From Chitinophagales bacterium (GTDB lineage Bacteria; Bacteroidota; Bacteroidia; Chitinophagales; Saprospiraceae): a DNA stretch of 64,000 bases. How positions within the stretch are numbered: the first letter of the stretch is position 1; every line of letters starts with the position of its first letter. Both the position numbers and the translations under genes were made by a program. Location: contig JAAFJY010000031.1 in assembly GCA_013299105.1 (NCBI GenBank), positions 1 to 64,000 on the forward strand, given 5' to 3'. Shown piece after piece: positions 1 through 64,000 of this stretch. Below the pieces are notes generated by a model that had not been told where the DNA came from, did no database searches, and saw only the letters and a program-made list of their open reading frames with translations.

Positions 1-600
1 TTGAAGAAGTTGTTCCCAGCACTTGGGAAATAGGCCTATTCATCACGTTACATTATTGTTTTTTAACGTCATTTTTTCATATATACAACCTCTTTTTTTG
101 TCCAACGGATGGGGAGTACTTCAGGATTTGGGTTTAGTGAAAAAAGAAAAGCAACTGAATGAAAGGATTTGTGTTCTTTTTTTGCTAAACCCCAAAAGCA
201 AATACGTCCATTTTATTTTAGCTCAAATACTAAACATATACCGCATGTATTACTATGCAGCATAACAAATGAATGGATTTTCACTGGTCATTAAACCTCG
301 CTTATCATGCTTGGAAAGCAAGCAATTGCAAGCAGCTACCTAAAATGGATAATGGATAGAAAACTTAGTTTTTGGGAAGATCAATAACAGAGTGAAAAAA
401 TTTGAGATCGATCAAAACCTGACTAAATAAGATTAAAAACTAAATCAATAAAAAAACAACAAATCAATTTTAACAAATCAATGTTGCAAAGTAAAGACGT
501 ATTCCTTTTAAGCGCAAGTTTTTTCGCTATTTTTTTTCAAAATTAACATTTGTTAAAAACTTTTTCGGTATTGACCGTTATCGGTATTTGATTCTCCCAC
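1..600. other. Intergenic stretch with one R1 repeat
   Basis: No gene is supported here. The only structured part is a left-truncated copy of the dispersed palindromic repeat R1 (124-233). The short reading frame over it (23-265) is a by-product of the repeat, since the same amino-acid string reappears wherever the repeat does. The rest is AT-rich. The first 33 bases could be the last codons of an incoming plus-strand gene (stop TAG at 31-33), but this is too short to support. Confidence 0.6.
124..233 (+). repeat. R1 dispersed palindromic repeat, copy 1 (left arm truncated)
   Basis: Shares most of its length with copies at 20661, 25680 and 32464: left arm with GGATTTGGGTTTAGTGAAAA, centre CAACTG...GAAAGGA, right arm GTGTTCTTTTTTTGCTAAAC and end TTTTAGCTCAAATACTA. 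The outer ~22 bases of the left arm, present in the other copies, are missing. It lies downstream of the minus-strand barrel gene ending at 601, so unlike the other three copies it has no gene start directly next to it. Confidence 0.8.
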
Positions 601-3039
601 CTACTCCCTCCTCGTATTCACATCATCATTCCGAATACTCCTCTTCGTCTGCTTCACCTCCGCCTGGTTCTTCCCAAAGCGGTAATTGACGCTAAAATTG
701 ACACTGCGGAAGTATTCGCGGATGGTGTTTTGCTCCTCAAAACCGGCCCCGGTGATCTCGGTAATGTTTTGGCGGAAGCGGCTGAAAGGGTTGTTGACGC
801 TGGCCGAAATTTGCATTTTATCCTGCAAAGCCTGCTTGTTGAGGCTAAAATGTGAGCCGATAAAGCCATTGATGGTCCCTTGCAAGTCGCTGGGGCTGCG
901 ACTGACGAGGTTGAAGCCGAAATTGCTGCGCCAGCCTTTTTGCAAGTCCCAACTGAAGGAATGGTCGCTGAAATAGTTGAAAATGTAATTCTTGAATTGT
1001 TGCTGGTCGGTTTCGCCCTTGAGGAAAAACTGGCCCAGGTGGACGTTGATGCTGTAGTTCAGCCTTTTCGTAATGGGCACATTTGCATTGGCGTCCAGGC
1101 TGATGTGGCTGCCCCGGCCCACGTTGGCATAGGTGACTTTGGTGATGTTATTTTGGGCGTCAAAATTGTAAGTGCGCAAGTCGAGTTTGTTGAATAGGTC
1201 GAAACCCAAGCCCAGGTTGAAGCTCACTTTTTTGTTCAAACCATAGCCCACTTGCACGTTGCTGAACACCGTAGGCTGTAAATTGGGATTGCCAAAACGC
1301 AGCACATTGGGGTTGCTGCGGTCCACAAAAGGATTGATTCTGGTAATGTGCGGGCGGCGGATGCGCTGCACAAAACCCAGGCTTAAACTTTGGCCTTCGG
1401 TTAGCGTGTAATTGAAATTCAAGGTCGGGATCAGGTTGAAAAAAGACTGATTGGCCTGGGTGTCGCTGGATCGAAAATCGGCAGCGGTGAAGGTCTGTTC
1501 GGCGCGCCAACCCGCCATCAAGCCCCATTTTTCGCCGCCCAATTGGTAGCTGTTGTAAATGGAGTACACATTTTGACGGTACTGGTAGACATTGCCCAAG
1601 GCCGGATTCAGCACATATTCCCCCTTCAAACTGTCAAAACTGGCGAAGCCGAAATCGCTGCCATTGTCGCGCAAAATGACTTTGGCACCGAGCTCCATGT
1701 TGCCTTTGGAGAGGGGTTTGCTCCAGTCAATTTGGACGCTGTTTTCGGCAAAATAGTCTTCATTGTTTTGCTCAAAACCAGGCTCGCGGTAGTTCAGCCG
1801 TTCCACAAAAGAGACATTACCCTGGTTTTTGTTGTCAAAGCGCAAAAAACGGTAGGACAAGGTCAGCAATTCCGCTTTGTTCCTTTTGAAACTATGCTGA
1901 AAATTGAAAGTGGCATCCATGCCCTGACCTTGTACCCTACTGCGATTGAGCAATGTGTATGCCTGCTGTTGCAGGCTTTTTTCCAACAAACTTGAATTTT
2001 GGGTGAGCTGATTCAGGCCCTTGCTGCCGTTGAGGTTGAATTGGCCCGACAAGAGGTTCAAAGTGTCCAAATCATAGCTCAGTTCCGTACCCAGATAGCC
2101 CGAATGGCTGTCGTTGTTGCGCTTGATCTGTTGTGAAAGTTGAGTCCCCAAATCGGGGCTTTGGCGCAGTAAATCCGTGTTGTAGTTGGGCGTGTTGTAC
2201 TGGCTGGTACCCGCATAACTGGAAAAGGCAAACTTGCCGCTTTTCATGGCAAAAGAAGTGCCTACGCCCGGCCCGCCCACCGGAAAACGCCAAAAACCAT
2301 TGACTGTGCCCTGAAATCCGTTGCTGACCCTTTTGTTGGTGACAATGTTGATCAGGCCCGCCAATCCTTCAGCTTCGTAGCGGGCAGGTGGGGTGGTGAT
2401 CACCTCGATGCGCAAGATGGTGGAAGCGGGCATGCTGCGCAAAACCTCCTGCGGACTGCGCTCCATCATGCTGTTGGGCTTGCCATTCACGAGGATGCGA
2501 AAATTGTTGTTGCCTTTGAGCAGGATTTCGCCCGCTCCGTTGAGCGACAAAAAGGGCACTTTGCGCATGATCTCCAAGAGGCTGCTGGACTTGCTCTCCG
2601 GGTCGGCTTGCAGGTCGTAAACCAGGCGGTCGATTTCTTTTTTGACCAGCATGCGAGGAGCCTGGATCTGCACTTCTTTTAAGTCAAAGGATGCGGTTTG
2701 GAGGAAAATGGAGGGCAAAACCATTTTTTCGGCAGCTTGCAGGTTGATCTTGAGTGCCTTGCTTTGGTAGCCCAAGGCCTGGATTTCGACTAAAAACTGC
2801 CCTGCGGCTAGGTTTTCGATCAAAAAAGTGCCTTCCAGGTCACTTGCTGCACCTTTGAGTAGGTTTCCAGCCTCATCTTTTAGCATGATGGTGGCGAAAG
2901 CCAGGGCTTGGGAGCTGCTGGAGTCGATGAGTTGGCCTCGGATGCTGGCCGTTTGGGCCCTTACTTGTTTTGCCCCAAAACAGAGAAACAGGAAGAAAAC
3001 AGGTAATAAATAAAGTCGGGTGAGCTGACGGTTTTTCAT
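601..3039 (-). CDS. TonB-dependent outer-membrane beta-barrel receptor
   Basis: A predicted outer-membrane protein of 812 residues. The start was set at the ATG giving MKNRQLTRLYLLPVFFLF, because a hydrophobic signal peptide ending near VRAQ follows at once; the longer frame adds 16 unlikely residues. After the signal comes a carboxypeptidase-regulatory-like domain (about residues 30-115), then a plug-like region (KKEIDRLVYDL, ILLKGNNNFRILVNGKP, VEVITTPPARYEAEGLAGLI) and a long beta-barrel rich in alternating aromatic strands, ending in VNFSVNYRFGKN plus a charged tail. This matches the Bacteroidota outer-membrane beta-barrel family (PF14905 type). Such proteins usually import a ligand or act with an extracytoplasmic regulator. 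No SusD partner is adjacent, so the substrate is unknown. Confidence 0.88.
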   Translation of the reverse strand: MKNRQLTRLYLLPVFFLFLCFGAKQVRAQTASIRGQLIDSSSSQALAFATIMLKDEAGNLLKGAASDLEGTFLIENLAAGQFLVEIQALGYQSKALKINLQAAEKMVLPSIFLQTASFDLKEVQIQAPRMLVKKEIDRLVYDLQADPESKSSSLLEIMRKVPFLSLNGAGEILLKGNNNFRILVNGKPNSMMERSPQEVLRSMPASTILRIEVITTPPARYEAEGLAGLINIVTNKRVSNGFQGTVNGFWRFPVGGPGVGTSFAMKSGKFAFSSYAGTSQYNTPNYNTDLLRQSPDLGTQLSQQIKRNNDSHSGYLGTELSYDLDTLNLLSGQFNLNGSKGLNQLTQNSSLLEKSLQQQAYTLLNRSRVQGQGMDATFNFQHSFKRNKAELLTLSYRFLRFDNKNQGNVSFVERLNYREPGFEQNNEDYFAENSVQIDWSKPLSKGNMELGAKVILRDNGSDFGFASFDSLKGEYVLNPALGNVYQYRQNVYSIYNSYQLGGEKWGLMAGWRAEQTFTAADFRSSDTQANQSFFNLIPTLNFNYTLTEGQSLSLGFVQRIRRPHITRINPFVDRSNPNVLRFGNPNLQPTVFSNVQVGYGLNKKVSFNLGLGFDLFNKLDLRTYNFDAQNNITKVTYANVGRGSHISLDANANVPITKRLNYSINVHLGQFFLKGETDQQQFKNYIFNYFSDHSFSWDLQKGWRSNFGFNLVSRSPSDLQGTINGFIGSHFSLNKQALQDKMQISASVNNPFSRFRQNITEITGAGFEEQNTIREYFRSVNFSVNYRFGKNQAEVKQTKRSIRNDDVNTRRE

Positions 3040-3082
3040 TTTGTAAAAACTAGCAGGTGATCGAGTAATAAGCCTCCCAATT

Positions 3083-3250
3083 CGCAACTCCGTTGCTTCA
3101 TTCGCGCTTTGCGTGCCTCGCTTTGCGAGGCTTTTTTAGCACACGGATTACACGGGTTACACGGATTTTCACGGATTGCTAACATGATTTTGACCGTGAT
3201 TTTGACGCTCGCTGCGATAAATATCCGTAAGGACTTGAAAGCTTTATTTG
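3083..3250. repeat. R2 modular repeat, copy a (terminator-like hairpin plus 9-nt tandem)
   Basis: Contains a hairpin GCCTCGC-ttt-GCGAGGC followed by six T (3115-3137), which looks like a factor-independent terminator on the plus strand. Then come three near-copies of a 9-nt unit (ACACGGATT, ACACGGGTT, ACACGGATT) and the R2 core read as its complement (ATTGCTAACATGATTTTGAC). It fills most of the gap between the barrel gene start and the small membrane protein. Confidence 0.75.
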
Positions 3251-3334
3251 AATCTTTCTCAAAAAACAGACATGGCAAGGCCAGGCCTTTCTGAGAAAAG
3301 CGATGAATGATTCTAATTTGTGGGTCTCTGGATT

Positions 3335-3670
3335 TTACCGCTGATTAGCGCGTTGCACCAGGTAATAGGCGACCATGCCTGCGGCCAAAAAAATGGCCTC
3401 AACGCCGTAGGGCATGGCCGATTGGGTGGGCGAATAGGCCAAAACTTCATTGACGACCAGGCCCATTCCGCCAAAAAACAGCAAAAAAGCCCATTTCAGG
3501 GTTTGGCTGCCGGATAGTTGCTCCAGGATTTTGGCGGTGTGCTCGTTGTGCTCATCGCGGTTGAGGATGCGTTTTTTGAGGTTGTAATTGAGCACCTGCA
3601 CAATGATGGCACTCATCAGGCCCAAAATGGCGATCAGGGTCAAAAAAGGCAAAGCGTGTTTAAGTACCAT
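3335..3670 (-). CDS. Small membrane protein of unknown function
   Basis: 111 residues with an N-terminal membrane segment (FLTLIAILGLMSAIIVQVL), a charged middle (LNRDEHNEHTAKILEQLSG) and two more hydrophobic segments (WAFLLFFGGMGLVVNEVL and AIFLAAGMVAYYLV). It resembles the small DUF6249-type membrane proteins that often sit near ECF sigma factors in Bacteroidota, but I cannot confirm the family. It is divergent from the sigma-factor gene at 4028. Function not assigned. Confidence 0.6.
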   Translation of the reverse strand: MVLKHALPFLTLIAILGLMSAIIVQVLNYNLKKRILNRDEHNEHTAKILEQLSGSQTLKWAFLLFFGGMGLVVNEVLAYSPTQSAMPYGVEAIFLAAGMVAYYLVQRANQR

Positions 3671-4027
3671 AAAGCATAAGTTTGTGCGGATTGGCGCAAT
3701 TTGAACAAGTGACCGAGCACCCGGCGAAAATGTTGCAGCAAAACTGAAAAACTTTTTTTAAGGCCACTGATTAAATATGATCAACAAGTTGGCGAAAGCC
3801 TTTAGCCGCTTTGCGGCTTCAAGTTGGGAACACGGATGTAACAGATAAAACTGATTTTCACGGATTTCCAGCATGACGTTGACTCCCCAAAGCAGCATAA
3901 TAGATGGTCAAAAGCGTTCACTTTTTTTTCGCAATTTTTAGCCAAAAACTGCAACATTTTTGAACCTTACCCAGTCACTTGGCTAAACTTCGCATACGGC
4001 AAGCTTTGCACCTGCGAATCAGATGGT
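3671..4027. other. Divergent intergenic region containing R2 copy b
   Basis: Separates the minus-strand membrane protein from the plus-strand sigma factor, so it should hold the promoters of both. I could not find a clear TTG/TAnnTTTG pair. The middle (3797-3885) is an R2 repeat: small hairpin CCGCTTTGCGG, then GTTGGGAACACGGATG and a core variant TTTCCAGCATGACGTTGAC. Confidence 0.5.
3797..3885. repeat. R2 modular repeat, copy b (short)
   Basis: Short member of the R2 family. The hairpin CCGCTTTGCGG replaces the usual GCCTCGC hairpin. It is followed by the shared GTTGGGAACACGGATG, an ATTTTCACGGATTTCCAG segment and a diverged core (CAGCATGACGTTGAC instead of AACATGATTTTGAC). Confidence 0.65.
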
Positions 4028-4585
4028 ATGCAAGACGAACGGGAACTGGTTGAAAAAGTATTGAAAGGCGATATGCGGGCGTTCAAAGTGTTGCTTGAGC
4101 GCCATGAGCAACTGGTATTCTGGGTTTGTCGGCGCATCCTCAACTCGGATACCGACGTGGAAGATGTGTGCCAGGAAGTATTCATCAAGGTGCATCAAAA
4201 CCTGGGGCGCTTCAATTTTCAGTCTAAACTCTCGACTTGGATTGCCAAAATTGCGCACAACACGGCCCTGACTCATTGGCAAAAACAACAAAGCCTGCAA
4301 AAAATCCAAAGCGCCAAATACCTCGAAGACCAAGGCCTTAAAATGCCCGAAACCCCCGAAACGGCCTATCAGCAAATGGAAAGGAGTGAAATCCTGGAAA
4401 ATTTGATCGCCCAATTACCCGAACATTACCGCAGCGTCTTGACTTTGTACCACTTGCAGGAGTTCAGTTACGAGGAAATTGCCCAAATCACGGGCATGCC
4501 TGATGGAACGGTCAAAAACTACTTGTTTCGGGCCAGAAAATTGCTGAAAACGCAATTGGAGAATTTTGATAAAACCAATTTGTGA
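4028..4585 (+). CDS. ECF-type RNA polymerase sigma factor
   Basis: A 185-residue sigma-70 family protein of the extracytoplasmic-function class, which directs RNA polymerase to a specific promoter set. Region 2 is clear (residues about 20-90: LLERHEQLVFWVCRRIL, DVEDVCQEVFIKVHQNL, LSTWIAKIAHNTALTHWQ). Region 4 is at about 125-180 (LPEHYRSVLTLYHLQEFSYE, TGMPDGTVKNYLFRARKLL). Regions 1.2 and 3 are absent, as usual for ECF factors. The stop codon overlaps the start of the next gene, which encodes a membrane protein with the layout of an anti-sigma factor, so the pair is probably co-translated. Confidence 0.92.
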   Translation: MQDERELVEKVLKGDMRAFKVLLERHEQLVFWVCRRILNSDTDVEDVCQEVFIKVHQNLGRFNFQSKLSTWIAKIAHNTALTHWQKQQSLQKIQSAKYLEDQGLKMPETPETAYQQMERSEILENLIAQLPEHYRSVLTLYHLQEFSYEEIAQITGMPDGTVKNYLFRARKLLKTQLENFDKTNL

Positions 4586-4986
4586 TGAAACCTGATCGCG
4601 ACGAAGAAATTCAAGCCATGCTGGACGCTGGCCAAACTGCCCCCTTGGAAGATGGTGATGCAGCCGCTTATCAGCGCTTGTATGCCGACTTGAAAGCGCC
4701 CTCGCCCAAGGGCCTTACCTTAGGTTTTGCCAATACTGTGGTGCAAAAAATCAAAAAAGCACAAGCGGCCCGTGCTGATCGAAGGATCAATCTGGCTTTG
4801 GCCGGCTTGTGCTTTTTGGGGGTATTGGGCGTGTTGTATTGTCTTTTTTCACTTGGCACGAATGGTTTACAAGCAATAGGACAAGTCCTTCAGCAGGTAT
4901 GGCCAGGGGTTTTGTTGCTTGTTTTCGCCTTGTGGATGTACCATTGGGTGTCCATGAAATTGAGTGCCATCGGCATGGAAAAGTAG
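4585..4986 (+). CDS. Putative membrane anti-sigma factor
   Basis: About 133 residues. The ATG at 4585 shares its A with the TGA stop of the sigma gene (TGATG), a coupling arrangement; a GTG three bases earlier is the other possible start. The N-terminal half is soluble and acidic (KPDRDEEIQAMLDAGQTA). The C-terminal half has two membrane segments (INLALAGLCFLGVLGVLYCL and VLLLVFALWMYHW). There is no recognisable zinc-binding anti-sigma motif. The role is inferred from position and topology only: it would hold the sigma factor at the inner membrane. Confidence 0.65.
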   Translation: MKPDRDEEIQAMLDAGQTAPLEDGDAAAYQRLYADLKAPSPKGLTLGFANTVVQKIKKAQAARADRRINLALAGLCFLGVLGVLYCLFSLGTNGLQAIGQVLQQVWPGVLLLVFALWMYHWVSMKLSAIGMEK

Positions 4987-5036
4987 CAAACAAGCGTTAC
5001 CTTAGACAGGGCATGCCCTGTCTCTACAAACCCGCC

Positions 5037-5138
5037 ATTAACAATTAACCATTAACAACTAACCATTAACCATTAACAACTAACCATTAACCATTAACAA
5101 CTAACCATTAACCATTAACAACTAACCATTAACAACTT
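5037..5138. repeat. Tandem ATTAAC-type repeat
   Basis: A run of 6-, 7- and 8-nt units of the type CATTAAC, AATTAAC and AACTAAC, with a higher-order period of about 22-28 nt. It ends 13 bases inside the gap's right edge, reaching into the last codons of the convergent symporter gene. A short relative (CTAACAACTAACCACTAA) occurs near 44137. Confidence 0.8.
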
Positions 5139-6870
5139 CTTTAACCTTCCCTCCAATAGTCGCCTGCAAAATCCAGGCCAGGCTCATCACACTCAAACAC
5201 CCGATCAAGTTCAACCAGAGGTAAGCGACTTTGATGGCAATGCTCAGGCCAAACACATTCAATACCACATTTTTTTCGCTGGCCCAATAAATGGCGATGA
5301 CCATGATTTGGGTAATCACCGCCGCAATGAACACTGGGCGACCGCTCACCGATTTGAGGAAAAAAGCGGTCATGAATACGCCTAAAATCACCCCGTAAAA
5401 TATCGAACCGATGATATTGACCGCTTGAATGAGGTTGTCGAACAACTGTGCAGTGAGGGCAAAAATCAAGGCCATAATGCCCCAAAACACCGTAAAGCCC
5501 TTGGAGGCCAGCAAATAATGCCGATCGTTGCCATTTTTCACCAATACTGGTTTGTAAATGTCCACCACGCTGGTAGTGGCCAAGGCATTGAGCTCCGAAG
5601 CCGTGGAAGACCAGGCAGCGGCAAAAATCATGGCCAAAAGCAAGCCAATGACCCCCATCGGCATGTAGCGCAAAACGTAGGTAATGAACACGTAATCGGT
5701 GTCGCGGGTCACGGCTTTGGGGTGCTCGCGAAGGATCAAGTCTTTGGCTTTTTGGCGCAAAGCCAGGTCCGTTTCCTGGATTGTTTTCAATTGGGCTTGG
5801 GCCAGGTCAGCTTGTTCGTTTTGCTTGGCTTGCATGGCCCCAAGCAAGGTGTTGGCTACTGTTTTACGTTCGGCTTGCAGCTCGGCGTATTGCTTTTCGA
5901 GGCTGGCGTATTCTACCCGTCCTTGCTCAGATAATTTCTTTACGTTGGCGTGATTGAAATGCAAAGGTGCCGCGTTGAATTGGTAAAACACCGCCACCAA
6001 AACCCCTACCAGCAAAATGACAAACTGCATCGGTATTTTCAACAAACCATTGAACATCAAACCCAGGCGACTTTCGGAGAGCGATTTTCCGCCCAAATAG
6101 CGCGAAACTTGCGATTGGTCGGTACCAAAATAAGACAAGAACAAAAAGGTACCGCCGATGACCCCCGACCACACATTGTAGCGGCTGGAAAGGTCCCAGG
6201 AAAAGTCCACCACGTTCATTTTGCCCATTTTCCCGGCCAAGCCCAAGGCGTCATTGAAATGCAAATTCTTTGGCAATTGAAAGATGATCAAGCCTGCCGC
6301 CAAGACCAGACCTCCCAGCATGACCACCATTTGCAGGGTTTGGGTCACACTTACGGCCTTGGAGCCGCCCGAAACGGTGTACAAGATGACCACAATGCCC
6401 ATCAACAAAATCGTGCCTTGCAAGGGCCAATCCATAATCTGCGACATCACAATCGAAGGCGCGTAAATGGTCAAGCCAGCCGCCAAGCCCCGCTGAATCA
6501 AGAACAAACTGGCCGTAAGCAAACGAGTAGGGCGGCCAAAACGGCTTTCGAGGTATTCATAGGCGGTATAAACTTTGAGACGGTAGTAGTTGGGCAAGAC
6601 AAAAATGCTCAAAATGACCATCGCGATGGGCAAGCCGTAGTAAAATTGCACAAAGCGCATGCCATCTTCATAAGCCTGGCCTGGTGTTGACAAAAAGGTG
6701 ATGGCACTGGCCTGGGTAGCCATGATGTTGAGGCCGATGGCCCACCACATCCGGTCATCATCGCCGCGCAGGTAAGCACTGGCGGTTTGTACCGAACGGG
6801 TTTTCCAGATGCCATAAGCAGCAATTCCCAGCAGGGCACTCAGCATCACTAACCAATCAATCCACTGCAT
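5122..6870 (-). CDS. Sodium:solute symporter family protein
   Basis: A 582-residue, multi-pass inner-membrane protein (about 13 predicted helices) of the sodium/solute symporter family. Family features include an N-terminal DWLVMLSALLGIAAYGIWK helix, the GQAYEDGMRFVQFYYGLPIA region and a later AAAWSSTASELNALATTSVVD segment. An unusual soluble insert of about 85 residues (308-393), rich in Lys, Glu, Gln and Ala and likely coiled coil, lies between two helices. It is the last gene of a three-gene minus-strand run with a PIG-L deacetylase and a tiny membrane peptide. That suggests uptake of a sugar or amino-sugar product released by the deacetylase, but the solute is unknown. Confidence 0.88.
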   Translation of the reverse strand: MQWIDWLVMLSALLGIAAYGIWKTRSVQTASAYLRGDDDRMWWAIGLNIMATQASAITFLSTPGQAYEDGMRFVQFYYGLPIAMVILSIFVLPNYYRLKVYTAYEYLESRFGRPTRLLTASLFLIQRGLAAGLTIYAPSIVMSQIMDWPLQGTILLMGIVVILYTVSGGSKAVSVTQTLQMVVMLGGLVLAAGLIIFQLPKNLHFNDALGLAGKMGKMNVVDFSWDLSSRYNVWSGVIGGTFLFLSYFGTDQSQVSRYLGGKSLSESRLGLMFNGLLKIPMQFVILLVGVLVAVFYQFNAAPLHFNHANVKKLSEQGRVEYASLEKQYAELQAERKTVANTLLGAMQAKQNEQADLAQAQLKTIQETDLALRQKAKDLILREHPKAVTRDTDYVFITYVLRYMPMGVIGLLLAMIFAAAWSSTASELNALATTSVVDIYKPVLVKNGNDRHYLLASKGFTVFWGIMALIFALTAQLFDNLIQAVNIIGSIFYGVILGVFMTAFFLKSVSGRPVFIAAVITQIMVIAIYWASEKNVVLNVFGLSIAIKVAYLWLNLIGCLSVMSLAWILQATIGGKVKEVVNG

Positions 6871-6874
6871 AGGC

Positions 6875-6994
6875 TCAGGAGTAATAACGGGTAAGAAAGT
6901 AGAAAAATGCGATCAAAACCGCATTGAAAAGCAGAACCAGCCAATAAACGCGGGTCCAACTGCCGAGGATCGGCGCTTCATTTTTATGAGTCAT
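6875..6994 (-). CDS. 39-residue single-pass membrane peptide in symporter operon
   Basis: The protein begins MTHKNEAPILGSWTR and continues with one hydrophobic helix (VYWLVLLFNAVLIAFFYFL) and a short end TRYYS. The ATG at 6994 was chosen because sequence further upstream is R3 repeat. It ends four bases before the symporter start and follows the PIG-L gene, so all three are probably one transcript. Its size and tight spacing suggest an accessory subunit of the transporter, in the way short peptides accompany some SSS carriers. This is inference from position. Confidence 0.6.
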   Translation of the reverse strand: MTHKNEAPILGSWTRVYWLVLLFNAVLIAFFYFLTRYYS

Positions 6995-7009
6995 CGGTAG
7001 GGTATTTTG

Positions 7010-7098
7010 AGTTGAAAAGCTGAATGGTTGAAGGGTTGAAGGGTTGAAAAGAGGGGCTCTCTTCAACTCTTCAACTCTTCAACATTTCAACTTTTCAA
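7010..7098. repeat. R3 inverted 8-9-nt array between PIG-L and small peptide genes
   Basis: Units of GGTTGAAG on the left face units of CTTCAACTC on the right around a GAGGGGCTCTC centre, so the whole element can fold into one long hairpin. It lies inside the presumed operon, exactly between the PIG-L stop codon and the 39-residue peptide gene. Confidence 0.75.
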
Positions 7099-9615
7099 CT
7101 ACTTATGTTTTCCAATCGAAATCAAGTTGGCGAACAAACGGAAGGCCCCTGGCACTCCAGCAGGCAATTGACGGAACCAGGAATACCCGGTGTAGATGTA
7201 ATAACCCTGGCCATATTTGGCGGCCAACAAGCCCCCATTACGCGCAGGCTCGTTGGGGTCATTGGACGAAAGGATGGCTGTAAAATTAGGATCCCATTCA
7301 CCGGGGAAGTACAAACCGCGCTCTTGCACCCAGCCGCCAAAGTCAGCAGCGCTGATTTTATTGGGGTGGTTGAGCAAGGGGTGTTCGGGAGCGAGGAAGC
7401 GCACCTCAGAATTTTCATCGGTTACGCGGTCGCGTGAGAGTTTGAGCTTGTAAGGCGCTAGCTCCTTGTCGTCGATTTTGTACTCAAAATTGGTGTTGTA
7501 CTGCACAATCAAAGTACCACCTCGACGGGCATATTCCAGCAGGTTTTTCTGGCGAAACTGCAAGGCATCGACCGTGTTGTAGGCTCGGATGCCCATGATT
7601 ACAGCGTCGTATTTCTGCAAGTTTTCGGGCGTGAGGTCTTTTTCCTGCAAAATTTCCACGCGGTAGCCGATTTGATTCAAGCTGGCTGGGATTTCATCCC
7701 CAGCCCCCATCACGTAACCGATCAATTGGCCTTCTTTTTTCAGTTCCACCCTTACCACCTTGGCCTCAGCATCGAGTAAAACCGTTTGAGCAGGGATGTG
7801 GTCGTACTTGATTTCGATCAGTTCTTTTTGGTAAGTTTTGCCATCTACGGTAGCAATGGGGCGTAGTTTACCTTCACTTTGGCCGCTGGTTGGCGTCACC
7901 TGAAAATTGATCATTTGCTCGGCACCTTTTTCAGCGATGCTAAAATCTGCGCTGGCGGGCTCGGCTTTCCAACCTGTAGGCAGGTCGAGTTTCAAGCTTC
8001 CCTTGATGCCACTTTTGCCTGAGCGCACGATCACACTGACGTTTTTGGGCGTGTTGTCGGCAAAAACCAACACTTTTTCAGCTACTTTGGCAAAAACGGG
8101 TGGGATCACCTCAAAGGGGCGATACACTTCGCCTTTTACTGGATCACCATCGCGGTAAACGATGTCGCTGTCGTAGCTGATGCTGACTCCTTCGATTTTG
8201 TACTGGTAGCGGGCTTTGAACTGGCGTGGGGTTTCTGGCAAGCCCCTTAGCAATTGGTCATTCACCGAGTACATGCCTTCTTTGAACTTATCATTCAGCC
8301 AATATGGGTTGGTGTAGGGCAAATCTTTGGGCAAACGAACCTTACGTGGCCAGATCAGGGTTTGGTTGTTGGCCATTGCCTTGTTAAAACTGGTATCGAA
8401 ACCCAAAGGTAGGATGCTGACTTTTTCCAAAACTACATTGACCGGGCTGCGGTTCACCACCTCGGTGCGCACGATCATTTCTTCGCCTGGTGCAGCGGAA
8501 AAATCAGCAGCAGCGGTTTCGTGGTACAAACCCAGGCAAGCCTTGATCACTTCCTTGATGTCGGCATGTTTTACTCTTTTCCAGTAAGAATCGGGCAATT
8601 TGTCGATCATTTGGTAGGCTTTGACCAGATTAGGTACACTGGCCGCAGGGTTGGCAAAGTTGAATTCTTTTTGCACTTTGGCCAGCAATGCTCCGATCGG
8701 CGCTCCACCAGCTACACGGGTCCAGGTGGTATTGATGCCGGAAAAAATGTCCATTTTATCGGTCGGCATGTCACCTTTGATCAAATCGAGGTATTCGTTG
8801 TTGCTGCCCCGAGAACTGAGGCTGCCAAAACCCTGGCAACGATGTGAGCTGCGGCTTTCAGCAGAAATTTCGGTGTTTGACTTGCCCAGGCTGGGGTAAA
8901 AAACGCCCACGTCCACTGGCAAGTACTTGGACTTATCAGCTTTTTCAAATGCCGCACGGCTGCCGAAAAAGAACCAAGAGAGATTCCAGAAAACCCGGCG
9001 AGGCTGCCAGGGCTGCACATGTTGCAATTGTTCAGGATAAACCTTGGGGTCGCCCGTTTTTTCAAAAGCCTCCACCGACAACATGGCCGAAGCAGTATGG
9101 TGACCATGCGTAGTACCTGGCGTGCGGTGGTCAAAGCGGTTGATGATCACATCGGGCTGCCATTTGCGAACAGCCCAAACCAAGTCGGAAAGAACGGCTT
9201 CCTTGTCCCAAATTTGAAAGGTCTCGTCGGGATTTTTAGAAAAACCAAAGTCGTTGGCGCGGGAAAACATTTGCTTACCGCCATCAATTCGGCGAGCTGC
9301 CAAGAGCTCCTGGGTGCGCATGAGGCCCAACAATTCACGGATTTCGGTACCAATCAAGTTTTGGCCACCATCCCCACGGGTCAGCGACAAATAAGCTACA
9401 TTGGCCTTGCGTTCATTGGCCAGGTAAGCGATCAAACTGGTGTTTTCGTCGTCAGGATGCGCAGCCACATACAAGGCTGAGCCTAGAAAATTCAGTTTTT
9501 TGATCGACTCGTAGATCTCCCCACTGTGCTGACGCTTGGGCATTTGTGCACAGAGGGCATTGGAAAAAACGCAACAAAAAAGCGTACAAAAGACAAGACA
9601 CAGAAAATGCTTCAT
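7099..9615 (-). CDS. Secreted PIG-L (LmbE-like) deacetylase with large C-terminal region
   Basis: 838 residues when started at the ATG giving MKHFLCLVFCTLFCCVFS, a signal peptide ending near LCAQ; the frame extends 46 residues further upstream without a signal. The zinc-binding deacetylase signature AAHPDDE is at residues 51-57, followed by LSLTRGDGGQNLIG and the later zinc-ligand segment THGHHTAS (about 175). Family members remove N-acetyl groups from amino-sugars. The long C-terminal part (from about residue 400) is beta-rich and ends in a glutamine-amidotransferase-like region (AVIMGIRAYNT, LIVQYNTN). It leads an operon with the membrane peptide and the symporter, and probably acts in the periplasm on a glycan later imported. 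Confidence 0.88.
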   Translation of the reverse strand: MKHFLCLVFCTLFCCVFSNALCAQMPKRQHSGEIYESIKKLNFLGSALYVAAHPDDENTSLIAYLANERKANVAYLSLTRGDGGQNLIGTEIRELLGLMRTQELLAARRIDGGKQMFSRANDFGFSKNPDETFQIWDKEAVLSDLVWAVRKWQPDVIINRFDHRTPGTTHGHHTASAMLSVEAFEKTGDPKVYPEQLQHVQPWQPRRVFWNLSWFFFGSRAAFEKADKSKYLPVDVGVFYPSLGKSNTEISAESRSSHRCQGFGSLSSRGSNNEYLDLIKGDMPTDKMDIFSGINTTWTRVAGGAPIGALLAKVQKEFNFANPAASVPNLVKAYQMIDKLPDSYWKRVKHADIKEVIKACLGLYHETAAADFSAAPGEEMIVRTEVVNRSPVNVVLEKVSILPLGFDTSFNKAMANNQTLIWPRKVRLPKDLPYTNPYWLNDKFKEGMYSVNDQLLRGLPETPRQFKARYQYKIEGVSISYDSDIVYRDGDPVKGEVYRPFEVIPPVFAKVAEKVLVFADNTPKNVSVIVRSGKSGIKGSLKLDLPTGWKAEPASADFSIAEKGAEQMINFQVTPTSGQSEGKLRPIATVDGKTYQKELIEIKYDHIPAQTVLLDAEAKVVRVELKKEGQLIGYVMGAGDEIPASLNQIGYRVEILQEKDLTPENLQKYDAVIMGIRAYNTVDALQFRQKNLLEYARRGGTLIVQYNTNFEYKIDDKELAPYKLKLSRDRVTDENSEVRFLAPEHPLLNHPNKISAADFGGWVQERGLYFPGEWDPNFTAILSSNDPNEPARNGGLLAAKYGQGYYIYTGYSWFRQLPAGVPGAFRLFANLISIGKHK

Positions 9616-9787
9616 GATTGAGTTAGTTGAGTCGGTGCCGTGCCAGACCTGCTTTTTGTCCCTGGCATGGGCTTGTTTACCACTTTGGCGAAGATAAAAA
9701 AGAACTTTTTTTGCTTCCCCGCTTGTCGGCCAAATACATATTTTACCAAACATACAGCATCATATTTGGTTTTGTTAACTATTTTTG

Positions 9788-9872
9788 AAAATTAGTTGAA
9801 GTGTTGACGTGTTTACATGTTGAAAAGAGGGCCCCTCTGCTCAACTCCTCAATTCCTCAACTCCTCAACCTT
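9788..9872. repeat. R3 inverted 8-9-nt array upstream of the GH57 gene
   Basis: Left units AGTTGAAGTG, TTGACGTG and ATGTTGAAA, a centre GAGGGCCCCTC, and right units CTCAACTCCTCAATTCCTC. It can form a hairpin and ends eight bases before the GH57 start codon, so it would lie in the 5' untranslated region of that gene. Confidence 0.75.
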
Positions 9873-9880
9873 ATCCAAAC

Positions 9881-12286
9881 ATGAAAGCACAAAAATACCT
9901 TTGTATCCACGGCCATTTTTACCAACCGCCGCGGGAAAACGCCTGGCTGGAAGCCATCGAAGTACAGGATTCGGCCAATCCATTCCACGACTGGAACGAG
10001 CGCATCAACTTCGAGTGTTATGCACCCAATACGGCTGCGCGCTTGCTAGACAGCCGCAGACAGATCATCGACATTGTCAACAATTACGCGCACATCAGCT
10101 TTAATTTTGGCCCCACGCTGCTCTCCTGGATGGAAAAAGCCGATCCTGGGGCCTACCAAAGTATTTTACAAGCAGATCGGGAAAGTCAACAGCGCTTTGG
10201 TGGGCATGGTTCGGCGATGGCGCAGGTTTATGGGCACTTGATTTTGCCCCTGGCCAATCGCCGCGACAAAGAAACCCAAGTCATTTGGGGAATCCGCGAT
10301 TTTGAGCACCGTTTTGGCCGAAAACCCCAGGGTATGTGGCTGGCCGAAACCGCTGCCGATACCGAAACCTTGGAAGTGTTGGCCGAGAACGGCATCCAAT
10401 TCACCGTTTTGGCCCCCCGGCAAGGCAAAGCCATTCGAAAAATAGGCGACAAGGACTGGCAAAACCTCCCCCCTGATAGCATTGACCCTCGGCGAGCCTA
10501 TCTTTGTAAATTGCCTTCTGGCAAAAGCATCAACTTGTTTTTTTACCACGGTGGCATCGCCCAAGACGTGGCCTTCAAGGGTTTGCTCAACGATGGCGTC
10601 AATTTTGCCAATGCCATCGGGGCAGCTTTTGAAAACATCGACATGCCGCAATTGATCCATGTGGCGACTGATGGCGAAAGTTACGGCCACCACCACCGTT
10701 ATGGAGAGATGGCCCTGGCCTCGTGTTTGCACCACCTGGAAGAACATACTGATATCCAACTGATCAACTATGCTCAGTTTTTAGAAAAGTTTCCACCGCA
10801 ATGGGAGGCTCAAATCCACGAGAACAGCTCCTGGAGTTGTGTGCATGGCGTGGAGCGCTGGCGCAGCAATTGCGGCTGCAACAGCGGTGGAAAACCTGGC
10901 TGGACCCAAACCTGGCGTGCGCCCTTGCGCGAAACCCTGGACTGGCTGAGAGACGAGTTGATCCCGATCTATGAGCTAAAAACCAAAGACCTGCTCAAAG
11001 ACCCTTGGGATGCCAGAAATGCCTACATCAACGTGGTTTTGAACCGGAGTGAGCACAATTTGGATCATTTTTTCAAAAAACATGCTGCGAAAACTTTAAC
11101 TGAGGAAAATAAAATCTTGCTATTACGTTGTTTGGAAATGCAACGCCAGGCCATGCAGATGTTTACCAGTTGTGGTTGGTTTTTTGACGAAATTTCTGGC
11201 CTGGAAACCGATCAAATCTTGCAATACGCCAACAGGGCCATCAACTACGCCGAACAGATATCAGGCTACAACCTGCATCCCGATTTTTTTTCCCGCTTGG
11301 AAAAAATCCCCAGTAATTTCCACGCCAATGGTGCGGTGAGTTACCTGCGCAATGTAGTGCCAGCCAGGGTGGATTTGGCGCGGGTAGGTATGCACTACGC
11401 AGCCTCTTCCTTGTTTGAAGCGTATCCTGAAAAACTGGAAATTTTCAATTACGTGATGGAAAGCGAGGTTTTTCAGCGCATTGAAGGTGGGCACCAGCGC
11501 TTGGCTTTTGGCCGTACGGTGGTACGTTCCAAGGTTACACTATCAGAAAAGTTTTTCAGCTTCGCGGTGGTGTACCTGGGGCAAAACAACCTCATTGGCC
11601 ACATTGCGATGGAAATGCCCCCTGAGCGCTTCCAGGGGATGTCGGAAAGATTGGTCTTGGCTTTCAAAGGCACCGAACTGGGTGATGTGGTAGGCATCAT
11701 GCAGGACTATTTTGGACCAGAACGCTTTAGTTTTTGGCATTTGTTCCGTGATGAAAAGCGAAAAATCCTAAACCAAATCACCAAGGAAAGCCTGCTCGGC
11801 GCTGAAATCACCTACCGCGAGATCTACAAAGACAATTACCAGCTCATGACGGGCATCATGCTTAGCAACATCCCCGTGCCCGACACTTACTTATCGGCAG
11901 TCAAATTTGTGCTCAACCAAGACCTGCGCGCCATTTTTGCCAAAGGTGGTACTTTGAAAATCAGGGCCTTGCAGCAAGTGAGCGACGAGTTCAAAAAATG
12001 GGGTCTCAAACCCGAAAACCAGCCCGAACTGCGCTACGTGGTGAGTGAAAGGCTGCATTACGAAATACTGCGCATCCTGCGCGATGGCCCTGCCGCCCTG
12101 GAACGCATTCAAGCCTTGAACAAAGCCATCCGCATCGTAGAAGAAATCCCACTGGAAATGAACACCTGGAAAAGTCAAAACCTATATTTTTCCAAGCGCA
12201 AGGATGCGCTGGTGATGCAGCAAAGTGAGGAATGGCAAAAGGAATGGACCCGCTTGGGTGATGGGTTGGGGGTTCGAGTTGGGTGA
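9881..12286 (+). CDS. Glycoside hydrolase family 57 protein with DUF3536 region
   Basis: An 801-residue cytoplasmic protein without a signal peptide. The N-terminal half is a GH57 catalytic (beta/alpha)7 barrel. The family's N-terminal metal/substrate motif appears as IHGHFYQPP (9-17), the nucleophile region as GMWLAETAAD (E156), and a later conserved segment as HVATDGESYGHHHRYGE. The C-terminal half matches the DUF3536 region that follows this GH57 subtype in many bacteria (SSWSCVHGVERWRSNCGCN and beyond). GH57 enzymes act on alpha-glucans (amylase, branching or transglycosylase activity); the exact reaction cannot be told from sequence. It converges with the restriction enzyme gene, with only 13 bases between the stops. 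Confidence 0.9.
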   Translation: MKAQKYLCIHGHFYQPPRENAWLEAIEVQDSANPFHDWNERINFECYAPNTAARLLDSRRQIIDIVNNYAHISFNFGPTLLSWMEKADPGAYQSILQADRESQQRFGGHGSAMAQVYGHLILPLANRRDKETQVIWGIRDFEHRFGRKPQGMWLAETAADTETLEVLAENGIQFTVLAPRQGKAIRKIGDKDWQNLPPDSIDPRRAYLCKLPSGKSINLFFYHGGIAQDVAFKGLLNDGVNFANAIGAAFENIDMPQLIHVATDGESYGHHHRYGEMALASCLHHLEEHTDIQLINYAQFLEKFPPQWEAQIHENSSWSCVHGVERWRSNCGCNSGGKPGWTQTWRAPLRETLDWLRDELIPIYELKTKDLLKDPWDARNAYINVVLNRSEHNLDHFFKKHAAKTLTEENKILLLRCLEMQRQAMQMFTSCGWFFDEISGLETDQILQYANRAINYAEQISGYNLHPDFFSRLEKIPSNFHANGAVSYLRNVVPARVDLARVGMHYAASSLFEAYPEKLEIFNYVMESEVFQRIEGGHQRLAFGRTVVRSKVTLSEKFFSFAVVYLGQNNLIGHIAMEMPPERFQGMSERLVLAFKGTELGDVVGIMQDYFGPERFSFWHLFRDEKRKILNQITKESLLGAEITYREIYKDNYQLMTGIMLSNIPVPDTYLSAVKFVLNQDLRAIFAKGGTLKIRALQQVSDEFKKWGLKPENQPELRYVVSERLHYEILRILRDGPAALERIQALNKAIRIVEEIPLEMNTWKSQNLYFSKRKDALVMQQSEEWQKEWTRLGDGLGVRVG

Positions 12287-12299
12287 GAAGCTGATTAAA

Positions 12300-13403
12300 T
12301 TATAGCAAAATCCGGTTGATTGGCCTTTTACCTGCTAATCGCGAAATCAATACTTCGATTGGGGGCAAAAGCGGGGTTCTGATCATATCTGAAAAACTGG
12401 GTTTTGCACGATTATCGTCTGCCGAAATTTTACCAGAAAAAAGGTGCTTGAGCTGTAATTCAATCGACCCATTGGCATTGCTTGACTTTTCACCGTAGCC
12501 AAAACTCAAAAGGTTGACTTCTGATAAGTCTTGAGCAGTAAATTTTCTCAAATCAAGCGCGGTCGAAGCAGTAATGTAGTCCGCCAAATTGTCTTGTATC
12601 AACCACAAAGCACTACCTCCCCAGTTCATAGCCACCTCCGATTTAACGATCAATTGGCTGAGCATTCTCGCCCAAACTTGCCGTTTATTGATATTTGGTG
12701 CTGTATGTGGTTTGCCTAGTATTGCGTCTTCAAAGGCTTGAGGAATGGTGCTTCGATTCGATTTATTACCACCTGAAGTACTGGAAGTCATGATTTCGAT
12801 GATGCTAGGCTTGCCAATCGGAAAGTCTTCTACAAAATCGTATTTGCCTCTCTTTGCTATCGTATATCCAGCTTTGATCAACACCTTCTTCCAATCTGAC
12901 CAGTCCCCACCAAGTAAGCTGACAATTTCGGGTTCGACTGAAAGACCAATTGGCACAACAATGTAATCAAAGGTGTAGTGAAATGATTTTTCGCCGATGT
13001 CCGAGACTTCATCTATCACGAATTTAACTTCGGACCAAACTCCTAATACGGTTCCCTCAGGGTAGCTCAAAAGCTTCAAAATTTCACGCTTTGCGTTGGC
13101 TTGACTGGTGTCATTATTAGCAGTTTCAGCCCCCAAAGCCAACAAACGTCGAGGGCAAACTATCCAAGGCGACTCTTCTTGTTTTAGTTGAATTGAGCAA
13201 ACTCCAGAAGCGACTGAAGCCTGGTCATCAAAGTATTTTTTCAACCCTGGGTTAATGTTCAAATCGATTTGTGATGCATACCGATTGCCGCCACCGTCAC
13301 ATTTCACACCTGTAAAAGGGCATTTAGCAGTTTTTCGACAGCTTAGAGCCTCTTTGGTTTGCACCTCGATGGGGAAGCCAAACAACTCAAAAATTTGTGG
13401 CAT
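12300..13403 (-). CDS. NotI-like type II restriction endonuclease
   Basis: 367 residues. The N-terminal region has five cysteines, four of which (CPFTGVKC at 28 and 35, VCSIQ at 69, IVCPRR at 83) are placed like the iron-binding Cys4 site of the NotI family. The conserved block KCDGGGNRYAS is also typical. Further on are a PD-(D/E)XK-like SEVKF and the family block PSIIEIMTSSTSGGNKS, then NINKRQVWARMLSQ and WLIQDNLADYI. The family cuts rare GC-rich palindromes, but the site of this enzyme cannot be read from sequence. The start overlaps the end of the methyltransferase gene by 17 bases, so modification is translated first, as expected for a safe restriction-modification order. Confidence 0.8.
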   Translation of the reverse strand: MPQIFELFGFPIEVQTKEALSCRKTAKCPFTGVKCDGGGNRYASQIDLNINPGLKKYFDDQASVASGVCSIQLKQEESPWIVCPRRLLALGAETANNDTSQANAKREILKLLSYPEGTVLGVWSEVKFVIDEVSDIGEKSFHYTFDYIVVPIGLSVEPEIVSLLGGDWSDWKKVLIKAGYTIAKRGKYDFVEDFPIGKPSIIEIMTSSTSGGNKSNRSTIPQAFEDAILGKPHTAPNINKRQVWARMLSQLIVKSEVAMNWGGSALWLIQDNLADYITASTALDLRKFTAQDLSEVNLLSFGYGEKSSNANGSIELQLKHLFSGKISADDNRAKPSFSDMIRTPLLPPIEVLISRLAGKRPINRILL

Positions 13404-14523
13404 GACTTAGTTTTTTCTCCAAAGCTTCTAAAATTGCAACAGCAATTGATTTAGCAACTGGAGGGGGAACAGAATTGGCAACTTGGCGGTGCTGATCGAG
13501 AAACCGTACTCGGCCTGAACGTCCACGAATGGGCCCTTTGAGTACATAATCATCTGGATAACCGTGAATGCGCATGTATTCACGTGGGGTTAGATAACGA
13601 TTCTCAATTGGGTGAAAAAATATTTCTCCACAACGCAAAGTATTTGAGGCCTGCGTTCTCGATAAGCGTTTAAATTTAGTGGTATCTTTTTTGGTCAGGC
13701 TCTTTCTTTGTTCAATGGGCAAATGCATTTCGCGGGCCAAGTGAGAACCCTCTCCTACTCCATTGATTCTGAATCGATCACCTGCTGGTGTTACATCTAA
13801 ATGGCTGTTTTCTGGAATAGTTCCATTGATTGGAAGGGGCTTTGGTAAATCAGTTATGACTTCGCCAACTGTTTTATACGGATTCAGCGCAAATAAGCCC
13901 TTCCCATCTATTTTTTCTTCACTATTGGTAGCCAAAGGGAACTGGAAGTTATTTGGCTTTGGAGTTGCTACGATAAATACCCTCTGCCGGAGTTGGGGTA
14001 CTCCATATTCGGCGGCGTTGATGATTTTCCATTTAGGAACATAGCCAATACCTTCTAATCCAGTGAGTAATTGCTCAAATACTCCTCCAGCCTTACCTAA
14101 TTCATCAGGGGCATTGAGAAGGCCTTTTACTTGCTCAATCATAATGGCTTTAGGTCGAAATACCTCAGCAAATCTTAGCATTTCAAAGAGCAACATCCCT
14201 CGGTCGTCGTTCAGACTATTGCGTTTACCGATTTGAGAAAAGGCTTGACAAGGAGGACCACCACATAGCAAGTCCAATTTTCCAGCCTTTAAGCCTAAAT
14301 CTTGCATCAATGCATGAGGATTGAGTTTGCTAATATCTTGCTCCACTACTACCGTTTTACTTTGAATACGGTTGATATTGGCCCGCAACGTTTCACAGGC
14401 ATAGGGGTCTAATTCTACACAAGCCAACACATCGAACCCAGCCTGTGTAATGCCTAGGTCTAGTCCGCCACAACCTGAAAAAAGTGATACTGCTTTAAAT
14501 TTTTCGATTCTAGTGGCTAACAT
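13387..14523 (-). CDS. C5-cytosine DNA methyltransferase of the adjacent restriction system
   Basis: 378 residues with the ordered motifs of Dcm-type enzymes. Motif I is SLFSGCGGLDLG (13-24), which binds AdoMet. Motif IV is GGPPCQAFSQIGKR, with the catalytic cysteine. Motif VI is IMIEQVKGLL, where the usual ENV reads EQV. Motif VIII is VPQLRQRVFIVAT, and motif X is RQVANSVPPPVAKSIA. It methylates cytosine at C5 and should protect host DNA from the NotI-like enzyme encoded by the overlapping downstream gene. The minus-strand start is ATG at 14523. Upstream lie two tandem 140-bp repeat units, with nothing else between this gene and the next at 15184. Confidence 0.93.
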   Translation of the reverse strand: MLATRIEKFKAVSLFSGCGGLDLGITQAGFDVLACVELDPYACETLRANINRIQSKTVVVEQDISKLNPHALMQDLGLKAGKLDLLCGGPPCQAFSQIGKRNSLNDDRGMLLFEMLRFAEVFRPKAIMIEQVKGLLNAPDELGKAGGVFEQLLTGLEGIGYVPKWKIINAAEYGVPQLRQRVFIVATPKPNNFQFPLATNSEEKIDGKGLFALNPYKTVGEVITDLPKPLPINGTIPENSHLDVTPAGDRFRINGVGEGSHLAREMHLPIEQRKSLTKKDTTKFKRLSRTQASNTLRCGEIFFHPIENRYLTPREYMRIHGYPDDYVLKGPIRGRSGRVRFLDQHRQVANSVPPPVAKSIAVAILEALEKKLSHATNF

Positions 14524-14675
14524 CTCTAGATTTTTGCTTTGTTTTTAAGACCCCACACCAAGGACCAAATTTAGGAATACCTGAAGACTATTACAAGTTG
14601 TCCTGGGGCATATTTTAAAAATTTTTGTTTCCGGTACAAAACCTCGAATTAGAAAGATTTATTTGTGGCCTATTG

Positions 14676-14960
14676 CTTAGTAGTTTGTTTTTTAAGTTCG
14701 CTAAACTATCGAAAACAAGTTTTTGAATTGAAGCGTTAAGCGCGTCAATCTTTTTAGCCTATTATCTCTACCAATCAGTAGGGGAGATAATTACAAGAAC
14801 TTAAAAAACGCTGCACTTAGTAGTTTGTTTTTTAAGTTCGCTAAACCATCGTAAATGAGTTTTTGCATTAAAGAGGTAAGTACGTCAGCCCTTTTGCCAG
14901 TTCAGCTCCGCCAATCAGTAGGGGAGATAATTACGAAAACTTAAAAAACGCTGTACTTAG
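14676..14960. repeat. Two tandem 140-bp direct repeats with terminal inverted arms
   Basis: Unit 1 is 14676-14815 and unit 2 is 14816-14955; the 5-mer CTTAG begins each unit and follows the second. Each unit opens with GTTTTTTAAGTTC and closes with (G)AACTTAAAAAAC, an inverted pair of 12-13 bp that could form a closing stem. Between them are strongly conserved ends (TTCGCTAAAC..., CCAATCAGTAGGGGAGATAA) and a diverged middle of about 35 bases. The exact length and conserved ends suggest either a pair of structured RNAs or a MITE-like element with CTTAG as target duplication. They sit upstream of the restriction-modification operon. Confidence 0.85.
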
Positions 14961-14994
14961 TAACGGTTCAAAAATAAACCTTTCCAGTTTTTGA

Positions 14995-15140
14995 GACGTA
15001 TGCAAGTCAACGTAACGGACAACGTCATGCTGGAAATCCGCGTCATCCGCGTCATCCGCGTCATCCGCGTCATCCGCGTGCTAAAAACGGCCTCGCGCAG
15101 CGAGGACATGATTGATAAAGTACGCAGTTGCGATTTGGTA
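14995..15140. repeat. R2 modular repeat, copy c, with 9-nt tandem array
   Basis: Core ACGTCATGCTGGAAATC, then five perfect or near-perfect units of ATCCGCGTC (15036-15080), then the hairpin-like GCCTCGCGCAGCGAGG. Same order of modules as the other short R2 copies, but with the tandem expanded. Confidence 0.75.
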
Positions 15141-15183
15141 AGGTTTATTCGTGGCTTGTCACTAAACTTTCCAAGCCTCCTCC

Positions 15184-16056
15184 TCACCCCTTCTTCCGAT
15201 TCAATCCAAAACTAAAATCCGCATTCCCAACATAAGGCTGACCCTGGGGGTCCAAAAAAATCAAAACGCCCTCTCCTATTTGCATCAGCGACATGCTTTG
15301 GTTCATGCCTTCAAATTGCAGTTTCAACACTGGGTTCTCGCCTTGATTTTGGACCATCCATTGCCCATTGGTCTGATCGGCTTGGCGAAAAATGCGCTTC
15401 ATGACGAAGGTTCCCGCTTGGGAGTTTGCCTCAGTTTGTTGAAAAGTGATGCGCCATTTGAGCTTGATACAAGCGCTAGAAGTACCCAAATCCAAGGCCT
15501 TGGACATTTCAGCACAGGGCGTGCGCCCATCGTAGGTGGCCTGCAATTGGTCTTTTTTAAACAAAGAGAAAGCAAGCGTTTTTACGAAAAAAACCTTTTG
15601 GGAAAGCAAAACAGGTTGCCGATTCAAACAATAACTCCAGCCGCCATTGCCGATTCTGAGCTGGTTCTGATCATCAAGAAAATGCAGTAGATTGGAGTGA
15701 ATTTGACGCAGGTGGAGGTCTAGGCCAGAAGCTTGCAAGTGTATAATCGGGCCTTGAGCATCTGGTGAGGTGGTATATTGGCCTTTGAATTGGCGGCTCT
15801 CGCCTCCATTGATGAAGCCCAAGGTGTTGTTTTGGCCTAAGCCATAGTTAATTTTTAGCTCAAACTGACCTTGTTCGGGTTTTTGGTGATACAAAGTGAT
15901 TTGCCATCGAACGAAGTCAATGGTGGCAATGGTGTCGATGCCTAAATGCAATTTGAGCTCGGCATCACAAGGGGTACTAGCGGTATAAAATGAGACTGGC
16001 TGGGCCTTCAGGACTAGGCAAGCACAAAACACAAAAGAAGCAATGAATAAGCGCAT
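15184..16056 (-). CDS. Secreted protein with two homologous domains, function unknown
   Basis: 290 residues with a signal peptide (MRLFIASFVFCACLVLKAQ). The mature part is an internal duplication. Domain 1 (about 20-150) has TPCDAELKLHLGI, FVRWQITLYHQK, GPIIHLQASGLDLHLRQI and GNGGWSYCLNR. Domain 2 (about 180-290) has TPCAEMSKALDLG, LKWRITFQQTEA, NPVLKLQFEGMNQSMSLMQI and NADFSFGLNR. The pattern of beta strands, a CPC-like Cys and a terminal FSF/SYC-LNR resembles small periplasmic beta-barrel lipoproteins of the NlpE or META kind, but I do not recognise the family. It stands alone on the minus strand. Confidence 0.7.
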   Translation of the reverse strand: MRLFIASFVFCACLVLKAQPVSFYTASTPCDAELKLHLGIDTIATIDFVRWQITLYHQKPEQGQFELKINYGLGQNNTLGFINGGESRQFKGQYTTSPDAQGPIIHLQASGLDLHLRQIHSNLLHFLDDQNQLRIGNGGWSYCLNRQPVLLSQKVFFVKTLAFSLFKKDQLQATYDGRTPCAEMSKALDLGTSSACIKLKWRITFQQTEANSQAGTFVMKRIFRQADQTNGQWMVQNQGENPVLKLQFEGMNQSMSLMQIGEGVLIFLDPQGQPYVGNADFSFGLNRKKG

Positions 16057-16122
16057 GTACTGGAAATGAGCAGATAAAAGCCTGAATGTAGGTATTTTAG
16101 CTCAAATTCCCAAATCAAGGGA

Positions 16123-16848
16123 TCACTCCAAACGCGCCATATCGCGGATCAAGATGTTCTTGCGGTTGAAATAGATGAGGTTGGACTTGCGCAATTCATT
16201 GAGCACTGAGGTCACTGTTTGGCGGGAGGTGCCCGTGAAATTGGCAATGTCTTGCTGGGTCAAAGAGTGCTTGATCAGCATTTCAAAACCCACTTTTTTA
16301 CCGTGCGACTCGGCTGATTCTTTCAAAAAGTCAATGATGCGCTCGCGGGCGTCTTTTGACATCATGGATTCCAGGCGGTCTTCCACCCTGCGCAGGCGGG
16401 TTCCCAGCCAATCCAGCAGGCGAGATTGCATTTCCGGGTGCTTTTTGAGCAGTTTTTTCATTTCCACCACTGGAATTTTCAGCAGTTTCAGGTCAGCTTG
16501 CATGGCGATGGCGTATTCTTGCCGTTGGGTTTCGCCGATCAAGCCCATTTCGCCAAACACGGTCAGTGGCGATAGGATGTCTTTGATGATTTCGCGGCCA
16601 TCTTCGCCGTAAGCTCCCACCTTAACAATACCTTGCAACAGGATGTACAAATGTTCGCTGTTGGTACCTTTTTGGTAAACCTGGGCGTGTTTCGGGATGT
16701 TCAATTCTTGGCAGAAAGGAACGATTTCCTGGATATCACTTTGTGACAAATGGCTCAGCAAGGGCAGTCTTTGCAGAATGCTGGCGATTGGATTTTCTTG
16801 CGCGCTTCTCATTTCTTCTTTGATGAATGTGGTGCTTTGTGCAGTCAT
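16123..16848 (-). CDS. Crp/Fnr family transcription regulator
   Basis: 241 residues, normal for the family. A cyclic-nucleotide-binding-like beta-roll occupies about 25-140 (VYQKGTNSEHLYILLQGIVK, FGEMGLIGE), followed by the long dimerisation helix (LLDWLGTRLRRVEDRLESM) and a winged helix-turn-helix at about 190-235 (SLTQQDIANFTGTSRQTVTS). The N-terminal segment lacks the spaced cysteines of oxygen-sensing Fnr. The FGEMGL strand is near the cAMP-type pocket, but the ligand is unknown. No operon partner. Confidence 0.9.
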   Translation of the reverse strand: MTAQSTTFIKEEMRSAQENPIASILQRLPLLSHLSQSDIQEIVPFCQELNIPKHAQVYQKGTNSEHLYILLQGIVKVGAYGEDGREIIKDILSPLTVFGEMGLIGETQRQEYAIAMQADLKLLKIPVVEMKKLLKKHPEMQSRLLDWLGTRLRRVEDRLESMMSKDARERIIDFLKESAESHGKKVGFEMLIKHSLTQQDIANFTGTSRQTVTSVLNELRKSNLIYFNRKNILIRDMARLE

Positions 16849-16919
16849 CCTATTAAAAGTCTATTTTTGTAAAAATGTTCACCAAAACTATTCCTAATTT
16901 CATACTCTTTGTAATGTGC

Positions 16920-17172
16920 CACAGATGCACCTTTCAATTCGCAACTTCGTTGCATATTTCATCCTTAGCCCCGCTTCGCGGGTTGGGAACACGGATGAAA
17001 ATGGGGTTGAGTGTGCTTGTTTGGGTTCGGGTGTGTTGATATTTGGTTTCCAATTCTGGAGACACACTTTCAGACTCACACTTTCACACTCACACACAAT
17101 CTTGCGGATCGCCAACATGATTTTGACCATGACTTTTACAATCGTGGCGAATCACATCCGTAAAGTTTGAAA
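16920..17172. repeat. R2 modular repeat, copy d (long, hairpin-module form)
   Basis: Starts with CCGCTTCGCGGGTTGGGAAC and ends with the core complement ATCGCCAACATGATTTTGAC. The 9-nt tandem of short copies is replaced by a module of about 110 bp with facing halves: TGAGTGTGCTTGTTTGGGTT on the left and ACACTTTCAGACTCACACTT on the right, able to pair over part of their length. Copies f and g have the same module in opposite orientation. Confidence 0.75.
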
Positions 17173-17204
17173 TGCTGTATTTTTGAACAAGTATTTGAAC
17201 GAAG

Positions 17205-17249
17205 CCCCCACTTCTCAACTCCTCAAGCCCTCAACTACTCAACCAAACG
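17205..17249 (+). repeat. R3 8-9-nt tandem directly before dinB
   Basis: Units CTTCTCAACTCCTCAAGCCC and CTCAACTACTCAACC run to two bases before the dinB ATG, so the array occupies the ribosome-binding region. Confidence 0.7.
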
Positions 17250-18317
17250 ATGCGTAAAATCATCCACATCGACATGGACGCTTTCTTTGCCTCGGTGGAG
17301 CAAAGGGACAATCCAGAACTGCGGGGTCGCCCTGTGGCGGTGGGTGGTGGTGGCATTCGCGGGGTGGTGGCATCGGCGAGTTATGAGGCCCGCAAATATG
17401 GAGTGCGTTCGGCCATGCCCGGTGCTACGGCCAAGCGCTTGTGTCCCGACCTAATTTTTGTGAAATCTCATTTTGACGTCTATAAAACTGTTTCCCAACA
17501 AATACGTGATATTTTTCACGATTACACCGACTTGGTAGAGCCCCTCTCGCTCGACGAGGCTTACCTGGATGTGACCGAAAACAAAAAGAACCTCAACTCG
17601 GCTACGCTCATCGCCCAGGAAATCCGCCAACGCATCGAGGTGGAAACGGGCCTGACGGCCTCGGCGGGCATCTCTTTCAACAAGTTTTTGGCCAAAATCG
17701 CCTCTGATGTCAACAAACCGAACGGCATGAAGGTGATTTTGCCGGAGGAAGCCCTCGATTTTTTGGAGAAACTGCCCATTGAGAAATTTCACGGCATTGG
17801 GCAGGTCACGGCGCGGCGCATGCACGAGTTGAGCATTTTTACAGGTGCAGACCTGAAAAAACGCAGTGAACATGAGTTGCAACAGATTTTTGGCAAAGCT
17901 GGCCGCCATTATTATCGCATCGTAAGGGCCGAAGACGAGCGCGAGGTCAACCCCCACCGCATCCGCAAGTCGATTGGCTCAGAACGCACCTTCAACGAAG
18001 ACCTCCACGATCCCGCCGAGATGAAGGCCCGCCTCAGCGATTTGGCCGGGCAAGTACACGAGTACGCCGCCCGTAACAACAATTTTGGCCGCACGGTGAC
18101 CATCAAGCTCAAAACCCCCGATTTTCGACAATTCACCCGCAGCCGCACTTTCCCGCAGGATGTGACCCAATTGGAACAAATCATCCAGGTGGTGCATGAG
18201 CTCCTGGACCAAAACATAGCGGAAATTGGCGCGGTGCGCTTGCTGGGGGTAACGATCTCTGGCTTGAGGCTGGATCGGCAGAGCGGGATTGGGGTGCAGT
18301 TGGAGTTTGAGTTTTAG
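17250..18317 (+). CDS. dinB: DNA polymerase IV (Y-family translesion polymerase)
   Basis: 355 residues, the normal length. The Y-family active-site motif DMDAFFASVEQRDNP is at 8-22, the second carboxylate motif SLDEAYLDVTE at about 104-114, and TASAGISFNKFLAKIASDVN follows. The helix-hairpin-helix thumb (KFHGIGQVTARRMHELSI) and the little-finger domain (GSERTFNEDLHD to the end) are complete. It performs error-prone synthesis across damaged template. A C-terminal beta-clamp motif is suggested by GVQLEFEF, though it is weak. It is transcribed alone, with an R3 array directly before the start. Confidence 0.96.
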   Translation: MRKIIHIDMDAFFASVEQRDNPELRGRPVAVGGGGIRGVVASASYEARKYGVRSAMPGATAKRLCPDLIFVKSHFDVYKTVSQQIRDIFHDYTDLVEPLSLDEAYLDVTENKKNLNSATLIAQEIRQRIEVETGLTASAGISFNKFLAKIASDVNKPNGMKVILPEEALDFLEKLPIEKFHGIGQVTARRMHELSIFTGADLKKRSEHELQQIFGKAGRHYYRIVRAEDEREVNPHRIRKSIGSERTFNEDLHDPAEMKARLSDLAGQVHEYAARNNNFGRTVTIKLKTPDFRQFTRSRTFPQDVTQLEQIIQVVHELLDQNIAEIGAVRLLGVTISGLRLDRQSGIGVQLEFEF

Positions 18318-18425
18318 GGGGGAGGGGCATGTTATGAGGAAAGAAATTGGGTGCTATGTCGGACCTTAAGTTTCCGAAATGCTTGATGTTTAGCGATTAA
18401 TTTTGAAGTGATTGTTGATCAGATT

Positions 18426-19319
18426 TCATTGAATACGCTTTGCTATAATTTCTTCTACCTTTTCAATTTTCATGTTCAAGGCATCAGCTATTTTGTCATT
18501 TTCAAGCCCGATCCTATTTAGACCAATAACTGCCTCAAGCTCTTTTTCCTCTTTTGCTTCTTCTTTTGCCTTTTTGATCATTTCCTTGGCATCAATCTCA
18601 ATGGTATGGTTTCTACTGGCTATGCTCATCAAATGTTTTTTATAGGCATTATAAGCGGCTCTTTCTTTTTCGGGCAGTTTCATTTCATCCAATTTTTCGC
18701 TAGCGGCTTTCAGTCCTCGTGCGGAAAAAGTTGGCTTGATTTCATCATTTTTTAGAAAATAAATCCATTCGTCCAATTTATCCTTCACCCGTCCTTTGAA
18801 TTTACCAGTCTTGATTACCCAATATTCAGGATAAATTTCATGTACCTTGGTTTTGTTGTAGGCTTCTATCTGCTTGTCAGAAAGCCCTAAAACATCTCCC
18901 TTGTGAATGCCTTTGAAGACGTTCGTATCATGATAAACATAATCTTTACCCTGCCCCAAGTCGAAGTAAGCAATGGTAATGGATATAACTTTTTTTACAT
19001 TGGCATAGGCGGAACCTTCCTTGATGTGTTCAGTGATGGCTTTCGATGCACCAAAAAGCATCCGGTGGAAGTAGTCGTGTTCTTGCGTATTTTGTACTTC
19101 GATGATGACGAGTTCACCCTTTTCGTTCTCCACGAGAATGTCCACTCGGTTAAACTTATCATCTTCCGTTTCCTTATTACTTTCGCTATCAAGAACTTGC
19201 TTAATTTTCACTTCTTCACTGAGCAGTTCTGACAAAAAGCCTTCGAGAATGTCGAAGTTGGCTTTGTGGCGAAGCATTTTTTTCATCGCCCAATCGAAGC
19301 GGACTAGTTTTTTCGCCAT
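18426..19319 (-). CDS. Rpn family PD-(D/E)XK nuclease / putative transposase
   Basis: 297 residues from the ATG giving MAKKLVRFDWAMKKMLRHK; an in-frame ATG seven codons earlier is less likely. The N-terminal nuclease domain has the Rpn/PDDEXK-transposase layout: FDWAMKKMLRHKANFDILEG, then the catalytic block DILVENEKGELVIIEVQNTQ (Asp, Glu and the EVQ motif), then EHDYFHRMLFGASKAITEH. The C-terminal third is a charged helical tail (AKEEAKEEKELEAVIGLNRI). Members promote recombination or act as nucleases, and many are multi-copy. No terminal repeats flank it, so it is not an intact insertion sequence. Confidence 0.85.
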   Translation of the reverse strand: MAKKLVRFDWAMKKMLRHKANFDILEGFLSELLSEEVKIKQVLDSESNKETEDDKFNRVDILVENEKGELVIIEVQNTQEHDYFHRMLFGASKAITEHIKEGSAYANVKKVISITIAYFDLGQGKDYVYHDTNVFKGIHKGDVLGLSDKQIEAYNKTKVHEIYPEYWVIKTGKFKGRVKDKLDEWIYFLKNDEIKPTFSARGLKAASEKLDEMKLPEKERAAYNAYKKHLMSIASRNHTIEIDAKEMIKKAKEEAKEEKELEAVIGLNRIGLENDKIADALNMKIEKVEEIIAKRIQ

Positions 19320-19534
19320 AAAGGTGAATTTTCTTAACAAAGATAAGTTGTTTTAGAGATTGGAAGCGGCTAATTTTTTGGGTTGTGTTGTTGTCGAGAT
19401 ATTTGTTCATCTTATAGCCAATTCTCTAGGAACCTGATATAAAAAACCCACGCGGACCAGACCCCAAAAGCCCAATCCGCGCAATGGCAAAACCTATAAT
19501 CTCTTAATCAAAATATCTGAAACCAAGCGAGAAT

Positions 19535-19573
19535 CCCTCTCCTCAACTTCTCAACCCCTCAACATCTCAACTA
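19535..19573 (-). repeat. R3 8-9-nt tandem downstream of ferredoxin-NADP reductase
   Basis: CCTCTCCTCAACTTCTC, AACCCCTCAACATC and TCAACTAA run to within four bases of the stop codon of the reductase gene, on its downstream side. Confidence 0.65.
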
Positions 19574-19576
19574 AGC

Positions 19577-20581
19577 TCAAAATCCATTCACCCCATTCAC
19601 CGTGGTGTACTTGAAGCTGAGTTTCTTATCGGGATTGATGATTTTGAAGGCCGATTGGCACATCAGAGTCGCCTCGTGGAAGCCACAAAGGATCAACTTC
19701 AGCTTGCCCGGATAAGTGTTGATGTCGCCAATGGCATACACCCCTGGGATGTTGGTGCTGTAATCGAAGGTATTGACTTCGATGGCGTTTTTCTCGATGT
19801 TCAGGCCCCATTCGTTCATTGGGCCCAATTCTGGAGCCAATCCGAAGAGGGGGATGAAGTAATCGGTCGAACGGATGATCTCGCCTTGTTCTTTGTGGTC
19901 GATCACCACATCGGTCAATACGCCATTGCCGCGCAGGCCCGTCGTTTGTGAATCGGTCAGCAATGAAATGCGACCATGACTGGCCAGTTCAAATACTTTT
20001 TCCACCGAATCGGGTGCACCCCGGAAATCCTTGCGGCGGTGTACGAGGGTCACTTCTTTGGCCACATCGGCCAAGAAAATGGTCCAGTCCAGGGCAGAGT
20101 CGCCGCCGCCAGCAACCACCACGCGCTTGTCGCGGTATTTTTCCGGGTCGCGGATGATGTAATCAATGCCCTTGTCTTCAAAACGTTCCAGGTTTTCGAG
20201 CGGCGGTTTGCGGGGTTCAAAGCAACCCAGGCCACCCGCAATGGCGATCACTGGGGCTTGGATTTGGGTGCCCTTGTTGGTGGTCATTACGTAATGCCCA
20301 TTTTCCAATTGCTCAAACTTTTCAGCGCGCTCGCCCAGCGTAAAACCAGGTTTGAAGGGCGCAATTTGCTCCATCAAACGATCCACCAGGTCGCCAGCCA
20401 AAATGGAAGGATAACCTGGAATGTCGTAAATCGGCTTTTTTGGATAAATTTCCGCCAATTGCCCGCCTGGAATCGGCAGGGCATCAACCAAATGGCAACG
20501 AAGCTTCAACAAGCCAGCCTCAAAAACGGTAAACAAACCTACCGGGCCAGCGCCAATGATGAGAATATCTGTTTGGATCAT
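19577..20581 (-). CDS. Ferredoxin--NADP(+) reductase, thioredoxin-reductase-like type
   Basis: 334 residues. The N-terminal FAD-binding Rossmann motif IIGAGPVGLFTVFEAG is at 7-22. IPGGQLAEIYPKKPIYDIPG follows, a signature of TrxR-like ferredoxin-NADP reductases. The NADPH motif VVVAGGGDSALDWTIFLADV is at about 150. The CxxC redox pair of true thioredoxin reductases is missing. It transfers electrons between NADPH and ferredoxin. The ferredoxin-type sulfite reductase encoded upstream on the same strand needs such a donor, so a link to sulfur assimilation is likely. A TAACTTTG box (20642-20649, minus) matches the Bacteroidota -7 consensus, but I found no paired -33 TTG. R1 copy 2 lies just upstream. 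Confidence 0.88.
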   Translation of the reverse strand: MIQTDILIIGAGPVGLFTVFEAGLLKLRCHLVDALPIPGGQLAEIYPKKPIYDIPGYPSILAGDLVDRLMEQIAPFKPGFTLGERAEKFEQLENGHYVMTTNKGTQIQAPVIAIAGGLGCFEPRKPPLENLERFEDKGIDYIIRDPEKYRDKRVVVAGGGDSALDWTIFLADVAKEVTLVHRRKDFRGAPDSVEKVFELASHGRISLLTDSQTTGLRGNGVLTDVVIDHKEQGEIIRSTDYFIPLFGLAPELGPMNEWGLNIEKNAIEVNTFDYSTNIPGVYAIGDINTYPGKLKLILCGFHEATLMCQSAFKIINPDKKLSFKYTTVNGVNGF

Positions 20582-20660
20582 GTCTGTGGATCAATATGGT
20601 TTCCTGCGCTCGCAGGTCTTAATGTTTACCAATACAAAATGCAAAGTTACAACTGCATTT

Positions 20661-20795
20661 TAAGTATTTGAGCTAAAATAAAATGGACGTATTTGCTTTT
20701 GAGATTTAGCAAAAAAAGAACACAACTTCCTTTCATCCAGTTGTTTTTCTTTTTTCACTAAACCCAAATCCGTCCACCTTATTTTTTACGCTCCC
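20661..20795 (-). repeat. R1 dispersed palindromic repeat, copy 2
   Basis: Full-length R1. On the minus strand it opens GGGAGCGTAAAAAATAAGG and closes TTTTAGCTCAAATACTTA. The arms are imperfectly inverted: GAGCGTAAAAAATAAGG against GAGCTAAAATAAAATGG, and GTTTAGTGAAAAAAGAA against GTTTAGCAAAAAAAGAAC. The TAGCTCAAATACTT end faces the ferredoxin-NADP reductase start, 80 bases away. Confidence 0.85.
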
Positions 20796-20854
20796 ATAGG
20801 AATCGAAAAGAAATAAAGAAACACCTTCGACTTTTGATTAAGACCTCTGTGGAG

Positions 20855-20975
20855 ACAATGTCACGGTTAATGTGGTGGTCAAAATCATGCTGGAAATCAG
20901 TGAAAATCAGTTTCATCCGTTTCATCCGTGTTCCCAACTGGCCTCGCAAAGCGAGGCAGCGAAGCTGTTTATTTT
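20855..20975. repeat. R2 modular repeat, copy e (short)
   Basis: Exact core GTCAAAATCATGCTGGAAATC (20878 on), then CAGTTTCATCCGTTTCATCC (9-nt units), GTGTTCCCAACTGGC and the hairpin GCCTCGCAAAGCGAGGC. Module order is the mirror of copies a and h. Confidence 0.8.
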
Positions 20976-21004
20976 ATCTAATCTGCGGCCCTAATCAACA
21001 AAAC

Positions 21005-21757
21005 TCAATTGCCCTTTTGCGCCTTTTCTTTCAATTTATTGGCAAAAAAGTCGGGATGCAAGCCACATTCTTTTTTGTCGGTTCCGGCCCAACGGCCCTC
21101 GCGGCCCTCGCCTTTGACGGTACAATGGGTGCAACCAATCGAGCCGTAACCCTCAGCTTCGAGCGGGTGCTTGGGCAGTTGAAACGCACCCGACCAGTAA
21201 AGGTAGTCGCCTTCTTCTAGGTCGACAATGGGGTGGAATTTGAGCATGTCGCCCTGCATTTCAAAAATGCGCAGGTTGGAGCGGAAATCAGTTTGAAAAT
21301 GCATCAAACCCGAAATCCAGACCTTGTGCCTTGCCTTGATGGGCTCCAGCGGCACTACTTTATTGACGTTACAGCAAGACTTGTTGTCAAATTCCCAACG
21401 TTTTTCCTCCCGCGTTTTTGCATTTTCCACAGGATCAGGCAAGACATCAATCACGTTCAGCCCATACTGCTTGGTCAAGGCTTCTTTGTAAGCCAGGGTT
21501 TCGGGAAAGTGGTAAGTGGTGTCAATGAAATGAACCGGGTGCCCAGGGCGATTTTTGGAGATTACATACAACAAAAAGGCCGCACTGGCCCCAAAAGATG
21601 AGGTGAACAAAACCTCATCCTCGTCAAAAAAGTCGAACAAACGTTGAATGCGTTCTTCAAAACCAAGGGGCTTGAACACCTCGTTGAGGTAGTCCAAATC
21701 AAATTCCTCCTTTTCAAGCGGTATAGCGGCGGCGCTATTTGTTTGGGTTATGCTCAT
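21005..21757 (-). CDS. cysH: Phosphoadenylyl-/adenylyl-sulfate reductase (Fe-S type)
   Basis: 250 residues from the ATG giving MSITQTNSAAAIP; the frame runs 35 residues further upstream without similarity to the family. The PP-loop-like nucleotide site is VLFTSSFGASAAFLL. The 4Fe-4S ligands are the Cys pair SCCNVNK (128-129) and CTHCT (209, 212), typical of APS-reducing enzymes. The catalytic KKECGLH (C231) is near the C-terminus. It reduces activated sulfate to sulfite, the step before the sulfite reductase at 23503. The ATP-sulfurylase genes that must act first are not in this window. Confidence 0.93.
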   Translation of the reverse strand: MSITQTNSAAAIPLEKEEFDLDYLNEVFKPLGFEERIQRLFDFFDEDEVLFTSSFGASAAFLLYVISKNRPGHPVHFIDTTYHFPETLAYKEALTKQYGLNVIDVLPDPVENAKTREEKRWEFDNKSCCNVNKVVPLEPIKARHKVWISGLMHFQTDFRSNLRIFEMQGDMLKFHPIVDLEEGDYLYWSGAFQLPKHPLEAEGYGSIGCTHCTVKGEGREGRWAGTDKKECGLHPDFFANKLKEKAQKGN

Positions 21758-21965
21758 GGTTGTTTTCTTTTGCAAACGTGAGTGCTGTTTTTGACTTACG
21801 AATGACGACTTACAACTTACGAAGTGGGGGCTCGCTGGCAAGATTTTAGATTTATCGTACATTCGTTTTCACGCTTTGCCAATGGTTTTTGGCAAAATAA
21901 TACGCGGTTGAGAACTTAAACAAGATAAATCGCATTCGAGTTGACCCGAAGACATCATTCCGCGC

Positions 21966-22003
21966 CCTCTTTTCAACCTTTCAACACTTCAACCTTTCAA
22001 CTA
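21966..22003 (-). repeat. R3 8-9-nt tandem at the end of the siroheme dehydrogenase gene
   Basis: CCTCTTTTCAACCTTTC, AACACTTCAACCTTTC and AACTA: the array reaches the stop codon (CTA on the plus strand) of the gene beginning at 22642. Confidence 0.65.
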
Positions 22004-22642
22004 AAGCAGCCCATCCATGCATTTTCCACTGCAATGGCCCCCACAATCGCAGCCTTTCATGCCTTCAAGCAACACTGAAGTCACTCGATTGAGCAATCGG
22101 ACTTTGTTGGCAAAATCCCCGCCGAGGCGGTCGCGGATTTCGTTGAGCCTGGGCAGCAAGTCTTCCAACTCCGGCGGCAGAGCCTCTTCCATTACCTCGC
22201 GAAAACGCTTGGCGAACGTGGGCGATTTGCCATCGGTGGAGATGCCTACTTTGAGCGAACCACGGGTCACGATTGAGCCCAAGTAAAAATCGCAAAGTGC
22301 CGGCGTATCGGCCACATTGATCAACAGGCCCCTTTCTTTGGCAGCGGCTTGCACTGTGCGGTTAAGTTCGGGTATGTTGGTGGCCGCGATGACCAAATCA
22401 GCGGCTTCCAGGTCGCTGGGCTCAAACTCCTTTTTCACCAGTTTCACCCGGTGTTCAGGGTTTTGCTCCAGCAATGCAATGATTTCAGGATTCACTTCTG
22501 GGGCTACCATTGTAACCCTGGCCAGGGGGCTGCTCTTGAGAATGAACGACAATTTTTCGTGGCCCACCTCCCCTGCTCCAACAATCAGCAAATGCAATTC
22601 ATGGAGTTTCAAAAAAACGGGATATAGCTGATTGCGTTCCAT
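22001..22642 (-). CDS. Precorrin-2 dehydrogenase / sirohydrochlorin ferrochelatase, Met8-like
   Basis: 213 residues, matching the N-terminal half of CysG. It has the NAD-binding region (HELHLLIVGAGEVGHEKLSF, residues 11-30), AADLVIAATNIPELNRTV, then LINVADTPALCDFYLGSIVT and GISTDGKSPTFAKRFREVME. It oxidises precorrin-2 and inserts iron to make siroheme, the cofactor of the sulfite reductase encoded just upstream. The C-terminus carries an unusual metal-binding-like tail, CDCGGHCSGKC. It follows cobA on the same strand with a 76-base gap, in the sulfur assimilation run. Confidence 0.92.
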   Translation of the reverse strand: MERNQLYPVFLKLHELHLLIVGAGEVGHEKLSFILKSSPLARVTMVAPEVNPEIIALLEQNPEHRVKLVKKEFEPSDLEAADLVIAATNIPELNRTVQAAAKERGLLINVADTPALCDFYLGSIVTRGSLKVGISTDGKSPTFAKRFREVMEEALPPELEDLLPRLNEIRDRLGGDFANKVRLLNRVTSVLLEGMKGCDCGGHCSGKCMDGLL

Positions 22643-22718
22643 TAAAGTTCAAGTCTTGACCGCCCAAAAGTAAAAAAACCGCGCAAAGATACGCAAAACC
22701 CAATAAAACCTATGTTTT

Positions 22719-23483
22719 TTATAGGGTTTTGACTAGACATAGCGCATCCTGCTCTTGGTAAGCAGGATGTAAGGCCACCACCTCTCCTACCACAATGATG
22801 CCTGGCGAGCCCGCACCAGCGGCTTTCACTTTGTCGGCCAAGTCATTTACCCGGCCCAAAATGACTTTTTCATCCGGCGTTGAGCCGTTTTGAATGACCA
22901 TCGCTGGGGTATTTTCCTTGCCTTCTGCTTTGAACAATGCCATGATTTCTTCCAGCTTGCGCATCCCCATCAGGATCACCACAGTGGCGCTTGAACTGGC
23001 TGCCAGGGCGATGTCCTTCGCCAATTCCTGGCTTTGAGTAGTAGCGGTCAAAACCCAAAAGCTCTGGCTGATGCCCCGGCAAGTGACGGGTACCCCTTGC
23101 AAGCCAGGCAAAGCAGTCGAAGAACTCAAGCCGGGGATGACCTCCACTTCCACCCCAAACATATTGGCGTGGGCAATTTCCTCGTAGCCCCGACCAAAAA
23201 CGAAGGGGTCACCACCTTTCAGACGGACCACATGACCATAGTTGAGGGCGTGTTCCACCAACAACCAGTTGATGTCGTCTTGGCTGTGCGAGTGTTTGCC
23301 TGCGCGTTTGCCCACGTCTACCAAAACAGCAGCGGGGTTCACCATTTCCAGGATTTCCTCGCTCACCAGGGCGTCGTAGAGCACCGCATCGGCTTTTTGC
23401 AAGGCTTTCCAACCTTTGATGGTCAGTAGCTCAGGGTCGCCAGGACCTGCTCCAACCAGTGTTATTTTTGGCGTTTTGTTCAT
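22719..23483 (-). CDS. cobA: Uroporphyrinogen-III C-methyltransferase (SUMT)
   Basis: 254 residues. The tetrapyrrole methylase signatures are complete: KITLVGAGPGDPELLTIKGW (6-25), LVDVGKRAG (about 55), VVRLKGGDPFVFGRGYEE (85-102), VIPGLSSSTALPGLQGVPVT and the AdoMet-binding VVILMGMRKLEE. It makes precorrin-2 from uroporphyrinogen III, feeding the Met8-like enzyme next to it. It starts 19 bases after the sulfite reductase stop on the same strand, so the two are almost certainly co-transcribed. Confidence 0.95.
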   Translation of the reverse strand: MNKTPKITLVGAGPGDPELLTIKGWKALQKADAVLYDALVSEEILEMVNPAAVLVDVGKRAGKHSHSQDDINWLLVEHALNYGHVVRLKGGDPFVFGRGYEEIAHANMFGVEVEVIPGLSSSTALPGLQGVPVTCRGISQSFWVLTATTQSQELAKDIALAASSSATVVILMGMRKLEEIMALFKAEGKENTPAMVIQNGSTPDEKVILGRVNDLADKVKAAGAGSPGIIVVGEVVALHPAYQEQDALCLVKTL

Positions 23484-23502
23484 GGCTTTTAGCTTTGGGG
23501 GT

Positions 23503-25656
23503 TTAAGCGCGGTAGTAATCCCCTACCACCAATTTGTCCTGGCCTCCTGCTTCGGCCAACTGGCTTTCGCGCTGGGCGATGATTGCTTCCACAAAAACCT
23601 TGGATTGAGCCACATAGTCTTGTGCAAACTGGGCCTCTGGCTCAAATTGGTTGATTTGCAAAACCATTTCCGGGAAATTGCTGGTTTTGCTAAACAAGCC
23701 TTTGTCAACGACCTGCGCCTGGAAGTCGTCGATGATGCCTTTTTGGGTATTGCATTTCACATCATGGCTCAGTAACAGGGCTTTGGCGGCTACCACAAAA
23801 GCACCGTAAGCATAATAAATGGCGTCGGCCCACTGGCCTTCTGCCAAAGCTTCGGCGGCGGCTTTGGTTTTGTCTTCGGCGTCTTTGAGGATCACCCCCA
23901 CCATGTCGAGCACCACCGCAGCGCATTCGCCTACTCCGATTTCTTGTTGGTAGTATTTGTCCTGGCCCCAGTCGAAATATTCTTCCTTGGTCAGGGTTTT
24001 TAGATCGGCCAAGGGCTTGAGCAAAGCATAAAAATACTTTTCACCCTGGCGCAGGAAATAATCGTTGTAGTATTCGCCTTCTTGTCCATTTTCGTCAAAA
24101 TCGTTCAACACGTAACGCACCACATCAGGCACGCGCTTGGTAGGCACTTTGACGATTTTATCGGCGATGAACCCACGACCATCCGGCGAAACACCACCGC
24201 CCAAAACCACTTGCATGGCAGGTACGACCAGTTCCCCACTTTTGAAGGAAGAGCCGTGAAAGCCCAGATTGGCGGCCATGTGCTGACCACAGGAGTTCAT
24301 GCAGCCGCTGATTTTAATTTTGAAGTATTGTTCGTCGATCAAATCAGGATACTCGCTGCGGATGATTTCTTCGATCACTTTGGCCAGACCTGTGCTATTG
24401 GTCACTCCTAGGGCGCAAGTGTCGGTGCCAGGGCAAGCCGTAACGTCGGCGGTAGAATCGGCACCAGGCAGGGCCAGACCCAATTGGTAAAGGCTATTGA
24501 ACCAATGTACCAGGGCTTCTGGGCGCACAAATTTGAGCAAAATGCCCTGGTTGATGGTAAAACGGATGTCGTCGGCTGCGTAATCTTTGATCAACGCAGC
24601 AAGGGCGCGGGCTTTGTCAGAAGGCAAGTCGCCCAAGATCACGCGGATGTAGACCCCATACCAGCCTTTTTGTTTTTGCTCAAACACGTTGGTGCGCTTC
24701 CACTCCTCAAACCAGTGCTGGTCCACCGGAGCGGCATCGGGAATGAGGCCCTGGCCGATCGGCGCTTGCTCTTCTACCAGGCTGCGGTCGATCGCTACTG
24801 ACTTGTTTTTCAGGGCTTTCCATTCTTTCTGCACAAGTTCCATCCAGGCTTCGAGGCCCAGTTTTTGGATCATGAACTTCATGCGGGCCTTCATGCGCTT
24901 TTCGCGCTCGCCGTAGCGGTCAAATACCCGCAAACCAGCCTCCATGAAAGGAATAATCTGGTCTTCAGGCAAAAACTCGTAAGCCGTCAAGCCTGTGATC
25001 GACTGGGCACCCAAGCCGCCGCCGACCAATACTTTGAAGCCCCGTTGCTCCACTCCGTCCACTGTTTGAATGCGGGGAATAAAGCCAAAGTCGTGGAAGT
25101 ACGTGAACGCAGAATCCTGCTCGCTGGAAGAAAAAGCAATTTTGATCTTGCGACCCATTTCCTGGCAAATCGGATTGCGCAAGAAATATTGAAAAGAAGC
25201 CTCCACGTAAGGCGAAACATCAAAAGGCTCGTTGGGGTCGATTCCAGCCAGCGGTGAAGCGGTGAAGTTGCGTACGGTATTGCCACAAGCTTCGCGGGCA
25301 GTGATGTTCTTTTGGGCCAGTTCGGTCCACACTTTGGGCGAGTTGGCCAGCTTGACGTAGTGCAACTGGATGTTCTGGCGGGTAGTGATGTGCAGGTTGC
25401 CCGTCGCATAACGGTCCGACACATCGGCAGTGCGGTACAACTGCTCGGCGGTGTATTTGCCGTAAGGAATTTTGATGCGAAACATCTGCACGCCCTCTTG
25501 TCTTTGGCCATACACCCCCCGTGTGAGGCGATAAAGTCGGAAGCGCTCAGGGTCTTCTTTGCCCCGGCGAAAAGCGTCGATTCTATTTTCGAGTTCCAGA
25601 ATGTCTATCTGGTCGGCAGCTTTTACATCGCTGAAATCAAAATTGTTGGCACTCAT
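23503..25656 (-). CDS. Ferredoxin-type sulfite reductase with C-terminal HEPN-like domain
   Basis: 717 residues from the ATG giving MSANNFDFSDVK. The frame continues 33 residues upstream, but that part is R1 repeat and not protein. Two ferredoxin-like and two siroheme-binding halves are present: YGKYTAEQLYRTADVSDRY, GNLHITTRQNIQLHYV (87-102) and RFTINQGILLKFV. The siroheme/4Fe-4S cysteines are ACPGTDTC (408, 414) and SGCMNSC (452, 456). Residues about 575-705 form an added helical domain (DAIYYAYGAFVVAAKALLL) resembling HEPN domains. Cofactor genes and cysH follow, so sulfite rather than nitrite is the likely substrate. It is the first gene after the putative cysteine attenuator. Confidence 0.9.
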   Translation of the reverse strand: MSANNFDFSDVKAADQIDILELENRIDAFRRGKEDPERFRLYRLTRGVYGQRQEGVQMFRIKIPYGKYTAEQLYRTADVSDRYATGNLHITTRQNIQLHYVKLANSPKVWTELAQKNITAREACGNTVRNFTASPLAGIDPNEPFDVSPYVEASFQYFLRNPICQEMGRKIKIAFSSSEQDSAFTYFHDFGFIPRIQTVDGVEQRGFKVLVGGGLGAQSITGLTAYEFLPEDQIIPFMEAGLRVFDRYGEREKRMKARMKFMIQKLGLEAWMELVQKEWKALKNKSVAIDRSLVEEQAPIGQGLIPDAAPVDQHWFEEWKRTNVFEQKQKGWYGVYIRVILGDLPSDKARALAALIKDYAADDIRFTINQGILLKFVRPEALVHWFNSLYQLGLALPGADSTADVTACPGTDTCALGVTNSTGLAKVIEEIIRSEYPDLIDEQYFKIKISGCMNSCGQHMAANLGFHGSSFKSGELVVPAMQVVLGGGVSPDGRGFIADKIVKVPTKRVPDVVRYVLNDFDENGQEGEYYNDYFLRQGEKYFYALLKPLADLKTLTKEEYFDWGQDKYYQQEIGVGECAAVVLDMVGVILKDAEDKTKAAAEALAEGQWADAIYYAYGAFVVAAKALLLSHDVKCNTQKGIIDDFQAQVVDKGLFSKTSNFPEMVLQINQFEPEAQFAQDYVAQSKVFVEAIIAQRESQLAEAGGQDKLVVGDYYRA

Positions 25657-25679
25657 CTGTTTTCGCCTTTGTGCTGCAC

Positions 25680-25815
25680 TAAGTATTTGAGCTAAAATAA
25701 ACTGGACGTATTTGCTTTTGAGGTTTAGCAAAAAAAGAACACAACTTCCTTTCATCCAGTTGTTTTTCTTTTTTCACTAAACCCAAATCCGTCCACCTTA
25801 TTTTTTACGCTCCCT
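25680..25815 (-). repeat. R1 dispersed palindromic repeat, copy 3
   Basis: Full-length copy, differing from copy 2 at a handful of positions. It lies between the attenuator terminator (25846-25883) and the sulfite reductase start (25656), with its TAGCTCAAATACTT end facing the gene, as in copies 2 and 4. It would therefore be transcribed as part of the operon leader and could fold into a long hairpin. Confidence 0.85.
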
Positions 25816-25845
25816 AAGGCAGCTTTTTATTTGTTCTTGGGTACG

Positions 25846-25883
25846 AAAAAGCCCTGTCGGCAAGTGATTTCCGGCAGGGCTTT
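25846..25883 (-). terminator. Attenuator terminator in the sulfite reductase leader
   Basis: On the minus strand the stem is AAAGCCCTGCCGG (25883-25871) with CCGACAGGGCTTT (25858-25846), 13 positions with one G-U or mismatch, a loop of about 12, and a T tract after the stem. It lies 190 bases before the sulfite reductase start, so it cannot be a terminator of a preceding gene; no gene precedes it on this strand apart from the leader peptide. Confidence 0.8.
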
Positions 25884-25931
25884 CGAAGTAACTTGCTCTC
25901 TAGTTCCTTTCAAAAAATGCGAGCCCCTGCC
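25846..25931 (-). promoter_or_regulatory. Putative cysteine-responsive transcription attenuator
   Basis: Immediately after the leader-peptide stop codon (four bases) the minus strand reads GGCAGGGGCT (25931-25922). This is complementary to AGCCCTGCC, the 5' arm of the following terminator, with one bulged G. Two folds therefore exclude each other: antiterminator (25931-25922 with the 5' arm) or terminator (5' arm with 3' arm). A ribosome at the leader stop codon would cover the antiterminator strand and allow termination. A ribosome stalled at the Cys codons would leave it free and allow read-through. This is the classical layout of amino-acid attenuation; the Cys specificity is inferred. Confidence 0.7.
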
Positions 25932-25935
25932 TTCA

Positions 25936-26025
25936 TTAGACAACAACATTTGGTATGACGACTTGGCAGAGACTTGAACATCTTGAATGTTTATGTGGGT
26001 AAAAGCGCAATTTATTCGCTTTCAT
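25936..26025 (-). CDS. 29-residue Cys-containing leader peptide of the sulfur operon
   Basis: On the minus strand the frame starts ATG at 26025 and ends TAA at 25936. It encodes MKANKLRFYPHKHSRCSSLC followed by QVVIPNVVV. The two Cys codons (16 and 20) lie 9-13 codons before the stop. The ATG is only a few bases downstream of a good promoter (26030-26060), so the message may be nearly leaderless. It is too short for a usual gene and is followed by the antiterminator/terminator pair, which marks it as a regulatory peptide translated to sense charged tRNA-Cys. It is the closest reading frame upstream of the sulfite reductase. Confidence 0.7.
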   Translation of the reverse strand: MKANKLRFYPHKHSRCSSLCQVVIPNVVV

Positions 26026-26029
26026 GGTG

Positions 26030-26060
26030 CAAGTATAGGGGCATTTGGCATGATTCGCAA
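26030..26060 (-). promoter_or_regulatory. Promoter of the sulfur assimilation operon
   Basis: On the minus strand TTG (26060-26058), 20 bases, then TATACTTG (26037-26030), close to the Bacteroidota consensus TTG-N19-21-TAnnTTTG with one mismatch. Transcription would begin next to the leader peptide ATG. Confidence 0.6.
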
Positions 26061-26220
26061 GTTTTCAAAGCCATTTTTTCATTTTTTTGATTATACAAAT
26101 ACATGACCATTTTTTCATACTTCCCTACAAGTCAGCATTTTTATGTAAAAACAGGTCTAAAAGAGGCCATTTTATCACTTTTTTGATTATAATTCCTAAA
26201 GAAGACACAGTATGATAAGC

Positions 26221-26262
26221 AAAAACGCACAAATGGCTGCATCATTTTACCATTTGTGCGTT
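26221..26262 (-). terminator. Factor-independent terminator for the SprB-repeat gene
   Basis: Perfect 13-bp stem AACGCACAAATGG / CCATTTGTGCGTT (26224-26236 and 26250-26262) with a 13-base loop. On the minus strand it is followed by TTTTTGC. It lies 41 bases after the stop codon of the adhesin gene. Confidence 0.8.
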
Positions 26263-26302
26263 ATACATTTTTTTGAAAAAAACATCAAAACTTACTAGTC
26301 AC

Positions 26303-29300
26303 TCACTCCCGCAGCACCACAAACCTACCACTAAACACCACCCGCCGTTCGCTCAGTGCCCTTAAGAAATAAGTGCCCGCTGGCAAGTCTTTCAACGAAA
26401 ACTGCTGCAACAGCTTTGGCCCGGAATCCACCACTTGGCTGCGCAGCACTTTGCCATCCAGGTTTTGAATTTGCAAAAGCAGGGTTTTGCCTTGTGACAA
26501 TTCGGCTTCCAGCCACAAGTGATCTTGGGCGGGGTTCGGGTACAATTTCACGGTTTTGACCAAATCAGGGTCCAAAATAGCGCTGGTCATCAGCACGACT
26601 GTTTCGGTTTGGCGGCAATTGCGGTTGTCGGTAATGGTCAAAGTGTAGTTGCCCGCTGCCAGGCCAAGGATTTGATTCGTCGTAGCGCCATTCGACCACT
26701 GGTAGCGGTAAGGCTGGGTGCCGCCGCGTACATTGGCCCGGATCGAGCCGTCGTTTTGGCCAGCTTTGGGGCGCAAAAGGTCAAAAGAGGTTTGGATGGG
26801 CAGTGGTTGTACCACATTATAAGGTATCACCCTGGTGCAGTTGTCGGCATCGCTCAAGTTGAGGGTGTAAGTGCCCGCCCTGAGCTGCTGGATCCTGCGG
26901 GTATCGATGCCAAAGGTTTGGCCTTGTGGATTTTGCCAAGACCAACGGTAAGGCCCCTTGCCCCCGCTGATGCCAATGGCAATGGCTCCGTTGTTGCCAC
27001 CATTGCAAGTTATTTCGCTCAAGGTATCCAAAACTGTAAGCCCTTGGGTACTCGGCTCTCGGATGAGGAAGGCTGGGAAGGAAATTTTGCAAGAATCAGC
27101 ATCAGTCACTTGCAATTGATAAGTCCCAGCCCGTGCATTGTTCAAAATCCGGCTGCCCGTGCGGCCATTCCAGGCATAGCGATAAGGCTGACGCCCTCCC
27201 TCCACGGTTACAGTGATGGAACCACTGGCGTCGCCCTGGCAGCGGATGTCGGTCACGCTGGAACTGGCCAAACGAATCGGTGCGGAGGCGGCCAAAGGAC
27301 CTACTTCCAAGGTATCCAGGCAGATGCGTGAGTCAGTGACCACCACATAGAAAGTACCTGAGCCGACCCCAATCAGGTCTTCAGTAACTGACACTTGTCG
27401 ATTGTTGCTTTTTTGGTACCAATTGAAAGCATAAGGCGGGGTGCCGCCCCTTGGCGTAATGAAGATGGCCCCATTGCTGAGATCACCACAGCGTAGATTG
27501 CGCACACTGTCGCGGCGGATATTGAGCAAGCTGGGTTCATTGATGCTCCTGGTTTCGGAACTCACTTGACAGCCTTTTGAATCGACAATCAAGACCCGGT
27601 AGTCGTTGTCTACGGGCAGGTTCCTGATGACTGCTGTAGCCTGATTGGTCACAATTGGCGTACCAAAATTGTTGAAGAAAAAGGTATATGGAGCCAACCC
27701 ACCCGTGATGGTGGCCGATACTTCCCCATTTCGCTGGCCAAAACAACTGATGTCGCGGGTTTTAAATTCGAGCAGCTTGATCGGTTCACCTGAATCCCGC
27801 AATTTGAGCAGCGGAGTAGCCACCGAACAACCATTGGCGTCGCTGACTGTGACGTTGTAATTGCCCGATACCACGTTGGCCAGGGCCGAAGTAGTGGCCC
27901 CATTGCTCCAGCGGTAAGTGTATGGCCCAATTCCGCCAGATACTACCGCCCTGATCGTATTGAAACGCGAGGCATCACAAGTCGTGTTGTTGACTTGGGT
28001 TTGGGTTTCAGCTCGCAGGGGGGTAGGTTGGGTAATTTTAAAATCCCCTGTGATCGGGCAACCATTGCCATCCGTGATGAAGGCGCGGTAATCGCCAGCC
28101 TTGAGTTTGTAGGCGTTGGGCTGGTTAGATTTGCTGCCTTCCCAAGCCACCCGATAGGGCCTGCGCCCGCCACTTATGGCCAATTCGATGAAGCCCGTGG
28201 AATCGCCGCTGCACAAGACCTGCCCAATGCCTGCCACCTGGTAAGTGATCGCACTGGGTTGTTCGAGTTTGATCGAATCGCGGACCAATTTACAGCCCAA
28301 ACGGTCCGTGATGGTAATGCCATACAAGCCACTTGGCAGGTTGAAGCGGTCTTCCACGCTGGTGCCATTTTCCCATTGGAATCGAATGGGTGGATTGTCA
28401 ATGCGCAACATTTGCACGTTCACGAAGCCATCGGCAGTGTTGCTACAAGTGGGTGAAGAAATGGCAAAATTGGCCTGGATGGGTTGGGTAGATGCCGCTA
28501 TAGATATGGTCGTGTCCAAAGAGCAGCCCAGGGCGTCGCGAATATTGACACTGTGCTTCCCTACCCCTAGTCCGGCTGTAAAAGCAGTCGTATCTCCATT
28601 GCTCCAGCGAAAACGAAATGGAGCTTGGCCCTGTGGCCGCAGGTTGATGCCTCCGGTAGCCAGACCCAGGCAAGCAGGTGGTGCAATTTGGGGCCTCGCA
28701 CGGATCCCCGCCAAAGCACTCAACCCAACTTTGATCGAGTCGGTAGTACAGCCATTGCGATCCGTCACCAATGCAGCGTAAGTCCCTACTTTGAGCGAGC
28801 GCAAGTTGGCAGTCGTAGCCCCATTGGTCCAGGCAAAACGATAGGGTGCAGTGCCCCCAGATACAGCAGTAGTGATCTGCCCAGTGGTATCCCCCAGGCA
28901 TTTGGGGGCTGCACTTTGTACGATGCGCGCCCGCAAAGGCTCTGCGGAGCCGATGATGGCATTGAATGGAATTGAACAACCCGCTGCATCGGTAACAGTA
29001 AGCGAATACGAACCCGAAGGCAGGTTTCGCAAAACCGGACCAGCCAAACCATTGGTCCAATTGTATTGGTAAGGAGCCGTCCCTCCGCGCCCGCTGACCC
29101 GCAATGAACCATCTGAGCGGCCCGCGCAAGTCACCGCTTTGGTAGAATCGACTACTGCTGTAAGCAAGGGTGGCCCACTTAATTCAAAGCTCCGCGTTTG
29201 TGTACAACCACTGGCATCGGTGACCGTGACGGTGTAAGCGCCCCGGCTTAGGTTGAACAAGTCTTCCGTGTTTTGTCCACTGGACCAGCGGTATTGGTAA

Positions 29301-32300
29301 CTGCCCCTGCCGCCAAAGACGTTGAGGTCGATGATGCCTTCGCGGGTGTTCTGGCACTTGGGGCTGACCAAATTGGCTACGATGCGGATTGAATCGGGTT
29401 GGCGGACCACCAGGTTGTTCAGCACGCTCTGACAAGTGCCACTGGTGATGGTCACGGCATAAGTGCCCCCCGCCAGACCAGTAATACCACTGCCACTGAT
29501 GGTATCTCCATTGCTCCATTTGTACTTGGCCGTCCCTCGTACATCGAGCACAATGGCCCCATCGCGGGTATTACCACAAGTCACAGAGCGAATGCCAATG
29601 TCGCGTACCTCCACCGCCGGGCCATTGACCACAGCATTGCGGATGTTGAATTGACAGGCACGAGGTGAGTTGTCACTGACCGCAATCTGGTAACTGCCCT
29701 GGGGCAGGTTTTCGATCACAAAAGCGTTGCTGTTGCGTACTATCGAGTCGCCTGTGATGCCTCCTGGGCCCGTCCAACGGTAGCGAAAAGGAGCCTGGCC
29801 GCTGAGGGGTTGCAGGGAGATTCGACCGTTGCGGCCATTGCAAGTTGTGACTGGGGTGATGATGCGGCGAATCGAGTCGATGCTCGAAGAGCTGACCATC
29901 AAAGCCTGCCGGATGGCCACACAGCCCTTGGCGTCGGTCACTTGTACCGAGTAGCGGGTCCTCACCCCTGGCACTGCACCCGCGCTGATGTTGATTGAAG
30001 GTGTTTCGGCACCATTGTTCCAAAGGTAACGGTAGGGTGCAGTTGAGCTCCTTGCAGTGACCGTTAAAACTTGTTGAGCCTCCAAACACAAACTAAAAGA
30101 ATCTGCAGGGCTAAAACTCAAGGCAGGAATGGGGTTGACGGCCAAGGTAAATTCACCACTGTTTTTACAACCTTCTGGACTGGTAAACTCGAAAAAATAG
30201 CGGGTATTGCCCACCGGTGCCACCACGGTATTGCTGAGTAAATTACTGGCATTCAGTGGTGTGTTGCGGTAAAAAGCCAAGCTGGATTGCGGGTAATGGG
30301 CGTCTTGTAATTTGGTCTGCCGCAAATCAAAACTTTGCAAGGCGCAAATTTCAGGTTGTTGGGCCAAAACCGGGCTGGGCAACGGCAAAACCCGAACGAT
30401 AACTTCGCGACGACCTCCCGATGCGCAACGCAAATTGTTGTCCACTGCTTCTACATAAAATCGGTACAAAACTGGTGTAGCGCCAGTATTGGCTGGTAAA
30501 ACTGGTGAAAAAGTTGCTCCGCTGCCCAAAGACTGCCCGCCAGTAGGCGCATTGAACCACAACAAAAAATCACCCGAGCGGGGAGGAATTGCCCGCAGGA
30601 GCGCAGTTTGACCCGAACAAATGGTGTCGCCCACTGCAAAAGGCGGGGGCAAAAGTGCATCGTCGGCATTTCCATTGCAGTTTTGGTCGATGTTGTCGCA
30701 GGGAATTTCTGTTTGGCCAGCGTTGATCGATGAGTTCTGGTCGTTGCAATCACCCCGGTTGTTGACATAACCCGCTGGGGGCGTGGCCGCACATGACCAG
30801 ATGAAGCGGTTGGGATTGCCAAAACCATCACTATCTGCGTCCAAATAATAAGGCGCGCTCGGCCATCCCAAGTATTCCGAGCCGTGTACTGCAATTTGAT
30901 CCAGGGCGATATCTCCCAAGGAGCCATTGCCTTTGATGCCTACAAAACGAAATTGCACGATTGTTCCGTCCACAAAACTTCTCAAGCTTAGCGCTACTTT
31001 GCGCCAGGCGTTGCCTTGGTTGCCACGGCGTTCCCAGAGGTTTTGCCAGGTAACTCCGCCATTGGTGGAGATTTCGAGGCGTAAAGTGCCTGCATTGGCC
31101 CCAAATTGGTGGTAAAAAAACGAAAAATGGCAAGAGTCCGTACTACGCTTATTCAAGCGAAAACAACCAGATTGCAGCCAAGCTTGGGCCCCGGTGCTGC
31201 ATTGGTTGCCAGTGGTTTCGATATAAACATACTTGCCATTGCCGTTTACGTCCGTATCTGGGCCAGTATCTTCCGTAGGAGTAGCGCCACTGTAAACCAA
31301 CCAAGGCATGTTGCTACCTGGGGCATTCCGCCAAACACCAGAAGGACTGCAATCATCGTCGCAGAAAGGATCGCAGGTAAATTCGGCGTTGAAAGTTTCC
31401 AGCGTAGTCGGGCCTGGTGGCTGGCAACCACTTTTGAACGAAACCGGGCAAGAATTGGCGCTGAACGAGGACCCACAGTTTCGCCTCAAATAAACATCGT
31501 ATTCCGTATCGGCTGCCAAGCCTCTCAATATATAAGGTGGGCAATTGGCGGTCACTACCCTACCCTGCCCCGCTGCAGATCCTTGACCTGGAGTAAACCC
31601 TTTGGCCCCATATTCAATGGTCACTGTGCCCGCTGCACAGCCCTGATTGGGCGTCCAACTCAAAGTCGCAGCCGTGGTGTCCTGGCTCACCAAACTGAAA
31701 GTTTCTACGGGCAAACAAGTGATAGGGGCAAAAACCAACTCCACAAACTCCAGCCGACCCGTATCTTGCTCGGTATCGTCGCAGATGCGGAGTTGCCAGG
31801 TGCCATTGGGATTCGTACTGTTGTCATTCAAATTCAGAAAAGACTCTTCTGGTGCATAGGGTCGATCCATAAACGGAGCCTTGCCATCGGTGATCGACAC
31901 GCATGCTCCAGTTAGGAAAGTCATGTAAGCGCCACAGCCTTGCTCGCCTGGTATGCCATAATTGTCATCACCTCCGCCATTGTCGCGGCTGACTTCGATT
32001 TTGCGGCCAGATGGGGAGAAGAGCTGGATTTTCAAGTCAGCAGCCCAGGTGTGTTTGATGCGCAGGCGCAATTCTTTTAAATACACATCGCGCCCCAATG
32101 CTGTGCCTTCGGCTCCATTCACACGGATGTTGAAGAGATTGGGCTGAAAAAAGCCACTGTTTTCAGGACAGGTAAAATCGCGAATTCGGCGGGTGGCACT
32201 CGTATCACAAGTAGAAGGGTTGTTGAGCAACACCACGGTTTGCGCGTTCAACTTTGGAAAAAACAGTAGAAATCCAAAGCCGAAAAATAGGAATTTGACA

Positions 32301-32329
32301 ACCTGAATCAGGGAGGTACATTTGTTCAT
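26303..32329 (-). CDS. Giant secreted SprB-repeat protein with T9SS sorting tail
   Basis: 2008 residues with an N-terminal signal (VKFLFFGFGFLLFFPKLNAQ). Domains in order: a proprotein-convertase P-domain-like region (about 30-190, LRLRIKHTWAADLKIQLFSP), a fibronectin-III-like domain (about 200-300), a MAM/jelly-roll-like domain (about 330-490), and a MopE-type metal-binding motif (DADSDGFGNPN, RGDCNDQNSSIN, DNIDQNCNGNADD). An Ig-like region follows, then about 14 SprB repeats, each with a Cys-containing start, GG..PY..W and an NG turn. The end (KLYPNPAQDHLWLEAEL to VVLRE) is a type-A T9SS sorting domain. It is likely exported by the gliding/Por secretion system and attached to the surface as an adhesin or matrix protein. 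R1 copy 4 lies upstream and a terminator downstream. Confidence 0.93.
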   Translation of the reverse strand: MNKCTSLIQVVKFLFFGFGFLLFFPKLNAQTVVLLNNPSTCDTSATRRIRDFTCPENSGFFQPNLFNIRVNGAEGTALGRDVYLKELRLRIKHTWAADLKIQLFSPSGRKIEVSRDNGGGDDNYGIPGEQGCGAYMTFLTGACVSITDGKAPFMDRPYAPEESFLNLNDNSTNPNGTWQLRICDDTEQDTGRLEFVELVFAPITCLPVETFSLVSQDTTAATLSWTPNQGCAAGTVTIEYGAKGFTPGQGSAAGQGRVVTANCPPYILRGLAADTEYDVYLRRNCGSSFSANSCPVSFKSGCQPPGPTTLETFNAEFTCDPFCDDDCSPSGVWRNAPGSNMPWLVYSGATPTEDTGPDTDVNGNGKYVYIETTGNQCSTGAQAWLQSGCFRLNKRSTDSCHFSFFYHQFGANAGTLRLEISTNGGVTWQNLWERRGNQGNAWRKVALSLRSFVDGTIVQFRFVGIKGNGSLGDIALDQIAVHGSEYLGWPSAPYYLDADSDGFGNPNRFIWSCAATPPAGYVNNRGDCNDQNSSINAGQTEIPCDNIDQNCNGNADDALLPPPFAVGDTICSGQTALLRAIPPRSGDFLLWFNAPTGGQSLGSGATFSPVLPANTGATPVLYRFYVEAVDNNLRCASGGRREVIVRVLPLPSPVLAQQPEICALQSFDLRQTKLQDAHYPQSSLAFYRNTPLNASNLLSNTVVAPVGNTRYFFEFTSPEGCKNSGEFTLAVNPIPALSFSPADSFSLCLEAQQVLTVTARSSTAPYRYLWNNGAETPSINISAGAVPGVRTRYSVQVTDAKGCVAIRQALMVSSSSIDSIRRIITPVTTCNGRNGRISLQPLSGQAPFRYRWTGPGGITGDSIVRNSNAFVIENLPQGSYQIAVSDNSPRACQFNIRNAVVNGPAVEVRDIGIRSVTCGNTRDGAIVLDVRGTAKYKWSNGDTISGSGITGLAGGTYAVTITSGTCQSVLNNLVVRQPDSIRIVANLVSPKCQNTREGIIDLNVFGGRGSYQYRWSSGQNTEDLFNLSRGAYTVTVTDASGCTQTRSFELSGPPLLTAVVDSTKAVTCAGRSDGSLRVSGRGGTAPYQYNWTNGLAGPVLRNLPSGSYSLTVTDAAGCSIPFNAIIGSAEPLRARIVQSAAPKCLGDTTGQITTAVSGGTAPYRFAWTNGATTANLRSLKVGTYAALVTDRNGCTTDSIKVGLSALAGIRARPQIAPPACLGLATGGINLRPQGQAPFRFRWSNGDTTAFTAGLGVGKHSVNIRDALGCSLDTTISIAASTQPIQANFAISSPTCSNTADGFVNVQMLRIDNPPIRFQWENGTSVEDRFNLPSGLYGITITDRLGCKLVRDSIKLEQPSAITYQVAGIGQVLCSGDSTGFIELAISGGRRPYRVAWEGSKSNQPNAYKLKAGDYRAFITDGNGCPITGDFKITQPTPLRAETQTQVNNTTCDASRFNTIRAVVSGGIGPYTYRWSNGATTSALANVVSGNYNVTVSDANGCSVATPLLKLRDSGEPIKLLEFKTRDISCFGQRNGEVSATITGGLAPYTFFFNNFGTPIVTNQATAVIRNLPVDNDYRVLIVDSKGCQVSSETRSINEPSLLNIRRDSVRNLRCGDLSNGAIFITPRGGTPPYAFNWYQKSNNRQVSVTEDLIGVGSGTFYVVVTDSRICLDTLEVGPLAASAPIRLASSSVTDIRCQGDASGSITVTVEGGRQPYRYAWNGRTGSRILNNARAGTYQLQVTDADSCKISFPAFLIREPSTQGLTVLDTLSEITCNGGNNGAIAIGISGGKGPYRWSWQNPQGQTFGIDTRRIQQLRAGTYTLNLSDADNCTRVIPYNVVQPLPIQTSFDLLRPKAGQNDGSIRANVRGGTQPYRYQWSNGATTNQILGLAAGNYTLTITDNRNCRQTETVVLMTSAILDPDLVKTVKLYPNPAQDHLWLEAELSQGKTLLLQIQNLDGKVLRSQVVDSGPKLLQQFSLKDLPAGTYFLRALSERRVVFSGRFVVLRE

Positions 32330-32703
32330 GGTCGGAACAAGTGGTTCGTTTTTGGGAAAATTGTTAGTAGTTGAGCGGTCAAAAAGCCGCTTCGTGTCGA
32401 ATTGTGCTGCTAAAATAGCTAAAAATGGGATTGCCCTCGAAAAAAATGAAAGCTTGGTCGGCTAAGGGAGCGTAAAAAAATAAGGTGGACAGGTTTGGGT
32501 TTCGTGAAAAAAGAAAAGCAACTGACTGGAAGGAAGTTGTGTTCTTTTTTTTGCGAAACCTCAAAAACAAAGATGTCCATCTTATTTTAGCTCAAATACT
32601 AAATGGTGTATCTCAAACAATCATTCAAGGCTGGCTGACAATTTGATCTCCTCTGCCAACCCTTTGCTACCTCAAGCTCGTCTAGCCAGAAAAATTGCTC
32701 GAC
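32330..32703. other. Divergent intergenic region with R1 copy 4
   Basis: Separates the minus-strand adhesin from the plus-strand lipoprotein pair. Apart from R1 (32464-32603) it holds plain sequence in which I see no clear promoter. Confidence 0.5.
32464..32603 (+). repeat. R1 dispersed palindromic repeat, copy 4
   Basis: Full-length and slightly diverged, starting AAGGGAGCGTAAAAAAATAA and ending TTATTTTAGCTCAAATACTA. Its arms are the most symmetrical of the four (GTTTCGTGAAAAAAGAAAAG opposite CTTTTTTTTGCGAAAC). The TAGCTCAAATACT end faces the lipoprotein gene at 32704. Confidence 0.85.
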
Positions 32704-33081
32704 ATGACCCACAAAATTAGCCTTTTATTGATCCTTACCCTGTTTGGTCTTTTTACTTGTGACTACACCAGCGAACAGGAACTCAGCGCCACCACCGAAG
32801 AGTGGAGCAATGCCCGCCTGACCAATCAACTCCCCGTAGATGGCTGTGACTGGCACCTGGGCGTGGACCTCAAAGACGAATGGGGCCAGTATGTGCCCAA
32901 CGACCAAACTAATTCCGTCATGAAAAATTTCATCGAAAAAAACGGTGGCTTAAATGCCCCGATGTTCATCGATGTACAAGTGAAAATGAAGCTCACGGGC
33001 AAAAAGAAAAAAGTGCTGTGCGGCTGGAATACCAAAGCCGACATGGACGAGGTGGAGCTTTATGAGATTCGCAGACGCTGA
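32704..33081 (+). CDS. Small lipoprotein, paralogue of the next gene
   Basis: 125 residues. It starts at the ATG giving MTHKISLLLILTLFGLFTC, a lipoprotein signal with the lipobox Cys at residue 19; a TTG nine bases earlier is in frame but less likely. The mature part has EEWSNARLTNQLPVDGCDWH, YVPNDQTNS and ends with DEVELYEIRRR. The following gene has the same order of motifs (TNAVLVKQIGCEW, YLPSQATE, NEVEFVEIRKR), so the two arose by duplication. I do not recognise the family. Outer-membrane or periplasmic location is likely. Confidence 0.7.
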   Translation: MTHKISLLLILTLFGLFTCDYTSEQELSATTEEWSNARLTNQLPVDGCDWHLGVDLKDEWGQYVPNDQTNSVMKNFIEKNGGLNAPMFIDVQVKMKLTGKKKKVLCGWNTKADMDEVELYEIRRR

Positions 33082-33115
33082 TGACCAACTGTAAAAACCT
33101 CAAGACTACCTCTCC

Positions 33116-33475
33116 ATGAAAAAAATTTCAATCTTCTTCTTCATTTTAACCTTGTCCACTTTGTATGCTTGTACAAACGACAACGAAGACGCCATCACTG
33201 AAAAAAACTGGACCAACGCTGTTTTAGTCAAGCAAATAGGTTGCGAATGGCGCTTAGACATTGAACTCAACAATGAAGTGGGCACTTACTTACCCAGCCA
33301 AGCTACCGAAACTGATTTCAAAAACTTCGTCAACAACATCCCTGAGCTTCACAACCTCACTTCATATAAAGTTCAGGTAAAAGTGAAACCTACCGGACAG
33401 TTACGGGGAATGTTCTGCCAATGCTGCCGCGCCGCAGCCAATGAAGTCGAGTTTGTTGAGATCAGAAAGCGTTGA
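33116..33475 (+). CDS. Small lipoprotein, paralogue of the preceding gene
   Basis: 119 residues with the lipoprotein signal MKKISIFFFILTLSTLYAC. The mature domain aligns with its neighbour 34 bases upstream: WTNAVLVKQIGCEWRLDIEL, GTYLPSQATETDFKNFV, LTSYKVQVKVKPTGQ and NEVEFVEIRKR. It differs by a Cys cluster (MFCQCCRAAANE) where the partner has a single Cys (VLCGWNTKADMDE). The conserved CEW/CDW and the late Cys could form a disulfide or a metal site. Function unknown; same transcript likely. Confidence 0.7.
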   Translation: MKKISIFFFILTLSTLYACTNDNEDAITEKNWTNAVLVKQIGCEWRLDIELNNEVGTYLPSQATETDFKNFVNNIPELHNLTSYKVQVKVKPTGQLRGMFCQCCRAAANEVEFVEIRKR

Positions 33476-33607
33476 TCATCAGCTCATCAAACCGCACAGT
33501 AAAATCTTTCGCTGCGCGGTTTTTTTACTTACAGCCTCAGAACTTTACTACTTTGCAAATGGTTTAGGATCATTCAAATGCAAAACCATGTTCAAGGTCG
33601 AATTAAA

Positions 33608-34321
33608 TCAAGCTCCCAACTCCCTGAACACCACCTCCTTGTAATTGCGCCCAATCGGAATCTCTTTCCCGCGAATCTCCACATCGTTGGCATCAAAAAA
33701 ATCGACTTTGTTTTTGGCCACAATGAAAGAGCGGTGGATGCGTAAAAAATCGGCCGCTGGCAAGTCCAATTCCAGTTGGCTGATGGTGTATTTGGTTACG
33801 ATGGTTTTGTGCAAAGTGACAATCTTTACGTTCTCTTTGATGCTTTCGATGTACAGGACTTCATCAAGCGCTACCCTGGCTTTCTTTTTGTTGACATTGA
33901 AAAACAAATAGGCATTGCGGCTTGCTCCACTTGTAGTCCCTGTGTAGGGGATTGGCGAGGGCCCTGGAGCAGAAGGCCCAATCTTGTTGATGGCCACCAA
34001 AAAGCGGTTGAATTCGATGGGTTTCAGCAAATAGTCGACAACCCCATAATCATAACTTTCCAGGGCATATTCGTGGTAAGCAGTGGTCAGGATCACCGCA
34101 GGCGGGTTTTTCAGGGTTTTGAGCAGGTCCAGGCCCTTGAGTTTAGGCAGGTTGATGTCGAGGAACATCAATTCTACTTTTTCTTCTTTCAATACTTTCA
34201 TGGCACTCAGTGCATCTTTGCACAGGGCAAGCACGTGCAAAAATGGCACCTGCTGCACGTATTCTTCGAGCAGTTTTCCAGCCAGGGGCTCGTCTTCTAC
34301 AATGATGCAATTAATCCGCAT
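33608..34321 (-). CDS. LytTR-family response regulator
   Basis: 237 residues from the ATG giving MRINCIIVEDEPLAG; a longer frame adds 11 residues that fall inside the kinase gene. The receiver domain has the acidic pair ED (9-10), the phospho-acceptor D55 in ELMFLDINLPKLKG, and TTAYHEYALESYDYGVVDYL with Lys in LLKP. The C-terminal LytTR DNA-binding domain (about 140-237) has VLYIESIKENVKIVTLH, FLRIHRSFIV and IPIGRNYKEVV. The start overlaps the 3' end of the sensor kinase gene by 11 bases, so they form one two-component system. Confidence 0.92.
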   Translation of the reverse strand: MRINCIIVEDEPLAGKLLEEYVQQVPFLHVLALCKDALSAMKVLKEEKVELMFLDINLPKLKGLDLLKTLKNPPAVILTTAYHEYALESYDYGVVDYLLKPIEFNRFLVAINKIGPSAPGPSPIPYTGTTSGASRNAYLFFNVNKKKARVALDEVLYIESIKENVKIVTLHKTIVTKYTISQLELDLPAADFLRIHRSFIVAKNKVDFFDANDVEIRGKEIPIGRNYKEVVFRELGA

Positions 34322-35372
34322 GGTACTGGTCGAGTTGAATTTGAAGGATGGCACGGTATACCAAGTTGTTCACTTGGTGTTTCAATTCAAAATCGGGGTA
34401 CATCAACTCCAGGCGGCGACGCAAGTTTTTGATGCCGATGCCCTCACCGGGTTCTTGAACAGGGCTTTCTTCCAATGAATTTTCCACCCACAACTGCAAT
34501 CGCTGATTTTCCACCTGCAAATGGATGTGAATATAGGCAGCACCAGTGCTTTGTCCAGCCCCATGCTTGAAGGCGTTTTCCACCAGGGGCACCAGCAAAA
34601 GAGGTGCAATACGGGTTTCTTCATCGTCTACTTCGCTCTTAAATTGAATATCTAGGCGTTCATCGTAGCGGATGCGTTCAATGTCGAGGTAATCTTCCAG
34701 CATTTTCACCTCTCGACTCAGGCTGATGTCGCGTTGTTGCGATTCGTAAAGCATAAAGCGCAGCAATTTGGACAATTGCATCACGACTTCAGGAGTAGAT
34801 TCGGCTTTGCTGCGAGCCAGGTAATAAATGTTGTTGAGGGTATTGAACAGGAAATGTGGGTTGGTCTGGGCTTTCAGGAAATTCAGTTCCGTTTCCAGTT
34901 TTTCTTTGATCAGTAATTTTTCCTTCTCTTGATTGCGGCGATTCAAGCTGTATTGCTGCAAACCCACCGCTACCCCCAGCACAAAAAGCAAGTCCATAAA
35001 TGTATTGAGTGCGTAGGCGAAAGTGAAAAGGCCGATTTCTCTTTCCTCGTTGAGCAAAATCGGGTAAACAAGAAAAGTGAGTAAAAGGCGATCAAAAAAC
35101 CAAAAAACCATGAATACCCCGGCACAGAGCATAGTGGACCAAAAATGTCCCCAGCGTTGGCAATACGGTGCTAGCAGCAGGTAAAAAATCGAGTACACCA
35201 GCGGAGCCTTGATCAGGGCAACTTGTAGCCCTTCAGCCAGGGTTGAGCGCCAGACAGCATCCCATTTATTCCAATTCGGGACCTCAACCAACATCCATAC
35301 ATAGCCGAGATAGGCCTCAAATATCCAATAGGCTAGCCAAATAAGGAGATGTCTTTTTATTGCGCTGTTCAT
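34311..35372 (-). CDS. LytS-like sensor histidine kinase
   Basis: 353 residues. The N-terminal half has four membrane segments (LLIWLAYWIFEAYLGYVWML, VYSIFYLLLAPY, MLCAGVFMVFWFFDRLLLTF, LLFVLGVAVGL). The cytoplasmic kinase core has the His-kinase H-box KAQTNPHFLFNTLNNIYYLA with the phospho-acceptor His, and the ATP lid LLVPLVENAFKHG followed by GEGIGIKNLRRRLELMY. This is the PF06580 type that works with LytTR regulators, and the partner is encoded next. It senses an unknown signal, probably at the membrane. Confidence 0.92.
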   Translation of the reverse strand: MNSAIKRHLLIWLAYWIFEAYLGYVWMLVEVPNWNKWDAVWRSTLAEGLQVALIKAPLVYSIFYLLLAPYCQRWGHFWSTMLCAGVFMVFWFFDRLLLTFLVYPILLNEEREIGLFTFAYALNTFMDLLFVLGVAVGLQQYSLNRRNQEKEKLLIKEKLETELNFLKAQTNPHFLFNTLNNIYYLARSKAESTPEVVMQLSKLLRFMLYESQQRDISLSREVKMLEDYLDIERIRYDERLDIQFKSEVDDEETRIAPLLLVPLVENAFKHGAGQSTGAAYIHIHLQVENQRLQLWVENSLEESPVQEPGEGIGIKNLRRRLELMYPDFELKHQVNNLVYRAILQIQLDQYHAD

Positions 35373-35701
35373 TAATTCTATGGCTAAAAAACAGCCACTA
35401 AAGTACTTTCTTCCTATTGATTTTGAGAAAATATTTCACCAACGGGCATTCCTCAATCACCAACGGCAAATTGCTACACATGAGCTGCAATGGTCCCCTT
35501 TCATACGCTCAATTTCCCTATCCATTGCCTTGGGGAAGTTGTCCAGCTATCCTAAAGGATTCAAAATCTCCCCAGCCCATATCCTTGCAGCATCAAGCTA
35601 TGAATCCTGTTTTGTTACTATTGCCATAATGGCGCTATATCAACTAGCCAACCAGAGAACGCGAGGTTCTCTGGTGCTGGTTTTTCTCAGCCCTTATTAA
35701 A
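35373..35701. other. Divergent intergenic region with a strong hairpin
   Basis: Lies between the sensor kinase and the DoxX operon. A reading frame over most of it looks non-coding (no known motif, odd composition). Near the DoxX side, CCAGAGAAC-GCGAG-GTTCTCTGG (35652-35674) forms a 9-bp hairpin followed by GTTTTTC. Confidence 0.5.
35652..35690 (+). terminator. Hairpin with T tract upstream of the DoxX gene
   Basis: Perfect 9-bp stem CCAGAGAAC / GTTCTCTGG with loop GCGAG, then TGCTGGTTTTTCTC. It lies 28 bases before the DoxX start and is not preceded by an obvious plus-strand gene. It could end a short RNA or act in the leader of the operon; which one cannot be told. Confidence 0.45.
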
Positions 35702-36124
35702 ATGCTCAAAACAATGACCAAACATCAAAACACTTTCTCTTTTTCCCTCAGTGCCCAGCAATCCTTGAGCATCGTGCGGGTGGCTGTAGGTTTAATCATG
35801 GCTTCTCACGGTTTGGAGCCCTTGTTATCTGGCGGTGTAGCGGGCTTAGGTGGGTACTTGAGCGGCCTGGGCTTACCCTTTGGTTCTTTTTTGGCCTGGG
35901 GCGTGGTTTTAATTGAGTTGCTTGGTGGATGCTTATTGGCAATTGGCTTGTTTCGCACCTGGATTTGCATCGCATTAATCGGCATTTTAGGTATGGGCAT
36001 TGTGCTTATTCATGGTTCACAAGGTTGGTTCGTAGTCGGTGCAGGAAGCAATGGCATGGAATTCAATGTACTGCTGATGCTATGCCTAGCGGCTATTTTA
36101 TTGGAAAAAACCCCCAATTCATAA
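35702..36124 (+). CDS. DoxX family membrane protein
   Basis: 140 residues (ATG at 35702, or 35714). Four membrane helices are typical of DoxX: SIVRVAVGLIMASHGLEPLL, FGSFLAWGVVLIELLGGCLL, TWICIALIGILGMGIVLIHG and EFNVLLMLCLAAILL. The signature G...SHG near the start and the GG in helix two are conserved. Members are quinone- or thiol-linked membrane proteins of loosely defined function. It leads a plus-strand run with a lipoprotein, a metallo-hydrolase and a flavodoxin-fold oxidoreductase, spaced by 11-29 bases. Confidence 0.88.
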   Translation: MLKTMTKHQNTFSFSLSAQQSLSIVRVAVGLIMASHGLEPLLSGGVAGLGGYLSGLGLPFGSFLAWGVVLIELLGGCLLAIGLFRTWICIALIGILGMGIVLIHGSQGWFVVGAGSNGMEFNVLLMLCLAAILLEKTPNS

Positions 36125-36141
36125 CCAAAAACTGATTTTTA

Positions 36142-36528
36142 ATGAAGAGACCAAACTTCCTTTCCGCCTTCTATTTGATGGTGCTGGTTTTACTTGCTTT
36201 AGCCTGCGAAAAAGAAGGAGCCAGTACTGGGCACAAAATCGTGTTTGAAATCACCGGCAATTTCAGCGGCAGCATTTTAGCAGTTGTTTCGGGGGGCAAC
36301 GGCAGCTTTAACACCCGTGAAATCACCAAATTGCCTTGGAAAGAGGAAATTACTCCCGACGCCAAAACCAAAGTCATCAGCGCCACGGCCAACGGCACTG
36401 GGGGCTTGGCAGGGCAACAAGCTAGTTTTAAAATTTTTGACAATGACAAAGAAGTAGCCAATGGCAGCAGCACTACTCTTTCTTCAGGGGTTATTGCCCT
36501 CAACCCTGGTTCGTACATCATCAAGTAG
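36142..36528 (+). CDS. Small lipoprotein of the DoxX operon
   Basis: 128 residues with a lipoprotein signal ending LALAC (Cys22). The mature domain is a short all-beta fold (HKIVFEITGNFSGSILAVVS, TREITKLPWKEEITP, SGVIALNPGSYIIK). No family is recognised beyond a resemblance to small secreted Bacteroidota beta-sandwich proteins. It starts 17 bases after doxX and is followed 11 bases later by the metallo-hydrolase, so it is part of the same transcript. Confidence 0.7.
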   Translation: MKRPNFLSAFYLMVLVLLALACEKEGASTGHKIVFEITGNFSGSILAVVSGGNGSFNTREITKLPWKEEITPDAKTKVISATANGTGGLAGQQASFKIFDNDKEVANGSSTTLSSGVIALNPGSYIIK

Positions 36529-36539
36529 CATATCAAAAC

Positions 36540-37235
36540 ATGAAATCACCCAACTTTTCGCTACTACATCGCCACCTGGTCGCTAAAGATGTGATCCATC
36601 TGCCCCTCATGCCCCGCAATGCAATCAATGCTTATTTGATCGAAGATGTTTTGATCGACGCAGGCACGAAGTGTAGCACCGGGCTATTGCTGCGCTACTT
36701 GAAAGGCAAAGCACTCAATGCCCATGCGCTTACCCATGCCCATGCTGACCATCAAGGCGGCAGCAAAGTGGTGTGCACGAACTTTAAAGTGCCACTGTGG
36801 TGCAGCTCTCTTGAAAAAGAAAGAGCAGAGTCGGGCCTGGCCACCAAAGATTATGTGGACCAAAGGCACTTGGTGACCCGTTTTCAGCAGCAATATTGGG
36901 CAGGACCTGGCCACCAAGTAGACAAGACATTGGAAGAAGGCGACCTGGTGGGGGGCTTTCGGGTGATTGCTACCCCAGGTCACTCCAGTGGTCATTTGTC
37001 GTTTTTTCGCGAAAGTGATGGTGTCCTAATCGTAGGGGATGTAATGACCAACATGAACCTGATCAACACTCGCCCCGGCTTACACGAACCCCCTGAACTG
37101 TTCACGGAGGATCGGGAACGAAACATCCAGTCAATCCGCAAACTGCTTGCTTTAGACCCGCGCACCCTGTGTTTTGGGCATGGCCCGGTTTTGTATGAGC
37201 GGGGCGAGCTGAAACGATTCCTTGCCTGTTTGTAA
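36540..37235 (+). CDS. MBL-fold metallo-hydrolase
   Basis: 231 residues. The metal-binding motif THAHADHQGG (HxHxDH, about 59-68) and later GHSSGHLSF (His) and IVGDVMTNMNLI (Asp) complete a di-metal beta-lactamase fold site. A final His lies in LCFGHGPV. Members hydrolyse ester or thioester bonds, for example of the glyoxalase II type. There is no signal peptide, so it is cytoplasmic. It sits in the DoxX/oxidoreductase operon, which suggests handling of reactive or electrophilic compounds, but this is inference. Confidence 0.9.
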   Translation: MKSPNFSLLHRHLVAKDVIHLPLMPRNAINAYLIEDVLIDAGTKCSTGLLLRYLKGKALNAHALTHAHADHQGGSKVVCTNFKVPLWCSSLEKERAESGLATKDYVDQRHLVTRFQQQYWAGPGHQVDKTLEEGDLVGGFRVIATPGHSSGHLSFFRESDGVLIVGDVMTNMNLINTRPGLHEPPELFTEDRERNIQSIRKLLALDPRTLCFGHGPVLYERGELKRFLACL

Positions 37236-37264
37236 AGGGAATGGCAAAAACAGAAACCCAGCAC

Positions 37265-37843
37265 ATGAAAAAAATCCTCTTGATTCTAGGACACCCCGAC
37301 CCGGAAAGTTACAACCACGCCCTGTTTCAAGCTTATTTGAAAGGCGCAAATGAAGGGGCACACGAGCTCAAAACCATTCAAATTGCGGAATTAAACTTCC
37401 AGCCCAACCTGGCTTACGGCTACCGCAAAAGAACGGAGTTGGAGCCCGATTTACTGGATGCCCAAGCCAAAATCGCCTGGGCTGATCACCTGGTATGGGT
37501 GTATCCGGTTTGGTGGGGTGGCGTTCCTGCACTCATGAAAGGCTTTATTGACCGGGTGTTTTTGCCGGGTTTCGCTTTTCAAAAAAGAGAAAACTCATTG
37601 ATGGTCGATCCTCTGTTCAAGGGCAAAACAGCTCGGATCATTTGTACCATGGACCAACCGAACTGGTATTATCGCCTGGTGTATCGGCAGCCCAGCCACC
37701 AAATGATGAGGAGAACGGTCTTGGAGTTTTGTGGCATCAAACCCGTGAAAATTACAGCCATCGGCCCAATCAGACTCTCGAAAGAGGCCTATCGGATTGG
37801 TTTTTTACAAAAAATAGAGGCCCTGGGCCGACAAGGATTTTAA
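37265..37843 (+). CDS. NAD(P)H-dependent flavodoxin-fold oxidoreductase
   Basis: 192 residues starting at the ATG giving MKKILLILGHPDPESYNHAL; an ATG eight codons earlier is possible but adds an atypical TETQH segment. The flavodoxin-2/NQO1 signatures are ILGHPDPESYNHALF at the start, then WADHLVWVYPVWWGGVPALM and GFIDRVFLPGFAF. It reduces quinones or azo compounds with NAD(P)H using FMN. It is the last gene of the DoxX operon; a CG-rich hairpin terminator follows 24 bases after the stop. Confidence 0.9.
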   Translation: MKKILLILGHPDPESYNHALFQAYLKGANEGAHELKTIQIAELNFQPNLAYGYRKRTELEPDLLDAQAKIAWADHLVWVYPVWWGGVPALMKGFIDRVFLPGFAFQKRENSLMVDPLFKGKTARIICTMDQPNWYYRLVYRQPSHQMMRRTVLEFCGIKPVKITAIGPIRLSKEAYRIGFLQKIEALGRQGF

Positions 37844-37866
37844 CCGAGAGCAGTTTTTAGGTTGTG

Positions 37867-37897
37867 GCCCCGTTTTTTAGCGGGGCTGCTTTGTTTT
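37867..37897 (+). terminator. Factor-independent terminator of the DoxX operon
   Basis: Stem GCCCCG / CGGGGC (37867-37872 and 37881-37886) with an 8-base T-rich loop, then TGCTTTGTTTT. It lies just after the oxidoreductase stop codon. Confidence 0.7.
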
Positions 37898-38007
37898 GAT
37901 TTGCAGAGACAAGTTTTGGAACAAAAAGTGGATGCAGGGCTGAAGATTAGTTTTACTTTTGTAAAGTGCTTCAGCAAAATTTAGCGGATCAACAAATCCC
38001 ATCTACA

Positions 38008-38562
38008 ATGCTTCAACACTTTGAAAAATACATAAAATTGAGTGCACCTCTGAAAGATGAGCTTACCAAAAGAGTAACATTAAAAACTTTCAAAAAAGGG
38101 CACCTTGTACACAACGCTGACAAGGTTTGCACAAAAAGTTACTTTATTCAAAAAGGCTTGATGCGGCTTTATTCCATCAAAGACGGAAAGGAAATTACAG
38201 CCTTTTTTTGTGCCGAAAACGAATGGGTAAACTCTCCGAATAGTTTTATACAGCAGCAGTTGGACATTTATTACATCGACACGATTGAAGCCACTGAATG
38301 TTATTGCCTAAATGTGGGGGACCTCGTTTATCTGTTTGAGCATTTCCCTGAAATGGAACAGTACGCAAGGCTATCTATGGGTACAAACTTGGCTTACTAT
38401 TTGGAACGCATCAGTTCAATGCATTTTACAAGGGCCACAGAAAAATACCAGCATTTTTGTAAAACCTATCAAGATGTCCATCATCGCATTCCCCTTGGCA
38501 TGGTTTCTTCCTATTTGGGCATCACACAAGAGACCCTGAGTAGAATTAGAGCAGAAAAGTGA
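38008..38562 (+). CDS. Crp/Fnr-type regulator lacking a clear cofactor site
   Basis: 184 residues from the ATG giving MLQHFEKYIKLSAP; a GTG 42 bases upstream is in frame but less likely. The N-terminal beta-roll is conserved (FKKGHLVHNADKVCTKSYFI, GLMRLYSIKDGKEIT). A long helix follows, then a winged helix-turn-helix at the end (IPLGMVSSYLGITQETLSRI). The Fnr N-terminal Cys set is absent. A TACTTTTG box (37954-37961) resembles the -7 consensus. An FNR-like palindrome lies between this gene and the hydrolase at 38690, which it may regulate. Confidence 0.88.
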   Translation: MLQHFEKYIKLSAPLKDELTKRVTLKTFKKGHLVHNADKVCTKSYFIQKGLMRLYSIKDGKEITAFFCAENEWVNSPNSFIQQQLDIYYIDTIEATECYCLNVGDLVYLFEHFPEMEQYARLSMGTNLAYYLERISSMHFTRATEKYQHFCKTYQDVHHRIPLGMVSSYLGITQETLSRIRAEK

Positions 38563-38612
38563 TGTTTGTAAAAGCTTACCCTGCTCACATTTCGGCCCAA
38601 AAGGCTGTTTTT

Positions 38613-38641
38613 ATGATTTTTTGATCTAGGTCAAAAATCAT
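38613..38641. promoter_or_regulatory. FNR-like palindromic operator
   Basis: The 14-bp centre TTGATCTAGGTCAA fits the FNR-type pattern TTGAT-N4-RTCAA. It is extended into a longer palindrome by flanking ATGATTTTT / AAAAATCAT. It lies 49 bases before the hydrolase start and after the Crp/Fnr gene. Confidence 0.55.
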
Positions 38642-38689
38642 TTAAAAACTGCAACAGACATTTGCCATCGAATTTAAACGAAAAGAAAG

Positions 38690-39535
38690 ATGTCAAATAC
38701 CTGCAAATGTGCAACCCTTGTTTTCATATTACTTTTTTCAGCTGAACTTGCTGCTCAAATAAGGCTAGCCACACCCAATGTGGAAAGCATCCTGTACGTA
38801 GGCAAAGCCAAAAAGCAGGCTTTGATTGTAGGACTTGGTGGGTCGGAAGGAGGCAATGCCTGGGCAAGTTCTTATTGGGAAAAAACAAGAAAACAATTCA
38901 TTGACCAAGGCTACGCTTTTTTGGCTTTGGGATATTTTGGTGCCCAAGGCACACCCGATACCTTGAATAAAATTGCGATAGACGATGTATACAAAGCCAT
39001 AAAAGTGGCTGCAAAAAACAAACACATCAATAAAAACAAGATAGCCATCATTGGAGGGTCAAGGGGTGCTGATTTAGCCCTGCTTTTGGGTATACACTAC
39101 AAAGACATCAAGTGTGTAGTTGGCATTGTGGGCAGCAACGCCGTTTTTCCAGGGCATACAAATCATTTCACTACCTCTTGTTGGACTTTTCAAAACCAAG
39201 AATTGCCATTTGTCCCCGTAAATGAAGCCGCCGTTCCCTTCCTCATGAAAGGCGATTTAAAGGGCACTTTTGAAGCCATGCTCAAGGATAGTAGCGCCGT
39301 TAACAATGCATTGATCAAAGTTGAAAAAATCAATGGTCCTATTCTGTTTCTTTCGGCGACCGAAGATGAAATTTGCCCTTCGACTCCTATGGCTGAAAAG
39401 ATGGTCTCCAGGCTTGTTTCCAAGGACTTCAAGCACCATTTTGAGCACATCCCTGTAGAAGGTGGGCACTCAGCTCCACTGAAACATTTTGATTTGGTGC
39501 TTCGATTTTTGGGGAGGCATTTTATGGGAAATTGA
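38690..39535 (+). CDS. Secreted alpha/beta hydrolase, BAAT/dienelactone type
   Basis: 281 residues with a signal peptide (MSNTCKCATLVFILLFSAEL, cleavage near LAAQ). The nucleophile elbow is GGSRGADLALLLG (S124), the acid is probably the Asp in FLSATEDEICPS, and the His is in VEGGHSAPL. It resembles acyl-CoA thioester hydrolase/BAAT C-terminal domains, which are often bare hydrolases in bacteria. Substrate unknown. An FNR-like palindrome lies just upstream, next to the Crp/Fnr gene. Confidence 0.8.
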   Translation: MSNTCKCATLVFILLFSAELAAQIRLATPNVESILYVGKAKKQALIVGLGGSEGGNAWASSYWEKTRKQFIDQGYAFLALGYFGAQGTPDTLNKIAIDDVYKAIKVAAKNKHINKNKIAIIGGSRGADLALLLGIHYKDIKCVVGIVGSNAVFPGHTNHFTTSCWTFQNQELPFVPVNEAAVPFLMKGDLKGTFEAMLKDSSAVNNALIKVEKINGPILFLSATEDEICPSTPMAEKMVSRLVSKDFKHHFEHIPVEGGHSAPLKHFDLVLRFLGRHFMGN

Positions 39536-39712
39536 TACGCGTTTGGGGCCTTTGTGACTTGTCCAAAAATCCCCCTTGTAGCCCATGGCCATTGCACTCT
39601 TGCGCAGGCTGCCACCTAAGTACATTTGCCCGTTCACAAGTTCTGCTTTGTGCCGGGGCAAGGCTTCATAAAAGCGCATGGATGGCCTGGATTCGGGTGT
39701 ATGTTCTGACAT
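39470..39712 (-). pseudogene. Possible fragment of an Uma2-like gene
   Basis: A minus-strand frame starts MSEHTPESRPSMRFYEALPR and continues HKAELVNGQMYLGGSLRKSA, which looks like the N-terminal part of an Uma2-type or related protein (ELVNG followed by GGS). After about 50 residues the sequence loses any resemblance and runs into the hydrolase gene on the opposite strand. The start overlaps the end of the ATPase gene. It may be a truncated remnant; a chance frame cannot be excluded. Confidence 0.3.
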
Positions 39713-39714
39713 GG

Positions 39715-41268
39715 TTAAATCCAAATCAAATGCACTTTCAAATCGCCATGCTGGATTTCCTCACGCTCGCCTACGCGTTCAGGGTCACTCATTTTGCGGC
39801 GGAATACCACTAAATAGCCTTCACTGAGGCCCATGCGGCGGGTATAGGTGGCTAATTGGTCCAGGGCTTTTTCGCGTTGATAGTGATTTTCCACTTTCAA
39901 CTCAAAAGCAAATTTTTGCCCTGCAAATTCAATCACCAAGTCAATGTATTTTAAACCCAGGCCATACTGACGGCGAATATAACCTCCACCATTGACGATG
40001 CGTTGCAGCCAGGCCATGAAGGTCAGGTGATGGGCAGCCTCATTGTACTGCTTGCGCGCAGTAACCATTTCGCCATTTTCTTTGTAAAAGTCAACGAATC
40101 GAGCCAGTACTTTTTCAATGTCCAATTTGCCATCGGGCAGCACATACCAGCGGGGGTCCTGGACAAACGAAACTTGCTCTACCCAGGAAAGCTCTCTTGG
40201 GATGACTTCGCGGTAAATTGGGTTGGCGATCTCGAACCCTTGTTGTCGGCGCGTGATCAAGCCTAGGTCAATCACGTACTGAATGTCTTCGGTAGAAATT
40301 GCATTGGGGTCAAAGCTATCAGCTCCGCCTACGATGGCACCGATCACTTTCGCTACCCTGTTTTCGGTCAACTTATCCGCCAATTGATCCAAGTGGGTAT
40401 CACGGCACTGGATCAAGATTTCAACCGCAGCATACACATCGGCACTTTCAATGGTCCGACCTTCGGGCTGTACTTTGTGTTCTTCAAAGCACAACTCACG
40501 CCCGATGGCATTGACTAGCCAGGGCTGGCCTTGGGTTTGCTCAAAAATCAGTGCCAGTGCCTCATCAGAAAAGCTTTGGCCGGTTTCGGCAGTATGTTGA
40601 GCATAAAGTGTTCGAACTTCCTCCGCTGTGAAGTTCTGCATCACCAAAGATTTGTCCTTGATGTTAAAAGCAGAGCCACCCAATACATATTTTTGCTCCG
40701 ATTCCGAGTAAATGCGGTAATCTCGCAGGTCGCGCAAGCCAATGAGCGCCACCGACCAGGGGAAACTTTCAGGACGCAGGTTATACCCATTGCGCATTTG
40801 GCGCAGTAGTGAGAGCAAAGAGTCGCCAATCAGGGCATCGACTTCGTCAATAAAAAGCACCAGTGGTTTGGGCAATTCGCCACACCAGGTGGTTAAAAAT
40901 TCACTCAAACCCTTTTCTTCAAAGGCAACCTTGGTGCATTCGGGCGAGGGCCAATATTCTTTGGGAAGGTAATGTTTGGCATGGATAATCAGGTTACTCA
41001 TAAATACCCGATTAGCAGCCACTACATTGTTGCGAAACGCTTGTGCATCCTCAATATTCACATACAGGGCGATGTATTTTCCCTCCTGGTTGATCAGTTT
41101 CATGTAGGAAATAATGGTAGTTGTTTTTCCGGTCTGGCGGGGTGCGTGTAAAATGAAATATTTTTTGTTCTCCACCAGTTCCATCACCCCTTTCAAGCGC
41201 GAAATAGGCGCTATTTGATAATGGTCTGCTGCCACACAAGGCCCAGATGTATTGAAAAAGCGTTTCAT
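39715..41268 (-). CDS. AAA ATPase with C-terminal PD-(D/E)XK nuclease-like domain
   Basis: 517 residues. The N-terminal P-loop is HAPRQTGKTTTII (41-53) with Walker B LVLFIDEVDAL (136-146) and a sensor-like region (SVALIGLRDLRDYR). A helical middle region with a winged-helix-like part follows (SEDQ.. to RELSWVEQV). The end has a PD-(D/E)XK pattern (YIDLVIEFAGQKFAFELKV). Proteins of this AAA-ATPase/DUF1703-like kind are common in Bacteroidota in many copies, sometimes linked to mobile or defence genes, but the role is not established. It stands alone on the minus strand. Confidence 0.8.
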   Translation of the reverse strand: MKRFFNTSGPCVAADHYQIAPISRLKGVMELVENKKYFILHAPRQTGKTTTIISYMKLINQEGKYIALYVNIEDAQAFRNNVVAANRVFMSNLIIHAKHYLPKEYWPSPECTKVAFEEKGLSEFLTTWCGELPKPLVLFIDEVDALIGDSLLSLLRQMRNGYNLRPESFPWSVALIGLRDLRDYRIYSESEQKYVLGGSAFNIKDKSLVMQNFTAEEVRTLYAQHTAETGQSFSDEALALIFEQTQGQPWLVNAIGRELCFEEHKVQPEGRTIESADVYAAVEILIQCRDTHLDQLADKLTENRVAKVIGAIVGGADSFDPNAISTEDIQYVIDLGLITRRQQGFEIANPIYREVIPRELSWVEQVSFVQDPRWYVLPDGKLDIEKVLARFVDFYKENGEMVTARKQYNEAAHHLTFMAWLQRIVNGGGYIRRQYGLGLKYIDLVIEFAGQKFAFELKVENHYQREKALDQLATYTRRMGLSEGYLVVFRRKMSDPERVGEREEIQHGDLKVHLIWI

Positions 41269-41413
41269 AAATGTAAAGATAAGGATATTTTCCTCAATTC
41301 AGTTCAAACGCTGAAGCTTGCATAGCTTTAGGCCGTAAAACAAGGAGACAGTTGCTTCTTTGGATTTTCCTGAACCAAAATTTCTCCATCTTGTTATCGA
41401 AAAAACCACCACT

Positions 41414-42106
41414 ATGAAACTCACGTACTACGGCCATTCCTGTTTTTTGCTCGAAACCAAAGGCTATAAACTACTTTTTGACCCCTTCATTTCCGGCAAC
41501 CCTCTCTTGGGCGATACGGTCCCAAAAATCGATATCGCCAGCATCCCTGCCGACTACATTTTACTCTCGCATGGGCACGGCGATCACTTGCTCGACGTAG
41601 AGGAGATTGTAAAAAACACGGGCGCGAGTTTCATTTCCAATTACGAAATCATCACTTGGCTGGAAGGAAAAGGCCACCAAGGCCACCCCATGAACCACGG
41701 CGGGCATTGGCAATTTCCCTTCGGCACGGTGAAATACGTGACCGCCATCCACTCCAGCATGTTGCCTGACGGCAGCTATGGCGGCAATCCTGGTGGTTTT
41801 GTACTTTGGAACGAAGAAGGCTGCATCTATTTCGCAGGAGATACCGCCTTGACGCTTGACATGCAGCTCATCCCCATGACTTGCCCAGCCCTGGATTACG
41901 CCATTTTACCCATCGGCGACAATTTCACGATGAACGCCTCCGACGCGGCCATTGCAGCCGAGTTTGTGCGCTGCGAGAAGACCATCGGCTGCCATTACGA
42001 TACTTTTGGGTACATCAAAATTGACAAGGCAGCAGCAAGCAAAGCCTTTACTGACAAAGGAAAGCAATTGAAATTACCAACGATTGGAGAGACTTGGGAT
42101 TTATAA
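41414..42106 (+). CDS. UPF0173 metal-dependent hydrolase (MBL fold)
   Basis: 230 residues from the ATG giving MKLTYYGHSCFLLETKGY; an in-frame TTG 18 codons earlier is less likely. It has YYGHSCFLLE, then the metal motif LLSHGHGDHLLDVEE (HxHxDH), VTAIHSSMLP, YFAGDTALT and IGCHYDTFG. This matches the UPF0173 / UlaG-like hydrolase family, cytoplasmic and di-metal. The substrate is unknown. It stands alone. Confidence 0.93.
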   Translation: MKLTYYGHSCFLLETKGYKLLFDPFISGNPLLGDTVPKIDIASIPADYILLSHGHGDHLLDVEEIVKNTGASFISNYEIITWLEGKGHQGHPMNHGGHWQFPFGTVKYVTAIHSSMLPDGSYGGNPGGFVLWNEEGCIYFAGDTALTLDMQLIPMTCPALDYAILPIGDNFTMNASDAAIAAEFVRCEKTIGCHYDTFGYIKIDKAAASKAFTDKGKQLKLPTIGETWDL

Positions 42107-42458
42107 ACCAAGTCCATGATCTTTACTGTCCTTCTCAACTCCTCAACCACTCAGGAGCAGAAAAGAAGCAAAATGGACATCTTTGGCTTTTGATTAAACC
42201 TTTTGCGTGGCAATGTTATTGCCAAGATCATGTTCAAAATCATGCTGGAAATCAGCAAGATAGGGTGTGGAGTGTGTAAGTGTGAGTTCGGGTGTGGAGA
42301 CTTCGAACATAAGTTTCGTCTCCAATTGAAAACGAGGTTTCTTCACACTCAAACCCAAACAAGCACACCCAAACCCAATTTCATCCGTGTTCCCGATTAG
42401 CCTCGCACAGCGAGGCAACGAAGATGTCTACTTTTTAATCTGCGACCCTCAACCAATC
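42107..42458. other. Convergent gap holding R3 and R2 copy f
   Basis: Between the convergent hydrolase and arginine decarboxylase genes. It contains a short R3 array (42130-42155) and a long-form R2 copy (42180-42445); little other sequence is left. Confidence 0.6.
42180..42445. repeat. R2 modular repeat, copy f (long, hairpin-module form)
   Basis: Core TCAAAATCATGCTGGAAATC (42234 on), then a module with facing halves (TGTGGAGTGTGTAAGTGTG and CACACTCAAACCCAAACAAG), then CATCCGTGTTCCC and the hairpin GCCTCGCACAGCGAGGC. It begins TTTTGATTAAACC, like copy e (TTTTGATTAAGACC). Confidence 0.75.
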
Positions 42459-43904
42459 TCAATATCCCAAAATCCGAAGCATTTCCTCCGCACTTTGCTC
42501 GGCTTTGTAAAGGCGATCGACCAGATTGCCCTGGGCATCTTTGTCGATGATCACGTGTTGGGGTGAAGGGATCAGGCAGTGTTTGATGCCGCCGTAGCCG
42601 CTGATTTGGTCTTGGTACGCAGCCGTATGGAAAAAACCCAGGTACAAAGGCTCTGGGTCATTATTTTCGTAAGTGGGCAAATAAACTTGCGCTTGGTTGA
42701 CTTCAGCATTGTAATAATCGGAGTTGTCACAACTCAAACCGCCGATGTTCACCCGCTGGTAATCATTGAACCACTTGTTGAGGGGCAAAAGAATGAAACG
42801 CTCGCCGATGCCCCAAACGTCGGGCAAAGTGGTCATCAAAGAGTTGTCGATCATGTACCAGCGCTCGGCATCATTTTGTTGTTTTTGGGCCAACACCCTA
42901 AAAATCGCTGCCCCGCTCTCCCCTACCGTGTATTTGCCGAACTCAGTAAAAATATCGGGTTCGGGTACTTCTTCACGTTGGCAACCCTGCAGGATGGTTT
43001 TTACGATTTCCTTGATCATGTAATTGTAGTCGAACTCAAAACCCAAGGAGTTGCGAATTGGCATCCCCCCGCCGATGTTGAGGATTTCTAGGGTGCCACT
43101 TTCGCGACGCAGATTGGCGTACATGCGAATGGCCTTTCTCAATTCGCCCCAATAATATAAAGTATCCTTGATGCCCGTGTCGACAAAGAAATGCAGGAGT
43201 TTGAGGTTGAACTTGGGGTTGTTTTTGATTTTTTCCTGGTAAAAACCCATCACATCCGAGTTGCGGATGCCCAAACGAGAGGTGTAAAACTCGAAATTGG
43301 GTTCTTCTTCGGTAGCTACCCGAATCCCGATGTTGATCGTGCCTTCGATGTTTTGCTCATAAAATTCAATTTCCTGCACATTGTCGCACACGGGAATGAC
43401 GTTGACAAATCCATCTTTGATCAAATTGACAATGCGCTGCTTGTAATGCTCAGGTTTGAAGCCATTGCATACAATGGTCACATTTTTATCGATCAAACCT
43501 TTGGCCAACAAGCGGCGAATGAGGTCGATGTCAAAAGCCGAGGAAGTTTCCAGTTGCACATCGTGGCTGATTGCTTCCTCTAGAATATAGCTAAAATGGT
43601 TGCTCTTGGTACAGTAGCAATACTGGTATTTGCCTTTGTAACCCAGCGATTTCATGGCGCGGGTGAAGAGGTTCCGGGCTTTTTTGATTTGTGAGCCAAT
43701 TTTTGGCAAGTAGGTCAACTTAAGGGGGGTGCCGTATTTTTGAATCAGGTGCATCAGCGGAATGCCGTTGAAAACAAGATACCCTTGCTCATCTATATCG
43801 AAGCCTTCCTGGGGAAAATAAAACGTTTGGTCGATGAGGTCAAAATAGCGGTTGGTATTGGCCACTTCGCAATGCTTGAAACGGTGAAGAAAGAGATTGG
43901 TCAA
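42459..43904 (-). CDS. Arginine decarboxylase (PLP, fold type III)
   Basis: 481 residues. The PLP-binding Lys is in YQYCYCTKSNHF (K100), the Gly-rich phosphate loop in LNIGGGMPIRNS, and the C-terminal catalytic Cys-Asp region in GLSCDNSDYYN. PDIFTEFGKYTVGESGA is also family-typical. It belongs to the alanine-racemase-fold decarboxylases, close to biosynthetic arginine decarboxylase (SpeA type), which starts polyamine synthesis from arginine. It is divergent from a degenerate arginase-like gene at 44216, which suggests a shared arginine/polyamine context. Confidence 0.88.
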   Translation of the reverse strand: MTNLFLHRFKHCEVANTNRYFDLIDQTFYFPQEGFDIDEQGYLVFNGIPLMHLIQKYGTPLKLTYLPKIGSQIKKARNLFTRAMKSLGYKGKYQYCYCTKSNHFSYILEEAISHDVQLETSSAFDIDLIRRLLAKGLIDKNVTIVCNGFKPEHYKQRIVNLIKDGFVNVIPVCDNVQEIEFYEQNIEGTINIGIRVATEEEPNFEFYTSRLGIRNSDVMGFYQEKIKNNPKFNLKLLHFFVDTGIKDTLYYWGELRKAIRMYANLRRESGTLEILNIGGGMPIRNSLGFEFDYNYMIKEIVKTILQGCQREEVPEPDIFTEFGKYTVGESGAAIFRVLAQKQQNDAERWYMIDNSLMTTLPDVWGIGERFILLPLNKWFNDYQRVNIGGLSCDNSDYYNAEVNQAQVYLPTYENNDPEPLYLGFFHTAAYQDQISGYGGIKHCLIPSPQHVIIDKDAQGNLVDRLYKAEQSAEEMLRILGY

Positions 43905-44215
43905 TCACGAATGGGAGCTTTTCTTGGTATATAAGCTTTTTCACAGTGCAAGGACCAGCGCAAAAGTACATCAAATTGAGGGTTTTAATAACTATTTTGC
44001 AGGATGCTTTTCTGTCAAAAACCAACATCATTCATAATCCTCCTTAACAAGAATATCAGACTGGCCCTTGTCTGAAATATTGTACGACAAAATCCTCACC
44101 ACTAATTTTTCAGAAAAGGAAGATGCGATCCGCACTAACAACTAACAACTAACCACTAAAAAACCCTTCAACTTCTACTCAGCTTTTGTAGTTTAGCCCC
44201 CACTAAAACCACGAC
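43905..44215. other. Divergent intergenic region
   Basis: Divergent promoters for arginine decarboxylase and the arginase-like gene should lie here. A short ATTAAC/ACTAAC-type run (44137-44160) and a TAGTTTAG box near 44190 are all I can point to. Confidence 0.4.
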
Positions 44216-45325
44216 ATGCTCGACAACTGGCTCTACCCTGTTTCCGGAAATTTGGTACCAGATCCCAAAATGGATCAATGCTTGGGTGCCAAAATTAAGA
44301 TTTTCACCCAAGGCCGTTTTCCCAATTTGAATGGCGTACAAGTTGCCCTGCTGAGTCTGGAAGAGGCCGAGGGCGACGCCGTTCGTCAGGCACTATACGC
44401 GCTCTATTTCCCCTTCGATCAATTACAAATCGCAGATCTTGGTGCCTTGCAAAAAAACACCGCAGAGTTTATCATGCCTGTTTTGATTGAGCTGCATGAA
44501 AGCGGGATTATCCCTTTGATCATTGGCAGGCTACCTGAGCAGGTTTTGTTGCAATACCAGGGTTTGCAGCACGAGTTGCAAAATATCAACATGATCTGGA
44601 CCGATTCAAAAATTCCCCTTTCGTTACCCGATCAAGCGCAAGAAAGTGCTTTGTTAAACCAACTGGTTTTTCACGAGAAATCCAAGTTATTCAACCTCAG
44701 CATTTTAGGCTGTCAAACCCACTATGTTTCTCCAGTAACCTACCGGCTGATGGAAGAATTACTGTTCGAGTATGTGCGCCTCGGTGCTGCTCGCGACAAC
44801 CTCAGCGAACTGGAGCCCCTGTTGCGCTACGGTGACTTGTTTGCCTTGAATCTTGCAGCGCTGAAGCAAAGCGAAGCTCCTGGACAAGTCAATGCCAGCC
44901 CCAGCGGCTTTTTAATCGAAGAAGCATGTCAAATCTGTCGCTACGCAGGCATGAGCGACAAACTGAAGTCTTTTGGCATTTACGGATTCCAGGCCGCTTT
45001 GGACCAAAACCAACAAACTGCTCAAGTCATTTCTCAGCTGATCTGGTACTTTTTGGATGGCGTGTTCAATCGCAAGGGTGATTTCCCCATCTCCACCGAG
45101 GGAATGCTGGAGTACATGGTACACCTCAAGCAGCTCGATTACACCCTCACTTTTTGGAAAAGTCAGGGCAGTGGTCGTTGGTGGTTGCAAGTGCCCAGCC
45201 AGCGCAAAGACAACAAGGAACAAACCCGCCACCGCCTTCTTCCTTGCACCTATAATGATTACAAAATGGCCACCCAAGATGAATTGGGCGACCGTTTGGT
45301 TAATGCGTTCAAGCGTTTTGGTTGA
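44216..45325 (+). CDS. Arginase/formiminoglutamase-family protein with degenerate metal site
   Basis: 369 residues with the overall order of a ureohydrolase: QVALLSLEEAEGDAVRQALY, a central ELHESGIIPLIIGRLPEQVL, IGCQTH and a C-terminal ISTEGMLEYMVHLK. The metal ligands are lost. GGGHS is IIGRLPE, DAHxD is replaced by MIWTDSKIPLS, and SxDxD is replaced by FALNLAAL. Similar degenerate members occur in Bacteroidota next to arginine-metabolism genes. It therefore probably does not hydrolyse a guanidine; binding or a regulatory role is possible. It is divergent from arginine decarboxylase. Confidence 0.65.
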   Translation: MLDNWLYPVSGNLVPDPKMDQCLGAKIKIFTQGRFPNLNGVQVALLSLEEAEGDAVRQALYALYFPFDQLQIADLGALQKNTAEFIMPVLIELHESGIIPLIIGRLPEQVLLQYQGLQHELQNINMIWTDSKIPLSLPDQAQESALLNQLVFHEKSKLFNLSILGCQTHYVSPVTYRLMEELLFEYVRLGAARDNLSELEPLLRYGDLFALNLAALKQSEAPGQVNASPSGFLIEEACQICRYAGMSDKLKSFGIYGFQAALDQNQQTAQVISQLIWYFLDGVFNRKGDFPISTEGMLEYMVHLKQLDYTLTFWKSQGSGRWWLQVPSQRKDNKEQTRHRLLPCTYNDYKMATQDELGDRLVNAFKRFG

Positions 45326-45381
45326 AAAGTTGAGAAGAGGCGTCCAGGACACTTTTATTGGAGCCGAGACACCCTAACCAG

Positions 45382-47703
45382 CTATTTCTTTACCACAAAC
45401 ATTTGCATGGCTTCCTGGGCCCGGGTATAATAACCTACCACATTTGTAGGATCGGCGGCTTGCTCAAACAAGTAAGCAACCAAAGGGTAATGTGCTAATT
45501 TGATGTTGGCTCGCTCAGCCAATACTTTTTTCACGTCCTGCAGCATGGTCTGTCGATCAGCATAGGTTTTACCTGCAAAATAGCTGCTCAATTGGGTCGG
45601 ATGGGTATTGGTTACGGTATAGTCCAAGCCTTTGACCTGGGTTTTGGCCGTAGTTACTCCGATTTCAAAGGGCTGAGGCTGGTAATTGGGATTTACCTCG
45701 GCCAGGGCTTTTTGCATGTGGTTGATCACTGATTGCATTTGCTCAATCAGGGCTCCAGTATCGTTTTGATTGAGCCCAACCGCCGTTTTGATCATTTTGA
45801 CAAAATCCAAGCCATCCGATGCCTCCCAGGCCACCCCGATGATGCGTTTGAAATCGCGGGCTTTCATGGCCGCAGGTGCCACCGCAATGGCCAGGCCATC
45901 CCCTTCGCCCGAAGGCAGTAAATAATCACCAATGTTTACCACTCCACGCACTTTTACGGGGACTTGCCCCATGAAGGCGATTTTTTCAAACGCTCCTGCT
46001 GTTTCCTTGTTTTGGGGCATGTTGCCAAGCACAATGGGGGCCGCCGAAACCACCATGAAGCGCTCCGCCTGGCTGAATTTTTTGGATACCTTTCCACCAT
46101 TCACCCCTACCACGTCGCCAAAGGTCATGCTTTCTTTGGCATCGTAGCGTTCAAGCCATTCCGCGTAGTCGCCTGCGCCCGACTCGAAAGCAACACCCAC
46201 ACTAGCCGCAGCCATGCCCGCAGTGATGCCAAAAGTCGAGATGTCCACTACCAGATCGATTACGTTGGCTACGATGTCTTCTGGATCCAAGACACTGGCC
46301 AGGCTGGTAGCCGTTTCCACTACTGAGCCGAATACACCAATGGCATTGGTGACAATGTCTTGGGTATAATTGGAGGTCAATTGCGACTCAAAATTGGTCA
46401 GGGCTTCTGGTCCCAGTGATTGCTTGAACAGCCCATTGGTCACATCTTTGGCCAAGGGCAGGAAAGTAGAATCAAAAATCATCTTGGCGGTGCCACTCGA
46501 TGGGTTGTTGATGAAATTCAAAAAAGTTTGGTTCAAACTATTGAAGGGATTGTTCACGTCAAGGGCTGGAAAACTTACGTCCACATCCACATCGACGTTC
46601 AGGGGGTCAAGGCTGGCATCTACATCCACATCCACTTTGGGAATGAGGTTGATAGCAGCCTTTCCAAAATTATACACAAACTCTTTGGGTGGATTTTGAA
46701 CGATCTGCGACACGATGCTCAACAAACCAGTAGGGTCCAGGTCGGCATAATCCATGCCTTCGATGCGGCCCGTCATTTTGCCGTCCTTCCAAAAAGACAC
46801 ATAGTTGTTGCCACGCCCCGATTCGAGGCTATTTTTAGTGGCTGGTTTGACTTCGATGGCGATGCCCTGGGTGCTGCCTTTTACCAATACCGGATAGCTG
46901 TTTTGCTTGGTTTGGCTGCCATCCGCACCACCATCCACCACCAGACGGCCATTGAAAGTGGCGTTGTCCTTTACCAACAAGCTGTCGGTTGTAATTTGAT
47001 TGCCAACGGTGAGGTTGTTGGCAATATTGAGGTTATTAAAACTACCATTGCCATCTATTTTCAGGTTGCCATTGATAAATAGGTTACCAGGCATTTCGAT
47101 GTCTCCAGCAGCTTGGATGCGCATCCGTTCAATATTGTTGGTTTTGAACACCAAGTCTTCATCTACAGTCGTGCCGATGAAGTGGCAGGCATCATCCACC
47201 TTGGCATTGCCATTGACGGTCCAGAAAGGCAAGCCTGCGGCAACGCGGAAACAATCGCTTTTCTCCAATGATTCGTGAAAATGAATGGTTTCGGCGGAGC
47301 CTGCATGAAAAGCGTAGGGTACCGCAAGCAGTTGACTTGCCCCCAACACGGTGAATTGATCTTTTCGGCCATCAGAAAGGGCAATTTCCATCCAAACGTT
47401 TTTCTCTGCCCAAGGAACGGCGCTGAAACTGCCTTTTTCAGTGGTTCCCTGGCCAATCACCAGGTTGAACAGGCCATTTTCACTGGTGGAAATTCGGTGA
47501 ATTTCAGAGTAAACTACAGCCCCATCTGGGCCTTCGGAAAGCAAATTGACCCTCAAAAGGATCGGTTTATTGGACAGCAATTTACCTGCTGCATCGCGGG
47601 CTACCGCCTGGTAATTCATGCCTGGAAAAGAAGACAAGGTTTGTCCATTCAATGTGAAAATCCAGCACGAAATAGCCGCAAGGGCCAACAACATTTTTTT
47701 CAT
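45382..47703 (-). CDS. Large secreted protein with fibre-like middle and Peptidase_G2-like end
   Basis: 773 residues with a signal (MKKMLLALAAISCWIFTLNG). The N-terminal domain (about 25-135) is the form common to many secreted Bacteroidota proteins (FPGMNYQAVARDAAGKLLSN, SQLLAVPYAFHAGSAE). The middle is beta-rich and fibre-like (LFINGNLKIDGNGSFNNLNI), then an acidic Val-Asp stretch (VDVDVDASLDPLNVDVDVDV). Residues about 535-665 resemble the Peptidase_G2 / intramolecular chaperone autoprocessing domain of tail-spike proteins (DYAEWLERYDAKESMTFGDV, VVSAAPIVLGN, GQVPVKVRG). A helical tail follows. It forms a run with the T9SS-tail protein upstream. Confidence 0.65.
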   Translation of the reverse strand: MKKMLLALAAISCWIFTLNGQTLSSFPGMNYQAVARDAAGKLLSNKPILLRVNLLSEGPDGAVVYSEIHRISTSENGLFNLVIGQGTTEKGSFSAVPWAEKNVWMEIALSDGRKDQFTVLGASQLLAVPYAFHAGSAETIHFHESLEKSDCFRVAAGLPFWTVNGNAKVDDACHFIGTTVDEDLVFKTNNIERMRIQAAGDIEMPGNLFINGNLKIDGNGSFNNLNIANNLTVGNQITTDSLLVKDNATFNGRLVVDGGADGSQTKQNSYPVLVKGSTQGIAIEVKPATKNSLESGRGNNYVSFWKDGKMTGRIEGMDYADLDPTGLLSIVSQIVQNPPKEFVYNFGKAAINLIPKVDVDVDASLDPLNVDVDVDVSFPALDVNNPFNSLNQTFLNFINNPSSGTAKMIFDSTFLPLAKDVTNGLFKQSLGPEALTNFESQLTSNYTQDIVTNAIGVFGSVVETATSLASVLDPEDIVANVIDLVVDISTFGITAGMAAASVGVAFESGAGDYAEWLERYDAKESMTFGDVVGVNGGKVSKKFSQAERFMVVSAAPIVLGNMPQNKETAGAFEKIAFMGQVPVKVRGVVNIGDYLLPSGEGDGLAIAVAPAAMKARDFKRIIGVAWEASDGLDFVKMIKTAVGLNQNDTGALIEQMQSVINHMQKALAEVNPNYQPQPFEIGVTTAKTQVKGLDYTVTNTHPTQLSSYFAGKTYADRQTMLQDVKKVLAERANIKLAHYPLVAYLFEQAADPTNVVGYYTRAQEAMQMFVVKK

Positions 47704-47770
47704 GGTTGAAGTTTTGGGTGTGGAAAAGGATGGCTGGAGGGACGCTGAACCTGAACGAACAACAGAAGAA

Positions 47771-48259
47771 TTATTGCTTCAAAATTTTGGCCTGGTGCAA
47801 AGGTTTTCCTTTGGCATTGGTAATCAGCAGGTGATAAATTCCGGCGGGGAGATTTTGCAAATCCAATTGCTCATCAACTGAATGCTCGGCTACACGTTCG
47901 GGCAAAACAAGGCATCCGAGTTGGTCAATGAGCAGTAGCCTGATGCGCTCTTGTTTGCGGAGTTGTACCTGAACGAATAATTCGGATTGCGTAGGATTGG
48001 GAAAAATGCGAAAGCGCTGATCATTGATCCCTGGCACTTCAGCTACCACACTTAGATGGGGCTGGTGAAAGCCTTCATTTAGCTCTCCCATTGCCCTGGC
48101 ATAATGGCTGACTGCCAATTCACCAAGGGTCCATTCCAAGCTGATGTTTTGGGCCAATTCTCTTTTCCCAGCTACGCCCAGCACCGATCGCTCCAAGGTT
48201 TGCGCTTCAAGGTTTTGTCCATAGCAAATAAGGGCTAGTGCCAACATGATTGTTCTCAT
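47771..48259 (-). CDS. Small secreted protein with T9SS type-A sorting domain
   Basis: 162 residues with a signal (MRTIMLALALICYGQNLEAQ). The short N-terminal region (NISLEWTLGELAVSHY, ELNEGFHQPHL) is the standard opening of small Bacteroidota cell-surface proteins. The C-terminal 85 residues form a type-A sorting domain (FRIFPNPTQSELFVQVQL, LDLQNLPAGIYHLLI, KILKQ). It should be exported by the T9SS. It starts a minus-strand run with the large fibre-like protein, 67 bases downstream. Confidence 0.85.
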   Translation of the reverse strand: MRTIMLALALICYGQNLEAQTLERSVLGVAGKRELAQNISLEWTLGELAVSHYARAMGELNEGFHQPHLSVVAEVPGINDQRFRIFPNPTQSELFVQVQLRKQERIRLLLIDQLGCLVLPERVAEHSVDEQLDLQNLPAGIYHLLITNAKGKPLHQAKILKQ

Positions 48260-48772
48260 GACGGGATAATTTTGGCGAACAAGTAAATTAAGGATGGGAG
48301 GACAAAAGCCTAATGTTCTGCAATTTACATTATTTTCTCAAATAAAAATGTTAAATTTTTCAAAAACGGTCTCAACAATCAAACGAGGTATTTTTTTGTC
48401 TGAACCAGAATTTTTGTCTAAACCAGAATTTGCTGAATTACTGAATTACAGAATTTCTTGCGCGATGTTGACCAAGCCAGAATTTGAAAGAACTTTCACA
48501 ATTGGCACGCTTCGCGGACTAGAGCGGGGCAAACCGTACCCACAAAGCTTGCTCTCCCCACAAATCGCCCCAGCGAGCCCCACCTTTGTGTATGCCTGAA
48601 ATACGTTGACACCAAAAGTCAATCACACTGGCATTTCAACCTTCAAAAACCCAAACTGTACCCACAAAACTCGACCTCCCCATAATTCTCCAAGCGAGCC
48701 CAAAATCATATGTCGTCTATCGTATCTCGTCTATCGTATGTAAAAAAATATCAAAACCCAAAATCACCCAAC
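48260..48772. other. Gene-free region with several local repeats
   Basis: No supported gene. A reading frame at 48294-48599 looks like chance. Local repeats: AACCAGAATTT units (48395-48440), two copies of a ~50-bp segment at about 48531-48582 and 48650-48702 (GTACCCACAAA, then CTCCCC and AGCGAGCCC), and GTCTATCGTATC units (48715-48740). Confidence 0.6.
48531..48702. repeat. Two local copies of a ~50-bp segment
   Basis: Copy one spans about 48531-48582 and copy two about 48650-48702. Shared parts are GTACCCACAAA, CTCCCCA and AGCGAGCCC. The spacer between them is unrelated. Confidence 0.55.
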
Positions 48773-51700
48773 TCAAAGTGACTTCCCTTCCCGGCAGTAC
48801 TTCATCAGCTCCGCATACACCGGGTTACCCATCAACAGTTCTTCATTTCCCAAAATAATCAGTTGCTCGCGGGCTCGCGTGAGGGCTACATTGAGCTTGC
48901 GGTCGATGCCTTCCTCCGACAAGGAAACCAAAGACCTCAACTGCGCCATTGAATTGAGGGCCAGGGAAATGATGATGATGTCTCTGGCTCCGCCTTGGTA
49001 GCGTTCTACCGTATCAATGCTGATTTCTTCGGGGTCGATTTCACGCTGGCGAAGGGCCGCGCGAATTTGTGAAATTTGGGCGCGGTACGGCGTGATTACC
49101 CCGAGAGTTTTGGGCGAAAAAGCTCGATTTTCTTGCTCATAACGGTTTTTGATTCTGGCTACCAATTCTGCCAATAGTTCCGCTTCGTGGCGGTTGATTT
49201 TTTGGGCATTGGTATAATCTGGCGGCGTACTCAGAAAAATCATGCGCTGCTGTCGCAAGGCTTTTTCGAGGGCTGAATCGTCTTCACCAGCTGGGATGAC
49301 GAGGGGGCAAATTTGTTTGAAATGGGCCGGGCTTTCCTTGGGTAAAATATCCAGGCGATTGTCGTAAAAAAACCGGCTGGGAAAATGCATGATTTCCTGG
49401 TGCATGCGCCCCTGGTGCCGCAACTGGGCATAGGCGTGGTCCCAGCCCTGCTCCTGGGCGCGTTTGAACAGGCGCTCAAACAGGGAGTTGCGCAGGTTGT
49501 TGAGCCCAATTTTGAGCAAGCCCTGGTCGTTGACCTGCGACAATTCAGGTGATTGCGCTACCACGGCAGGCAATTGCTGGTGGTCGCCGATGAGCAAAAA
49601 ATGCTTGAATTTTGGCAAAACTCCAGTCAACAAGGGCTCCAGGATTTGAGAAGCTTCGTCAATGATGATGCGGTCAAAGGTTTTGAGGGCAAACAATTCT
49701 GGCTTGCCCGTCACCGAAGCCACTGTGCCCACCATGATCCGGCAATTTTGGATCAGTTCTTTCAACTCCTTGCGCGTTTGTGTTTTTTCGGTCTGCACAT
49801 TCAGCAAGCGCTCCTGGAAAGCCGGAGCGGTGGAATAACGCGAACCAATGCGCAAATAGCGCTCCCGCATAGCCGGGTCATAAGCCTCGATGGCTTCGCA
49901 GATTTCGTCCACTGCACGGTTGGTATAAGCCAGCAAGAGCAGGGTTTCTTCAGTGTGTTCCACCCAATAGCCCACCAGGTGCTTGAGCATCACGCTGGTT
50001 TTGCCTGTGCCTGGCGGGCCCCAAAGCAAAAAATAGTCTTTGGAGCGCAAAATGGCCTGGAAAATCGAAGCTTGTTCCTCGGTCATTTCGGCGGGCCGGG
50101 GCAGGTCGGGCAGGTATTCGTCGCGGGGAAAAGCGGGCATTTCCGTACCCAATATCAAGTCGCGCTTGCGGGGCTCGCTCATGATAAAATGATACAGGCC
50201 CTGGTACATGGTCACGAAACTATTGTCGATCAAGTCGTGCTCGATGCACCACAACTTGGTTTCCCGAAACAATTGGTCGTTGAATTGCCGCGAACGCAGT
50301 CGCACTTTGGCATGGGTTGCGGTGAGTTCGATCAAGGTGCATTTGAACAACTGGTTGCGCAGGGGCGACTCACTCACCTCCACAAAAGGGTACAAAACCG
50401 CAATGTCACCCGTGCGAAAATTGGCCAGTTCGTTGGTCAATTCGCTGCGGCGAAAAACGATGATGGGTTCCTCGTCGCGGGCTCCATTTTGTTCAAGCTC
50501 CAGGTGACTGAGGATCGAAAAACTGCGCTGCTTTTGCTCAAAATCATTGAGCCATAAAGTCGCCTGGCCGTTGTGCTCTTCTACTTCGTCTTGCCCGGTT
50601 TTGGCCAACTTGTGCTCACGGGCGATGAATCCGGTGAATGCCGTAAAATATGCTTTTTCCAGGCGGCCCATGCGGCCATACATTTTTTGCCACTGCTCGG
50701 CGTCACGGCTCACAAAGCCCCCCGTTTGGCCAAATTTTTCCTGTCGTAAAAAACGTTGCAAACGGTCGCCCTGGCTCACCAGGTCTTCGTCTTGGGCGTT
50801 GGGCAGGCCCAATTGCAGTAAAAAATGCTCCAGGGCCACCAATTGGTTGCGGACTTGCAAGGCTTCCCATTGCTGGCCTTTGACTACTGGGGCAAACTTG
50901 AGGTTGTCAACTTCGAGTACCGAATACAATATGTAGTTGGCCGGATCGGTGCCTTCGCCAAAAGCTGCCCGGATGATCAGGTCGTAGAGCAGCGTTTGGA
51001 CAAAATGGCTGTTGTTGATTTGGTAAACATTGGGCTTGAACAGCTTGCCACTTTTCAATTCCACAATCGCCGATTTGTTTTCGTCGCGGTACAAAGCATC
51101 CAATCGCCCTTGGATACCGTGGGTGTCGGAATAAAAGGTGGGCTCAAGGTAGCACCCCTCGGCGGAGATGCCCTGGCCAGCAAAATCCTGGGTGATCACC
51201 CTTTGCAAGTGTACAAAATGCCGCTGCGCATCCTGCTGGATTTTGCGGATCGTGGCGTCATCAATCAGGCAAAAAGCCAGGGGATTGAGGGCAAAAACTT
51301 TTTTGAACAAGTCTTTGAAAGGCTGACGAGGCTCGTGCAAAAGCTCATCGAGAAAAAAGTTGGCGATATGCCCCAACAACAGCGATGAACTGGCCTGAAA
51401 AGGCAAGTATTTGCGCAACAAAAAACCCTCAGGAATGGCATTGCGGTCGTTGAAACACTCGGCAATGGCAGTCACATCGACCAGGTGATCGGGCTCTACG
51501 ACGATGGCTTGGGGGCGGTAAATGCCCGCTTGGTCAATTTCAACTTCCAACAAGTGTAAAATCACTGGAAACCCAATGGACTGGCGGATGGCCTCAATGC
51601 TGGGATTGAACAAGTCGTTGCGTTCCGGCAGGTCGTAGCGCATTTTGACCGTTTCTTCGGGGCGGCTTTCGTCTTTGATCAAAAAACAACGTTCGCTGGG

Positions 51701-52159
51701 AAGGTCCTCGAGGGCCAATGCCCGCACCAAGTGGCGAAACCCCTGCACATCAGCCGGCTTAAAGGCACTCGGCCACTCGAGCGGAATAAGCGCGGCTAAG
51801 TCACCTGGGGCCTTTTCGCCACTCAGTTCCTGGATCGTTTCGCAAGTGATTTTCAGGGCAAAACCAGGCAAAAAACCCTGGTGCTTGCGAATTTCACCGC
51901 TGGCAATGGCCGCTGAGGCCAACTTACGAAAAGTATGCAGGTAATATTGCAACTGCTTGCTGAAACGGTACTTCTGCGACACAAAGGCCATGCGCGAAAA
52001 CAAAGTCACAAAGCGCAATTTTTCGCGTTTGGTCACTTCGTTCAAGGTCAAAAGCAGCAATTGGTAGCAACGTTCGAGCTTGCCCAACTCGGTCCATTCC
52101 GGGTGTTGGGCCGCCTTGAGCAATTCCTGGTAAAGCAGTTTGGCCAGTTCTGGAGTCAT
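48773..52159 (-). CDS. Dna2-like nuclease-helicase (PD-(D/E)XK plus SF1B helicase)
   Basis: 1128 residues from the ATG giving MTPELAKLLYQELLK; the longer frame adds 23 atypical residues. The N-terminal half carries a Cas4/Dna2-type nuclease motif (GRLDALYRDENKSAIVELKS). The helicase has Walker A in LLWGPPGTGKTSVMLKHLVG, LLLAYTNRAVDEICEAI, Walker B RIIIDEASQILEPLL, GDHQQLPAVVAQ, the later PYRAQISQIRAAL and SIDTVERYQGGARDIIIISL, then LNVALTRAREQLIILGNEEL. It fits eukaryotic-Dna2-like enzymes that process DNA flaps or broken ends. The gene stands alone, with no defence partners next to it, so housekeeping repair is as likely as defence. Confidence 0.88.
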   Translation of the reverse strand: MTPELAKLLYQELLKAAQHPEWTELGKLERCYQLLLLTLNEVTKREKLRFVTLFSRMAFVSQKYRFSKQLQYYLHTFRKLASAAIASGEIRKHQGFLPGFALKITCETIQELSGEKAPGDLAALIPLEWPSAFKPADVQGFRHLVRALALEDLPSERCFLIKDESRPEETVKMRYDLPERNDLFNPSIEAIRQSIGFPVILHLLEVEIDQAGIYRPQAIVVEPDHLVDVTAIAECFNDRNAIPEGFLLRKYLPFQASSSLLLGHIANFFLDELLHEPRQPFKDLFKKVFALNPLAFCLIDDATIRKIQQDAQRHFVHLQRVITQDFAGQGISAEGCYLEPTFYSDTHGIQGRLDALYRDENKSAIVELKSGKLFKPNVYQINNSHFVQTLLYDLIIRAAFGEGTDPANYILYSVLEVDNLKFAPVVKGQQWEALQVRNQLVALEHFLLQLGLPNAQDEDLVSQGDRLQRFLRQEKFGQTGGFVSRDAEQWQKMYGRMGRLEKAYFTAFTGFIAREHKLAKTGQDEVEEHNGQATLWLNDFEQKQRSFSILSHLELEQNGARDEEPIIVFRRSELTNELANFRTGDIAVLYPFVEVSESPLRNQLFKCTLIELTATHAKVRLRSRQFNDQLFRETKLWCIEHDLIDNSFVTMYQGLYHFIMSEPRKRDLILGTEMPAFPRDEYLPDLPRPAEMTEEQASIFQAILRSKDYFLLWGPPGTGKTSVMLKHLVGYWVEHTEETLLLLAYTNRAVDEICEAIEAYDPAMRERYLRIGSRYSTAPAFQERLLNVQTEKTQTRKELKELIQNCRIMVGTVASVTGKPELFALKTFDRIIIDEASQILEPLLTGVLPKFKHFLLIGDHQQLPAVVAQSPELSQVNDQGLLKIGLNNLRNSLFERLFKRAQEQGWDHAYAQLRHQGRMHQEIMHFPSRFFYDNRLDILPKESPAHFKQICPLVIPAGEDDSALEKALRQQRMIFLSTPPDYTNAQKINRHEAELLAELVARIKNRYEQENRAFSPKTLGVITPYRAQISQIRAALRQREIDPEEISIDTVERYQGGARDIIIISLALNSMAQLRSLVSLSEEGIDRKLNVALTRAREQLIILGNEELLMGNPVYAELMKYCREGKSL

Positions 52160-52402
52160 GTAAAATGTGGTTTGGAGTGAAGTCTCCAAAGGGTGTGCCT
52201 GACAAAGGTAGTTATTTAATTTTGTCAAAAAAGGTTTTGATAAAATTTTTGTTTAATTTTTGATTAAAATCGTAAAACCCGCATTTTTTCCTCAAAATAG
52301 CACCACCCAACTGTGTACATGATGCCGCTTTGTGGTATTTTTAGGGGCATTAATCAGATCACAACCGGATGCAATTGCGCTCCGCAAAAAATACTTGCTC
52401 AA

Positions 52403-53902
52403 ATGCTCAATTTTGAATGGATCGGTCGCTTCCATCCTTTGATCGTTCACTTGCCGATCGGCATTTTGTTGTTTGCTTTTGCCATGCAGGTCTTGCAATG
52501 GTGGAAAAAAAGCGACCTAAACAGCGCCATTGGATTGGCTTTGTTGTTGGGCTCGATTTCAGCGGCAGTGGCTTGTGTGGCGGGCTGGGTTTTGGCCCAA
52601 TCCGGTGAATACGATCCCGACATGGTGCTCAAACACCAATGGACGGGCATCGCAAGTGCGGTTTTGGGAGGATTGGCTTATCTTTTGCCCAAATTTCGGG
52701 CAGCTTTGCTTTCTATTACCGTGGTTGTGTTGAGCGTGGCAGGCCATTTTGGCGGCAGCCTCACCCACGGCGAAGATTATCTTTTTCCCAGCAAAAAAAG
52801 CGCAACAGCAGCGGTAAAATTGCCCAATCTGGATAGCATGGATTTCAGCGAAACCCCGGTAGCTACAGTCGCTGAAAATTCTACTGCCGAGGCCAATACC
52901 GAAATAAAAACCGTTGAACGCCGCACCTTTTTGTACCGCGATGTGGCCGCGCCCATCCTCGAAAACAAGTGCTACTCTTGTCATGGAGCCAGTAAAATGA
53001 AAGGGGGCTTGCGCCTGGACAGCGAAGCTGCGATCCGCAAAGGCGGGAAAAATGGAGTCGTATTGCTGGCTGGAAACCCCGACAAAAGCAACCTGTTCAG
53101 CTACCTGCTTTTGCCCGAAGGCGATGACCTGCACATGCCGCCCAAGGGCAAACCCCAACTGACGGAACGCGAAATCGCCGCCCTGCATTTTTGGATTAAA
53201 AAAGGCGCTCCTTTTGCCGAAGTCGTGGAACTCGTGCAAGTTGGTGGGGCTACTGCTGCGGTTGACCAAATCGTCATCCCGCCATTTAATGCGCCCAAAA
53301 TGCCCAACAAAGACAGCGCCCTGCTCCGGCCCCAACTGGCGGCAGCAGCACGACCCGATTTGGAAGAGAAAATCCTGGGCCAAAAAGTGGAGCCCGTAGC
53401 GGCCACTGTTTTGGACAATTTCAAGCAAAAAAACGTGGTCATCAGCAATTTTGGCAATGAATCAGGCTACCTCATGGCCAATTTTGTAAACGTCAAAAAC
53501 TACGATGCCAGCCTGATCGAAGCACTCAAAACCATCGCCCCCCAACTGCTGCGGGTGCGCCTGAGCAAACAACCCGTGCAGGATGAAGACCTCAAAACCC
53601 TGAGCGTGTGCAAAAACATCACCTCACTTAACCTGGAACAAACCCAAATCAGCAATGAGGGCTTGAAGTATTTGGCCAGCTTCCCCAATTTGGAACAACT
53701 GAACCTCTACGGCACCAAGATCAGTGACCAAGGCTTGAATGCCCTGGCCAAGTGCTCCCAACTGAAATCCATTTACTTGTGGCAAACCCAAGTCACTGAG
53801 GCGGGCATTGCCAAACTGCAAAAAGCCCTGCCCCATGCCAAAATCGAACGCGGCGGATTTTTATTCCCGAAACCGGATACTAGCAAGGCTAAAACGAAAT
53901 AG
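52403..53902 (+). CDS. Membrane-anchored cytochrome-c-like protein with leucine-rich repeats
   Basis: 499 residues from the ATG giving MLNFEWIGRFHPLIVHLPIG. Residues 1-140 form a DUF2231-like membrane unit (LIVHLPIGILLFAFAMQVLQ and three more helices). A planctomycete-type cytochrome c domain follows (APILENKCYSCHGASKMKGG, with CxxCH haem motif), then a linker, and about 100 residues of leucine-rich repeats near the end (LKTLSVCKNITSLNLEQTQI, LKYLASFPNLEQLNLYGTKI). It forms a plus-strand cassette with DUF1501 and DUF1549/DUF1553 proteins, which in other bacteria occur together and are thought to handle polysaccharides or sulfated compounds. Confidence 0.85.
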   Translation: MLNFEWIGRFHPLIVHLPIGILLFAFAMQVLQWWKKSDLNSAIGLALLLGSISAAVACVAGWVLAQSGEYDPDMVLKHQWTGIASAVLGGLAYLLPKFRAALLSITVVVLSVAGHFGGSLTHGEDYLFPSKKSATAAVKLPNLDSMDFSETPVATVAENSTAEANTEIKTVERRTFLYRDVAAPILENKCYSCHGASKMKGGLRLDSEAAIRKGGKNGVVLLAGNPDKSNLFSYLLLPEGDDLHMPPKGKPQLTEREIAALHFWIKKGAPFAEVVELVQVGGATAAVDQIVIPPFNAPKMPNKDSALLRPQLAAAARPDLEEKILGQKVEPVAATVLDNFKQKNVVISNFGNESGYLMANFVNVKNYDASLIEALKTIAPQLLRVRLSKQPVQDEDLKTLSVCKNITSLNLEQTQISNEGLKYLASFPNLEQLNLYGTKISDQGLNALAKCSQLKSIYLWQTQVTEAGIAKLQKALPHAKIERGGFLFPKPDTSKAKTK

Positions 53903-53940
53903 GGGTTGAGGGGTTGAGAAGTTGAGGAGTTGAGAAGAAA
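53903..53940 (+). repeat. R3 8-9-nt tandem after the cytochrome/LRR gene
   Basis: GGGGTTGAGGGGTTGAG, AAGTTGAGGAGTTGAG and AAGAAAGG begin directly after the stop codon. Confidence 0.7.
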
Positions 53941-54009
53941 GGCTTCGATCAAAGTTGGTTACAAGAATCTAAGCCTTGTGTCGAAATTGAACCACCCCCA
54001 TTTCCCAGA

Positions 54010-54215
54010 TGTCAAACCCATCACGGTCAAAATCATGTTGGCAATCTGTGAAAATCCGCAAGAATGGGTGTGTCGTGTGTAAGTGTGAGTTCGAGTGTGG
54101 GGGCTTTGAGCCGAATCTATCGACTCAGTTAATTGGAACTGGTTTTTTTGCACACTCACACCCAAACAAACACACCCAAACCCAATTTTTCCGAGGCTAA
54201 TCACCAACACAACAA
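54010..54215. repeat. R2 modular repeat, copy g (long, hairpin-module form)
   Basis: Core GTCAAAATCATGTTGGCAATC (54026 on), then a module with facing GTGTGTAAGTGTGAGTTCG and TTTTTGCACACTCACACC halves, as in copy f. The closing GTTCCC and GCCTCGC hairpin are lost (only CCGAGGC remains). Confidence 0.7.
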
Positions 54216-54226
54216 GCTTTAAGGTC

Positions 54227-55654
54227 ATGAATATTTTTGAAGAATACAACCACAAACTCAGCCGTCGCAACTTCTTGCAGGGCAGCGTCTTGGGCCTCGG
54301 TGCAACTGCCCTGGGCGGCCTGATGAGCGGCAACCTGTGGCTCGACAACGACAAATTGCCGCACTTTGCGCCCAAGGCCAAACGCATCATTTACTTGTTC
54401 CAAAGTGGGGCACCCTCGCAGTTGGAATTGTTCGATTACAAGCCCAAGCTCAGGGAAATGTTTGGCCAAGAACTACCCGATTCGGTGCGTGGCGAGCAGC
54501 GCGTATCGGGCATGACCGCCGGGCAAAAATCCTTTCCCTTGGCCTACGGCAACTTCAAATTCGACCAATACGGCCAGGGGCGCATCTGGATGAGCGACCT
54601 TTTGCCTTACCACCAAAAAATTGCCGACGAGATCACCATGATCAAGTCGCTGCATACCGAGGCCATCAACCACGACCCCGCGATTACCTTCCTGCAAACG
54701 GGCAGTCAGCAGGGCGCTCGCCCCAGTTTGGGCTCCTGGATCAGCTATGGTTTGGGCTCGGAAAACAAGAACCTACCTGCGTTTTGCGTGCTCCTCTCGC
54801 GCTCCAACAATTACGACCAACCCTTGTATTCCAAGCTCTGGAACAATGCTTTCCTGCCTTCCGAGCACCAGGGCGTGATGTTCCGTTCGGGAGAAGACCC
54901 CATTTTGTACCTCAACGACCCCAAGGGCATTGAAAAGGTCAACCGCCGCGACATGCTCGACGCCTTGGGCAAGTTGCACCAGCAACAGGTCGAAGCCGTG
55001 CTCGACGACGAACTCAACAGCCGCGTCGCGCAATACGAAATGGCTTACCGCATGCAAACCTCGGTACCCGAAACCCTGGACATCAGCAAGGAGCCCGATT
55101 GGGTGTTCGATTTGTACGGCCCCAACGCCCGCAAGGCCGGGACCTACGCCGCCAACTGCCTTTTGGCCCGCAAACTGATCGAAAACGACGTGCGTTTTGT
55201 GCAACTCTACCACCAAGGCTGGGACCAACACGGCAACTTGCCCAGTGAAATCCAAAAACTGGCCAAGGACGTGGACCAACCCTCCGCTGCCCTGGTGCTA
55301 GACCTGAAACAGCGCGGCTTGTTGGAAGATACCCTGGTAGTGTGGGGCGGTGAATTTGGCCGGGGCTGCTACTCGCAAGGCAAGTTGACGCCCCAAAACT
55401 ATGGCCGCGACCACCACCCGCGTTGCTACTCGGTGTGGATGGCCGGAGCAGGGGTCAAAAAAGGCTTCTCTTTTGGCGAAACCGACGATTTTGGGTACAA
55501 CATCGTGGCCAATCCGGTCCACATCCACGATTACCAGGCCACGATCATGCACCTCATGGGCATCGACCACGAGCGCTTTACCTTCAAATTCCAGGGCCGC
55601 CGCTACCGCCTGACCGATGTGGCCGGGCATGTGGTGAAGGAGGTTTTGGCTTGA
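54227..55654 (+). CDS. DUF1501 family Tat-exported protein
   Basis: 475 residues. A twin-arginine signal (LSRRNFLQGSVLGLGATALG, 12-31) marks export in folded form. DUF1501 features include IYLFQSGAPSQLELFDYKPK, SGMTAGQKSFPLAYGNFKF and VVWGGEFGRG; the family is a relative of sulfatases/alkaline phosphatases (DHHPRCYSVWMAGAGVKKG). It lies between the cytochrome/LRR gene and the DUF1549/DUF1553 gene. These three are a known planctomycete-type set, also found in some Bacteroidota, with unclear enzymatic role. Confidence 0.92.
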   Translation: MNIFEEYNHKLSRRNFLQGSVLGLGATALGGLMSGNLWLDNDKLPHFAPKAKRIIYLFQSGAPSQLELFDYKPKLREMFGQELPDSVRGEQRVSGMTAGQKSFPLAYGNFKFDQYGQGRIWMSDLLPYHQKIADEITMIKSLHTEAINHDPAITFLQTGSQQGARPSLGSWISYGLGSENKNLPAFCVLLSRSNNYDQPLYSKLWNNAFLPSEHQGVMFRSGEDPILYLNDPKGIEKVNRRDMLDALGKLHQQQVEAVLDDELNSRVAQYEMAYRMQTSVPETLDISKEPDWVFDLYGPNARKAGTYAANCLLARKLIENDVRFVQLYHQGWDQHGNLPSEIQKLAKDVDQPSAALVLDLKQRGLLEDTLVVWGGEFGRGCYSQGKLTPQNYGRDHHPRCYSVWMAGAGVKKGFSFGETDDFGYNIVANPVHIHDYQATIMHLMGIDHERFTFKFQGRRYRLTDVAGHVVKEVLA

Positions 55655-55980
55655 TTTTGAGCCGCAGATTGATGATTTGCCTCGCTGCGCGATGCTTAGT
55701 TGGGAACACGGATGAAACGGATGAAACGGATTTTCACTGATTGCCAACATGATTTTGACCGAGACTATGACTTTACTTGATTCAAAATCATCATTGTCAT
55801 TGTTGCCTCCCCAAAATCGCATTATCAAACAGGTAGTACATCCTGCATCGTGTAACCCTGGACTTCAGTCCGGGGAAAAAGCCCCCCACTAATCACATCC
55901 TGCATCTATCCGGCAGTTGCATCACAACATCCCTATAATTTGTACATGTTTAAATCGCACAGGTTTCAAAACACCACAAC
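55655..55980. other. Intergenic region with R2 copy h
   Basis: 326 bp between two plus-strand cassette genes. The first part (55660-55775) is R2; the rest is plain sequence with no clear promoter. Confidence 0.5.
55660..55775. repeat. R2 modular repeat, copy h (short)
   Basis: GCCTCGCTGCGCGATGC in place of the hairpin, then GTTGGGAACACGGATG and 9-nt units AACGGATGA, AACGGATTT, then ATTGCCAACATGATTTTGAC, the core complement. Confidence 0.75.
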
Positions 55981-58900
55981 ATGAACACCATTCTTTCAAA
56001 ATATATCCTGGGGCTTGTAGCCATCCTCGCCTTGGCCCTCAGCCTCGAATCAGCGGCTTGGATTTTGCCCAGCCCCAGTTTGGTTTTGGCCAAAAAAACA
56101 AAAAAAGCGCAGCCAGCCAGGCAGGTCAAGCAGCAGGTCAAGCAGCACGGTCACCAGCCGCTTGCAGCCAAAAAAATCGACTTCAACCGCGACATCAAAC
56201 CCATCTTGGCCGACCGTTGCTTCAAATGCCACGGGCCCGACATCAACAAGGTCGATGCAGGCTTGCAACTGACCAGTTTTGAGGCCGCCAACAAGCTTTT
56301 GGAATCGGGCAAAAGGGCCATCGTACCCTTCAAACCCGAAGAAAGCGAGTTGGTAAAACGCATCCTCACCACCGACCCCGACGACATGATGCCCGCTCCC
56401 AAGTCAAACCTGAGCCTCAGCGCAGCCGAAAAAGACTTGCTCATTGAGTGGATCAAACAAGGGGCCGAATACCAGGAACATTGGGCCTTCATTCCGCCCA
56501 AAGCCCTGGACCTGCCCAAAGTTTTGAACCCCGCCTGGGCCAAAAACGCCATCGACTTCTTCATTTTGCAAAAACTGGAAGAAAAGGGCCTCAGCCCCAA
56601 CGCCGAAGCCAGCCGCGAAACCCTGATCCGCCGCCTGTCTTTGGACCTGATCGGCTTGCCGCCCACGGCGGCCGAGATCAAGGCTTTTGTGGAGGACCCC
56701 GCTCCCAATGCCTACGAAAAACTGGTGGATCGCCTCTTGGCCTCGCCGCATTTTGGCGAACGCATGGCCTTGGATTGGCTCGACGTGGCCCGCTATGCCG
56801 ACTCGCACGGCTACCAGGACGATGGCTTGCGCAACACCTACCCCTACCGCGATTGGGTGATCCGGGCTTACAACCAAAACCTGCCTTTTGACCAATTTAT
56901 CACCTGGCAATTGGCGGGTGACTTGCTGCACAAGCCAACCACCGACCAATTGATTGCCACCTGTTTCAACCGCAACCACATGCAAAGCCAGGAAGGTGGC
57001 GTGGTCGATGAAGAATACCGCGTGGAATACGTGGCTGACCGCGTGAACACCTTCGGCAAAGCCTTTTTGGGCCTGACCACCGAGTGTGCCCGCTGCCATA
57101 CCCACAAGTACGACCCCATTGAACACAAGGATTATTTCTCGCTTTTTGCGTTTTTCAACCAAAACCACGACTCTGGCATCGTGCCTTACAATGGGGAGGC
57201 CTCCCCTACCCTGATTTTGCCCACGCCGCAAGCCGCCAAAACCCTGGACAGCCTGCGGGCGCTGGCTGCGGGCTATGTCCCCAAGGCCAAGGTTTCGTCG
57301 AGGTACCAAAAAGACCTTGAAAACTGGCTGAATGGCCTGGACGAAGCGGGCAAAAAAGCCCTGAGCAAACCCCAACAACGCAGTTTGTACCTCGATTTTG
57401 AAAAAGAAGACACCAGCATCCTGGCGGACCTCATTTATCCACCAGATACAGGGACTTTGAACAGAAGGGTTCGAGACTTGGAGCGCAGCAAAAAAGACAC
57501 CACTTTCAAACTCAAGCCCCTGCCCCGCCACAAAGGCTACTGGAACATCGAACAAGCCGATACCAACCTGCGGGCGCTCAACTTCTTCGGCGACAAAGAC
57601 AAATACCCCAGCAGCCAGGATGGCAAACTGGGCAAAGGGATTTTGTTTCGGGGGGACGCGGGCATGACTTGCGGGCCAGCGCTCAATTACGACCGTTACC
57701 AGCCTTTTTCGGTGAGTTTGTGGGTAAAAGTCCTGAAAAAAGACGAAGAAGGTCCGCTCATCCTGCGCAGCAACGGCGACGCCGAAGGCCACCGGGGCTG
57801 GCTCGTCAACTTGAACAAGGACGGCACCCTGAGTTTTCAAATGAACCATGTATGGCCCGCCAATGCCATCGAATACCAGACCAAAGAAAAAATCACCGTA
57901 GGCGAATGGACCCATATTGCCTTTGCTTACGACGGCAGCAGCAAGGCCGCAGGCTTCCGTTTTTGGGTCAATGGGCGTACGCCTGCGCACCAATTGCACG
58001 TGGATGCGCTGGAGAAAAGCATCGTGTTTTACCGCAAAAAATTCATCCGGGGGGCATACAATTTCACCTTGGGTTTTGAGCAGAGCAACCACAAACTCAG
58101 CGTCCAGAACCTGGTGATGGACGAGGTGCAAATTTACAAACGCGAACTGGCCGAAGTGGAAATCCAAAGCCTGTACCAGCAAAAAGACCTGGTGCAAGAC
58201 TTGCTGAACAAAACCCAGCGAAGTGAACAAGAGCAGGCCCAATTGTTGGCTTTTTACCTGCTGAATGGCCACAACGCCGAGTTCAAGGCCAGCCGTGATT
58301 CGCTTTTCAAGCTCCGCCAACTCGAAAGCGACCTGGCCACCGAGCAAGAGGAAATCATGGTCATGCGCGAAAGGCCCGAATACCGCAAGACCTACCTGCT
58401 CAATCGCGGGGCTTATGACGCGCCTTCCAACCAGGAGCTCAGGCCCAATACCCCCGCCAAGGTCTTGCCTTTCGACGCCAACAAATACCCCAGCAATCGC
58501 CTGGGCTTGGCGCAGTGGTTATTGGGCGAAAAAAATCCATTGTTCAGCCGGGTATCGGTCAATCGCTACTGGCAGTTGTTCTTTGGGCGGGGTTTGGTCA
58601 GCACCCAGGAAGACTTTGGCAACCAAGGCGCTTTGCCCAGCCACCCTGAATTGCTAGACTGGTTGGCCCTGGATTACCGGGCCAAAAAATGGGACACCAA
58701 GGCTTTTGTGAAGCAATTGGTGCTGTCGGCCACCTACCGCCAATCCTCCACGCCCAGCGTGAAAAATCGGGAAATGGACTACGCCAACGACCTGTACAGC
58801 CGTTATCCGGCCCAGCGACTGGGGGCCGAGTTGGTGCGCGACAATGCCCTGGCGGCCAGTGGCCTCTTGGTGCCCCGGATCGGCGGTCCCAGCGTATATC

Positions 58901-59436
58901 CTTACCAGCCTGCGGGCTTGTGGGAGGCCCTGGCTACCCGCAACGCCACCCGCTACGAGCAGCACCACGGCGACAGCTTGTACCGCCGCAGCCTTTACAC
59001 GATCTGGAAACGCAGCTCGCCACCGCCCGCCATGCTCAATTTTGACGCCACCGACCGCTCGTATTGCGTGGTCAGGCGCCAAAAAACCTCCTCGCCCCTG
59101 CAAGCCCTGGTGCTGATGAACGACCCGCAATTCGTGGAAGCCGCCCGGATTTTGGCCGAAAAAATGATCAAAAGCGCCGAGCGCCCCGAAGAGCGCCTGG
59201 CCTATGGTTTCCGCGCCCTGGTCAGTAGGCCCGCCCGCCAGGAGGAGCTGAAAGTTTTGCAGGACTTGTTCGCCAAGGAGCAACGGTACTTCCAGCAAAA
59301 TACCGAGCAGGCTTTGAAGCTCTTGAGTGTAGGCGAATACAAGCGCGACCCTAGCTTGGACGCTGCGGAGGTGGCTGCGTATGCGCTGGTGGCCTCTACT
59401 TTGATGAACTTTGAGGAGTTTTCGGTGAAGCGATAA
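55981..59436 (+). CDS. Planctomycete-type cytochrome c / DUF1549 / LamG / DUF1553 protein
   Basis: 1151 residues with an N-terminal membrane or signal segment (ILGLVAILALALSLESAAW). It has a cytochrome c domain (PILADRCFKCHGPDINKVDA, about 70-150), a DUF1549 domain (SRETLIRRLSLDLIGLPPTA, DWLDVARYADSHGYQDDG) and a second CxxCH motif (ECARCHTHKYDPIEH). A LamG-like jelly-roll follows (about 565-730, GVLFRGDAGMTCGPALNYDR region), then DUF1553 (NRYWQLFFGRGLVSTQEDFG) to the end. These proteins are usually encoded with DUF1501 partners, as here. They are assumed to be periplasmic redox or hydrolytic proteins for complex carbohydrates. Confidence 0.93.
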   Translation: MNTILSKYILGLVAILALALSLESAAWILPSPSLVLAKKTKKAQPARQVKQQVKQHGHQPLAAKKIDFNRDIKPILADRCFKCHGPDINKVDAGLQLTSFEAANKLLESGKRAIVPFKPEESELVKRILTTDPDDMMPAPKSNLSLSAAEKDLLIEWIKQGAEYQEHWAFIPPKALDLPKVLNPAWAKNAIDFFILQKLEEKGLSPNAEASRETLIRRLSLDLIGLPPTAAEIKAFVEDPAPNAYEKLVDRLLASPHFGERMALDWLDVARYADSHGYQDDGLRNTYPYRDWVIRAYNQNLPFDQFITWQLAGDLLHKPTTDQLIATCFNRNHMQSQEGGVVDEEYRVEYVADRVNTFGKAFLGLTTECARCHTHKYDPIEHKDYFSLFAFFNQNHDSGIVPYNGEASPTLILPTPQAAKTLDSLRALAAGYVPKAKVSSRYQKDLENWLNGLDEAGKKALSKPQQRSLYLDFEKEDTSILADLIYPPDTGTLNRRVRDLERSKKDTTFKLKPLPRHKGYWNIEQADTNLRALNFFGDKDKYPSSQDGKLGKGILFRGDAGMTCGPALNYDRYQPFSVSLWVKVLKKDEEGPLILRSNGDAEGHRGWLVNLNKDGTLSFQMNHVWPANAIEYQTKEKITVGEWTHIAFAYDGSSKAAGFRFWVNGRTPAHQLHVDALEKSIVFYRKKFIRGAYNFTLGFEQSNHKLSVQNLVMDEVQIYKRELAEVEIQSLYQQKDLVQDLLNKTQRSEQEQAQLLAFYLLNGHNAEFKASRDSLFKLRQLESDLATEQEEIMVMRERPEYRKTYLLNRGAYDAPSNQELRPNTPAKVLPFDANKYPSNRLGLAQWLLGEKNPLFSRVSVNRYWQLFFGRGLVSTQEDFGNQGALPSHPELLDWLALDYRAKKWDTKAFVKQLVLSATYRQSSTPSVKNREMDYANDLYSRYPAQRLGAELVRDNALAASGLLVPRIGGPSVYPYQPAGLWEALATRNATRYEQHHGDSLYRRSLYTIWKRSSPPPAMLNFDATDRSYCVVRRQKTSSPLQALVLMNDPQFVEAARILAEKMIKSAERPEERLAYGFRALVSRPARQEELKVLQDLFAKEQRYFQQNTEQALKLLSVGEYKRDPSLDAAEVAAYALVASTLMNFEEFSVKR

Positions 59437-59592
59437 AAAAGAGTTTGGGTGTGCTGGTGTGGGGACCTGTAGAGACAGGACATGTCCTGTCTAAGGTGAC
59501 GCTCGTAAATGGCCTCGGATTGTTTTGGGGGCCGCTTTGCAGAAGGTCTATTTTAATTTGGGACTTGTAAAGCACCTTCATAATGAGCGCCG

Positions 59593-60030
59593 ATGAATTT
59601 GGTTCGGCGCTACCGAACCAATTGCCAAATAATTTTATTGACACCTTTTCCCCCTTTCGATGTTCGATTGACCCGCATCAACAAAGCCGAGAACAAGGAA
59701 GTCCGCACGGTTGTACAACCCGACCTGTGCGTCATTTGCGATCCAGACAAACTGGACGAGCGCGGCTGCCTGGGAGCCCCCGACCTGATCATTGAAATCC
59801 TGTCTCCCGGCAACAGCCGCAAGGAGATGAAGGAGAAATTTGAAATTTACGAGGAAAACGGCGTCCAGGAATATTGGGTCGTCTTCCCCGATTTTCAGAC
59901 CATTCAGGTATACCGGCTCAATGAAGAGGGCAAATACCTTGGACTGGCTCCTGCGACGCCAGGGGATGTGTTGAGTACGCCGATTGTGGCGAATTTGGAG
60001 GTGAAGGTGGAGGAGGTGTTTGAGGAGTGA
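59593..60030 (+). pseudogene. N-terminally truncated Uma2-family nuclease gene
   Basis: From about 59650 on the frame reads as the C-terminal two thirds of an Uma2 (PD-(D/E)XK) protein: FDVRLTRINKAENKEVRTVV, QPDLCVICDPDKLDERGCLG, APDLIIEILSPGNSRKEMKE, KFEIYEENGVQEYWVVFPD. The N-terminal third (the YELIDGEI-like part of about 80 residues) is missing, and sequence before 59650 does not match the family in any frame. A start at 59593 would make a 145-residue protein without the first part of the fold, so it is probably not functional. Confidence 0.7.
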
Positions 60031-60331
60031 CTTGTAGGACAGTACCGTGAACCTGCAAAACATACACTCCATCACGCAAGGGAGATCGGATAAACGGCTT
60101 ATTGATGACTTGAAAAATTAATGCGCGAAAACTTGCAATGTTTATGTTGTGGGGTTATATTTGTGTGTATGGTGTTTTTTGCTACTCTAGCTGTTCCGCG
60201 AGGCTGACTTGGCACAAAGCAAAAATATCCATATCTGCGAGCATTTCCAACTCTCAATGCGGGTTTTGGATAGTTGAAAGTTTCGGTAGTTGAGTTGTAT
60301 TGGCTTGTTGTGAAATAATAGATAGGAATTT
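60031..60331. other. Intergenic transition into AT-rich DNA
   Basis: About 300 bp between the truncated Uma2 gene and hamA. Base composition visibly shifts to AT-rich here. Apart from the promoter-like pair at 60133-60163, no feature was seen. Confidence 0.5.
60133..60163 (+). promoter_or_regulatory. Candidate promoter of the Hachiman operon
   Basis: TTG (60133-60135), 20 bases, TATATTTG (60156-60163): an exact match to the Bacteroidota TTG-N19-21-TAnnTTTG consensus. It lies about 165 bases before the hamA start. Confidence 0.5.
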
Positions 60332-61243
60332 ATGAATTTTAAACCCAGCATAAGTGAAAACTTTTTAGACCTTTTCTATAAAGAGATTGAATGTGATGTG
60401 CCTAACACCAATTCAAAGCTCAATCTACATATTTTGAAAATTGAAAATAACCAATTTTGCTATAATGAATTGATTGAAGAACTTTCGAACCACTTTATTT
60501 CCTTTTCACTTTCTCGAAAAGATATAGCGGAATTTAAGAAAAATGAAAAGTATGGTGAACTTTACCGAAAAGCAGCGTCTAAATTTCGTAACTACAATGT
60601 AAATGATGGTGAAGCTGGTGAGCTACTGTTGTATTGTTTTTTGGAATCTCATCTTAAAGCCACTAAAATCCTTACGAAATTAGAAATCAAACTTTCCTCA
60701 AATGATTATGCTAAAGGGTCAGATGGTATTCACTTACTGGAATTATCTTCTAAAAATTACCAATTAATTTTTGGAGAATCAAAATTAAACAAAAAATTAA
60801 CTACTTCAATCACTGAAGCCTTTGAGTCAATTAATGATTTTCTTCACAGGAAAAAAAATAATATTTTTGATGAAATAGGTTTGATCAGTTCGCAATTGGG
60901 AAAAGAAGCACTTGATGAAGATTCGTATCAGTTTATTAAATCTATTATTATGCCAAAAGCAAGCGACACCGACCCAATTGTAAAAAACAACGCGTTTGCA
61001 ATTTTTGCAGGGTTCGAAATTGACTCAACCGAAGAAGAAAAACGTTTGAGTAACGACATATTTCTTGCTTTAATTAAAGAGAAAATCAAATCTGAAGTAG
61101 AGAGTAAAATGAATCATATTAAGAGTAAGATTGAAGAATACAAGCTATACAACTATACGTTTTACGTTTATGTTTTTCCATTCATGAATATGGATGAAGC
61201 AAGAAAAAATATCATCAAAAAGATAACACTAGCTGAATCATGA
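60332..61243 (+). CDS. hamA: Hachiman defence protein HamA (DUF1837 nuclease)
   Basis: 303 residues. DUF1837/HamA features: RNYNVNDGEAGELLLYCFLE (with E94 and E97), then EIKLSSNDYAKGSDGIHLL (D131) and the catalytic GESKL (E149, K151), a PD-(D/E)XK-type nuclease core. The C-terminal part is helical (LIKEKIKSEVESKMNHIKSK). In Hachiman systems HamA forms a complex with the helicase HamB and cleaves DNA when phage DNA is sensed, aborting infection. The stop overlaps the hamB start as ATGA. Codon use is AT-rich compared with the genes before it, consistent with transfer. Confidence 0.9.
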   Translation: MNFKPSISENFLDLFYKEIECDVPNTNSKLNLHILKIENNQFCYNELIEELSNHFISFSLSRKDIAEFKKNEKYGELYRKAASKFRNYNVNDGEAGELLLYCFLESHLKATKILTKLEIKLSSNDYAKGSDGIHLLELSSKNYQLIFGESKLNKKLTTSITEAFESINDFLHRKKNNIFDEIGLISSQLGKEALDEDSYQFIKSIIMPKASDTDPIVKNNAFAIFAGFEIDSTEEEKRLSNDIFLALIKEKIKSEVESKMNHIKSKIEEYKLYNYTFYVYVFPFMNMDEARKNIIKKITLAES

Positions 61244-63813
61244 TAGAACGATTAGCTATAGAGGTATTGCAAGATAAATACTTTATTACCCTCAATAATA
61301 AAGCTGCTAAACTATTTGCCAATAATTTGTTTTTAGAAAATGATAAAAGCAATATGCTAACCGAGAAGGAATTGAGTGACACTTTACGCTTTGCTGACAT
61401 CCTATCAAATTCTAAAGACCCCAAAGCAAGAAATAAAGCGTATCAATTGATAACCTTACTCAATGATGATTACAAGACTAACCCTTACTATCAAACATTT
61501 TCACATTCTGTATTAGCAAAATTGGGTAACTTCCCAGGAATAGAATTTTTGAAGAACGAAAATAATAATTCAGAATTACCTTTTGACAGAGAATTTGAAA
61601 AGAAGGTCAAGGAGTATATTCAAGCTGTTCCAGAAAGTGAAAATTTAATTTTTACCGACTCCCAATTTGATCTTTTTGAAAAGATAAGCAGTTCAAAGTC
61701 TTTTAGCTTTTCTGGACCAACATCAATGGGTAAATCATTTATCATAAAGTCATTTATTAGAAGGATCCTTGGTAAAAACCCACCTGAGAATATTGTCATC
61801 TTGGTACCAACAAGGGCTTTGATTAACCAGTTTTCCATAGACCTTAAAAAGGAACTAAGAGATGTGTTAGAGCATTACAATTACACTGTAATAACCAATT
61901 CCAATTTTTCTGAGTTGCCCTCAGCAGAATATCATTATATTTTTGTGCTTACGCCCGAAAGGCTATTAAGCTATTTATCACAAAAGGATAACCCTTCTAT
62001 TGCCTACTTATTTATTGATGAAGCACATAAATTGGCAGCAGAAAAGGATAGCAGAGCTGTAACTGCGTATTCTGCTATTTCAAAAGCTTTAAGGAGGAAT
62101 CCTAATGTGAGTTTATATTTCTCTTCTCCGAACGTTTCTAATCCTGAAGTTTTTCTTAAACTGTTCAAAAAAGATGAGAAGCAGTTTTTTAGGACTATAG
62201 AAACACCTGTTTCACAGAATCTTTTTTTCGTTGATTTTATTGAAAAACATGTGACTCACTATTTAGATAATGGGATTTATAAATTTGAACCAGAAGTATT
62301 AATGAAATCAAATACGATTTATGATTTTCTTTCTGCGATTGCCGATAATGACAGTAATATTGTTTATTGTAGTTCAAGATTTGATGCAGTAGATAAATCT
62401 GCCAAATTTGTTGAACAGAATCAAAATAAACAGATTAAAGTTTCAAGAAAGGTAAAAAAGGTAATTCGCCAGATAAAATCATACATACATAAAGATTACT
62501 ATTTATGTGAGTTTTTAGACAGAGGTGTTGGCTACCACTTTGGTAACTTACCTCAGATTATCAGAAATAAAGTAGAAGGCCTTTTTAAAGAAAAAGAAAT
62601 CAACTATCTCTTTTGTACCTCAACGCTTTTAGAAGGTGTGAATTTACCAGCTAAGAATGTCTTCATTCTGAACAATAAGAATGGGAGAAACACTTTTCAA
62701 CCGATTGATTTTTGGAATCTTGCAGGACGAGCAGGGCGACTTAAACATGAGCTTTCAGGGAATATAATTTGCCTAAAGGAGACGGATGCTGATTGGAAAA
62801 AACATGAAGCTTTGATAGTCTTTAATGAGGAAATAAAACTCAGTCCTTCAGTTGAAACTTATATTGATAAAAAGCTAAAAAAGATTGAGCAAATAATAAA
62901 TGAAAATCCAAAAATAAACGATGAACCTGAAATAATTAAAGAGATATTGGCATACATTGCCAATATTATAAGCATCGACACTCTTGAAATTGAACGATCC
63001 AATTATAGCAGCGAGATAATAAAAAAGTTGATTTCTGACAACCAAGAAGCAATAATAGAATTGGCAAAAAAGAAAAATGGAAAGATTGAAGTTCCTTCAA
63101 GTGTATTAAACGCAAACAGTTCAATAAAACTTAAAATACAGAATGAGGTTTTTATTGCTTTGAAAAAGCAAGCAAAGAGCCCTGAGGCCATCAAAATGCC
63201 AAATAGAATTACTTATGAAGTTTGTAAAGAATGGTTACATAAATTATACTCTTTGTTTTATTGGGATACAGAGGAAAAGCAAATTAAGTCGGAAAACCAG
63301 CTTGACCATTTTGCAGTACTAATGAATCAGTGGATGAATGGTGTGTCGTTAAGTCAAATAATTAATAACTCAATTGATTACTACAATCGAAGACATATCA
63401 ATATTATGGTTGGCTATAAGGATAATAAGCTATCGTATGAAAATTTCAACAATAGCAAACATCATATTAACTTACTCATTGGAAATATTATTGATGAAAT
63501 TGAAAGTATTTTGCGCTTTCTCTTTGAAAAGTACTTCAATATCTATTATGTTATGCTAGTCGATATATTAGGAGAAAAAAATGCGGGAGTAAACTGGGCG
63601 ACATTTTTAGAGTATGGAACACAAAACTCTATTGTAATCTCCTTGCAGAATTACGGTTTGTCAAGACACACAGCAAATTTCATTTTCAAAAAATTTAAAG
63701 ATTGTTTGACAATAGAAGATGACAAACTAATCGGAATTAATACTCAAAGACTCCAAAATCGACTTGATAAAGATGAAGTTGAGTTTGAAGAAATTAGTTC
63801 GATATTATTTTGA
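61240..63813 (+). CDS. hamB: Hachiman defence helicase HamB
   Basis: 857 residues. Ski2-like superfamily 2 helicase: Q-motif-like FTDSQFDLF (138-146), Walker A FSGPTSMGKSFIIKS (157-171), Ia LVPTRALINQF, Ib LTPERLLSYL, II FIDEAHKLA (DEAH at 260-263), III as FSSPN instead of SAT (295-299), IV VYCSSR, then RGVGYHFGNLP, V FCTSTLLEGVNLPAKN (458-473), VI NLAGRAGRL (493-501). The long C-terminal region (about 510-857) has no recognised domain and presumably contacts HamA. In the known system it monitors DNA integrity and releases the HamA nuclease. It starts within the hamA stop codon (ATGA), so translation is coupled. Confidence 0.92.
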   Translation: MIERLAIEVLQDKYFITLNNKAAKLFANNLFLENDKSNMLTEKELSDTLRFADILSNSKDPKARNKAYQLITLLNDDYKTNPYYQTFSHSVLAKLGNFPGIEFLKNENNNSELPFDREFEKKVKEYIQAVPESENLIFTDSQFDLFEKISSSKSFSFSGPTSMGKSFIIKSFIRRILGKNPPENIVILVPTRALINQFSIDLKKELRDVLEHYNYTVITNSNFSELPSAEYHYIFVLTPERLLSYLSQKDNPSIAYLFIDEAHKLAAEKDSRAVTAYSAISKALRRNPNVSLYFSSPNVSNPEVFLKLFKKDEKQFFRTIETPVSQNLFFVDFIEKHVTHYLDNGIYKFEPEVLMKSNTIYDFLSAIADNDSNIVYCSSRFDAVDKSAKFVEQNQNKQIKVSRKVKKVIRQIKSYIHKDYYLCEFLDRGVGYHFGNLPQIIRNKVEGLFKEKEINYLFCTSTLLEGVNLPAKNVFILNNKNGRNTFQPIDFWNLAGRAGRLKHELSGNIICLKETDADWKKHEALIVFNEEIKLSPSVETYIDKKLKKIEQIINENPKINDEPEIIKEILAYIANIISIDTLEIERSNYSSEIIKKLISDNQEAIIELAKKKNGKIEVPSSVLNANSSIKLKIQNEVFIALKKQAKSPEAIKMPNRITYEVCKEWLHKLYSLFYWDTEEKQIKSENQLDHFAVLMNQWMNGVSLSQIINNSIDYYNRRHINIMVGYKDNKLSYENFNNSKHHINLLIGNIIDEIESILRFLFEKYFNIYYVMLVDILGEKNAGVNWATFLEYGTQNSIVISLQNYGLSRHTANFIFKKFKDCLTIEDDKLIGINTQRLQNRLDKDEVEFEEISSILF

Positions 63814-63887
63814 GATAGTAAACAAAAATCAATATTTACTTATTGCACCTTTTTACTTGAAGGTGATTATTCTTATCAATCTTGAAA

Positions 63888-64000
63888 TTACTCTTCTATA
63901 ATAACGTTAATAATAGTTTCCAATAAATATCGCATATCCTTCCAATCGTAATTATCAAGTTTTTCTGGTTCGGCCAAACACAAATCTAATTTATGAAAGA
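63888..64000 (-). CDS. 3' end of a minus-strand gene, unknown
   Basis: From the right edge the minus strand stays open for 37 codons and ends in TAA at 63888. The visible end reads HKLDLCLAEPEKLDNYDWKD and then MRYLLETIINVIIEE. It looks protein-like (amphipathic helix, no stop), but is too short to assign. It is AT-rich like hamAB, and convergent with hamB. It might belong to the same defence region. Confidence 0.5.
   Translation of the reverse strand, partial: FHKLDLCLAEPEKLDNYDWKDMRYLLETIINVIIEE

Follow-up and report, generated by a model that had tools for sequence, protein, structure and literature searches.

Leader-peptide attenuators of the trp, his and leu type are classical systems. 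These systems, for which PMC1183508 presents a model, combine a run of codons for the product amino acid with protector, antiterminator and terminator strands ahead of an operon of the same pathway. The leaders reported in this study share the codon run, the antiterminator and terminator strands and the position before such an operon, and a protector strand is present in the leader analysed in most detail. However, our leaders belong to Bacteroidota, carry Cys with interspersed Met and often consist of two complete units in series. Two leader ORFs per leader RNA are also found in Salmonella mgtCBR, where mgtM and mgtP are tandem attenuators for different signals, ATP and proline (excerpt of PMC3641672), whereas both Bacteroidota units contain Cys runs. 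A leader with tandem Cys codons and an intrinsic terminator, uORFC-8-2, was predicted upstream of cysS in Rhodobacterales (excerpt of PMC8632094). The leader in our window, by which we mean the whole stretch of 64,000 nucleotides analysed, likewise has Cys codons and an intrinsic terminator. By the description in that excerpt, uORFC-8-2 is set apart by its target cysS, its two tandem Cys at about positions 14-15 and its alphaproteobacterial hosts. In the window, the target is a sulfite reductase operon and the Cys codons are at positions 12-14.

Polycysteine leaderless short ORFs of mycobacteria are reportedly the subject of Canestrari 2020, going by its title. That work is cited in a section of PMC13236596. 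An excerpt of PMC1262725 describes cys leader peptides of Actinobacteria; in Mycobacterium, terminator hairpins were not found to be conserved, and Rho was suggested as one possibility. The mycobacterial and actinobacterial leaders resemble ours in having Cys runs before cysteine-pathway operons, and a leaderless start is likely in Sphingobacteriaceae too. The Bacteroidota leaders differ in that an intrinsic terminator and an antiterminator are present. In the window, the conserved leader ORF starts about 43 nt past the presumed transcription start, and an intrinsic terminator follows. Within Bacteroidota, leader-peptide attenuation was suspected for amino-acid operons of Flavobacterium psychrophilum (part of PMC9723704), and leader-peptide-like sORFs were reported in Bacteroides (part of PMC7366714). 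No Cys leader attenuator of Bacteroidota was found among the top-ranked results of broad queries of open-licence PMC full text, including the available parts of PMC4833913 and PMC2965389. This agrees with the earlier note on this DNA, which knew of no described system of this kind in the phylum.

The source genome is 7.67 Mb, with the whole window on one contig, and all features of the operon and its leader are on the minus strand. The first gene (23503..25656, start set at MSANNFDF) encodes a sulfite reductase-type protein with the Pfam domains NIR_SIR and NIR_SIR_ferr. Since all NCBIfam models listed for this protein scored below their cut-offs, the name sulfite reductase operon was taken from the domains and the neighbours. 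These are cobA, encoding uroporphyrinogen-III C-methyltransferase (22719..23483, TIGR01469), a met8-like gene of the siroheme synthase N-terminal type (22001..22642, TIGR01470) and cysH, encoding PAPS/APS reductase (21005..21862, NF002537), each scoring above the cut-off. In 68 loci where the DNA extended over 4 kb past the start, same-strand homologues of cobA were found downstream in 59, of met8 in 54 and of cysH in 38, the last count being affected by cysH positions that lay partly beyond the fetched DNA. The first operon protein was 80-81% identical in four same-genus genomes and 63-65% identical in the best-ranked named relatives (best 80 of 583), which are Saprospiraceae MAGs. The frame of the upstream gene ends at 26303. 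A T-tract hairpin at about 26262-26223, just downstream of that gene, probably terminates it and is thus distinct from the leader terminator.

The leader region begins with TTG-N20-TATACTTG (26030..26060), which we take, on consensus grounds, to be a Bacteroidota-type -33/-7 promoter. It is present as the earlier note had described, and it is kept, with the following CAC, in the window and the four same-genus genomes. Two short frames follow. One is the conserved leader ORF MFKSLPSRHTKCCCLMKAGARIF* (25910..25981), in which TGT TGT TGT encodes Cys 12-14 (25940..25948). The other has 29 codons, MKANKLRFYPHKHSRCSSLCQVVIPNVVV* (25936..26025), with Cys at 16 and 20 and a GTG start 4 nt past the -7 box. 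Strand 1, the protector AGTCTCTGCC (25965..25974), was seen in the window and pairs with strand 2 over 10 pairs in the full-leader fold. Strand 2, the antiterminator GGCAGGGGCT (25922..25931), lies four bases past the stop of the 29-codon frame and is complementary to the terminator 5' arm AGCCCTGCC(GG) (25881-25871), again in agreement with the note. The terminator consists of strand 3, AGCCCTGCCGG (25871..25881), strand 4, CCGACAGGGCT (25850..25860), and a T tract (25846..25849). Its 13-bp stem was confirmed as 10+3 pairs, with a fold energy of -18.9 kcal/mol when the flanking pairs are included, and otherwise -15.8 kcal/mol. Two elements were absent from the earlier note, namely strand 1 (25974-25965) and a dispersed palindromic repeat (about 138 bp), one copy of which (25680..25814) lies between the terminator and the operon and is missing there in the four relatives. 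The exact pattern GGCAGGGG-N20-80-GCCCTGCC occurred once in the window genome. No Rfam match at the gathering threshold (T-box, SAM or other riboswitch) was obtained in the window or 10 relatives; below that threshold, only two miRNA models matched, both at the palindromic repeat and with scores far short of their cut-offs.

The duplex energies in the window were -18.2 kcal/mol for 1:2, -16.7 kcal/mol for 2:3 and -18.9 kcal/mol for 3:4. As had been claimed, the 2:3 and 3:4 pairings are mutually exclusive, strand 3 being common to both. The ribosome-free leader folded into 1:2 plus 3:4, that is, the terminated form (z -2.3). Ribosome stalling was modelled by removing all RNA behind the ribosome, with the front edge 11 nt past the A site and the transcript ending at strand 3. 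In this model, a stall at Cys 12 or Cys 13 gave the 2:3 hairpin (-20.0 and -20.3 kcal/mol), a stall at Cys 14 gave a weaker one (-13.4 kcal/mol), and the hairpin was lost once the ribosome stood at the stop codon (-1.8 kcal/mol). Simple ribosome-sized blocking of the full leader at equilibrium left 3:4 in place in every state tried, including the stalled ribosome; the attenuator model therefore needs a co-transcriptional order of events. When the transcript ended at strand 3, simple blocking yielded 2:3 only with the ribosome stalled at Cys 12; at Cys 13 and Cys 14 it did not, as the program still allows strands 1 and 2 to pair around the ribosome there. Blocking by itself did not reproduce the switch, and removal of the RNA behind the ribosome did. 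As the classical model also assumes, the outcome thus depends on the order in which the strands are made and on how much RNA the ribosome occludes by its bulk.

We then compared the two candidate frames across the genus. Besides the promoter with its CAC, an alignment of the window with the four relatives was constant in GGCAGGGG of strand 2 (5/5 sequences), AGCCCTGCCGG of strand 3 (5/5) and GACAGGGC of strand 4 (5/5) with the Ts after it, and the stretch between promoter and leader varied freely. The poly-Cys leader was homologous in 4/4 same-genus genomes, where it reads MLAISKPLSTLNNPMMGCCCACCCSRLAGV (L011), MLATSKPLSTLNNPTMGCCCACCCSRLAGV (L012), ...GCCRACCCSRMAGV (L013) and MLVISNPLLTLASPMMGCCCACCFSRSAGV (L010); Cys runs are thus present in all four and in the same frame as in the window, whose version reads KCCCLM. 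In the window, the leader contains no more than 3 Cys codons, and its start codon is not that of the relatives. The leader start appears to be shifted by three codons, as the window ATG (25981) aligns with the fourth leader codon of the relatives.

The earlier note had assigned the leader role to the 29-codon frame at 26025, and this frame, probably leaderless, might be the sensor in the window genome through Cys 16 and 20. Folding bore out the geometry proposed for it: strand 2 would lie under a ribosome that had reached the stop codon of this frame, and 2:3 can still form when the ribosome is stalled at the Cys codons. Its start codon is also placed suggestively. Across the loci, a start codon exactly 4 nt past TANN(T/C)TTG was found in 20 cases, with the next commonest spacing at 4 cases, and 10 of the 20 starts head a Cys-pair frame, nine in Sphingobacteriales (L073, L077, L085, L092, L095, L096, L101, L105 and L107) and one in Phaeodactylibacter (L055). 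In the window genus, the start codon of the 29-codon frame occupies this 4-nt position. However, the start at the same position in all four same-genus relatives opens a frame of 4 codons without Cys (MKES, MKSR, MKSH and MKSR), whereas the CCC frame is conserved with Cys runs. Two Cys codons in such a frame are also ordinary: of 204 ATG frames that are 20-40 codons long and lack a Cys pair, taken from the upstream regions of set 1 (the 91 loci described below), 40 had at least 2. As both frames fit the same ribosome and hairpin geometry, the 29-codon frame is disfavoured by conservation only; we set it aside and consider it unlikely to be the sensor. If the window element is a Cys attenuator, the CCC frame at 25981-25910 is very probably its sensor. 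The elements noted earlier thus all exist in the sequence, and the system exceeds chance, but the leader assigned to it was probably the wrong one. Conservation in relatives, on which the note had made its reading depend, was found for the system and not for the 29-codon frame.

The upstream regions of sulfite reductase loci were surveyed in two sets. Set 1 comprised 96 loci, 16 plus the best 80 of 583 confirmed relatives, from which 3 duplicates and 2 upstream-poor loci were dropped to leave 91; it includes the window and its genus, and its loci are not phylogenetically independent. Under a strict rule (3 or more Cys within 6 codons of a short frame that opens with ATG and lies within 420 nt upstream), a poly-Cys leader was found in 46/91 loci and none in the other 45. 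The same rule gave 0/91 on the reverse strand, 0/63 at 1.6-2 kb upstream and a mean of 2.1 (maximum 5) in 30 rounds of dinucleotide shuffling. With 4 Cys in 5 codons, which excludes the window itself, the count was 35/91 compared to 0 on the reverse strand, 0 far upstream and a mean of 0.1 in shuffles. The loosest rule (2 Cys in 3 codons) was much less clean, with 52/91 compared to 9/91, 6/63 and 12.9, respectively. In the last 620 nt of the set-1 regions there were 67 leaders, with a median of 6 and a maximum of 11 Cys codons each. Both Cys codons were used (267 TGT and 144 TGC), so the residue and not a DNA repeat appears to be kept. A strict promoter, TANNTTTG, was near 16/67 leaders compared to 7/67 on the reverse strand, a weak signal.

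An intrinsic terminator followed 61/67 leaders at an energy cut of -8 kcal/mol, a few of the assigned hairpins (e.g. L060 and L062) being doubtful. The distance from the last Cys codon to the terminator had a median of 58 nt (IQR 51-64). The terminator stems vary by locus (e.g. AGCCTTTCCGG, ACCCTTCTTC and AGCCCTGCC), and in the better cases the upstream strand tracks them. The mean 2:3 duplex was -10.57 kcal/mol within the own locus, compared to -7.92 kcal/mol when strand 3 was taken from another locus (the best of 200 such exchanges gave -8.65) and -7.01 kcal/mol with a shuffled spacer. In set 1, 28 duplexes reached -10 kcal/mol or lower, and the pairing was weak at several loci, e.g. L016 (-3.9 kcal/mol), L034 (-1.1) and L038 (-4.7). 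Because the conservation, the strand specificity and the between-locus swap test all exceeded their controls, the system represents more than chance.

Leaders with up to 11 Cys in a run seem to go beyond what codon sensing needs, and Cys-rich peptides could bind metal. It is therefore conceivable that the signal is metal, oxidant or thiol stress, sensed by the Cys-rich peptide itself or by ribosome arrest during its translation, and not the charging of tRNA-Cys. However, judged by eye, families have the Cys (and Met) codons in common but not the peptide sequence on either side of the clusters; the downstream pathway yields cysteine, and the distance from the Cys codons to the terminator is fairly constant. 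We regard this explanation as improbable.

A terminator was present in the last 200 nt of 39/45 loci with a strict leader compared to 10/46 without one, and in 8 of these 10 there is a Cys-pair leader, one slightly past the distance limit (L034) or leaders that start at GTG/TTG (L045); in the other two, L070 and L100, no Cys leader of these weaker kinds was found. Intergenic terminators are common, but this association, with exceptions that mostly have a weaker, differently started or more distant Cys leader, and the separate hairpin about 380 nt earlier that is likely the upstream gene's own terminator, make it highly improbable that the window hairpin is a mere gene-end or small-RNA terminator beside an incidental poly-Cys frame.

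Set 2 consisted of 295 genomes sampled evenly across the class, avoiding a choice by similarity to the window; the gene was found in 68 and upstream DNA was obtained from 64. The four left out were the window genome, one genome already in set 1 (G055) and two with broken matches (G567 and G635). A strict leader was present in 23/64 loci, compared to 2/64 on the reverse strand, and in 14/24 families; 41/64 loci had none. Terminators accompanied 20/23 loci with a leader and 13/41 without. A looser rule (CC, CMC or CSC, with an ATG or GTG start) was applied to these 13 terminator-bearing loci and to 18 of the 28 terminator-less ones. It found a leader in 7/13 and in 0/18, respectively. On the reverse strand it matched at 5/31 of the same loci, and single loose leaders are therefore weak evidence. 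Some lineages have the gene, and no leader was found before it: no poly-Cys leader was detected in Neolewinella/Lewinella (L020, L037, L039, L041-L044 and L052), and none in the Larkinella, Spirosoma and Arcicella genomes.

Taken with these comparative data, the window element is very probably a trp-type attenuator that reads charged tRNA-Cys and controls the sulfite reductase-cobA-met8-cysH operon. The regulatory logic, signal and target proposed in the earlier note are thus strongly supported on comparative grounds. We suggest the following mechanism. RNA polymerase would start near 26024, and a ribosome would begin the leader at 25981. When cysteine is short, the ribosome would wait at the TGT run (25948-25940), keeping strand 1 unpaired and strand 2 free. 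The free strand 2 (25931-25922) would then pair with strand 3 (25881-25871), so that no terminator forms and the operon is transcribed. When cysteine is plentiful, the ribosome would reach the stop codon (25912-25910) and cover strand 2, and the 3:4 terminator would stop transcription. Without a ribosome, 1:2 would pair and 3:4 would terminate. The charging of tRNA-Met is possibly also read by the window attenuator.

Two separate poly-Cys leaders in series were found in 21 set-1 loci, and in 20 of these each leader had its own terminator. Six set-2 loci (L205, L208, L209, L212, L219 and L245) also had two leaders. Doubled units were seen in many Saprospiria and in some of the Cytophagales; a single leader is present in the window and in the other members of its genus. 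Two units in series may be two attenuators for one signal.

Met codons were counted in the 67 set-1 leaders and in 28 of the 29 set-2 leaders (L241 was left out). Among the non-Cys residues inside the Cys clusters, Met made up 10/61 in set 1 and 23/37 in set 2, and in the three codons after the cluster 21/182 and 15/79, respectively. In the set-1 regions, short ATG frames other than the leaders gave a background of 277/13232 (2.1%). Because the samples are related species, p-values for this enrichment are overstated. Met ahead of the cluster (37/195 in set 1 and 29/82 in set 2) was not counted as evidence, as it may be the start codon.

In this promoter type, transcription presumably starts at the position 4 nt past the -7 box. 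If so, the leaders of the ten loci with a Cys-pair frame at that spacing have no 5' UTR, and a leaderless start is likely in Sphingobacteriaceae. We propose tentatively, at somewhat less than even odds, that sulfur assimilation in Bacteroidota is governed by an attenuator that reads Cys and Met together. In many lineages there would be two units for the same signal, both ribosomes would have to stall, and the switch would be steeper and low in leakage; in Sphingobacteriaceae, the leader peptide would be made from the very 5' end of the RNA.

The kind of mechanism is known. What appears new is that Cys codons occur together with an intrinsic terminator in this phylum, along with the doubling and the admixture of Met. 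If our reading is true, it would provide a testable mechanism for how a large phylum regulates its assimilation of sulfate and sulfite, add Bacteroidota to the groups in which Cys-type attenuation uses intrinsic terminators, and offer natural pairs of same-signal attenuators in series for measuring how cascaded attenuation shapes the response.

Other cysteine genes were searched for Cys-rich ORFs of any kind in 16 genomes. Such ORFs preceded cysS at 2/17 loci, cysD at 0/14 and cysE at 1/15, counts that are approximate because the match start was taken at a fixed flank. None was accepted as a leader. No terminator lay within 500 nt upstream of the match at L154 and L182. At L151 (cysS of the window genome), the ORF is apparently internal to the preceding gene, and the hairpins near it were not counted as a leader terminator. 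Thus, in the 16 genomes no convincing Cys leader was found before cysS, cysD or cysE; it was found before the sulfite reductase gene only. In a phylum-wide pattern search, (TGY)6 occurred in 216/395 genomes and its backward control was visibly rarer. At 7 of the 12 loci inspected (of 30 returned), the run was antisense inside a longer ORF, and the bare pattern is therefore not evidence.

Several minor observations were made. At L136, L138 and L140 (family f24), a presumed dioxygenase-like gene, with an SDR-like gene upstream, has next to it a frame containing 9, 6 and 7 Cys codons, respectively. The frames of L136 and L140 end in a Cys run 55 and 54 nt before this gene, and that of L138 overlaps its start. 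These are possibly another Cys-responsive leader. At L122 (family f20), a frame with seven Cys codons at its end has its stop 63 nt upstream of a presumed cysS-like gene.

The repeat copy between terminator and operon folds into a long hairpin. Copies in the window are at 25814-25680, 20795-20661, 32462-32600 and 124-231, with 88-98% identity among those compared. At least 42 matches including the query were obtained, a lower bound because 40 of 400 candidate places were scored. Upstream of the promoter, an AT-rich block (26125-26065) is similar in L011-L013 (GGGACATATGAATATATGTTCAAG... in the relatives), and it is possibly a regulator site or a second promoter.
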